Made by a program: the position numbers and the translations under genes
Shown: positions 1 through 32,201 of the stretch, piece after piece
Layout of the letters: every line of letters starts with the position of its first letter
Position numbering within the stretch: position 1 is the first letter of the stretch
The notes under the pieces: model-generated
Databases searched by the model: none
Seen by the model: the letters and a program-made list of their open reading frames with translations, nothing else
Told to the model about the DNA's origin: nothing
IMG/VR virus record: IMGVR_UViG_3300043411_002457
Location: 1-32,201 of that record
DNA: 32,201 nt
Source of the DNA: a virus
Reading direction: 5' to 3' (one strand)

Positions 1-406
1 TAGACCCTCTCTCATTATTACAATCAAAGCATGTTACCATTAAATTGACTTGAGAGTTATTTCCCCCCTCAGATATCGGTATTATATGATCCGTAGTGGC
101 ATTAAAGTGGGTTAATTTGTTTTCACAGTAAATACATTTAGCATTTTTGTTCTCTAATAAAAATTGCTTAGCGAATCCGGACGTTCTTCTTTTGACATTT
201 CTGCCGCTCCATTTCAATCCAACGACAACAATATTTTGAAGAAACTTATATCGCTTTCGATATATTACACAAAATCTGTAGTCTTTTTTCATCCATATTA
301 TTGGAGATATAATCCAAAACCATTTATCCCATATATCTTTCGGAACTGATAAAAAGTGTTGGTCTTTTGGATTTTTTATTGATTTAATAATTTGTAAAAT
401 TCTCAC
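1..406 (-). CDS. HNH endonuclease, C-terminus cut by window edge
   Basis: The frame read leftward from a GTG at 406 encodes a zinc-stabilised HNH nuclease. Visible are CIYC (about residues 91-94), the DHIIP core (D106, H107), then GGNNSQVNL and a second knuckle CFDCNNERG just before the window ends. This order (CxxC, DH, N, CxxC) is the standard HNH layout, in which the His and Asn bind the catalytic metal. The N-terminal 85 residues are basic and aromatic and may contact DNA. Phage proteins of this size and type are usually free-standing homing endonucleases, although some T4-like HNH proteins act in packaging. An in-frame TAG lies two codons upstream of the GTG, so the start must be there or further in. 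No ribosome binding site is visible. The family call is firm; the biological role is inferred. Confidence 0.8.
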   Translation of the reverse strand, partial: MRILQIIKSIKNPKDQHFLSVPKDIWDKWFWIISPIIWMKKDYRFCVIYRKRYKFLQNIVVVGLKWSGRNVKRRTSGFAKQFLLENKNAKCIYCENKLTHFNATTDHIIPISEGGNNSQVNLMVTCFDCNNERGS

Positions 407-417
407 TAACTAATTTA

Positions 418-442
418 TTTTTTGAGTTGTCTTCTCAAAAAA
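418..442. terminator. AT-rich hairpin between two minus-strand genes
   Basis: TTTTTTGAG and CTCAAAAAA form a perfect 9-bp inverted repeat with a 7-nt loop, ending in a T run on either strand. It sits between the stop of the 137-residue gene and the HNH start. It could be a weak bidirectional intrinsic terminator, although the stem has only two G-C pairs. Confidence 0.4.
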
Positions 443-443
443 A

Positions 444-857
444 TCACCCCTCGGATGATCCTGTTAGGTAATCCAAAACCTCATCTACGGTTTCAAATTT
501 TTTATCATCAATATGGAATTTTTCGGTTTCAGAAAAATAATTTATTTTCTGTCCGTCATATTCTATTTCATTATCAACAACATCCACTCCTAGTCTTTCA
601 GCCAAATCATTCATAAGTTGAGCTCCGATATATTGATGAGATTCTTCTTCTTGTGGTAAATTTTCTTCTTCCTCATAACCATCCACTAATGATCGAGGGT
701 CAGTTTCTTCTTCTTGGTATTCATCTGTTGATATAACATCAATGGGGTCATTTTCAATTTCGGGTAAATCAATTGGGTCTAATTCATTTAGATCATTCTC
801 AATTGAACTTCCTAAATTTTCTCTAACATATTGATTAAATTTCTTAACTATTCTCAT
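444..857 (-). CDS. Acidic hypothetical protein with capsid-targeting-like N-terminus
   Basis: A 137-residue protein that I do not recognise by family. It begins MRIVKKFNQYVRE, one of the recurrent N-terminal peptides of this window. In T4 a peptide of this shape (MKTYQEFIAE) directs internal proteins into the prohead and is cut by gp21 after (L/I/F)xE; here VRE13 could be the cut. The middle (about residues 20-75) is extremely acidic and probably disordered, with runs such as EEEENLPQEEE. A small folded C-terminal part follows (about 78-135). The acidic composition recalls prohead core proteins such as gp67, but I see no direct similarity. A TATATA box lies at 881-890, about 24 nt before the ATG. 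Packaging is inference; the N-terminal motif is seen. Confidence 0.75.
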   Translation of the reverse strand: MRIVKKFNQYVRENLGSSIENDLNELDPIDLPEIENDPIDVISTDEYQEEETDPRSLVDGYEEEENLPQEEESHQYIGAQLMNDLAERLGVDVVDNEIEYDGQKINYFSETEKFHIDDKKFETVDEVLDYLTGSSEG

Positions 858-880
858 ATAATTCTATTTGATTTTTCTAT

Positions 881-890
881 ACTATATATT
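881..890 (-). promoter_or_regulatory. TATATA-type phage promoter box
   Basis: AATATATAGT (minus strand) lies upstream of the 137-residue gene. It matches the AT-only box found before most genes here and resembles the T4 late promoter TATAAATA. It has not been tested. Confidence 0.35.
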
Positions 891-1353
891 AATTTTTAAT
901 ATCACTTATTTCAGAGACTACATAGTCCACAAATGCGTCTAATTCGTATTCAATTCCTGAACAAAACTCAAATATATCTTTTCCACTAGCTGAAGTGAAG
1001 TCCAGTGATTTTGATCCATTTTCATATTCAATTATTCTACCCGAAAGACACTCTTCAGTTTTGTTTTTACAATCAGTTATGTAGATTGTTCCATGATGAT
1101 GTTGTGATCTTTTGTATTTTTTTGATTCTTTGTGTTCGAATTTAAAAATCCCAAAATCGTCTTCAAAAATGATCTCATTCTCAAGATATTTTATTTTATT
1201 GTGGGTCTCAATTTCTGTTCCGTTCTGGAACGATCCTAGAAATTCTTTTTCTATGTCTATTAAATTAGAAATTCCATATTTAGATATTTTGTCAAGAATA
1301 TCATTGAGTCTTTCGTCTGTTGAGTAGGACTCATACCTAACTATGTGATTCAT
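889..1353 (-). CDS. Hypothetical protein with capsid-targeting-like N-terminus and ILDKIS module
   Basis: A 154-residue unknown. The start MNHIVRYESY is a looser form of the shared N-terminal peptide (hydrophobic and aromatic residues, then E). Next comes a helical segment, ILDKISKYGISN, followed by an EKEFL element. The same ILDKIS...E..FL arrangement occurs near the N-terminus of the 147-residue protein at 20585, and it resembles a helical hairpin found in Bacteroidota proteins with 'ILDKISxxG...EExxFL'. The rest is predicted beta-rich with a notable His triplet (SQHHHGT). GATATATATC sits 3-12 nt before the ATG. Function unknown. Membership in the packaged-protein set is less certain than for its neighbour at 444-857. 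Confidence 0.7.
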   Translation of the reverse strand: MNHIVRYESYSTDERLNDILDKISKYGISNLIDIEKEFLGSFQNGTEIETHNKIKYLENEIIFEDDFGIFKFEHKESKKYKRSQHHHGTIYITDCKNKTEECLSGRIIEYENGSKSLDFTSASGKDIFEFCSGIEYELDAFVDYVVSEISDIKN

Positions 1354-1355
1354 AC

Positions 1356-1365
1356 GATATATATC
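1356..1365 (-). promoter_or_regulatory. TATATA-type phage promoter box
   Basis: GATATATATC ends two bases before the ATG of the 154-residue gene, so any transcript from it would be almost leaderless or would start just downstream. Confidence 0.3.
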
Positions 1366-1378
1366 TAGCTAAAACTCA

Positions 1379-1618
1379 TTAGTTTGTTCCGATCCCACTA
1401 ATTGAATCAATTTTAACCTCTCGGTTTCTTTTTTTATAGATAGAGTCAACTCTATCGGCGAATTTGTGTTCATTTTCGTATCTATAAACAAACTCGTTCA
1501 TAGACGATTCGGATATTTTGTAAATCGCAATAGAACCATCAGTTATTTTTCTATTTATCGATGTATGATAAAATAAATATTTATCATACAATGGGTGGGA
1601 TTTCATTTCGGATATCAT
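1379..1618 (-). CDS. Small hypothetical protein
   Basis: A 79-residue unknown immediately downstream of the polymerase fragment on the same strand. It is basic and polar, with no membrane segment, signal or recognised motif. It starts at ATG 1618, with AATATATAAT just upstream. The start codon sits in the left arm of a 10-bp inverted repeat (1610-1641), so a hairpin in a read-through polymerase transcript would hide its start, whereas a transcript beginning in the loop would expose it. A second perfect inverted repeat lies inside the coding region (1562-1590). Strand and spacing agree with the neighbouring genes, but the coding evidence is only moderate. Confidence 0.55.
   Translation of the reverse strand: MISEMKSHPLYDKYLFYHTSINRKITDGSIAIYKISESSMNEFVYRYENEHKFADRVDSIYKKRNREVKIDSISGIGTN
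1562..1590. repeat. 11-bp inverted repeat inside small gene
   Basis: TGTATGATAAA and TTTATCATACA are exact reverse complements separated by 7 nt. They lie within the N-terminal codons of the 79-residue gene. They could fold in mRNA or bind a dimeric protein; no function can be assigned. Confidence 0.5.
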
Positions 1619-1641
1619 GTATTATATATTGCATGATATCC
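1610..1641. repeat. 10-bp inverted repeat between polymerase and small gene
   Basis: GGATATCATG and CATGATATCC are exact reverse complements around a 12-nt AT-rich loop that holds a TATATA box. The repeat covers the ATG of the 79-residue gene and lies 6 nt past the polymerase stop. It could be an operator or a hairpin limiting read-through translation. Confidence 0.5.
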
Positions 1642-1646
1642 TTCTT

Positions 1647-3005
1647 CTATGATCCAAATATATCCACAACCACAGATAGTCTTTTAGTAATTTGTGGCAT
1701 TTCTAAAGGTTCAATAATAGAATTTATCGGAGACAAAATTGCTTTCTCGAATTGAATGTCATAATCGATTTCGGGGGAAAATTCCATCGGATAAAATCCT
1801 CTTATATAAGCAAAAATATCATTAATTTTTGTATTCTTACAATAGTAGTATTTGATTTTAGTGCCTGATTTTATAAATTCATATTTTTGTTGAGCTGCCT
1901 TATTTCTAAGTAAAAGATAATTATAATATGCAGCTCCTTTAACAGCAAAGTGTGTTCCAGACACAAAACTAAGAAACTCTTTATCTTCTAAAACCTTTGT
2001 CTCGTAATTAGAGACGGAAGATTGCATCGATATCTCATCAATATCGGCTAGCTCAAATTCTCTTCTTAGATTCTTAACTAATTTAAGAAGATCTTTTATG
2101 TTAAAATCATCAGGATGAGCAAAAAGATACTTAACGATCTCTATGATCTTTTCTCTAGCGAATAGTGGTGTTGATGATCTAACCAATTCTACACCTTTGG
2201 GGAAAAGATAATTTAATCTCTCATAGGGAATTCCATCCTCATATACAATATGTTGAATGTATTTTTTCTTAGCAATGTTTATTATAGATTCTGATATTCT
2301 TTCTAGCTCAAAGTCCTCTTCATTGGGGACTCCAAATGATGATGCATAATCTTCTAAACATTTTTTAAAATAGTTAGCATATCTGAAATGATCAATCCCA
2401 TGAATATAATCTAATTCATTTTCCCAATTCCAAATGATAGTTTTATTAATTAGTAGGTCTTGGATTTCCTTTTTATTTAAATCTCTATCTTTAACAAAAA
2501 AACCATCTATTATAATCATTTCTATATTTTCAGACCCTAAAATAGACTCCAGTGTGGATTCACCATCATTCGACCTAACCTTAGATACGGATCCCACAAA
2601 ATTTGGATTATCTGTTTTTGTATTTGATCTGTTTTCCAGTATTATGAATTTTTTATCAATTTTAGAAAGAAACTCATTACACAAATGTATATTTTTCCAC
2701 TCTGAGTGGACAATAGCTGGTTGAAATGATACAAATAAAGAGTCAGTATCTGCATAAATTGATGCGGGTTCAATTCGATTATCATTGTCATCTCTCTTTG
2801 GATTTATTGGTGTTACATTTTTTATTCCTAGTTTTGTGTGTAATTCAAAATCTAGATGCCATTTATTATACCAATAATCCTCATTAACCCTATCCATTGT
2901 TTGGGTAAGATCTCGACCCTGTGCCGTTATCGTACCGGCGACATGTTTATTATAGAGAATAAAATAAGGTGTTGCGAAGGCTCCTTGATCTTTGCCCTCA
3001 CTCAC
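1647..3005 (-). CDS. 43: Family B DNA polymerase (gp43), C-terminal palm and thumb part
   Basis: This part carries the second half of the polymerase palm and the thumb. It opens with GAFATPYFILYN, the residues that follow the Tyr-Gly of motif B, then has motif C, YADTDS (D86 and D88 as the metal-binding aspartates), and ends in VVVDIFGS. The ending resembles the C-terminal clamp-binding tail of T4 gp43 (LDFLFG). The N-terminal exonuclease domain, motif A and most of the fingers are absent here. The frame has a GTG at 3005 inside a perfect hairpin, reading V-S-E-G-K-D-Q before GAFA. The sequence LQTALKLILNGSY, the first half of motif B, lies just upstream in another frame (3017-3148). So the enzyme is either split into subunits or joined by a recoding event across 38 nt. 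The clamp gene lies immediately upstream, as expected of a replication cluster. Identity is firm; the mode of expression is open. Confidence 0.85.
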   Translation of the reverse strand: MSEGKDQGAFATPYFILYNKHVAGTITAQGRDLTQTMDRVNEDYWYNKWHLDFELHTKLGIKNVTPINPKRDDNDNRIEPASIYADTDSLFVSFQPAIVHSEWKNIHLCNEFLSKIDKKFIILENRSNTKTDNPNFVGSVSKVRSNDGESTLESILGSENIEMIIIDGFFVKDRDLNKKEIQDLLINKTIIWNWENELDYIHGIDHFRYANYFKKCLEDYASSFGVPNEEDFELERISESIINIAKKKYIQHIVYEDGIPYERLNYLFPKGVELVRSSTPLFAREKIIEIVKYLFAHPDDFNIKDLLKLVKNLRREFELADIDEISMQSSVSNYETKVLEDKEFLSFVSGTHFAVKGAAYYNYLLLRNKAAQQKYEFIKSGTKIKYYYCKNTKINDIFAYIRGFYPMEFSPEIDYDIQFEKAILSPINSIIEPLEMPQITKRLSVVVDIFGS

Positions 3006-3016
3006 TGAGTGAGGGC
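2994..3016 (-). promoter_or_regulatory. Perfect stem-loop in polymerase motif B gap
   Basis: On the coding strand GCCCTCACTC-AGT-GAGTGAGGGC forms a 10-bp, G-C-rich stem with a 3-nt loop. The stem begins at the base after the TAG that ends the upstream polymerase fragment, and the GTG that opens the downstream frame lies within it. No T run follows, so it is not an ordinary terminator. The geometry (stop codon, then an immediate stem-loop, then resumed homology) recalls the T4 gene 60 translational bypass. Confidence 0.7.
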
Positions 3017-3148
3017 CTAAACATAAGAACCATTGAGGATGAGCTTCAATGCTGTCTGAAGCCCATTGTAATAATCTACTTCTCTTTTCAGACTAGTAGA
3101 TTGAATCCTCAATGATTCAATTTTTTTTAACTTTTCTTCTTCTTTCAT
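3017..3148 (-). CDS. DNA polymerase fingers / motif B fragment (43 codons)
   Basis: From an ATG at 3148 the frame encodes 43 residues, ending LQTALKLILNGSYV and TAG. LKLILNGSY is the first part of family B motif B (Kx3NSxYG); the missing Gly and what follows (GAFATPYF) resume 38 nt later in the frame of the next entry. The preceding residues are charged and helical, consistent with the base of the fingers. Upstream of this ATG the frame is not continued and the clamp gene begins, so the N-terminal polymerase half must lie outside the window. A three-codon reading frame (ATG at 3156) ends in a TGA overlapping this ATG. It could be the true start of a recoded C-terminal subunit or a relic; I favour a functional element because motif B is intact up to the break. 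Confidence 0.65.
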   Translation of the reverse strand: MKEEEKLKKIESLRIQSTSLKREVDYYNGLQTALKLILNGSYV

Positions 3149-3184
3149 ATGGTCATATATAATATATTTTAAACAAGTTGGTGA

Positions 3185-3967
3185 TCAATCATCAAATTGA
3201 GTTTCGAAGCTTATCATCAGATTAGAATTGGAATTTCTGTTTAATATAAAGCTCTCAAATACATGGAATTCAATTTTGTCTTGATCACTGATATTACCTA
3301 AGTATGATTTACTAAATATTATATTTTTACTCGATACTTCGACTTGATCAACCTCTAGTTCCCAGACTGAGGATTCTGATATTAAAACTCTACCATCCGA
3401 GTCGACATTCAAATTTAGAATTTTACCTTCGGAATTTATATTTGATAATTTCTTAATATCATCAAAATCAGGTTTTTTAATTACAAAACTCCATTTTTTA
3501 GTCTTTAGATTAAGCTTTTGATCAAGAGCTTCTTTGGAGATATTTCTTATTTCAGATTCTTCTCCACAAGATTGACTCATTTTGAACTTTCCACTTTTAA
3601 TTTGAAAAAATCTAGCCGATCCTGTTCCCTCATCATTTGTTCGCCAGTCAATTTCCATTTTTATTGGTGTATTGCCTTTTATCATTCCTAGATTTTTAAC
3701 AAATTTTTTAGAAGAAGTTATGATAATATCTATTGATTGATCAATATCCTTTTTGTTGGAGAAATAGTCATCAGTTTTCAATATGTAGCTTTTAAATGCT
3801 AATATCATATTTTCTCCCACCATTGAGTATATTAATATATCCTCTTCATCGATTTTTATTTTCATAGAGTCTCCTATTTTAGATAGATCCTCTAGCTTAG
3901 ACAACAAATCTTCAAATTTATCAGATTTTATTATTATATCTATTTTGGATGTTGTTAATTGGGACAT
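3185..3967 (-). CDS. 45: Probable sliding clamp (gp45-like)
   Basis: A 260-residue acidic protein without membrane segments. It is predicted to alternate beta strands and short helices, as clamps do: DKFEDLLSKLEDL, ENMILAFKSYIL, FVKNLGMIKG, then a second half with FVIKKPDFDDIKKL and VSSDGRV-like strands (VDSDGRVLISES). It ends NLMISFETQFDD. T4 gp45 is 228 residues, ends with a comparable strand and an acidic tail, and forms a homotrimeric ring that tethers gp43 and also activates late transcription. Here the gene directly precedes the polymerase part on the same strand, with 36 nt between stop and next ATG, which supports the call. The similarity I see is structural and contextual rather than a clear sequence match. 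TTATATATTAATTAC lies 14-28 nt before the ATG. Confidence 0.55.
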   Translation of the reverse strand: MSQLTTSKIDIIIKSDKFEDLLSKLEDLSKIGDSMKIKIDEEDILIYSMVGENMILAFKSYILKTDDYFSNKKDIDQSIDIIITSSKKFVKNLGMIKGNTPIKMEIDWRTNDEGTGSARFFQIKSGKFKMSQSCGEESEIRNISKEALDQKLNLKTKKWSFVIKKPDFDDIKKLSNINSEGKILNLNVDSDGRVLISESSVWELEVDQVEVSSKNIIFSKSYLGNISDQDKIEFHVFESFILNRNSNSNLMISFETQFDD

Positions 3968-3980
3968 GAATTAGATTTGT

Positions 3981-3995
3981 GTAATTAATATATAA
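3981..3995. promoter_or_regulatory. Divergent TATATA box between clamp and DUF4314 gene
   Basis: The 50-nt gap between two divergent genes contains GTAATTAATATATAA, whose core reads as a TATATA box on both strands (TTATATATTAATTAC on the minus strand). It may drive the clamp gene, the plus-strand gene or both. Confidence 0.4.
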
Positions 3996-4017
3996 CCTAA
4001 AATTTATTTGTTTTATA

Positions 4018-5301
4018 ATGGACAAAAGAGTGAGGATCATAAGAATGGAAGACCCATATACCAATCTTAAAAGTGGTGATGAGGGAACTATATCTGGAGA
4101 AGATGGATTCGGGCACATTTTGGTCAAATGGGACAACGGGTCAACTCTACATCTAATACCCGAAATAGATGAATTTGAGATTCTAGAGCAAAGATTTATT
4201 AAGTCGTTTGAATCTTTTGGATTTAATCCAAATAAAGGAATAAAGGAATTAAAATCCGAATCTACCTTCATTGAGTCTAAATTAGAAGAACTATCTGACT
4301 TAGTTAGTTCTTTTCAAACCACTATTTTTGAGTGGTCAACCACTGAATCTTTTTTGGAAATAAATTTTGAGATAGGGGACCAGGATGTTCAGATACGATG
4401 GGATATTGATTTGGATAAAATGCAGATTGATGAATCAACCATTCATAATGGTGAGGAAGATATTTGGTTTGATAAAATCTCATCGATTGATGAGGCGATA
4501 CACATAGTTGAGAAGGAGATTCACTACTGGTTGGATATATCCGAAAACAAATACGATGAAATACTTAACTATCACCCATTAAATGAGCCAAGAAACGAAT
4601 CATTAATGGGTGATAGTGTTGAAGGTACTTATAAGTATAATGATTTAATCAAATTTAAATTTGATAGAGTTGATATGACTAAAGAAGAATTTTCTGTACA
4701 TGGAACCTTGACCATAAATTCGATTGATTTTGATGGGTACATGTTTGGATATCCCGGTCGAGGAAAAGATGATGATTACGAAGCATCTGAATTTAAAGTA
4801 TCATCGGGAATTTTTAAAAGAGAGATAGATTTTGATACCTATATCTCAAATAAAATTAAAATTTCTGGCGATGAGTTTGAAAATATATTACTCTGGTTAA
4901 AATCAATATATGATAAATACTCATCGTCATTTTATAAAAAGCCATTGGAGAAAGAATATTTTCTAGAAATATTTTCTGATATATTAGATAATGGATGGGA
5001 GATTTCCGTATCGAATTACGAAGAAGTATTTTGGAATGACCAAGCACGCGCACAAGGAATCATAAAGAGAAAATATGACTATATTATTAACCTAGAAAGA
5101 CAAACTTTTTACAAAATTAGCAAGAGTATATTCCAGGAGATTTCTGATGATATGTCTATAATAAATAAATCATTGGAGCAAATAAGATCTCTGAATGATA
5201 TATCTCCAAGTGGAGTTATAATAAATAATAGTAAAGACGAAGTACGAGGGGCGGACTGGATATTTCCAAATAAAATAACACTAATGTTTAATAATTTATA
5301 A
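4018..5301 (+). CDS. DUF4314-like N-terminal domain fused to long unknown region
   Basis: A 427-residue protein. Residues 1-57 match the pattern of the small DUF4314 family: RVRIIRMEDPYTNLKSGDEGTI then VKWDNGSTLHLIPEIDEFEIL, a compact beta-barrel-like fold of unknown function known from bacteria and phages. The remaining 370 residues are acidic and not recognised; they contain several aromatic-rich strands (such as ILNYHPLNEP and YMFGYPGRG). The family usually occurs as a short stand-alone protein, so the fusion is unusual. A perfect 15-bp inverted repeat lies in the coding sequence at 4568-4617. The stop overlaps the next start (TAATG), implying coupled translation. The domain call is fairly good; the role is unknown. 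Confidence 0.75.
   Translation: MDKRVRIIRMEDPYTNLKSGDEGTISGEDGFGHILVKWDNGSTLHLIPEIDEFEILEQRFIKSFESFGFNPNKGIKELKSESTFIESKLEELSDLVSSFQTTIFEWSTTESFLEINFEIGDQDVQIRWDIDLDKMQIDESTIHNGEEDIWFDKISSIDEAIHIVEKEIHYWLDISENKYDEILNYHPLNEPRNESLMGDSVEGTYKYNDLIKFKFDRVDMTKEEFSVHGTLTINSIDFDGYMFGYPGRGKDDDYEASEFKVSSGIFKREIDFDTYISNKIKISGDEFENILLWLKSIYDKYSSSFYKKPLEKEYFLEIFSDILDNGWEISVSNYEEVFWNDQARAQGIIKRKYDYIINLERQTFYKISKSIFQEISDDMSIINKSLEQIRSLNDISPSGVIINNSKDEVRGADWIFPNKITLMFNNL
4568..4617. repeat. 15-bp perfect inverted repeat inside coding sequence
   Basis: ACTATCACCCATTAA and TTAATGGGTGATAGT are exact reverse complements separated by 20 nt. They lie within the DUF4314-like gene, where codons are otherwise unconstrained. 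A hairpin in mRNA or a protein-binding site is possible; no T run follows. Confidence 0.6.
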
Positions 5302-6149
5302 TGAAAGCTCAATTTATAGAACTTGACATAATACTTAAATCGGAGTCTAAGCCCTGGATTATAGATAAATCCAATCCAAATATTCCCTTGATCAAAATTG
5401 AACCACATGAGTTTAATTTATTCAAGTCAGGAATCTACCGATCCCAAAAAAATAAAATGGATTTTAATGGTAAGATTTTTTGGTTATCAACAGAATTTAT
5501 GAATAAACTGAAAATAAAATCAAAAAATAACAAAGTAGATATATCAAATCTGGGGATATCAATGCAAGAGTTTATGAACAAGGATGTTATAGATAACATT
5601 CACTTTGATATAAATATGGATGTGTTCAGGCCGATGGTGAACAAAAATGATGATATCTATATCATATGTTCAAAAAACACTAAGATAAATTTTAAACCTC
5701 AGATAGACAAATTGGAAGAAAAAATGTCTCAAATTGGACTTAAAGTCAAAGACTTTTATTATATCTCAGAGACATTTTACAATAAGAACTTGGATGATAT
5801 AGCTCATAAAAAATCAAAATTAATTTTGCAACATTTAATTGGGCTTAAGTCTGATGGTGATAAGTTTGTCGATGACGAAATTAAAAAATACACAGAAATT
5901 ACTTTCTGTGATGATAGTCCAAAATCAATTCAGTTCTGTAGAGATATAAATCTTCTGCTTGAGTCAATGGCTCTTAGGTCTAGTGATATAGTTAGGAAAA
6001 AAATACAAGATGTCGTCAAAAACAACGATAACCTTTTGATAATTAAAGAGTGGACGCATAACAAAGCTAATAAATGGAAAGAATATCAAATCGAAGTCTC
6101 ATTTTCAAATATAATTAAAAGCTTCGAGAACTTTAAGTTGAAAAATTAA
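5301..6149 (+). CDS. Hypothetical protein, weak HAD-like C-terminal pattern
   Basis: A 282-residue protein that I do not recognise with confidence. It starts at the ATG that overlaps the previous stop. The middle contains DDIYIICSKNTKINF, a conserved-looking strand and helix. Later, KSKLILQHLIGL is followed by a flexible stretch and ITFCDDSPKSIQF; the Lys...DD spacing resembles the last two motifs of HAD-type phosphatases. The usual nucleophile motif DxD near the N-terminus is not evident, so this may be an inactive or unrelated fold. Basic C-terminus. It overlaps the convergent TerS candidate by 4 nt. Confidence 0.65.
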   Translation: MKAQFIELDIILKSESKPWIIDKSNPNIPLIKIEPHEFNLFKSGIYRSQKNKMDFNGKIFWLSTEFMNKLKIKSKNNKVDISNLGISMQEFMNKDVIDNIHFDINMDVFRPMVNKNDDIYIICSKNTKINFKPQIDKLEEKMSQIGLKVKDFYYISETFYNKNLDDIAHKKSKLILQHLIGLKSDGDKFVDDEIKKYTEITFCDDSPKSIQFCRDINLLLESMALRSSDIVRKKIQDVVKNNDNLLIIKEWTHNKANKWKEYQIEVSFSNIIKSFENFKLKN

Positions 6150-6760
6150 ATTGGATCTTTCTTATTCTTCTTAAGAGCATCAGCTATCATATCATTCAAA
6201 TTTCTTGAATCCGTTATTCCAGAGTTCTCTTCTGTTTGCTTAGATATTTCGCTTCCCAATGACTTTGACACTTCCATTATATCAGTTCGGAAATCTTTAT
6301 AGAATTTTTCTAGATCGGTCTTTTGACTAGAAGCAAATTTGGAATTTTCTCTTATTTGTGATATTGTTTGGTTAACAACTTCATGCATTCGAGCCGCGTT
6401 GTCTCCATTATCAACTTGTTTCAGTTGAGTTAGGAAATTTCTTCTAGTCATTCTTTGTAAAAATAAAATTTCCGCATATACCATAGCATCTTCTTTTACC
6501 TTATTTTTAATATATGGATGACTTTTTAGGTCAGGAAAATCTCCTAGATATAAATCCACCAGAGACTCTAGAATTTCCACTCCTTTTTGAGTAGCAACTG
6601 TTAAGTCTGAGTCATAATCATATATTTCAATATTTCCCAGATTGGGGAGATCATCTATATTGGCTAGATGTTCTGATATATCAAAATCATTTGTCTCATT
6701 TTGAATCATATCAAATTCATCGGATACTCTGTTTATTTCTTTTTCTTTTTTCGTAGACAT
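6146..6760 (-). CDS. 16: Probable terminase small subunit (gp16-like)
   Basis: A 204-residue acidic protein encoded divergently from TerL. Its layout matches T4 gp16 (164 residues): an acidic N-terminus with a DDLPNLGNIEIYDYDSDL segment (compare a DLPG...VYE stretch in gp16), then a long central helical coiled-coil region with ARMHEVVNQTISQIREN and a following Phe/Lys-rich helix, and a polar C-terminal tail. Gp16 forms oligomeric rings that recognise DNA ends or pac-like sites and stimulate the gp17 ATPase and control its nuclease. The neighbour being TerL strengthens the call, although in T4 both genes run the same way. No clear DNA-binding motif is seen. I hold it as probable, not certain. 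Confidence 0.55.
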   Translation of the reverse strand: MSTKKEKEINRVSDEFDMIQNETNDFDISEHLANIDDLPNLGNIEIYDYDSDLTVATQKGVEILESLVDLYLGDFPDLKSHPYIKNKVKEDAMVYAEILFLQRMTRRNFLTQLKQVDNGDNAARMHEVVNQTISQIRENSKFASSQKTDLEKFYKDFRTDIMEVSKSLGSEISKQTEENSGITDSRNLNDMIADALKKNKKDPI

Positions 6761-6824
6761 AGACTATATATAATTTTGAAAAATTCAATTTTTTCTACTT
6801 TTTCAAAATTATATATAGTCTATG
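6758..6824. promoter_or_regulatory. Divergent promoter region in a perfect 26-bp inverted repeat
   Basis: The arms 6758-6783 and 6799-6824 are exact reverse complements with a 15-nt spacer. Each arm includes an ATG start codon at its outer end and a TTATATATA box 5 nt inside it. The two divergent genes, TerS candidate and ribbon-helix-helix protein, thus have identical leaders. A dimeric regulator such as the adjacent ribbon-helix-helix protein could bind both arms. Confidence 0.7.
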
Positions 6825-7007
6825 CCAAGGAAAAGGGGTCTTAATAAAACAAAGGTTGGTTTTTCAATTGATAATAACATCCAAAAGGAATTTGAAAAAT
6901 ACTGCTCCATAAATATGAAAAACAAATCAGCGGTTGTTAATGACTTATTGAAAAAATTTCTCAAAAATAATAAAGTAAATGTTGAAGCAGATAATATGGA
7001 CATCTGA
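6822..7007 (+). CDS. Ribbon-helix-helix (Arc/CopG-type) DNA-binding protein
   Basis: A 61-residue basic protein. Residues 11-18 (KVGFSIDN) form the N-terminal beta ribbon, followed by helix A (IQKEFEKYCSIN) and helix B after the turn (KSAVVNDLLKKFLKN). This size and order are typical of Arc, MetJ and CopG-type dimers that insert the ribbon in the major groove. It sits directly upstream of TerL, with 1 nt between stop and ATG, and directly downstream of a perfect inverted repeat that carries its own start codon. Autoregulation, and control of the TerS/TerL divergence, are plausible inferences. Confidence 0.75.
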   Translation: MPRKRGLNKTKVGFSIDNNIQKEFEKYCSINMKNKSAVVNDLLKKFLKNNKVNVEADNMDI

Positions 7008-7008
7008 A

Positions 7009-9084
7009 ATGATTTCCGAGGCAACGGAAAAAATAAACAATGGATTTGTTCTTTCTAGACTTGACAATCCATTTTATGAAAAAACAGTTGGTTTAAGAAA
7101 TCAAGGTATTAAATTTAAAATGTCTGAATGGGAACAAGATGAATATATCAAGTGCGCTTTAGACGTTCATTACTTTGCTGAAAAATACTGTTATGTTAAA
7201 GGAGATGATGGTCAGCCCATAATAATAGAATTAAGAGATTATCAAAAAAAAATCCTAGATAATTTTACTAATAATAGATTCAATATCTTAATGGCTAGTC
7301 GACAGGTTGGTAAAACTGTATGTTCGTCAATAACAATTTTGCATTATTCTCTTTTTAATAACAATAAAAACGTTCTTGTAACAGCTAATAAATTAGATAC
7401 ATCAATTGAAATCTTAGATAAAATACGTGAAATATATCAAAGGTTGCCATTTTTTCTTCAGCAAGGAATTGTGAATTGGAACCAAAAGTTTATGACATTT
7501 GAGAATAAAAGTCGAATAAAGGGATTTGCCACAACAAAAACATCATCAATTGGACAGGCCGCAGACTTTCTATACCTCGATGAGTTTGCTCACATACCTG
7601 AAAATATCGCAGAGAAGTTTTATAAATCGGTATTTCCCACAGTATCCAACATAGATAATTCTAAAATCATAATAACGTCCACTCCAAATGGTCTTAATCT
7701 ATTCCATAAACTTCTAACGGAAGCTGAAAAGCCAGAAGGTGAAAAATCATCATATGTTGCTGATAGAGTATATTGGTGGCAAGTTCCAAAAAGATTCGTA
7801 ACATATATTAGAATAAACTCTAAAAAAATTGAATCTTTTGAAATAAAAAAAGAAGAGATATTCCAATATTTATCTAGTAAATACATTCTGAATAAAATTG
7901 AAATGAAATTTGATCACGAGATAAAAAAATGGGTTATACACGTTTATAATAGTGAAGATTGTCAAGAAGAGGACATTCTAAAGGAAGAATATAGAGGGAT
8001 TAGATTTTTAGAATTTTCAGAAATAACGACATGGAAAAAACAAGCCATTAAAAATATTGGAGGGGAGGATGCTTTCAATCAGGAATATGATATACGATTT
8101 ATAAATTCATCAAGAAATCTACTAAGTGAAGGTCTAATTGATGAACTAACTAAGAATAAAAAAGAATACGAGTGGAGAGAATTACCTGAATTTGACAGAT
8201 TAAAATTTTCATATAGAGATTTAAGTTGGGTAAAGAGTGAGGAAATATATATCCCAGAGCAGAAAAAAAATATTAAAGTTATTATATCTGTTGATTTGTC
8301 TGAAGGATTGGGACAAGATTACTCAGTTATAAACATATTTAAATTAGGGATCAAGGATGTTGAAACAATTGAGAGACAAAAATCCAAGTTCAAATCCATT
8401 GTAGATTTCTCTAAGTTAGAACAAATTGGACTATATAGAAGTAATGTGATTTCTGTAAAAGAATTGTCTGAATTGTTATATATTTTATGCTTTGAATACT
8501 TCAATCCCGATAATGTTAAAGTCATCTTAGAAATAAATACCTATGGGAATGAGTTGCTAGCTCATCTACCCAACGTATTTGAGGGAAACAATGACTATGG
8601 ATCTTATATCTTTATGAGGTATAAACATAGACAAGATGCTGTAGATGAAAAAATCGGAATTAAAATAGGTGATAATAAAAATCTTTTAGTTAAAGAATAC
8701 CAAGAACGAATGGAGTCTAAGTCCATTCAGATAAATCATGATTTAAATATATCAGAGGTCACGACATTTATTGGACACACTACCAATGCTGGTAATACTC
8801 GGTACGCGGCTGATGGGTCATCTAATGATGATATTGTAATGACATTAGTTTCTTTGAGTAGTGTCTTTTCCAAGGTCCAATTTTCTCAAATGGTAGATGA
8901 GTATATAAATGATTTTTCAGATGAGGAAACCAAAAAATACATTAATGAGTTTATGAATGGCGAAGACTATATCGAACCAATAAACTATTCACAAATTCTG
9001 AATATTCGAAGAAGGAAAATGAACGCCAAATCGGATATCAATGAGAAATCAATTGGTGATTGGATTGCTAGATTTAAAAGCTGA
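7009..9084 (+). CDS. 17: Terminase large subunit, gp17-like (TerL)
   Basis: The DNA packaging motor ATPase and headful nuclease. In the 691-residue frame from ATG 7009 the ATPase domain shows Walker A ASRQVGKT (about 96-103), Walker B FLYLDEF (187-193) and the coupling motif ITSTPNG. The C-terminal RNase H-fold nuclease has SVDLSEGLGQDYS (catalytic Asp near 429), ILEINTYGN with an acidic residue on the second strand, and DDIVMTL as the third acidic site. T4 gp17 is 610 residues, so this is somewhat longer. I chose ATG 7009, just after the upstream stop; an ATG at 6979 would overlap the ribbon-helix-helix gene by 29 nt. The 3' end overlaps a convergent gene by 36 nt. Confidence 0.95.
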   Translation: MISEATEKINNGFVLSRLDNPFYEKTVGLRNQGIKFKMSEWEQDEYIKCALDVHYFAEKYCYVKGDDGQPIIIELRDYQKKILDNFTNNRFNILMASRQVGKTVCSSITILHYSLFNNNKNVLVTANKLDTSIEILDKIREIYQRLPFFLQQGIVNWNQKFMTFENKSRIKGFATTKTSSIGQAADFLYLDEFAHIPENIAEKFYKSVFPTVSNIDNSKIIITSTPNGLNLFHKLLTEAEKPEGEKSSYVADRVYWWQVPKRFVTYIRINSKKIESFEIKKEEIFQYLSSKYILNKIEMKFDHEIKKWVIHVYNSEDCQEEDILKEEYRGIRFLEFSEITTWKKQAIKNIGGEDAFNQEYDIRFINSSRNLLSEGLIDELTKNKKEYEWRELPEFDRLKFSYRDLSWVKSEEIYIPEQKKNIKVIISVDLSEGLGQDYSVINIFKLGIKDVETIERQKSKFKSIVDFSKLEQIGLYRSNVISVKELSELLYILCFEYFNPDNVKVILEINTYGNELLAHLPNVFEGNNDYGSYIFMRYKHRQDAVDEKIGIKIGDNKNLLVKEYQERMESKSIQINHDLNISEVTTFIGHTTNAGNTRYAADGSSNDDIVMTLVSLSSVFSKVQFSQMVDEYINDFSDEETKKYINEFMNGEDYIEPINYSQILNIRRRKMNAKSDINEKSIGDWIARFKS

Positions 9085-9366
9085 TAGATCTTCAATTAAT
9101 CTGTATTTGATTTTTAAGGCATGTCTGTCTAAATTTGAATCATCTTCTTCAGCAAATTCGATCCAATTGACATACAGATGCTCTCTTAGTTCTTTTATTA
9201 GTGAGGGTCTGTCTTCGCCTGAAACACACAAAGCCCACGGTTCATACTCAATTCTAATATTTCGACCCTTATCACAGAGGTAGGGAAATAGTTTTATTTT
9301 CCTATTAGGAATAATTTTAATATCCTTGAACTGAAATTCAGAGAGATATATTGGTGATAAATCCAT
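9049..9366 (-). CDS. Small hypothetical protein downstream of ClpS
   Basis: A 105-residue protein, third in a minus-strand operon with the HAD phosphatase and ClpS; its ATG overlaps the ClpS stop (TAATG). It contains IEYEPWALCVSGED, then SLIKELREHLYVNWIEFAEEDDSNLDR, a strand-then-helix pattern ending in an acidic helix. Similar small proteins occur in bacteria and phages, sometimes with HicB-like folds, but I cannot name a family. The close coupling to ClpS makes a role in the same process conceivable. The last 12 codons overlap TerL on the other strand. Confidence 0.7.
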   Translation of the reverse strand: MDLSPIYLSEFQFKDIKIIPNRKIKLFPYLCDKGRNIRIEYEPWALCVSGEDRPSLIKELREHLYVNWIEFAEEDDSNLDRHALKIKYRLIEDLSAFKSSNPITN

Positions 9367-9647
9367 TAGTTTTTTTCCATAGTTGCAGATAAACCTGCTG
9401 ATTTTAATTTATCTTTCATTTTGGTGATTGTATCTTGATCTCCGTATTTAACATCACATTTTCCTCGGAAGTGTACAATATGAGCACATTGGGAAGCTTG
9501 CTCGTATTCATGATCACATACCTTCATCAGACAGGTTATTACCCAATCAAATGTATTATAGTCATCATTATTTACAATGAGTCTATATGGTAGGGAAGCA
9601 ATTTCGTCAACTTTGGATTTTGATTTTTTCTTAGTTATTGTTGCCAT
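9366..9647 (-). CDS. clpS: ClpS-like Clp protease adaptor (N-degron recognition)
   Basis: ClpS binds proteins with N-terminal Phe, Tyr, Trp or Leu and hands them to ClpA or ClpC for ClpP degradation. This 93-residue protein has the whole domain: LPYRLIVNNDDYNTFDWV (N27, D28 of the N-degron pocket), the helix QASQCAHIVHF with the conserved pocket His (H59), then GKCDVKYG and the C-terminal strand GLSATME. The NTF in place of TPM, and the QC..IVH..GKC and GLSA blocks, are the Bacteroidota form of ClpS, so it was probably taken from such a host. The first 18 residues are a basic leader. It is translated right after the HAD gene (1 nt between) and overlaps the next start. It may redirect host N-degron proteolysis or help remove host proteins. 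Confidence 0.9.
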   Translation of the reverse strand: MATITKKKSKSKVDEIASLPYRLIVNNDDYNTFDWVITCLMKVCDHEYEQASQCAHIVHFRGKCDVKYGDQDTITKMKDKLKSAGLSATMEKN

Positions 9648-9648
9648 A

Positions 9649-10146
9649 TTATAGTTTTATTTTTCTATTAACATCTATTATATCAACCTGACACGGTTGG
9701 GTTTTTGCCCATTCTCGAAATTTTATTAAATGCTCAACTCTATCATCATACATTGTTAGAATGTCAGGAGAGCATTTTTCAATGAGTTTCTCAAATAATT
9801 TAGCCTTGAACAGAAATGTATCCATTCCTGGATTGAGATGAATTTCATCAAAACTTAGGTTATTGCTATTCAGTATAGATTCAACTTCCTTTCTTAATTT
9901 TTCCATTCGACCGGTGGCTAGTACAACCAATGCGTTTTCGGAAATGGATTTCAGATACTGCCTGTAGACCCACTGATTCATAGGGATATGAAATATGTCT
10001 TGATCTAGTGTCTCCTTTTTGGACCACCAACCCCTATGTGGCCAATCAATATTTGTTTGCATTTTGAATGTCTTCTTCCCCTCCTCCGGCTCGGGGGTAT
10101 AGAAAAGAGTTCCATCAAAATCAAAAACGTATATTTTTCGAGACAT
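9649..10146 (-). CDS. HAD-superfamily phosphatase, 'Swiss Army Knife' RNA-repair-like
   Basis: A 165-residue protein from the internal ATG at 10146, which fits the start of the conserved fold; an upstream in-frame ATG at 10176 would add 10 residues. HAD motif I is VFDFDGTLF (nucleophile D9, acid D11), motif II is LATGR (T78), motif III is a Lys in FKAKLFEK, and motif IV is YDDR (D134, D135). The FYTPEP and WPHRGWW segments just after motif I match the HAD domain associated with Swiss Army Knife RNA-repair proteins, often found in phages, where the domain is thought to process phosphate ends of nucleic acids. It leads the operon with ClpS. TTAATATATA lies 4 nt before the start. The fold and catalytic residues are clear; the substrate is not. 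Confidence 0.85.
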   Translation of the reverse strand: MSRKIYVFDFDGTLFYTPEPEEGKKTFKMQTNIDWPHRGWWSKKETLDQDIFHIPMNQWVYRQYLKSISENALVVLATGRMEKLRKEVESILNSNNLSFDEIHLNPGMDTFLFKAKLFEKLIEKCSPDILTMYDDRVEHLIKFREWAKTQPCQVDIIDVNRKIKL

Positions 10147-10150
10147 ACTG

Positions 10151-10227
10151 TATATATTAAAAAGACGATACAGCAAATATAGAAAATTTTCCTAAAAAGA
10201 CCTCTTTTTTATTTTAATATATAATTT
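10151..10227. promoter_or_regulatory. Divergent promoter region with two TATATA boxes
   Basis: The gap between two divergent genes holds TTAATATATA on the minus strand (10151-10160) and TTAATATATAATTT on the plus strand (10214-10227). Each box ends 0-4 nt before its ATG. A short T-rich stretch separates them. Confidence 0.4.
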
Positions 10228-10662
10228 ATGTGGCAAAATTTTCTTAAAATATCACTGATTATTGTGGTTATATTATTGGGTCTATCGATTCTTTTTTGGA
10301 GAGATGAATTGAAAGATATTTTCAATGGTGGATCTATCGAAAAGATACTGGAACTAGAAAAGAGAAACAAAGAGGTAGAGGAGAGAAACAAAATTCTAAA
10401 TGATAGTTTGTCATTTTACGATCGAAGACATTCTGTTGACTCCCTTAAAATAGTTTCTTTAGAAACTGAAATTGATAGTATCGATATAGATATTGATATC
10501 ATTGATGGTAAAGTAAGGATGACAAAAAAAGAGCTTGAAAGAATCAAAAAAGAACATAAAGATTCTAAATCAATAATAGAAAAAATTAAAAACACCCCCA
10601 ACACAAAATCAGGAGACGAACTTCTCCTTTCAATAGATCAAAAATTAAAAAAAATTAAATGA
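10228..10662 (+). CDS. Single-span membrane coiled-coil protein, inner-spanin-like
   Basis: A 144-residue protein. Residues 6-24 form one strongly hydrophobic segment (ISLIIVVILLGLSILF), followed by a long charged coiled-coil (about 37-130, with ELEKRNKEVEERNKIL and KKELERIKKEHKD). Topology would be N-in, C-out in the inner membrane. The next gene overlaps by 4 nt (ATGA) and encodes a secreted coiled-coil protein. An inner membrane coiled coil coupled to a second exported protein is the pattern of i-spanin/o-spanin pairs that disrupt the outer membrane at lysis. The second partner lacks a lipobox, so this remains a topology-based guess; a virion or superinfection role is possible. Confidence 0.65.
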   Translation: MWQNFLKISLIIVVILLGLSILFWRDELKDIFNGGSIEKILELEKRNKEVEERNKILNDSLSFYDRRHSVDSLKIVSLETEIDSIDIDIDIIDGKVRMTKKELERIKKEHKDSKSIIEKIKNTPNTKSGDELLLSIDQKLKKIK

Positions 10663-11198
10663 GATATATTATTTCAATTTTATTTATAATACAGTCGATA
10701 TTTTTATTCGGACAGGGACCTATTGGCAAAAAATATGACAATATTCGACTCGATCGAGAGACTTTTCCATCATATGTTATAGCTAATGAGAGTGACACTA
10801 TTGGTATCGCATTTACATTAGAGGATGTTAGAAAACTTGATAAGAGTCTTGAGCTATTAGAATACTTAGAAGATAGATCGGGTAAAATTGACACAACTCT
10901 TTATTACTATGTTAGTTTGGTTGGAGATTTGGAGCTAAAGATAGAGCTTCAAAAAAATAAAATATTAAATTTAATTACTCAGTCCACGATAAAGGACTCC
11001 ATGATAGAGGATCTCAAATCTAAAGTATCTGTCCTAGAGGATATTAAAAAGAATAGTGATCAAATTGTTAAGAACAAAGATGTGATTATTGAAGAACAGG
11101 ATAAAGAAATAAAAAAGCAAAAATTCCTTAAAACTCTATATCTAGGAGTTGGTGTAGTGATTACAGTAACATTAACAATTTTCTCTCTTCGTCAATAA
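10659..11198 (+). CDS. Secreted coiled-coil protein with C-terminal membrane anchor
   Basis: A 179-residue protein with a cleavable-looking signal (residues 1-18, ending LFGQ), a folded domain with RETFPSYVIANESDT and DVRKLDKSLELLEYL, a coiled coil (about 95-150) and a hydrophobic C-terminal helix (YLGVGVVITVTLTIF). It would span the periplasm with a C-terminal tail in a membrane. Similar two-gene cassettes occur in Bacteroidota phages, often next to lysis genes. It is coupled by ATGA overlap to the upstream membrane protein. A spanin-like role is possible but unproven; there is no lipobox Cys. Confidence 0.65.
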   Translation: MRYIISILFIIQSIFLFGQGPIGKKYDNIRLDRETFPSYVIANESDTIGIAFTLEDVRKLDKSLELLEYLEDRSGKIDTTLYYYVSLVGDLELKIELQKNKILNLITQSTIKDSMIEDLKSKVSVLEDIKKNSDQIVKNKDVIIEEQDKEIKKQKFLKTLYLGVGVVITVTLTIFSLRQ

Positions 11199-11214
11199 AA
11201 TGACTTTTTTAAAG

Positions 11215-11235
11215 TAATATATAGTATAAAATATA
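11215..11235 (+). promoter_or_regulatory. TATATA-type phage promoter box
   Basis: TAATATATAGTATAAAATATA ends 8 nt before the ATG of the Q/A/P-rich protein gene. Two overlapping boxes may be present. Confidence 0.35.
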
Positions 11236-11243
11236 GTAATAAT

Positions 11244-11786
11244 ATGAGATATATCAAACAGTTTGAAAAACATAAAGCTTCAAAAAAATTAAACGAAATA
11301 ATTAATGAAGCTGTAATGCAAGTTGATGATATCGCTAAAGTAAGAGCTGTAGCTGATATACCACAATCATTGATTAATGCTGTTGTGAAAAAGTGCAAAG
11401 ACGGATCCGGCAAAAATGTGAGATCCTTCTATAGCGATAATGACATTGCTGAGGAAATTGTTAAGCATGTTTTTAATACGTATCTAAACATTGATCATAT
11501 TTCGACTGTTCCTTTTGTTGGTGGTACAGACAAATCACAGGCTCAGCCACTACAAGCACAACCACAGGTTCAACCTCAGGCACAAATTCAACCTCAGGCA
11601 CAGGCCCAAGCACAACCGCAGATTGATCCCCAATCTCAAGCGCAGGCTCAACCACAAATTCAATCAGATGAGCAGACCCAACCACAAGTACAAGTTCAAG
11701 TAGAAGCTCAACCTGATGAATTTGAAGAAGTTCAGGAAGAGGATGAAGAGGATGAAGAAACAGAATCTGAAGATCTTCCGATCTAA
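11244..11786 (+). CDS. Capsid-targeted-like protein with AQPQ repeats and acidic tail
   Basis: A 180-residue protein in three parts. Residues 1-22 start MRYIKQFEKHK and include LNE18 and INE22-A23, both fitting the (L/I)xE rule for gp21-type prohead cleavage. Residues 23-90 form a small helical domain. From about 93 to 150 the sequence is a low-complexity run of Gln, Ala and Pro in AQPQ or QAQ units, then an acidic tail (EEDEEDEETESED) to the end. A head-core or internal protein fits this plan: disordered, charged and cleavable. It is not similar to any T4 core protein that I can name. A strong terminator follows at 11823-11848. Confidence 0.75.
   Translation: MRYIKQFEKHKASKKLNEIINEAVMQVDDIAKVRAVADIPQSLINAVVKKCKDGSGKNVRSFYSDNDIAEEIVKHVFNTYLNIDHISTVPFVGGTDKSQAQPLQAQPQVQPQAQIQPQAQAQAQPQIDPQSQAQAQPQIQSDEQTQPQVQVQVEAQPDEFEEVQEEDEEDEETESEDLPI
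11533..11710 (+). repeat. Degenerate short tandem repeat coding for AQPQ units
   Basis: Copies of sequences such as CAGGCTCAACCACAA and CAAGCACAACCGCAG repeat about every 6-12 bp. They are imperfect, so slippage has been followed by point mutation. They encode the Q/A/P region of the surrounding gene. Confidence 0.65.
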
Positions 11787-11822
11787 TAAATACAACTCCA
11801 AACATCTTCGTATTTTGGACCA

Positions 11823-11848
11823 AAAAACGACCTTGATTGGTCGTTTTT
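11823..11848 (+). terminator. Intrinsic terminator
   Basis: AAAAACGACC-TTGATT-GGTCGTTTTT is a perfect 10-bp stem with a 6-nt loop, ending in five T. It ends the transcript of the Q/A/P-rich gene, and its A tract also lets it work on the other strand. Confidence 0.85.
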
Positions 11849-11859
11849 ACTTTTAAAAA

Positions 11860-11868
11860 TTATATATA
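11860..11868 (+). promoter_or_regulatory. TATATA-type phage promoter box
   Basis: TTATATATA follows the terminator directly and ends 4 nt before the ATG of the isochorismatase-like gene. A terminator followed by such a box argues for an independent transcription start. Confidence 0.45.
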
Positions 11869-11872
11869 GATA

Positions 11873-12484
11873 ATGGTTATTGATAGATTTGAAAAATTCT
11901 CCTCTGATGGTCTTATAATTGTCGATGTTCAGAAATCTTTCTCTAAGTTTTTTACAAATAAATATGTTGATGAATTAAATAAATATTGCAAAGAATTTAG
12001 TGACGTTTATCAAATATGGGATAACCACATTGATGGTACTGGAGTTGATAAAGATTATCTATATGATGCCAATCCAAAAATTCCAATACACAACGACCTA
12101 TATCATTTTCCAAACCAAAGAGATCTTATTGAAAAAAGATATAACTATAATGTTAATATCGATTTTTATAAAAAAATCTTAGACGTAGATCAATACAAAG
12201 ACATAAAAAATCGTGAGTCTTTAAAATCATTAAAAAAAGGAGAATCGTTTAAGACCAAAGAGGGAACATATATTGTTTTTGTTGGAAATAAACATAGATG
12301 GACTCATGTGGGAATAAAACTAACTAACCTATTTTTGTCACTACGGAATCGAAATATTACGATCGTTGGTGGATCTGACTCTGAGTGCTTAGAAGACATG
12401 ATTGTTTCTGCCAGATCCTTGGGTGTAACAATTGAAAGGAATTGGAGATTTATCTATTCTGCAAATCACTGTCCTATAAAATAA
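11873..12484 (+). CDS. Isochorismatase/nicotinamidase-like cysteine hydrolase
   Basis: A 203-residue protein that appears to have the Rossmann-like fold of the isochorismatase family, which includes nicotinamidase PncA. Strand 1 is GLIIVDVQKSF with the expected Asp (D18) before Gln. A Lys lies in VGNKHRW (K140), where the family has its catalytic Lys. The ITIVGGSDSECLEDMIVSARSLG block matches the nucleophile strand and helix (C172 followed by a small-residue helix), as in the usual CV..TA.dA..G. If active it would cleave an amide such as nicotinamide, or a vinyl ether, and could act in NAD salvage during infection. The substrate cannot be told from sequence. Similarity is moderate and residue spacing partly unusual (a long insert between D18 and K140). 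Confidence 0.6.
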   Translation: MVIDRFEKFSSDGLIIVDVQKSFSKFFTNKYVDELNKYCKEFSDVYQIWDNHIDGTGVDKDYLYDANPKIPIHNDLYHFPNQRDLIEKRYNYNVNIDFYKKILDVDQYKDIKNRESLKSLKKGESFKTKEGTYIVFVGNKHRWTHVGIKLTNLFLSLRNRNITIVGGSDSECLEDMIVSARSLGVTIERNWRFIYSANHCPIK

Positions 12485-12494
12485 TATATATTTT
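12482..12494 (+). promoter_or_regulatory. TATATA-type phage promoter box
   Basis: TAATATATATTTT lies directly against the GTG start of the amidoligase-like gene and overlaps the previous stop codon. Confidence 0.35.
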
Positions 12495-13583
12495 GTGATT
12501 CATAAATATATTCACTTTATAAATGAGATTAATAAGTCTAAGATGGATATGTTTATGGATCCATCAATATCTAATCTATTCACAACATCTATTGAAATAG
12601 AGCTCGAATCTACTAAGTTGGGTGAGTCTACTTCGGAATACACCAATAATCAAGTTCTATCAATAATGAAATTAATAAAAAATTCTCTTTTGAAGGAATT
12701 GGGTAGATCTGATTGGTTTGATTTAGATAAAAACTCGAAATTTATCGATGATATACTCAATGAGATTGAAAATGACTATGACGACGATGAATATATTTTA
12801 GATGAAGTTTTATCTGAAAAAACATATCGAAGAAACAGAGAAAGACTATTTGTTGTTCAAGTAGTTAAACCCTTAGTTATAAACTATTTTTTTAAAGATA
12901 ATTTTGTTTATTTAATAAAGAAATTTAAAGACGAATTTCCATTCTTTTATAAAAAGTGGTCCAAACATCTAAAATTTGAAATCGATAACACCTTAGATAG
13001 GGGAATAGAATTATCCAACTCTACATATTTCATTGGTGTGGATAATCTTATAGATCTTATAAATGATTTCTATGATGAGTATGAGACAAATAAAAAATGG
13101 AAATTTCAAGACTCTACAGGAATACATATAAATATTGGATCCATCAAGAAAGAAATATTTAATCCCATAAAGGGCATTTTATTTTTAGACGACGAAGGAA
13201 GTGATCCTTTTGTCTTTAAAAATATGACGTGGAGACATAATAATAAATACTGCGGATCTCTTAGAGATGAATTAAAGAAAGATAAAGATCTCATCTCTAA
13301 ATCTTTTGAATGCTTAAAATCGGGTAATATATCAGATTGTGAAGAGTTATTAAACAATAAACTTCAATCAATACTAATTGATAACGGATATAAGAATTTT
13401 GGACTTAATCTTTTGAATTTCAATAAAAATTATGTAGAATTTCGATATCCTGGTGGAGATATCGAAAAGGATGTTCTAATAGATAAAATCTTATACTTCA
13501 TGTATGTTTACTACATGATGGTAAATCCCAATTTAGATAAAAAGGAATACCACAAAAAGCTATATAAATTTCTATCGAACTAG
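12495..13583 (+). CDS. Amidoligase-like (glutamine-synthetase-fold) protein with capsid-targeting-like N-terminus
   Basis: A 362-residue protein beginning at GTG with MIHKYIHFINE, whose INE11 fits the capsid-targeting and cleavage pattern; this peptide supports the GTG start. The rest shows the signature blocks of the amidoligase_2 family: SIEIELES (about 33-40, metal-binding acidic strand), TGIHINIG (208-215, in place of the usual S-G-x-H-x-H) and YVEFRYPGG (313-321). Family members form amide or peptide bonds between a carboxylate and an amine with ATP, and have been proposed to modify proteins, peptides or cell-wall components. Between the blocks lie long helical, charged inserts. Activity is plausible because the acidic strand and EFR motif are intact. 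Packaging into the head is inference from the N-terminus. Confidence 0.7.
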   Translation: MIHKYIHFINEINKSKMDMFMDPSISNLFTTSIEIELESTKLGESTSEYTNNQVLSIMKLIKNSLLKELGRSDWFDLDKNSKFIDDILNEIENDYDDDEYILDEVLSEKTYRRNRERLFVVQVVKPLVINYFFKDNFVYLIKKFKDEFPFFYKKWSKHLKFEIDNTLDRGIELSNSTYFIGVDNLIDLINDFYDEYETNKKWKFQDSTGIHINIGSIKKEIFNPIKGILFLDDEGSDPFVFKNMTWRHNNKYCGSLRDELKKDKDLISKSFECLKSGNISDCEELLNNKLQSILIDNGYKNFGLNLLNFNKNYVEFRYPGGDIEKDVLIDKILYFMYVYYMMVNPNLDKKEYHKKLYKFLSN

Positions 13584-13585
13584 AA

Positions 13586-14233
13586 TTACTTTATAATTTC
13601 TGAGCTTTCTACCTCTTCAACTAATTCACTACCTCCCAAATTAGCTGCCCAAATTGAAATATCTTTAGTTAGGTCCTTTGATTGATTGTCATAGTAATTT
13701 ATGATCTTAGATATCTCTCCTATCCTTCTTAGGATATTGGCAAATAGATAAGCATCCTTGGTTAAACCTTTTATCTTATGGGTCGATATTATGTGGTACA
13801 GATATGTAACCTCTGTTGGTGTCATATCAACGGATAGATATTCCTTATCATTAGGAAAGGATAACTCTTTCATTCCGACCATAAGGTCAGTTAATTCTAT
13901 CGCAATAAAAACGGTATTTACATCATATTCCATTTTTTGAAGAATCAAATTAGTCAAGAATGTATATTGTGGTCTATTCATATGAAATTTAAACTTAGAA
14001 TCTCTAAGATCGACCTTTAGGTTTCTAATAAAATCTTGAGCCTTGGCGTACAAAACATCTTTTTCTTCCTCAGTTGCGTTCTTTCCAGTCTCGCTTTTTA
14101 TATAATTACTAAAATCTTCAATATATGAGTCCATTCTAGACTCAGTGTCGAAATTCAATAATCTATGCTCATTTTCCTTCTCAACGAAAACCATTTCTGG
14201 CTTTACTGAAACTGTTTCAATTTTATTTTCCAT
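13586..14233 (-). CDS. Hypothetical protein
   Basis: A 215-residue soluble, mostly helical protein that I do not recognise. It is the last gene of a minus-strand run that begins with the tape measure. Features are an acidic N-terminal linker, a region MNRPQYTFLTNLILQKMEYDV that may be conserved, and a C-terminal Glu-rich tail. Convergent with the amidoligase-like gene (2 nt between stops). Position after the tape measure suggests a tail or baseplate-associated role, but no motif supports this. Confidence 0.65.
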   Translation of the reverse strand: MENKIETVSVKPEMVFVEKENEHRLLNFDTESRMDSYIEDFSNYIKSETGKNATEEEKDVLYAKAQDFIRNLKVDLRDSKFKFHMNRPQYTFLTNLILQKMEYDVNTVFIAIELTDLMVGMKELSFPNDKEYLSVDMTPTEVTYLYHIISTHKIKGLTKDAYLFANILRRIGEISKIINYYDNQSKDLTKDISIWAANLGGSELVEEVESSEIIK

Positions 14234-14248
14234 TATTATGTTATTTTT

Positions 14249-14671
14249 TTATGATATTAGTTCCTTTCCATCTTTTTGTTGTTGATGGTAAAGTTCTTCT
14301 ACTTGATTTGCTCTAGCAACTTTCTCAACCCCATATTTATTAATCAATGAAGAAAAAGTATTTAGGTCCGTTTTTATCATTTTAATTTTACCTGAATCCA
14401 TATCTATTGATATTTTATCAATTTCTTGTTCTATCAATATATTAATCGATTCTTGATCAAACTTTTCAATTAAATTTTCGTTTATTGAAACTAATAATTC
14501 CTTTTCGAGAATGAAAAGATATTGATCTGACAATTTAGATATTTTAATTAAATTTTTTTGTTTTTCACTACCAATAAATTGGAATCTAACATTCAAAGGA
14601 AATGTCTTTTTGTTAAAAACGTGAAAAAAGGAATCTCTTGAAGATTCGGATAGTTCATAAAATGTGCTCAT
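14249..14671 (-). CDS. Hypothetical protein, possible degenerate phage metallopeptidase fold
   Basis: A 140-residue protein. The segment LLVSINENLIEKFDQES then ILIEQEIDKISID, and later KTDLNTFSSLINKYG, follow the layout of the small phage metallopeptidase family (strand, HELxH helix, then a third His before a helix ending in YG). Here the zinc ligands are absent: EQEID stands where HELxH is expected, and KTDL where the third H would be. If the relation is real, this is a non-catalytic descendant. The C-terminus is helical and polar with QQQ. It lies between the membrane protein at 14708 and the gene at 13586. I hold the relation as tentative. Confidence 0.6.
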   Translation of the reverse strand: MSTFYELSESSRDSFFHVFNKKTFPLNVRFQFIGSEKQKNLIKISKLSDQYLFILEKELLVSINENLIEKFDQESINILIEQEIDKISIDMDSGKIKMIKTDLNTFSSLINKYGVEKVARANQVEELYHQQQKDGKELIS

Positions 14672-14707
14672 GTTTTATTTAGTTGTATATTGATATTCAA
14701 ATATTGT

Positions 14708-15127
14708 TTATAGAATTATAAGCAATGTTGATAATAATATTATTATAGTTGTTGGGACAATACCAAACCAAATAATATTATTTACTTTAACCGAGTTCAA
14801 ATGTTTAAATCCAATTATAATTAAAAATGAAAATTTGTCTACTTTTTGAGGCGGTTTATAGAAATCATAAAGCTCAGAGAGACCGATTGAATTCAAATAT
14901 TCACTGAGTTTAGATAGATAATCTATTATAAAATTTTCAGATAGTCTATCAACATCTGATTTTCTTAAATTATATGGTTCTCCTAACGCATCTGGTACAT
15001 TCAATACTGTATACATGCGATTAGCTCGATCAATCTTTATTCCAAACTTGGAAAATAGATTATTTTTATTATCAAGAATAGATTTCCTATACTCTCGATA
15101 TAGTAAAAATTTCCTAAATAGATTCAT
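14708..15127 (-). CDS. Hypothetical membrane-anchored protein downstream of tape measure
   Basis: A 139-residue protein starting MNLFRKFLLYREYRKS, basic at the N-terminus. A middle soluble part contains VLNVPDALGEPYNLRKSDVDR. The C-terminus has one or two hydrophobic helices (FSFLIIIGF and NIIWFGIVPTTIIILLSTLL), so it should be anchored in the inner membrane. The first residues faintly resemble the shared capsid-targeting peptide but lack the (L/I/F)xE end. It may be co-transcribed with the tape-measure gene (31 nt between). Function unknown. Confidence 0.65.
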   Translation of the reverse strand: MNLFRKFLLYREYRKSILDNKNNLFSKFGIKIDRANRMYTVLNVPDALGEPYNLRKSDVDRLSENFIIDYLSKLSEYLNSIGLSELYDFYKPPQKVDKFSFLIIIGFKHLNSVKVNNIIWFGIVPTTIIILLSTLLIIL

Positions 15128-15158
15128 ATAATATTCTATCCAAAATTTAAATATAAGT

Positions 15159-18100
15159 TTACTTTTTGCCTATCGTAACTTCTCCATGTATAGACATTAT
15201 GTAGTTCTTAAGAGCTCCTCTAGATCCAACCACTGATGATATATCAGCCAAAATAGCTGTCATTGTTTCAACTCTTTCTAAAAGATTTTTCATTTCAGGT
15301 ATTTCCAGCACCGTTTCGGATGTAGTTGGTGTTGATATCGATGATTGTCTACCTTCACTTGGGTTTTTTTCTTTATTGTAATTTCGAATTGCCTCACTTA
15401 GTCTGTCCGATCTTTCTTCGATTTTTTGAACAATTTTTTCAAATTGTTTATCTCCAACAGTATTCAGTAATACCATACTGTGGGTTATGGAACTTACAGA
15501 TGATATTTTATCGGTGTTTATATTTTCAAGGCTATTTGTGAAATTATCTACAGAACTTGCTAATTTATCAAACGCCATTGATATTCTTTCTAAATTAGTT
15601 AGAGATGATTCTATTGATAGATTATCAACTCCAAGACTAGACATACCAGAAATTTTCTGATTAAGATAGGATATTAGGTCAGACAATTGACCTATTTTAT
15701 TTTTCTTATTTTCAACATCTTCAATAGATGGATAATTTGATAACATATTAGAAATCTTTGATATTGATAAAGAGAAATCATCCACCCAATTAATATTAGG
15801 AGCGGTTGGTGAGGTAAGAGAAATTTCAGATAGTATCTTAGATATCTCAGATATAGACTGAGATAACATTATCGATTTTTCCTTTATATCAGGTGGTAGT
15901 CCATTAATTTGCGAAAATGATTTTCCAAATTTATCAATTGATGAGGAAACTCCATTTGTCCAGTCTTGATTTGGATAATTACTATATGAAGGTATTCTTG
16001 AAAATGATTCAGAAACAACACCAATTAAGCTAATTATAGATTCAATTTTTGATTTACTAGACAGTATTTGATCTATTGATATCTGATCTATTGCCATTAA
16101 TGGATCTTTAATTGATGATATAAATTGATTGATTTTTTTCGACCACTCATTATTCTGAATATCAGATATATCAATTGAAGGTGGTTTTATTTGAGATATT
16201 TTATCTGATATAACTTTAGATATCCCCAATATATTTTCAATTTTTTGAACTATGGAGGACGGATCGATATTAAATTTATTAATATAATCGACCATCGATC
16301 CAATATTAGAAATTGATGATTTTATCATTGAATACCAATCAACATTTGGTAAATTCTCTGAATATTTGACATTTGATATTCGAGAGGAGATTGAGTTTAC
16401 AACATCGAATATAGATTCTATCTTACTTTTGTCTACCTGATAATTGAAATCTGACATTGATCCAACAGATTTCAGTAGATTAGAAATATTAGATATCCAA
16501 TTTGGTGGAGGTATATTTACCTCATATGACGCCTTTGAAGTTGATATTGATATAGAATTAATAACTTTAATAATGTCATCAATATTTTTTGTAACTGACA
16601 TCATACGATCCTTTGGATATTGTAGTGTTAGTACTTTAGAAACTTCCTCAATGAGTCCCTTTATAGTTCCAACCCAATCAGATGAGGATTTATTAATATT
16701 TGGTATTTTTATAGATGATAATTTTGAAGACATCATCGATAAGGAATTTATAGTTGAGTCAGATATTTCGGGGACATCTAAATCTGATAGTCCACTGAAT
16801 GATTTGAAAGATTGTTCAATTGATCTAACCCAATCCATATCGGGATATTTACTAAATTTACCAATGGATAATATTCTATCTATTGATACAATTTCCCTAG
16901 CCATATCTTCTAGACTAGATCCAAGCCCGGACTTTATGAAGTCACCAATTGAACTAAATATCGATTTATTTTCTCCGATTTGGATAAATGATAACAAAGA
17001 TGATGCAACTCCATTTATCCAATTTTTGTTTGGATAAATTTCATATCTTCCCTTTGATAGAATTTGGTCAACACTAACAATTGATTTAGCTATGTCAGTT
17101 ACTCCACCACCAAAAAGGCTTGAAATTTTGTCTCTCATCATAGACATAAAGCTTGGAATTGACATTAGTCCTATCATTGATACTATAGAATTTTTAATTC
17201 CTATATTCCACTTATCATTAGGGAAGCTATTGAATTTTCCCCCAGAGAATGTTTCATCCATCATTTTGATTGTCTTGGTAACTCCCCATATTTTTATTGC
17301 ACCAAGAACCAAATCCCCAAATCCCAGATTCTTCTTTATATATGAGAGCAAATTACTTATATCTTTCAAAGTACTAAATACTCCTGATGTCCACTTTGGA
17401 CTTGGATATTTTTTATAATTTCCTCCAGAAAATGCTTTATCAATTAACATTATTGTTCCGACAACAGCTAGGGTAGAAATTGTACCAAGGACAATAAGTG
17501 GTAAAGCAAATGCTAGTCCGATTACTGCGGACCCAAATTTTGATACAATAGATAGAGTCGGATCTACCCAATCATTTGATGGGAATTTTTTAAATGTCCC
17601 CCTTGTGAAAATTGTATCGACTACTCTAATTGTTTCAGCTATAGACTCGACAGACATTAATCCTAGAACAATTAGAGGGAAGAATAATCCCAAAGCAGCT
17701 GATCCCAATCCGAATCCACTTATTAATATTCCGGCGGATGTTGCCCACTCAATTGGAGGTACCTTACTATAATTGCCGGATCCTAAAATATAAGAAACTC
17801 CAACGATTGTTCCGGCGACAGCTAGTATCACACCTAATCCAGCCCAAAAGAAAGGATTTATAGCTTGGAATCCTAAAATAATCGCACCGAGTCCAAATCC
17901 CGCTATCGACATCCCAACGCCTAGACACCAATCCATATCAGGATATAGTTTATAGTCACCGAGTCCAATTATAAATGATGTTGCTACTATTGTTCCGGCA
18001 GTTGCTAGGATCGCTCCCAATCCAATCCAAAACATTGGTAATATAGCAACAGTCCCTAATAATAAAGCACCAACACCAAACATACCCAAAGCTAGTCCTG

Positions 18101-20516
18101 AGTTAAGAGCCCAATCAACACTTGGGTATATTGAATAATCACCCATTCCTAATATATGTGAAGATGCGACAACTGTTATAGCAGTTACGACTATTGCTCC
18201 TAATCCAATCCAAAACATTGGGGTCATTGCTACTGATCCAAGTAACACAGCACCAATTCCAAACATGCCTAAGGATAGTCCTGAACCTAAAGACCACTCC
18301 ATGCTCGGGTATATAGAATAATCACCCGCTCCTAGTATATAGGAGGATGCCATTACTACCAATGCAGTTACTACTATAGCACCCAACCCAACCCAAAACA
18401 TGGGGGTCATTGCAGTAGAACCAAGTAAGACTGCCCCTATTGCAAACATGGCCAATGATAGTCCCGAGTTTAAAGACCACTCTAAGCTTGGATACATCGA
18501 ATAATCACCCATCGACAAAATAACAGAGGATAGAGCAATTGTGGCTGATATAGCTAATATTGATATACCACCTTTGATAAAGTCCTGAGGACCGCCCATT
18601 TTACTTAGTATTTTAATAGCTCCTCCAAATACAATAGAGACTAATCCAATTGACACTCCAATTCCGATAAATGATAATATCTGAGACATTGTTACATCAG
18701 CCATATTGCTTATAATATGACTAGCTGCTAATATTGACCCAGACATAGCTAAGATAATGACTGTTCCCTTCAAAACATCAGAATAGGACACACCCTTTAT
18801 TCCTGATAGTAGGGGCTTGACTACATAACTTAAAATAACGAAAACTCCTGCTATTAGGATTGATGTAATGGCCTGGAAAAGTCCAATTGGAGTGACCATA
18901 GATAATAACTGGGACGACGCCATTATTGCTCCAGATAAAGCAACCAATACAATAGGCATCATTAATGATGCCTTAAGTGCGTCTCCAGGTGATATGTCTT
19001 TGAAGCTTTTTATTAATTTATTCAATCCATAAGCCATAACAGTAAAAGTCCCAGCGATTAGTATTGCTGTTAAAGCTTGGAATAATCCGATTGGTTTAAC
19101 TAGTCCTAGCAAATATGATGATCCAACAATAGAAGCTGAAATAGCAATCATAACTATCGGCATCATAGCGGATGCTTTAAGAGCATCTGTTATACTAACC
19201 CCTTTAAATGAACTTATTAATTTTGATAACCCATATGATAGTGTTGTAAATACCCCAGCGATTAGTATTGCTGTTAAAGCTTGAAATAGCCCAATTGGCT
19301 TAACTAATCCTAGTAAATATGATGAACCCGCAATTGCCGCTGACATCGCGATTAATGTTATTGGTATCATTACTGATGCCTTAATTGCTGTTGAGGTATC
19401 AATTCCCTTAAACGATGATATTATTTTTGATATACCAAATCCTATTGTTGCAAATACACCTGCTATCATAATTGATGTGATAGCTTGAAATAGTCCAATT
19501 GGCTTAATTAATCCTAGTAAATATGATGAACCCGCAATTGCTGCGGATATACTAACCATTAATATTGGTATTGTTAGAGATGATTTGAGTATACTAGAAT
19601 TATCCCCACTAAACGAGGATATAAATTTAGAAATTCCAAATCCTATAATCGAGAAAGTACCAGCGATCATTATAGCTGTTAAAGATTGTGTCAAAGTAAT
19701 TGGACGAATAGTTGATAATATAAATGATGATAATGCAATAGCAGTAGAAATACCCAATGTTACTATAACCAAATCTTTAACTTTCTTTGGATCTAAATTC
19801 ATTTCAGATATTTTGGAAAAAGCTAAAGCTATTAATGGCAAAGCTACAGATAGAGAAATGATTGAAACGAAATCAACTTGTCCGACAATTTTAAGCGCCA
19901 TTCCAATCGCTAATACACCCGCCGCTATAACTAAGACAGTTGAGATCCCATCTTTTATATCTTTAATGTTATCTTTTACTTTTCCAAAAAAACCAATTTC
20001 TTTATTATCTTTTTTACCATCCTTCTTACTTTCCTTGCCCATTTCTTTAATTGTTTCTGGCTTTGCTTCAACCTTAACAGGACCTTCAATATTTTCTTTT
20101 TTGAACACCATATCCCCTCTACCAATCTCTTTTATTGTTTCCTGTGGATTCTCAACTCTATTGAATGGTAATTCATCTTCAAATTTTCTACCCAATTCAA
20201 TTATTGTCTTTTGGGAATTATCTATTGATTTTAGAATTGACTCATTCTTGGATATTCTTTTATTGCTCTCCTTTAGAATATTAAGTATTGTTTCTTGATT
20301 TTTTATTAAATTTTCTTGAGTCTGTAATATGGATGTTGAGACATTCTTGATGTCTAACAACGAATTACTAATTTCCAATAGACTATTCGAAATCTTTTCA
20401 GGTTTAAGAATTGAACCAATGGGTGTCTTTGAATCCTTGATTTTATTCAAAGAATTAGATATCTCCACAAGAGATAGAGATAGATTATTTAGAGCATTTA
20501 ATAACTGTGTATCCAT
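15159..20516 (-). CDS. Tape-measure-like giant repeat protein
   Basis: A 1785-residue protein, by far the largest here. It begins with a Leu- and Ser-rich coiled coil (1-120) and a Lys/Glu linker (130-180). A long hydrophobic middle (about 185-1000) holds many membrane-like helices in exact tandem repeats: five units of 67-68 residues containing KPIGLFQA, then units of 61 residues containing GDYSxYPSxxW and FWIGLGAI. The last 750 residues are Ser- and Ile-rich, with repeated YPxxxW elements spaced by helices, and end GEVTIGKK. Length, hydrophobic repeats and helical C-terminus are features of tape-measure proteins, which set tail length and may be ejected into the host envelope. T4 gp29 is only 590 residues, so the tail would be far longer or the protein only partly used as a ruler. 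A membrane-acting ejection protein is the main alternative. The start ATG 20516 follows a TATATATA box. Confidence 0.7.
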   Translation of the reverse strand: MDTQLLNALNNLSLSLVEISNSLNKIKDSKTPIGSILKPEKISNSLLEISNSLLDIKNVSTSILQTQENLIKNQETILNILKESNKRISKNESILKSIDNSQKTIIELGRKFEDELPFNRVENPQETIKEIGRGDMVFKKENIEGPVKVEAKPETIKEMGKESKKDGKKDNKEIGFFGKVKDNIKDIKDGISTVLVIAAGVLAIGMALKIVGQVDFVSIISLSVALPLIALAFSKISEMNLDPKKVKDLVIVTLGISTAIALSSFILSTIRPITLTQSLTAIMIAGTFSIIGFGISKFISSFSGDNSSILKSSLTIPILMVSISAAIAGSSYLLGLIKPIGLFQAITSIMIAGVFATIGFGISKIISSFKGIDTSTAIKASVMIPITLIAMSAAIAGSSYLLGLVKPIGLFQALTAILIAGVFTTLSYGLSKLISSFKGVSITDALKASAMMPIVMIAISASIVGSSYLLGLVKPIGLFQALTAILIAGTFTVMAYGLNKLIKSFKDISPGDALKASLMMPIVLVALSGAIMASSQLLSMVTPIGLFQAITSILIAGVFVILSYVVKPLLSGIKGVSYSDVLKGTVIILAMSGSILAASHIISNMADVTMSQILSFIGIGVSIGLVSIVFGGAIKILSKMGGPQDFIKGGISILAISATIALSSVILSMGDYSMYPSLEWSLNSGLSLAMFAIGAVLLGSTAMTPMFWVGLGAIVVTALVVMASSYILGAGDYSIYPSMEWSLGSGLSLGMFGIGAVLLGSVAMTPMFWIGLGAIVVTAITVVASSHILGMGDYSIYPSVDWALNSGLALGMFGVGALLLGTVAILPMFWIGLGAILATAGTIVATSFIIGLGDYKLYPDMDWCLGVGMSIAGFGLGAIILGFQAINPFFWAGLGVILAVAGTIVGVSYILGSGNYSKVPPIEWATSAGILISGFGLGSAALGLFFPLIVLGLMSVESIAETIRVVDTIFTRGTFKKFPSNDWVDPTLSIVSKFGSAVIGLAFALPLIVLGTISTLAVVGTIMLIDKAFSGGNYKKYPSPKWTSGVFSTLKDISNLLSYIKKNLGFGDLVLGAIKIWGVTKTIKMMDETFSGGKFNSFPNDKWNIGIKNSIVSMIGLMSIPSFMSMMRDKISSLFGGGVTDIAKSIVSVDQILSKGRYEIYPNKNWINGVASSLLSFIQIGENKSIFSSIGDFIKSGLGSSLEDMAREIVSIDRILSIGKFSKYPDMDWVRSIEQSFKSFSGLSDLDVPEISDSTINSLSMMSSKLSSIKIPNINKSSSDWVGTIKGLIEEVSKVLTLQYPKDRMMSVTKNIDDIIKVINSISISTSKASYEVNIPPPNWISNISNLLKSVGSMSDFNYQVDKSKIESIFDVVNSISSRISNVKYSENLPNVDWYSMIKSSISNIGSMVDYINKFNIDPSSIVQKIENILGISKVISDKISQIKPPSIDISDIQNNEWSKKINQFISSIKDPLMAIDQISIDQILSSKSKIESIISLIGVVSESFSRIPSYSNYPNQDWTNGVSSSIDKFGKSFSQINGLPPDIKEKSIMLSQSISEISKILSEISLTSPTAPNINWVDDFSLSISKISNMLSNYPSIEDVENKKNKIGQLSDLISYLNQKISGMSSLGVDNLSIESSLTNLERISMAFDKLASSVDNFTNSLENINTDKISSVSSITHSMVLLNTVGDKQFEKIVQKIEERSDRLSEAIRNYNKEKNPSEGRQSSISTPTTSETVLEIPEMKNLLERVETMTAILADISSVVGSRGALKNYIMSIHGEVTIGKK
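17770..18560 (-). repeat. 61-codon (183-bp) tandem repeats in tape measure
   Basis: A shared string, AATAATCACCC or a close variant on the plus strand, recurs at 17951, 18134, 18317 and 18500, exactly 183 bp apart. Each unit codes for GDYSxYPSxxW, a Gly-rich helix and MFWIGLGAI. Boundaries are approximate. Confidence 0.8.
18830..19720 (-). repeat. 68-codon (204-bp) tandem repeats in tape measure
   Basis: The landmark CCAATT or CCGATT (part of KPIG) occurs at 18883, 19087, 19291 and 19495, exactly 204 bp apart; a further copy near 19696 is 201 bp away. Units at 19291 and 19495 remain nearly identical in sequence, so duplication is recent or kept homogeneous. Boundaries are approximate. Confidence 0.8.
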
Positions 20517-20532
20517 TTAACTTTTGTTATCT

Positions 20533-20570
20533 GATATATATAAATTCTATTGCATTCTTTAATATATAAA
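20533..20570. promoter_or_regulatory. Divergent promoter region, tape measure and small-protein cassette
   Basis: The minus strand has TTTATATATATC (20533-20544) before the tape measure. The plus strand has TTAATATATAAA (20559-20570) before the first cassette gene. Only 68 nt separate the two starts. Confidence 0.4.
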
Positions 20571-20584
20571 CTAAAAATTGGCCT

Positions 20585-21028
20585 ATGCAGATTATGAAAT
20601 TTAAAAAGTTCATCACTTCAATAAGTGAGTCTGTTAAGGAATTAAGCTTAAATAGAATACTAGATAAAATATCAAAGGATGGAAAAATAACTGATGGTGA
20701 AAGAAATTTTTTAAATAATTACGAAAAATCAAACGATAGAGATTATCGTATGATATCAAAGGAGTCGGTTATTTCAACAATTAAAGAATTAAAAAATTCA
20801 GGAAAAAGAATCATTTGTAACCTACATGATAGAAACGGATTAATTGGTCTAGAAATCGTTAATTTCGAGAATAATTTCCAATCAGATGAATGTATTTTAA
20901 GCTTGAAAGGTGGAGAAAAATTCAAGTTGGATGATAGATTTTTATACAACATATCATGGGATATGGATGGTAACATCTATTATCTAGAGTTAGATAGCGA
21001 ATATTTTGAAAAAATACCACTAAAATGA
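20585..21028 (+). CDS. Hypothetical protein with capsid-targeting-like N-terminus and ILDKIS module
   Basis: A 147-residue protein, first of five small genes in the plus-strand cassette. Starting at ATG 20585 it reads MQIMKFKKFITSISES; the second ATG at 20594 gives MKFKKFITSISES, which fits the shared N-terminal peptide better, whereas the first is nearer the promoter box. ISE before Ser is a possible prohead-protease site. Next comes RILDKISKDG and ERNFLNNY, the same helical hairpin as in the protein at 889-1353. The C-terminal half is beta-rich (RIICNLHDRNGLIGLEIV). The last codon overlaps the next start (ATGA). Function unknown; packaging is inferred. Confidence 0.75.
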   Translation: MQIMKFKKFITSISESVKELSLNRILDKISKDGKITDGERNFLNNYEKSNDRDYRMISKESVISTIKELKNSGKRIICNLHDRNGLIGLEIVNFENNFQSDECILSLKGGEKFKLDDRFLYNISWDMDGNIYYLELDSEYFEKIPLK

Positions 21029-22122
21029 TCAAGAAATTCAACGAATTCAACGAATCAATTTCTGGAACAGAATTAGTGGGTCCGATGGGTCCTAATTACG
21101 GACCTACTAATTTACCAACTAAACCAAATGCTAAAGATACTGATGTTGTTTATTCAGATAATTATGGTAAATTAGTCACATATGATCAATATCAAGAAAT
21201 GTATCAAGATTATCTAAAAAAAGGAGGCGATCCAATACATGGATTCAATTTGAAAAATCTAGAAATAGTTTTATCAAAATTAAATGAATCTCTTGATATA
21301 AACCAAGAAGAAATTTTAGATTGTTTTATTGACATTTTAGACCTAGGAGCAAAAATTGAATTTGATGAAGATTTTGATGGAGATGGTACTCCGTGTTTAG
21401 AAATTGAATTAATTGGTGGATATGGCCAATATAAAAAGGATGATTGTTATGATTTTTTTGTTGATATGTATAAAATATCAACAAAATTAATAGAACTATC
21501 TGATTCATACTTATTAGGATCACGTTTGGCATTTAATAAAATTAAAAATAAACCTCTAAAAGAGAAAATAAAATTAGAAAAATATTCAGAATTAACAAGA
21601 AATCAAATTGCAAGATTTGAAAATTCATTCGGGCTTATAGTTACAGATATCACATTTCAATTTTCGGAATATGATAACCTACCATCATACCCGATGTTCA
21701 GAATAAAATTTCAAAAAACAAAGATCAATGAATTATTTTCTAATAGGTTCTATGATGAGATAAACTATACTGTTCAAGACTATCTTAGAGATCTAATAGA
21801 TGATGGAATTGAGGTGGAGTTTAAAGAGGCTTCTCACTATTGTTCAATAGATTTAGAATGGAAAGGTGAAGATTGGTACTCAAATATGTCAAGAGAGAGT
21901 AGAATGTTTTTACAGGATTTAAAATCCATGTATTCTCGTACAAAGGATGTAAAATACAATTTTGAAGCCGGACGTGAGGTGAAAAAATTTGTAAAATCCA
22001 CAATTACTCAAAAATATTTTGATGGTATAGAAAAATTATTAGATGCTAATATTTTAAATGTTTATTTTGATGATTATGGTTGGGGGGTTAGTGCCAAAAT
22101 TTCACTATCAAGTATAATATGA
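21025..22122 (+). CDS. Hypothetical two-module protein with capsid-targeting-like N-terminus
   Basis: A 365-residue protein starting MIKKFNEFNES, a very good match to the capsid-targeting pattern with possible cuts after FNE7 or FNE10. A linker rich in Pro and Gly (GPMGPNYGPTNLP) follows. Then come two copies of a module of about 130 residues. Each opens with a helix ending in an acidic strand (ILDCFIDILDLGAKIEF and LRDLIDDGIEVEF) and closes with an edge strand (FRIKFQ, VSAKISLSSI). The same module occurs once in each of the next two genes, so the set arose by duplication. Coupled to both neighbours by 4-nt overlaps. I do not recognise the fold or function. Confidence 0.8.
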   Translation: MIKKFNEFNESISGTELVGPMGPNYGPTNLPTKPNAKDTDVVYSDNYGKLVTYDQYQEMYQDYLKKGGDPIHGFNLKNLEIVLSKLNESLDINQEEILDCFIDILDLGAKIEFDEDFDGDGTPCLEIELIGGYGQYKKDDCYDFFVDMYKISTKLIELSDSYLLGSRLAFNKIKNKPLKEKIKLEKYSELTRNQIARFENSFGLIVTDITFQFSEYDNLPSYPMFRIKFQKTKINELFSNRFYDEINYTVQDYLRDLIDDGIEVEFKEASHYCSIDLEWKGEDWYSNMSRESRMFLQDLKSMYSRTKDVKYNFEAGREVKKFVKSTITQKYFDGIEKLLDANILNVYFDDYGWGVSAKISLSSII

Positions 22123-22577
22123 AACATCTATATAAGTTTAATGAGAATATAAAATCCGAAGAAATATCAGAAATGATAAAGGATATATTCCAAGAAGTCA
22201 TCGATGATGGTATAGATATTTCATATCGAAGAAATCAATGGGGTGTATTACTCGACCAAGATTCAATAGAATTCTCATGGTATGGACATTGGAAAAATTT
22301 AAATCTTTCCAAAGAATCTTATTCACTCATTTCAAAAATGGCAAATTTATCAAGAATATGTAATTATGCATCATTACCATTCGATGAAAATGACAATATT
22401 CAAAGTTTAATGAAAACTAATGAATACATTCTATTAAAAAGATATTTTGATAGAATGGGACAAGAGTTGGATATAAAGATAAAAAGTATTGATTATCTTC
22501 AAGATCCACCTGCACAATATTGGAATCTATGTAGTGGATATGTTGTTATTTTCATTTCAAAAATTGAAGCAATATGA
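22119..22577 (+). CDS. Paralogous single-module protein with capsid-targeting-like N-terminus
   Basis: A 152-residue protein starting MKHLYKFNENIK (possible cut after FNE9), followed by one copy of the cassette module: KDIFQEVIDDGIDISY, a Trp-rich middle and the closing strand YVVIFISKI. It is coupled by ATGA overlaps to the paralogs on either side. Function unknown. The combination of a conserved leader and a diverging body is what a family of packaged effector-like proteins would show, but that is inference. Confidence 0.8.
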   Translation: MKHLYKFNENIKSEEISEMIKDIFQEVIDDGIDISYRRNQWGVLLDQDSIEFSWYGHWKNLNLSKESYSLISKMANLSRICNYASLPFDENDNIQSLMKTNEYILLKRYFDRMGQELDIKIKSIDYLQDPPAQYWNLCSGYVVIFISKIEAI

Positions 22578-22981
22578 AGTACTTAGTCAAATTCAATGAG
22601 TCTAAATCCCAAGACGTTATAGATATCTTTCAAGATATTATAGACGATGGTGTATATGTTGAATATCATGATATGAAAGATACACATGATGAGATAGTAT
22701 TTGGGTTCAGGAACATAGATGTCACGTATCTATCAAAAGATTCAAATGATCTTTTAGAGGGATTAATAAGAATTTCTTATGATTTATCAATTAGGAAATA
22801 TGCCTTAGATCGATCCGAGGACATAGAAATGTTTTTAACGGATAGAATCTCTGGTGTTCCGAAAAATTATCTCGAAAGAATAATGAATGAATTCAATGTG
22901 AAAATATTTAATATTGAACATCGTCCCCGAGGACCATATTTAAGTCTTGTGATTATTTCCATTTCAAAAATCAATATATAG
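22574..22981 (+). CDS. Paralogous single-module protein with capsid-targeting-like N-terminus
   Basis: A 135-residue protein starting MKYLVKFNESK (possible cut FNE9 before Ser). The body is the same module: VIDIFQDIIDDGVYVEY near the start, a helical middle, and LSLVIISISKI at the end. About one third of positions in these two blocks agree with the 152-residue neighbour by eye. The 3' end contains the promoter box of the next gene (AATATATA, 22973-22980). Function unknown. Confidence 0.8.
   Translation: MKYLVKFNESKSQDVIDIFQDIIDDGVYVEYHDMKDTHDEIVFGFRNIDVTYLSKDSNDLLEGLIRISYDLSIRKYALDRSEDIEMFLTDRISGVPKNYLERIMNEFNVKIFNIEHRPRGPYLSLVIISISKINI
22973..22980 (+). promoter_or_regulatory. TATATA-type phage promoter box inside gene end
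   Basis: AATATATA ends 4 nt before the ATG of the 120-residue gene and overlaps the last codons of the upstream gene, so the last cassette member may have its own transcript. Confidence 0.35.
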
Positions 22982-22984
22982 ATT

Positions 22985-23347
22985 ATGAAACACCTAATTA
23001 AATTTAACGAACACGTCTATACAAAGGCGGCAAGCACCGAATCCAAGAGTTGGATGGAAAACTTTACGAAGTTGGTAAAGTACCTGAAGAACCAGATTGA
23101 TAATAGACAGGTTAAAGAATTCAAGAAAGATGGAGATAAATTCAACTTCACTGTCATGGGTCGAAAGTATGTTCTAGACACCAAGAAGAATTCAATAACT
23201 CTATTCATTAAGACTAAGGGTGAAGAAAGATCTGTTGACTTGGATCTTAAAAAAGAAGAAGTTTCAGAAATTGTATCTCTTCTGAAGAAGCCTCTAACAA
23301 GTCCTAAGGCTGATGAACAAGGCAGGAAGCCTTATCTGAAAGATTGA
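22985..23347 (+). CDS. Small basic protein with capsid-targeting-like N-terminus
   Basis: A 120-residue Lys-rich protein starting MKHLIKFNEHV, with FNE9 as a possible prohead-protease site. The body is not the IDDG module of its neighbours: it has a helix (WMENFTKLVKYLKNQI), then strands (FNFTVMGRKYVL and SITLFIKTKG) and a basic tail ending KPYLKD. High net positive charge after a removable leader is also typical of T4 internal proteins IPI to IPIII, which travel with DNA. The base composition is less AT-rich than that of its neighbours, which may reflect a different origin. The 3' end overlaps a convergent gene by 16 nt. Confidence 0.8.
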   Translation: MKHLIKFNEHVYTKAASTESKSWMENFTKLVKYLKNQIDNRQVKEFKKDGDKFNFTVMGRKYVLDTKKNSITLFIKTKGEERSVDLDLKKEEVSEIVSLLKKPLTSPKADEQGRKPYLKD

Positions 23348-24189
23348 TATTTTATTTTATTTGATTTTCTTATCAAGTATTTCTTATTTCTCTGAACCAT
23401 ATTATATAGATATTTAATCAATTCGTCAAAGTTATTAATTCCTAAATTATCTTCATATAGTTCAATAAATGTTTCATATACATCATTTATATCTTCTTCC
23501 ACATCAGATAAGTCTTTTTTAAGTAAATTTAATAAATTTGTAAATGGTAAATTAAATATTTTTAATCCATTCACCCAATTATCACCACTATTTATATTTG
23601 ATTGTGATAAAAACGCATCCATCTCAAATTTAGAAGAGCAAATATAAGATATATTAAAAAAGTCATATAAATTATCAAAATCAAAATAAATTTTACTCAT
23701 CTCTAAAAGAGGTGATGATATTTCAAATACTGACGGTGATTTGCCTCGCCTAATGTGTTTGTAATATTGATAGGCATGTGTGATTTCATGTGTAGATATC
23801 AGTGATATCATATCACGAACTTCATTAGGATAAATAGATCTTTTTTTATTTGATACATTTATTTGTAATGTTATGCATATTTTTAATTTTCCATTTGGAA
23901 GCATTATTGATGGATCAAATTCATCATCAAATGGATGAAAATATCCGATTCGATTAAGACCACCATATTTATCACTAACTACAAAGATCGTATTGATTTT
24001 AAATTTTTCGACAGGAAAATCCTCTGAATATGACTTTGGAAAATATTCATGAATATTTGAATAATTAGCTAGTCCTCCTCTACCAAACCACTTTCTAAAT
24101 TCATCATATACAAATTCTGAAATTTCCCTAGATAATTCATCAACAGAATCAGATAAAGAATATTTCTCATACGTTTTTATATAAATCAC
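23332..24189 (-). CDS. HExxH zinc-peptidase-like protein with capsid-targeting-like N-terminus
   Basis: A 285-residue protein from a GTG at 24189. It begins MIYIKTYEKYSLSD, a looser version of the shared leader (no clear (L/I/F)xE). The centre has ISTHEITHAYQYYKH with H134, E135 and H138, the zinc-binding and catalytic motif of zincin metallopeptidases, on a helix after a strand (CITLQINV), as expected of the fold. A third ligand could be the Glu of FEMDAFLS, which resembles E..A motifs in gluzincins. The C-terminal 90 residues are helical. It could be a packaged protease or an amidase acting on the host, but no substrate is visible. The same strand continues to the homing endonuclease. Confidence 0.75.
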   Translation of the reverse strand: MIYIKTYEKYSLSDSVDELSREISEFVYDEFRKWFGRGGLANYSNIHEYFPKSYSEDFPVEKFKINTIFVVSDKYGGLNRIGYFHPFDDEFDPSIMLPNGKLKICITLQINVSNKKRSIYPNEVRDMISLISTHEITHAYQYYKHIRRGKSPSVFEISSPLLEMSKIYFDFDNLYDFFNISYICSSKFEMDAFLSQSNINSGDNWVNGLKIFNLPFTNLLNLLKKDLSDVEEDINDVYETFIELYEDNLGINNFDELIKYLYNMVQRNKKYLIRKSNKIKYQSFR

Positions 24190-24200
24190 ATGTTTATATA

Positions 24201-25280
24201 TTACTTAACTAATTTCAATCTTTGGATGTGATATTTTAGATTATTCCATAGTATTTCATGAATATGATCTATTTGATCATATCTTATTCTGATAAGATTG
24301 ATATAATTTTCTTCACAATAATCCGATTTGATCTTATCATTAATTTTAAGTGATTCGTAGGCTTCTTGTCCTCCGAAGAATTTTACAGGACGGAAGTGTT
24401 GTTCTCCATCAAACTCAATAAGACACCTCATCGAAGGAATATAGAAATCAAATGGTAGCTCTCGTATATTTTTACAATCATTGAATTTGTGTTGTCTATC
24501 ATATGTAATGTTATTTTTTTTGAGAAATTTATCAATTTCTTTTTCTCCCCTAGGTTCATTGCAAGATGGACATCCATTTCTCTGTAAAATGTGTGATCTT
24601 GGGGATTGTAAAAAATCCCCATGAGATAAACATGTTATAATGACTTTCACGTCATTTTTAATGTACTTTGTTTTATTATAATTATACTTAAAGTCATGTA
24701 TCAATTGTGATTCACAAATAAATTTTTTGGTAGTTTTTCTTATTGAGAGAGGTATATTTTCTGGCCTCCCACCTTTTAAATGATCATACGCCTTTTGAAT
24801 ATAAAATATACCACTATATCCTATTAAAACTGGATCATTGCCTGATATAAATTTAACATGAGTATAATCATATCTATCACCGTGAATTTTTTTTGATTTT
24901 CTAATAAAATTATCTTGAGATAAGTTTTTTTCAGGACTTAATCCTCTGAGATGACTAGATGCACATTGTTCAAATATTACACCTTCATATATTATTTTTA
25001 TTTTTTTTAATGCTCCCCTATATTCAACTAATGTGTAGTCATATTTTGATCCCCACACATCTACACATTCTGATATGAATTGCTCAGTAGTTTTTCTAGG
25101 AATATTCTTCTCGGGACATCTTTTCATATTGATATGCTTTGATACTTTTTGTTTATAAATAACTCCATTGTATTCTACTTCTATCTCATCACTTGAGAGG
25201 ATTTTATCACTTAATGATGGGTAATTATACTTGTACCCATGAATAGATCTAGACTTTTCAAGAAATTTTAATTTAGTCAT
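24201..25280 (-). CDS. EDxHD-type homing endonuclease with four N-terminal repeats
   Basis: A 359-residue protein from ATG 25280; an upstream ATG (25304) in the promoter area is less likely. The first 245 residues hold four repeats of about 55 residues with the pattern F..(S/K)..IHG.KYDY......G..(Y/F).Q....HL...PE. The fourth keeps the fuller form ITCLSHGDF and CPSCNEPRG and probably binds zinc. The C-terminal domain has EKEIDKFL, LPFDFYIP, LIEFDGEQHF and a later NDKIKSDYCEEN, giving the E, D, x, H, D residues of Vsr-like homing nucleases. These enzymes cut a phage gene lacking the insertion and spread by repair. It sits between a zincin gene and UvsX, free-standing, with no intron seen around it. 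Family call is good. Confidence 0.85.
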   Translation of the reverse strand: MTKLKFLEKSRSIHGYKYNYPSLSDKILSSDEIEVEYNGVIYKQKVSKHINMKRCPEKNIPRKTTEQFISECVDVWGSKYDYTLVEYRGALKKIKIIYEGVIFEQCASSHLRGLSPEKNLSQDNFIRKSKKIHGDRYDYTHVKFISGNDPVLIGYSGIFYIQKAYDHLKGGRPENIPLSIRKTTKKFICESQLIHDFKYNYNKTKYIKNDVKVIITCLSHGDFLQSPRSHILQRNGCPSCNEPRGEKEIDKFLKKNNITYDRQHKFNDCKNIRELPFDFYIPSMRCLIEFDGEQHFRPVKFFGGQEAYESLKINDKIKSDYCEENYINLIRIRYDQIDHIHEILWNNLKYHIQRLKLVK

Positions 25281-25281
25281 A

Positions 25282-25380
25282 TAGTATATATACAAAATAA
25301 ACACCCCCTTTGTTTATTTTGGTAGGTGTTTTTAACAAATATTAAAATACGGAAATCATTTTTTATATATACTATATAAA
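25282..25380. promoter_or_regulatory. Divergent promoter region upstream of uvsX
   Basis: The minus strand carries GTATATATACTATATG before the endonuclease start (25280). The plus strand has TTATATATACTATATAAA (25363-25380) before uvsX. Between them lies a 9-bp inverted repeat, AAAATAAAC (25294-25302) and GTTTATTTT (25312-25320), of unknown use. Confidence 0.4.
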
Positions 25381-25395
25381 AATAAAAGAACATTT

Positions 25396-26622
25396 ATGGC
25401 TAAACAAGATAAAAAAGAAATTAAAAAATTTGAATTCAGTAGAGTCGGAACAATTTTAGATAACATCGCAAAAACAGTTCCGATCCATATCGATAAAGAA
25501 ATTAGAGAAAGATCTTATATTTCTACAGGCAATTATGTCTTAAATGCTGCTCTCTCTGGTTCTTTATTCGGGGGGGTTGGTGACCAAGGAATAAGTGTGT
25601 TTGGAGGCCCAGAGGCATCTGGGAAAACTTTCTTGGCATTAAACATAATGAGAGAGGCTCAGAAAAAAGGATATTCCATTATATACATTGATACGGAACA
25701 TGCTATTAATAGATCTGATCTTCCAAAATATGGAATTGATAACTCACCAGAAAAATTCATTATAGTTAGAGGTAATCAAGTTGAAGAATTAAATGTGACT
25801 CTAACGACTTTGATAGATGAGTTAAAAAAGGCGAAGTTGGAAGGATATGAGCTACCAAAACAAATTTGGGCACTTGACTCTCTAGGACAACTCTCTTCTA
25901 GAAAATCCAAAGAAGATCTCTTAAAGGGAGACATAAAAGCTGATGTTGGTAATAAAGCGAAGGCTATCGGTCAAATGTTCGTATCCATAACTGCTGATAT
26001 AAATTATCTTCGAATCCCAATGATCGTAAATAACCAGACGTATGAAACTCTCGAAACTTATTCGGTCACAATTATGAAGGGCGGAAAACAGCTTTATTAT
26101 TCTGCCAATAATATTACATTCCTCACGAAAGCAAAATTGAAGGAAGATGCTGACGATCTAGATATTGCTGGTAATTCTGGGGTTATTGTAACTTGTAAGT
26201 GTGTTAAGAATAGACATGTCAAACCAAAGCAAGTTAAGATTGAAATTTCCTTTGAGAAGGGAATGAATCCATTTAAAGGACTATTAGAATTTTGTAGACC
26301 TGAATTTTTTAATGAGATTGGTATTGGTAGAGGTAAAATGGAAGTTGATAAGAAAACCGGAGAGATGAACTTCACTCCTGGATCAGGAAAGTGGTATGTT
26401 AATCATCTAGATAAATCTTTTTATGAAGGACAAATGTATAACTCTGACGTGTTTACAGATGAGGTGTTACAAAAAATAGAACCAATAGTTAACAATTACT
26501 TTAAGTATAAGAGCTTATCTGAACAAGAACAGGTTGAAAAAGATTTTGAAAAAATTATGAACGAATCTGAGGATGAATTCCAAGATTTTGACTCAACAGA
26601 TGCTGAAGATTTGTTTCAATAA
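25396..26622 (+). CDS. uvsX: UvsX recombinase (RecA-like)
   Basis: The phage RecA/Rad51-type strand-exchange protein, used in recombination-dependent replication and repair. In this 408-residue protein, Walker A is GGPEASGKT (about 70-78), the strand IIYIDTEHAI follows, and Walker B is IWALDSLG. DNA-binding loop regions lie after KGGKQLYYSANNITF. The C-terminal 45 residues are acidic (EDEFQDFDSTDAEDLF), as in UvsX and RecA, where the tail modulates DNA binding. Length is close to T4 UvsX (391). A TATATA box and an A-rich leader without a Shine-Dalgarno sequence precede the ATG. The small gene at 26636 follows 13 nt later. Identity is firm. Confidence 0.95.
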   Translation: MAKQDKKEIKKFEFSRVGTILDNIAKTVPIHIDKEIRERSYISTGNYVLNAALSGSLFGGVGDQGISVFGGPEASGKTFLALNIMREAQKKGYSIIYIDTEHAINRSDLPKYGIDNSPEKFIIVRGNQVEELNVTLTTLIDELKKAKLEGYELPKQIWALDSLGQLSSRKSKEDLLKGDIKADVGNKAKAIGQMFVSITADINYLRIPMIVNNQTYETLETYSVTIMKGGKQLYYSANNITFLTKAKLKEDADDLDIAGNSGVIVTCKCVKNRHVKPKQVKIEISFEKGMNPFKGLLEFCRPEFFNEIGIGRGKMEVDKKTGEMNFTPGSGKWYVNHLDKSFYEGQMYNSDVFTDEVLQKIEPIVNNYFKYKSLSEQEQVEKDFEKIMNESEDEFQDFDSTDAEDLFQ

Positions 26623-26635
26623 AATAAATATCAAA

Positions 26636-26848
26636 ATGAATAAATTATATGAATTTCTAAAACCACATATGGAATCTAAAACATTTTCTTCAGATGAATT
26701 ATACCAAGCCGGTATAATAAATGTTAAAGATAATATAGAATTTTATGTTGATAAAACATATACTTGTGAGTCTGTTATTCAAGAGTTATTCATTAGGGGA
26801 GTTACTAACTATATAGAAAGAAAAAGAGGGACCAAAAATCCCTCTTAA
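26636..26848 (+). CDS. Small hypothetical protein downstream of uvsX
   Basis: A 70-residue protein. I chose ATG 26636 because it follows the uvsX stop; an in-frame ATG at 26573 would overlap uvsX by 50 nt. It begins MNKLYEFLKPHMESK, which faintly resembles the capsid-targeting leaders, and continues with a helix-rich body ending in a basic RKRGTKNPS. The terminator stem starts in its last codons. Function unknown. Confidence 0.65.
   Translation: MNKLYEFLKPHMESKTFSSDELYQAGIINVKDNIEFYVDKTYTCESVIQELFIRGVTNYIERKRGTKNPS
26824..26846. terminator. Bidirectional intrinsic terminator
   Basis: AAGAGGGA-CCAAAAA-TCCCTCTT is a perfect 8-bp stem with a 7-nt loop, followed by a T-rich stretch on the plus strand and by T runs on the minus strand. 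It separates the converging uvsX and holin-like operons. Confidence 0.8.
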
Positions 26849-26870
26849 TTTTTTCAAAATTTCAATAAAA

Positions 26871-27209
26871 TTAAGACTTTATCATCTTATTTTTATCATC
26901 AGAATTTCCCATTTGACCGACTCGAAGTCTAACCATCTCAAGAATCCTTTTGACGAGATTGATATCAAATATTCCATTGGAAATAAGACCGATCAGTACT
27001 CCATACAGAACTCCACCAGTTGTTGATACTCCATTGAATATTCCAAATCCCAAGAACGAGCAAAGAACACCCAATACTACAGATACTGCCCATGACTGTA
27101 CTTGTGCCCACGAACCTTCGGCTTTAGTGTATTTCGTTAACCACTCACAAGCAACAACTGAAAGTGCTCCAAGTGCGAATAATGTTGTAAATAATCCCAT
27201 AACTCCCAT
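26871..27209 (-). CDS. Putative holin
   Basis: A 112-residue protein with about three hydrophobic helices: TLFALGALSVVACEWL, VSVVLGVLCSFLGFGIF and GVLYGVLIGLISNGIFD, then a charged, soluble tail. Size, number of spans and a polar C-terminus fit class I holins, which open the inner membrane to release endolysin. The segment between spans 1 and 2 (SWAQVQSWAV) and SNGIFDI are features I associate with Bacteroidota phage holin-like proteins. It is the last gene of a three-gene operon and no endolysin is seen beside it. Other small membrane proteins cannot be ruled out. Confidence 0.6.
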   Translation of the reverse strand: MGVMGLFTTLFALGALSVVACEWLTKYTKAEGSWAQVQSWAVSVVLGVLCSFLGFGIFNGVSTTGGVLYGVLIGLISNGIFDINLVKRILEMVRLRVGQMGNSDDKNKMIKS

Positions 27210-27210
27210 T

Positions 27211-27441
27211 TTAATCTATTTGTTTTTCGTCTGGTAAATCTATACCAAGATATGTTTTTAAAATTTCTACTGTAGATTCATCGTTCTCATCAAATGATAT
27301 TTTATTATCCTTAAGTATTATTTTTCGATCAGATACTAAATTAGATAGTTCTGGTGTGTCTCTTATTACTTGAGACCATTCAGATTTCATGTCTAATAAT
27401 ATGGATTCTTTTATGAATTCGTTGAATTTTTTAATATTCAT
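27211..27441 (-). CDS. Small protein with capsid-targeting-like N-terminus
   Basis: A 76-residue protein starting MNIKKFNEFIKES, with FNE8 and IKE12 before Ser as possible prohead-protease sites, very close in shape to T4 MKTYQEFIAE. The remaining 63 residues form an acidic helix-rich body with DTPELSNLVSDR and a C-terminal YLGIDLPDEKQ. It is unrelated in sequence to the cassette module. The gap to the holin-like gene is 1 nt. Function unknown. Confidence 0.75.
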   Translation of the reverse strand: MNIKKFNEFIKESILLDMKSEWSQVIRDTPELSNLVSDRKIILKDNKISFDENDESTVEILKTYLGIDLPDEKQID

Positions 27442-27475
27442 TCCTCTATATATTCAAATTAAAAATAGACTTTTA

Positions 27476-27733
27476 TCAATATTTCATTGTTCCCCCTATA
27501 CTTTGTACAATAGGAGCAACAGAACCTTCCTTGTTTGGAAATTGTAGACTCAAAGATTTTATTTGATCTGGATATTTAGATAGATAATCAATTAATATCT
27601 TTTCTTTTTCTTCCATTGTTGTATCATCTTCAATATTAAATAATTGAGCCAATCTAGTCAAGTTGCTTTTTACAAAAGATTCTGCATCTAGTTTACTTTT
27701 TGGACTAAAATTTGAAAAATTAGATATTCCCAT
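27476..27733 (-). CDS. Small hypothetical protein
   Basis: An 85-residue, mostly helical protein, first in the operon with the capsid-targeting-like and holin-like genes. It begins MGISNFSNFSPKSK and ends in a Gly-rich SIGGTMKY. No membrane segment, signal or known motif. The nearest TATATA box on the minus strand lies about 60 nt upstream (27788-27800) and could be shared with the divergent secreted-protein gene. Confidence 0.65.
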   Translation of the reverse strand: MGISNFSNFSPKSKLDAESFVKSNLTRLAQLFNIEDDTTMEEKEKILIDYLSKYPDQIKSLSLQFPNKEGSVAPIVQSIGGTMKY

Positions 27734-27787
27734 TTAGTAAAAAACCAATGAAATTAGGGCTTTTAGCTCATTATACACTAGATTTAC

Positions 27788-27800
27788 ACTATATATAAAA
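27788..27800. promoter_or_regulatory. TATATA box between divergent genes
   Basis: ACTATATATAAAA lies 10 nt before the secreted-protein ATG and can be read on both strands. Confidence 0.35.
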
Positions 27801-27809
27801 TAAAAAAAC

Positions 27810-28550
27810 ATGAATAAGATAATTTTTCTTATTATTTCTCTAATTATAGGAATAAAAACTTTTTCCCAAAGTACTTGCGAATCATCCCTTCCTTGGACCG
27901 AAGAATGTATAATCTATCCAAGTCCATATCCATCAATCATAACTAGATGTTATAATTTTTCGGGTATTGATAGTGTTCAGTTTGCATTTTTTAGAGCAGC
28001 TGGGGTTGGAACTTGTTTAGATATTCAAGATACATATACTCTTTATGATCAAGATTGTAATTTATTAGAAGAAAATGTGACAGGTGTTTTTAATAATTTA
28101 GATCCCAATTTAAGCTACACAATGTGTTATACCGTCAATTGTCCTACAGACGGGGGCATTGTTTTGATATGTTCAAGTGAATTAACGTCACTCCCAATAG
28201 ACTTATTGTATTTTACCTATGTGAAGTTTGATGGGAAGATTAAGCTTGTCTGGTCAACCGGATATGAACTAAACAATAATATTTTTATGATATGGTCTTC
28301 TCAAGATATGATAAATTGGATTAATATAGGTAGTGTTGAAGGCGTTGGTAGTTCACATACCGCAGTATCATATAGTTTTATTTGGGATAGACCAAGGTCC
28401 GGAAATAATTATTTCCGACTTGACCAAATTGATTTTAATGGGGTTGTAACTAGCTACGATATAATTGTGGTTAACTTTAATGAGAAAGAAATTAAAGACA
28501 ATATGAAGGGATATAATGTATTGGGCCAAAAAATAATAGTTATTGAGTAA
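27810..28550 (+). CDS. Secreted Bacteroidota-type surface protein with T9SS-like C-terminus
   Basis: A 246-residue protein with a signal peptide (residues 1-19, cut after TFS). The N-terminal domain has three or four Cys pairs (CESSLPWTEEC, CYNFSGID, MCYTVNCP). Then comes LPIDLLYFT, KLVWSTGYELNNNIF, INIGSVEGVGSS and YFRLDQIDFNGVV, the typical order of a Bacteroidota surface domain found just before type IX secretion C-terminal domains. The protein ends YNVLGQKIIVIE, the opening strands of such a domain, which seems truncated: no L.GxY...  follows. T9SS exists only in Bacteroidota. The gene was probably taken from a host; it might display a protein on the infected cell or block a surface receptor. 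Family pattern is clear; role is inferred. Confidence 0.75.
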   Translation: MNKIIFLIISLIIGIKTFSQSTCESSLPWTEECIIYPSPYPSIITRCYNFSGIDSVQFAFFRAAGVGTCLDIQDTYTLYDQDCNLLEENVTGVFNNLDPNLSYTMCYTVNCPTDGGIVLICSSELTSLPIDLLYFTYVKFDGKIKLVWSTGYELNNNIFMIWSSQDMINWINIGSVEGVGSSHTAVSYSFIWDRPRSGNNYFRLDQIDFNGVVTSYDIIVVNFNEKEIKDNMKGYNVLGQKIIVIE

Positions 28551-28580
28551 TATATATCATGATGTTACATGAATTAGAAA

Positions 28581-29261
28581 TTAAAGGATTCCTAAGAAAT
28601 ATTTTTCATCCTTCCAGATTGTCCTACATTTTAATATAGACCCTATTATCCATTTAACATCATTTAATTCTAGTGAGATAGACTCTTCTAATTTATCTTT
28701 ATCAATGATGTCTTTTATTTGTAATTTCAATTTTTTGCTCATCATATCAATTTCGACATATTCATTTAGTGTCTTTTCGAGAGCCCACTCTTTTAGATTT
28801 TCTTTTATTATTTCAACTTCTTCTTGGTTGTAGATAAAGTATTCTTCGTTTTCAATTTTGAATTTGTGGAGATCGCTGTCCACTATATCTATTTGGCTTA
28901 GAGAAACATCAAATTGATCTGCTATTATTTTTTCGTGTTCGATGTTTGATTTATTTATTCCCTTATATAAACATTGAGATATTTCTGAAATTTTGTATTC
29001 CGATGATTCAAAAAATTTAAAGGATTCGAACTTTAAAACTTTGTCATTTTCAATTGCTATTCTATCGTCTATGACATCAGTGATTACCCTGTTGAGGTTG
29101 TTGATGCCTTTTAATCCCTTCTTTTCTAGAAAGTTTGAAATGCGATTTGTGTTTAGATATTTTTTAAGATTCTTAGGAGCAATTTTCCAGTTATCTAAAT
29201 AATCATCAATATATTTGTTTATGAGATTATAATATTTATTGGCTTCTTCAGAATTTATCAT
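28581..29261 (-). CDS. Hypothetical protein
   Basis: A 226-residue acidic, helical protein that I do not recognise. The N-terminal part carries conserved-looking blocks: YYNLINKYIDDYLDNW, LKKYLNTNRISNFLEKKG and NRVITDVIDDRIAIE, then VLKFESFKFFE. The C-terminal half alternates strands and helices (FKIENEEYFIYNQEE) and ends with ILKCRTIW. No membrane or signal. Alone on its strand, between two plus-strand secreted-protein genes. The blocks suggest a family shared among T4-like phages, but I cannot name it. Confidence 0.7.
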   Translation of the reverse strand: MINSEEANKYYNLINKYIDDYLDNWKIAPKNLKKYLNTNRISNFLEKKGLKGINNLNRVITDVIDDRIAIENDKVLKFESFKFFESSEYKISEISQCLYKGINKSNIEHEKIIADQFDVSLSQIDIVDSDLHKFKIENEEYFIYNQEEVEIIKENLKEWALEKTLNEYVEIDMMSKKLKLQIKDIIDKDKLEESISLELNDVKWIIGSILKCRTIWKDEKYFLGIL

Positions 29262-29288
29262 TTTATCTTAAACTTATTTATAATTTCC

Positions 29289-29300
29289 CATATATATTAA
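29289..29300. promoter_or_regulatory. TATATA box upstream of lipoprotein gene
   Basis: CATATATATTAA lies 17 nt before the lipoprotein ATG and is also 28 nt upstream of the divergent minus-strand gene, so it may serve either. Confidence 0.35.
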
Positions 29301-29317
29301 AAATCTATAACTTAATT

Positions 29318-29503
29318 ATGAAAAATATTGCTATTGCTTTTGGTATTTTATTATTGGTATCTTGTGGTTCTTTTAGTCAAACTGAAGAAGCACAAACTAT
29401 CGACACTCTCGACACATCATCTATGACTGACTTAACTATGGTTGGTGATAGTACAGTATCAGCTACTGATACAGTTGTAACAGACAGCTCGAAAACGATC
29501 TAA
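29318..29503 (+). CDS. Small lipoprotein
   Basis: A 61-residue protein with a typical lipoprotein signal: MKN, a hydrophobic stretch and lipobox LVSC, with C16 as the lipidated residue, then GSF. The mature part is short, Thr/Ser/Asp-rich and likely disordered. In T4-like and other phages, small lipoproteins can block superinfection or act with spanins, but this one lacks a recognisable domain. It has its own promoter box and a very strong terminator, suggesting a stand-alone and possibly highly expressed transcript. Confidence 0.75.
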   Translation: MKNIAIAFGILLLVSCGSFSQTEEAQTIDTLDTSSMTDLTMVGDSTVSATDTVVTDSSKTI

Positions 29504-29517
29504 AAAATAAAATATCA

Positions 29518-29555
29518 AAAAAGAAAGGGCCTCAAAAATGAGGCCCTTTCTTTTT
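29518..29555. terminator. Strong intrinsic terminator, 16-bp stem
   Basis: AAAAAGAAAGGGCCTC and GAGGCCCTTTCTTTTT are exact reverse complements with a 6-nt loop. The stem carries a GC core and runs straight into a T run. It follows the lipoprotein gene, and the next promoter box overlaps its 3' side. Confidence 0.95.
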
Positions 29556-29563
29556 ATATATAA
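29554..29563 (+). promoter_or_regulatory. TATATA-type phage promoter box
   Basis: TTATATATAA begins in the terminator T tract and ends 4 nt before the ATG of the WYL-like gene. Confidence 0.45.
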
Positions 29564-29567
29564 TCTC

Positions 29568-30470
29568 ATGGATATTAAGCAGGTTCAATCATACTTTAAT
29601 AGAAAACCTGTTGAGTTTATTATCAGAGAATCATATAATGATTTGAGAGAGGATAGAGAATTTATTCCTAGGTTTTCTTTAAAAAACATCAGAGACTTTG
29701 AGGATGTTCCGATCAATGAGCCGATAAAGTATGATCAGGATATCATTATCAAAGCTATAAAATATGGAATGATATTTCTTATTAATTATAAAGGAGAGAA
29801 AGATAAGAGATTTGCTGGCGGAGAAAGAGTTATATATCCTATGGTCATGGGTAGGTCATCTAAGGGAAAAATATTGATTCGAGGTTGGCATTTAAATGGG
29901 TGGTCAGTTTCTAATAATAGAAAAATTGATAAAATATGGAGACTGTTTAGAGCTGATAGGATTCTGTCTATGACATTTACAGGTTCTTTTTATCGATTGC
30001 CCCCATTGGGATATAATATGAATGATAAGGGAATGCGTGGTGGAATCATAGCTAGAGCTGACTTCAATCACATCAGAAAAAATCAACAAAATTTAGTTAA
30101 ACAAAACGCTATTAGAAATAAAGATGAGGTTGATCTTTCTGATTCGGAAAGAAAATTTGTTTCCATTAGAGTTAAATCCACAGACTCTAAAGTTGATTTA
30201 AATAACCCATTTGATAATCCATACCTTGAAAAGGTTAAGAGTATTGATTTTAGAATTTCTTTTTTGAAAAGTATATATGGGAATGTGTATATTGCAATAT
30301 TAGGTGCTTTGGGGGAGCCGGGAAACACTGTTAAGGTTATTACGGAATCTGGAAAAAATTTAGGAGTTTTTAAGGTTCTTGACTCAACCTCTGGTAATGT
30401 TTTGAAAAGCATAAAGAAGGTTAAAGGCAATTCGATGTATGATCTTTATCTATTTGATAAAAAAATATAA
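29568..30470 (+). CDS. Phage protein with a WYL-like domain
   Basis: A 300-residue protein from ATG 29568; an upstream in-frame ATG (29538) lies inside the terminator and is rejected. The block IIIKAIKYGMIFLINYKGEKD, then RVIYPMVMG, a Gly-rich strand (ILIRGWHLNGWS) and WRLFRADRILSM, follows the order of WYL domains (an SH3-like fold that senses ligands or nucleic acids in regulators). It is followed by LPPLGYNMNDKGM, then a helical, basic part and a C-terminal domain ending LYLFDKKI. The usual helix-turn-helix of WYL regulators is missing, so it may bind nucleic acid or act in the virion. A related set of proteins occurs in marine T4-like phages by my recollection. Tentative. Confidence 0.6.
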   Translation: MDIKQVQSYFNRKPVEFIIRESYNDLREDREFIPRFSLKNIRDFEDVPINEPIKYDQDIIIKAIKYGMIFLINYKGEKDKRFAGGERVIYPMVMGRSSKGKILIRGWHLNGWSVSNNRKIDKIWRLFRADRILSMTFTGSFYRLPPLGYNMNDKGMRGGIIARADFNHIRKNQQNLVKQNAIRNKDEVDLSDSERKFVSIRVKSTDSKVDLNNPFDNPYLEKVKSIDFRISFLKSIYGNVYIAILGALGEPGNTVKVITESGKNLGVFKVLDSTSGNVLKSIKKVKGNSMYDLYLFDKKI

Positions 30471-30479
30471 TATATAATT
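30468..30479 (+). promoter_or_regulatory. TATATA-type phage promoter box
   Basis: TAATATATAATT overlaps the upstream stop codon and ends 2 nt before the PPK2 ATG. Confidence 0.4.
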
Positions 30480-30481
30480 CA

Positions 30482-31609
30482 ATGGTTACGAAGTTTTTAA
30501 AATTTGTTGTCGAGTCTTCACAAGATGCTGATAAAATAAAGCAAAGATTGGTTAATGATCTAATCATGTATCAAAATTCTATTATTGATAGTATAGAGTT
30601 TGATTCTAAGAGTGGGGATGTTATGTATCGGGACTTTGATTCTATTGATATAAAGAATGTCCTGAATCAATTAAAATCCGATTATGGGGAAGATCTTATT
30701 GATCAGGTTAATGTCGAGTCTTTTTTTAGAAAGATAAATCAAATCCTTTCTCTTAAGAAGAGAAACACTAAGAAAAAAATAAATGACGAGTTTCTTCTTT
30801 ATATAAAATCTATTGATAAAAGAATTTCGGACTCCGAAGATTCTGAAGATGAGTATTTTGATAAAATTGATGGTGAGTTTTCTATAATACCTAGGAGAAG
30901 GTATGAGGGTGAGAAGTACCAAATTCAAATAGAGCTTTTGAAGTTACAAGAATGGGTTATAAAAAATGGCAAAAAAGTTGCTATAGTATTTGAAGGAAGA
31001 GATGCTGCTGGAAAGGGATCAACAATTAAAAGATTTATTGAATATTTAAATCCTCGATACTTCAGGGTTGTTGCTCTTGGTGTTCCAACCGAAGAAGAAA
31101 AAAATAACTGGTTTGGTAGATACGAAAGATACTTACCAAAGGCGGGAGAAATTGTTTTCTTTGATAGATCTTGGTATAATAGAGCTGTTGTGGAGCCATC
31201 TATGGGATACTGTTCGGAGAGTCAGTATATGGATTTTATGGAAAATGTATCTGCTTGGGAAGAGAGTATTATTAATAGTGGGACCATTTTGATTAAATTT
31301 TGGTTTTCGATATCAAAAGAAAAACAAGAAACAAGATTTAAGATGAGACAAGATCATCCCCTTAAATATTGGAAATTTTCTCCCAATGATGCCAAAGTTG
31401 TGGATAAATGGGACATTATAACTAAGTATAAAAATCAAATGTTTTCAAAGACATCTACACCGACATCACCGTGGATTATTGTTAATTCTAATGATAAAAA
31501 AATCGGACGACTTAACGCCATGAGATATGTTTTATCAGTAGTTGATTATGAGGGCAAAGATTCGAGCATTTCGGAGTATTATCCGGAAGTTATTAATAAA
31601 ATTGAATAA
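30482..31609 (+). CDS. ppk2: Polyphosphate kinase 2 (PPK2) with capsid-targeting-like N-terminus
   Basis: PPK2 transfers phosphate from polyphosphate to nucleotides, or the reverse. This 375-residue protein has Walker A FEGRDAAGKGS (170-180), then FRVVALGVPTEEEKNNWFGR, the PxxGEIVFFDRSWYNR block (lid and catalytic Asp) and MGYCSES. The later HPLKYWKFSP and SPWIIVNSNDKK agree with class I PPK2, which favours NDP-to-NTP phosphorylation. The usual core begins near residue 138. The first 137 residues are an extra part beginning MVTKFLKFVVESS (VVE11 before Ser), like the shared capsid-targeting leader. A packaged PPK2 would place a nucleotide-charging enzyme in the host at once, using host polyphosphate. 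The enzyme identity is firm; packaging is inferred. Confidence 0.9.
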   Translation: MVTKFLKFVVESSQDADKIKQRLVNDLIMYQNSIIDSIEFDSKSGDVMYRDFDSIDIKNVLNQLKSDYGEDLIDQVNVESFFRKINQILSLKKRNTKKKINDEFLLYIKSIDKRISDSEDSEDEYFDKIDGEFSIIPRRRYEGEKYQIQIELLKLQEWVIKNGKKVAIVFEGRDAAGKGSTIKRFIEYLNPRYFRVVALGVPTEEEKNNWFGRYERYLPKAGEIVFFDRSWYNRAVVEPSMGYCSESQYMDFMENVSAWEESIINSGTILIKFWFSISKEKQETRFKMRQDHPLKYWKFSPNDAKVVDKWDIITKYKNQMFSKTSTPTSPWIIVNSNDKKIGRLNAMRYVLSVVDYEGKDSSISEYYPEVINKIE

Positions 31610-31612
31610 TCA

Positions 31613-32050
31613 ATGCCATTTGTTGATTTTGATAAAGTTGTTAGAGACATATCTAGTGATGAAATTGAAATAATTAAGACATTTTTTGATTTGTCTCAGG
31701 ATTATGAGGACGATGGATTTGTATTTGTTGCTAAATTGAGACTCCTCATTAAAGGCAATAGATCAATCGATCTTTCAGTTGATCGTAATGGTAAATTGTT
31801 TTATAATGGTCGGGATATTTCCATGGTTGATTATCTTCCTATCCGACTATATCTATATTCTTTAAATTCGTCCTCATATGAATTGGTATCAACTAATATA
31901 ATATTTCAGATTCAATCTGGTCCTATGAATAGGAGAATATTAGATGCGATGGAAGACATGGAAATTAAAATGTTGGAATATTATCCTGACATGTATAAAT
32001 CAGTAGGATATAGTCCTAGTTTTTTGGTTTATTTTTTTATAAGAAATTAA
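31613..32050 (+). CDS. Hypothetical protein downstream of PPK2
   Basis: A 145-residue protein, 3 nt after the PPK2 stop and probably co-transcribed. It has an alpha-beta pattern: DEIEIIKTFFDLSQDY, FVAKLRLLIKGNRSIDLSVD, then YLPIRLYLYS and a helix ending MEIKMLEYYPDMYK. It resembles the small alpha-beta proteins elsewhere in the window but lacks the N-terminal leader. No known motif. Its end overlaps the next, convergent gene by 3 nt. Confidence 0.7.
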   Translation: MPFVDFDKVVRDISSDEIEIIKTFFDLSQDYEDDGFVFVAKLRLLIKGNRSIDLSVDRNGKLFYNGRDISMVDYLPIRLYLYSLNSSSYELVSTNIIFQIQSGPMNRRILDAMEDMEIKMLEYYPDMYKSVGYSPSFLVYFFIRN

Positions 32051-32201
32051 TAGAAACTTTTTTCGTCTAGTAGAGTATAGTTAAATTTGTTTCCCAACTC
32101 TTCTTTATATAAATTACATATTGCTAATAATTTATCATGGTCTGATTTTACTGGAAATACCTGACACCCAGCTGACCATTTCCCTATGGACATTGTTCTC
32201 C
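32047..32201 (-). CDS. C-terminal end of a protein with a WSAGCQVF motif (partial)
   Basis: The minus-strand frame is open from the window edge to a TAA at 32047, giving the last 50 residues of a gene that starts to the right. It contains MSIGKWSAGCQVFPVKSD, followed by a helix and FNYTLLDEKSFY. The S-x-G-C arrangement recalls the catalytic SxGC of L,D-transpeptidase (YkuD) enzymes and of some phage cell-wall proteins, in which this segment comes near the C-terminus. A cell-wall-acting enzyme is therefore possible, but the upstream His and the fold cannot be checked here. Confidence 0.55.
   Translation of the reverse strand, partial: RTMSIGKWSAGCQVFPVKSDHDKLLAICNLYKEELGNKFNYTLLDEKSFY

Follow-up and report, generated by a model that had tools for sequence, protein, structure and literature searches.

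A stop- and hairpin-containing insert in motif B of a split phage DNA polymerase belongs to a family resembling the bypass element of T4 gene 60

We describe a 38-nt non-coding insert that interrupts the family-B DNA polymerase gene of a huge phage in motif B, its most conserved site. It lies in a 32,201-nt stretch of viral DNA (IMG/VR record IMGVR_UViG_3300043411_002457), here called the window. Comparison with related loci indicates that the insert belongs to a family of similar elements, for which programmed translational bypass of an endonuclease-associated insert, as in T4 gene 60, is probably the best explanation. Bypass in phages has so far been documented essentially only in T4 gene 60. 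A 2010 review of T4 regarded bypassing as apparently unique to this gene, and according to a 2016 review its counterparts have long been presumed to exist. A search of the open-licence literature revealed no earlier report of bypass in a phage polymerase. A further consequence is that automatic gene calling cuts this polymerase short, or divides it, in many huge phages.

Results

The interrupted gene

The interrupted gene (Table 1) encodes the C-terminal piece of a family-B polymerase that is split into two genes. The gene for the N-terminal half was located in seven relatives, at a distance of more than 40 kb, and there it is an open frame of 501-531 aa with an exonuclease domain. Each of 25 records searched has a single copy of the C-terminal half and none has a second; the interrupted gene is therefore presumably functional.

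Table 1. Features of the interrupted polymerase gene in the window
Feature	Position	Strand	Basis
First 42 codons of the C-terminal polymerase gene, ATG (3148) to the take-off TAT; NGSY is the first half of motif B	3023-3148	-	sequence; start codon and sequence conserved in relatives
Putative take-off codon UAU (Tyr42)	3023-3025	-	spacing of about 6 nt to the hairpin, constant across the insert family
5' stem-loop within coding sequence, 10 bp (AUGGGCUUCA/UGAAGCUCAU)	3039-3066	-	folding; synonymous recoding, z -3.6
38-nt non-coding insert	2985-3022	-	direct reading; relatives
In-frame stop TAG, one codon past take-off	3017-3019	-	direct reading
Take-off hairpin, perfect 10-bp stem with 3-nt loop	2994-3016	-	sequence; folding
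Putative landing triplet CAA, unmatched to UAU	2985-2987	-	sequence
Coding sequence after the insert, GAFATPYF through the stop: remainder of motif B, motif C (YADTDS), thumb	1647-2984	-	Pfam DNA_pol_B 1.6e-14; PHROG 262 DNA polymerase 2e-39

The insert in the window

The minus strand of the window reads AAT GGT TCT TAT, followed by the insert (GTT TAG GCCCTCACTC AGT GAGTGAGGGC AAAGATCAA) and then by GGA GCC TTC GCA ACA CCT. The loop of the hairpin is AGU, and AAAGATCAA follows on its 3' side. GAFATPYF, which begins at 2984, is in a different frame from NGSY, which ends with the codon starting at 3025. A sequence-only reading of this DNA had reported the TAG, the frame change, the perfect stem with its 3-nt loop and an AAGGAG at the resumption point, and direct inspection finds all of them. 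The AAGGAG is made up of two As together with the Gly-Ala codons, and the other insertion positions described below do not share it.

The insert alone folds with a predicted -19.8 kcal/mol (z -4.9). A 121-nt region around it reaches -48.1 kcal/mol (z -5.8), and none of 200 shuffles was as stable; outer helices in this predicted fold join both ends of the insert. The 5' stem-loop in the coding sequence had not been part of the earlier reading.

Several familiar elements do not account for the insert. An intrinsic terminator is ruled out, since no U run follows the hairpin on its 3' side. An intein would be an open in-frame insert with a splicing domain; here 38 nt break the frame and hold a stop. 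A search of Rfam gave no match to a known intron RNA of group I or group II, and the insert is 38 nt long. The 42-residue peptide encoded upstream in the window does not contain the nascent-peptide signal KKYK, and a different lysine-rich signal in this peptide is possible.

Relatives with and without an insert

The sequence-only reading had proposed a search of related phages for the same gap or for an uninterrupted motif B, and viral metagenomes contain both. Frame-tolerant alignment against an intact polymerase protein detected more than 40 related loci with a comparable insert at motif B and about 30 in which motif B is intact. The confirmed relatives are metagenomic viral contigs of up to ~600 kb and genomes of uncultured phages (634 and 642 kb). 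Distant matches among named phages include phages of Prevotella, Tenacibaculum, Flavobacterium and Chryseobacterium; no relatives were found in prokaryote genomes.

At least 32 of the inserts are distinct, and they occupy six positions within the same 11 codons (codons 32, 33, 36, 39, 40 and 42; the window insert is at 42). Our tabulated set comprises 31 of them. The 32nd, L192, has the take-off codon GUU, the stop UGA and the landing triplet GUA, and came to light solely through the associated endonuclease on its contig. Since independent metagenomes yield so many distinct inserts that are built alike, the insert in the window is neither a chance feature nor an assembly error, and the earlier judgment that it is no simple sequencing error holds. 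Among the 31 tabulated inserts the gap from take-off to landing is 33-45 nt long, and its length covers all three residues modulo 3 evenly, which rules out simple read-through of the stop.

Anatomy of the inserts

All elements follow the same order: a take-off codon, about 6 nt that usually hold a stop, a hairpin, about 6 A-rich nt and a landing triplet. The take-off codon nearly always ends in U or C. The base of the hairpin is typically CCCCC/GGGGG and its upper part is variable. Of 31 elements, 27 have a stop within two codons of take-off in frame 0; the corresponding numbers for the other two frames are 0 and 1. This count, like that of the matched landing codons below, overstates independence, because the elements share ancestry; what can be counted as independent is the six positions and roughly a dozen changes on the tree. 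TAA, TAG and TGA are all used. The stop is usually one codon past take-off, as is the TAG of the window, and directly adjacent in L023, L031, L045 and L192; four of the 31 elements have no stop within two codons.

At positions 32-40, i.e. five of the six positions, the landing triplet is synonymous with the take-off codon and in phase in all 23 distinct elements, which again are related by descent. The pairs are GCT with GCA or GCT, CTT or CTG with CTA, GTT with GTT, GGT with GGT, and TCT with TCA; L192 adds GTT with GTA. Eight elements, including that of the window, are at position 42, and none of them has a synonymous landing triplet. There UAY is followed by UAA, AAC, GAC, AGC or CAA as landing triplet, with the middle A mostly kept. 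The sequence-only reading had noted that no triplet before GGA matches UAU; this is right for the window, and no UAU or UAC occurs there in any of the eight position-42 elements. We also considered the codon beside the stop as the take-off site. By eye it has no matching landing triplet, and it would insert an extra residue into motif B.

Because the stops are confined to one frame and the landing codons match in phase, we connect the element with translation and not with RNA splicing or a target duplication in DNA. These features also bear on removal of the insert at the RNA level. Here phage or host enzymes, directed by the stem-loops, would cut the mRNA twice and ligate it in a small splicing reaction of a kind not yet described, and ribosomes would never meet the stop. 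The stem-loops do draw the ends of the insert together, and the unmatched codons at position 42 pose no problem for such a reaction. However, it leaves unexplained both the restriction of stops to one frame and the synonymous codons at the two ends in five positions. Moreover, the inserts match no Rfam intron, have no conserved end sequences and are much shorter than known self-splicing introns. We regard RNA removal as improbable.

The same anatomy speaks against two separate polypeptides, with termination at the stop, a restart downstream and a motif B built from two chains. The sequence-only reading had named reinitiation at GTG 3005 as an alternative, and this codon does open the resumed frame in the window; in addition, the polymerase is already split elsewhere. 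As a general mechanism, however, reinitiation is not supported by the relatives: in many of them the stretch from the insert to the landing site offers no start codon in the resumed frame, and in nine the landing codon is immediately preceded by a stop. The cut in motif B would also fall inside an invariant helix, and neither the matched codons nor the 5' stem-loop would be explained. Two polypeptides therefore seem highly improbable to us.

A stem-loop in the upstream coding sequence

At most insertion positions a covarying stem-loop of the coding sequence precedes take-off. Elements at positions 32, 33 and 36 have a long helix in the coding sequence immediately 5' of take-off. Compared with recodings that preserve the protein, this helix is exceptionally stable (z -2.8 to -8); the same test on 16 intact genes gave an average z near 0. 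Covariation was seen at positions 32 and 33: across 20 insert-bearing loci, 87.7% of the cells pair and six of 13 pairs have changed on both sides. At most one of 500 shuffles matched this result, and the signal was lost when the partners were slid. In 18 intact loci only 44.9% pair, with no covariation signal. The upstream helix is thus under selection as RNA, and this selection goes with the insert.

Most elements at position 42 have no significant 5' helix; the window does have one (Table 1). The signal for a further outer helix (P1), in which the landing site would pair with upstream codons, is no more than suggestive: at position 33 this helix is 83% paired and shows one A-U/U-A swap (permutation p 0.13).

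Gain, loss and a neighbouring endonuclease

A tree was built from the portion of the polymerase downstream of the insert. On this tree the presence of the insert changes about 16 times, with 13 changes forced by well-supported branches, and its position changes 24 times. L012 and L013 encode identical downstream proteins from DNA that is 95-100% identical, and their upstream DNA is unrelated; the first has its insert at position 42 and the second at 32, so that the recombination break falls at the insert. The same pattern is seen between L014, with an insert, and L017, without one.

A family of endonuclease ORFs (255-385 aa, shorter at contig ends) lies 9-90 nt upstream of the polymerase piece in divergent orientation at 23 loci. 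All of these bear an insert, and no intact locus has such an ORF in this slot. Pfam assigned two of three tested members to DUF7487, and PHROG assigned three of three to homing endonucleases; YPTIDHK...NLCITKR is conserved. The association between endonuclease and insert is upheld by independent pairs on the tree (5-8 concordant, 0 discordant, median p 0.016). Two endonuclease clades broadly track the insert positions, one with 32/33/36 and the other with 39/40/42, with one exception each. Spread driven by the endonuclease is, in our judgment, the most likely origin of the inserts.

No DUF7487 endonuclease adjoins the insert in the window. In L023 and L025 the insert is retained beside the decayed remnant of a DUF7487-type endonuclease, upstream of the polymerase piece. 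Both situations would follow if inserts persist after the endonuclease has been lost.

Other genes were also seen near this site. An HNH endonuclease ORF, truncated by the contig end, lies at 2-406 of the window. The slot just 5' of the polymerase piece is filled by a DNA methylase in L040-L042 and by a GIY-YIG/NUMOD3 endonuclease in L043, which has an insert, and in L032, L033 and L035, which have none. A phage gene for translation initiation factor IF-3 lies close upstream of the polymerase piece in loci with and without an insert (L005, L006, L012, L014, L017, L018, L022, L027, L049, L111); that of L005 has the Pfam domains IF3_N and IF3_C.

The fast shifts of presence and position would suit a small, selfish mobile palindrome that inactivates the gene and is tolerated because another polymerase takes over. 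Yet the 25 records hold no second copy of this polymerase half, both flanks of the insert are open and conserved across many lineages, and the covarying stem-loop sits in the coding sequence of the host gene. Elsewhere in the records, GC hairpins lie between genes or in coding sequence that stays in frame. We consider an inactivating insertion extremely improbable. A dispersed mobile element was rejected on the same distribution of hairpins, and relatives of the endonuclease located away from polB are not accompanied by such an element.

Discussion

In the mechanism that we favor, translational bypass, the peptidyl-tRNA would leave the take-off codon and re-pair 33-45 nt downstream on a synonymous triplet, or on a poorly matched one at the position used in the window. 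The upstream coding stem-loop may refold behind the ribosome and drive it forward, and the outcome would be a single intact polymerase. The divergent homing endonuclease beside the gene probably keeps and moves the inserts: an allele with an insert would resist cutting, and repair would co-convert the insert and its 5' coding flank. The event on the ribosome, the roles of the stem-loops and the protection from the endonuclease are what we infer from the arrangement of these parts.

The set of parts equals that of T4 gene 60 with mobA, and for this reason we judge bypass to be the most likely mechanism. The T4 system has a split replication gene, a stop, a take-off hairpin, a 5' coding stem-loop, an adjoining HNH-type homing endonuclease and uninterrupted relatives; its insert lies 46 codons into the downstream piece and the gap is 50 nt (PMC3014915, PMC5009743, PMC11194080). 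The polymerase inserts likewise form a frame-breaking, non-coding gap with uninterrupted homologues, a few dozen codons into the downstream piece of a split replication gene. They share the take-off hairpin, the nearby stop and the 5' coding stem-loop, the last significant in the window but not in most position-42 elements. A homing endonuclease adjoins insert loci and no intact ones, although none adjoins in the window, and unlike mobA the DUF7487-type gene is divergent to the polymerase gene. The analogy with gene 60 drawn in the sequence-only reading is thus strongly supported by the relatives, through the stop, the hairpin, the 5' stem-loop, the synonymous codons at five of six positions, the endonuclease and the split gene.

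There are also differences. The host is motif B of a DNA polymerase rather than a topoisomerase, and the gap is shorter than in T4. Six insertion positions, several take-off tRNAs and dozens of variants contrast with the single T4 element. The stop is adjacent to take-off in T4 but usually one codon away here. The window, in addition, lacks KKYK and a matched landing codon.

The bypass reading is weakest at position 42, i.e. for the element of the window itself, because the landing triplet there never matches UAY. The earlier proposal of bypass consequently gains from the anatomy of the family, but not from the window's own unmatched landing codon and the missing neighbour endonuclease. Because a matched landing codon was tested for and not found, we do not file this element as gene 60-type in the strict sense; in most other testable respects it appears gene 60-like. 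At least for the position-42 inserts without matched codons, landing might be set by RNA structure instead of by a codon match, for instance by the outer helix, if it forms, that pairs the landing site with upstream codons, or these inserts might undergo an undescribed mini-splicing; we think this rather unlikely.

The byps of Magnusiomyces capitatus mitochondria number 81 in 12 genes of one genome, and their codon match is not always perfect (PMC5009743). They resemble the polymerase inserts as short, frame-breaking insertions in conserved genes with sometimes imperfectly matched take-off and landing codons. In contrast to them, the inserts described here occur in phages, are confined to one gene, essentially once per genome, and are accompanied by a 5' stem-loop in coding sequence; many copies across many genes of one genome were not seen. 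The family-B polymerases of the jumbo phages MIJ3 and Tenacibaculum phage PTm1 present another parallel, in that the same gene is split and targeted by homing elements (PMC6892783; phage annotations). Their inteins are spliced from the protein, whereas the motif-B insert is too small for that, disrupts the frame and contains stops.

Some further features were observed. In L040-L042, L044, L045, L051, L052 and L142 the same gene has insertions of ~0.5-2 kb at motif C (YADTDS, codon ~113-115). These had no match in Rfam, including those of 0.5 kb, and are probably introns or inteins. The polymerase piece of L055-L058 is reduced, relative to that of other loci, by ~76 aa in the segment from motif C to the thumb, as judged from match length. 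Elsewhere in the window, a terminator-like inverted repeat (23 bp, 4-nt loop; 29512-29561) lies at the start of an ORF at 29538.
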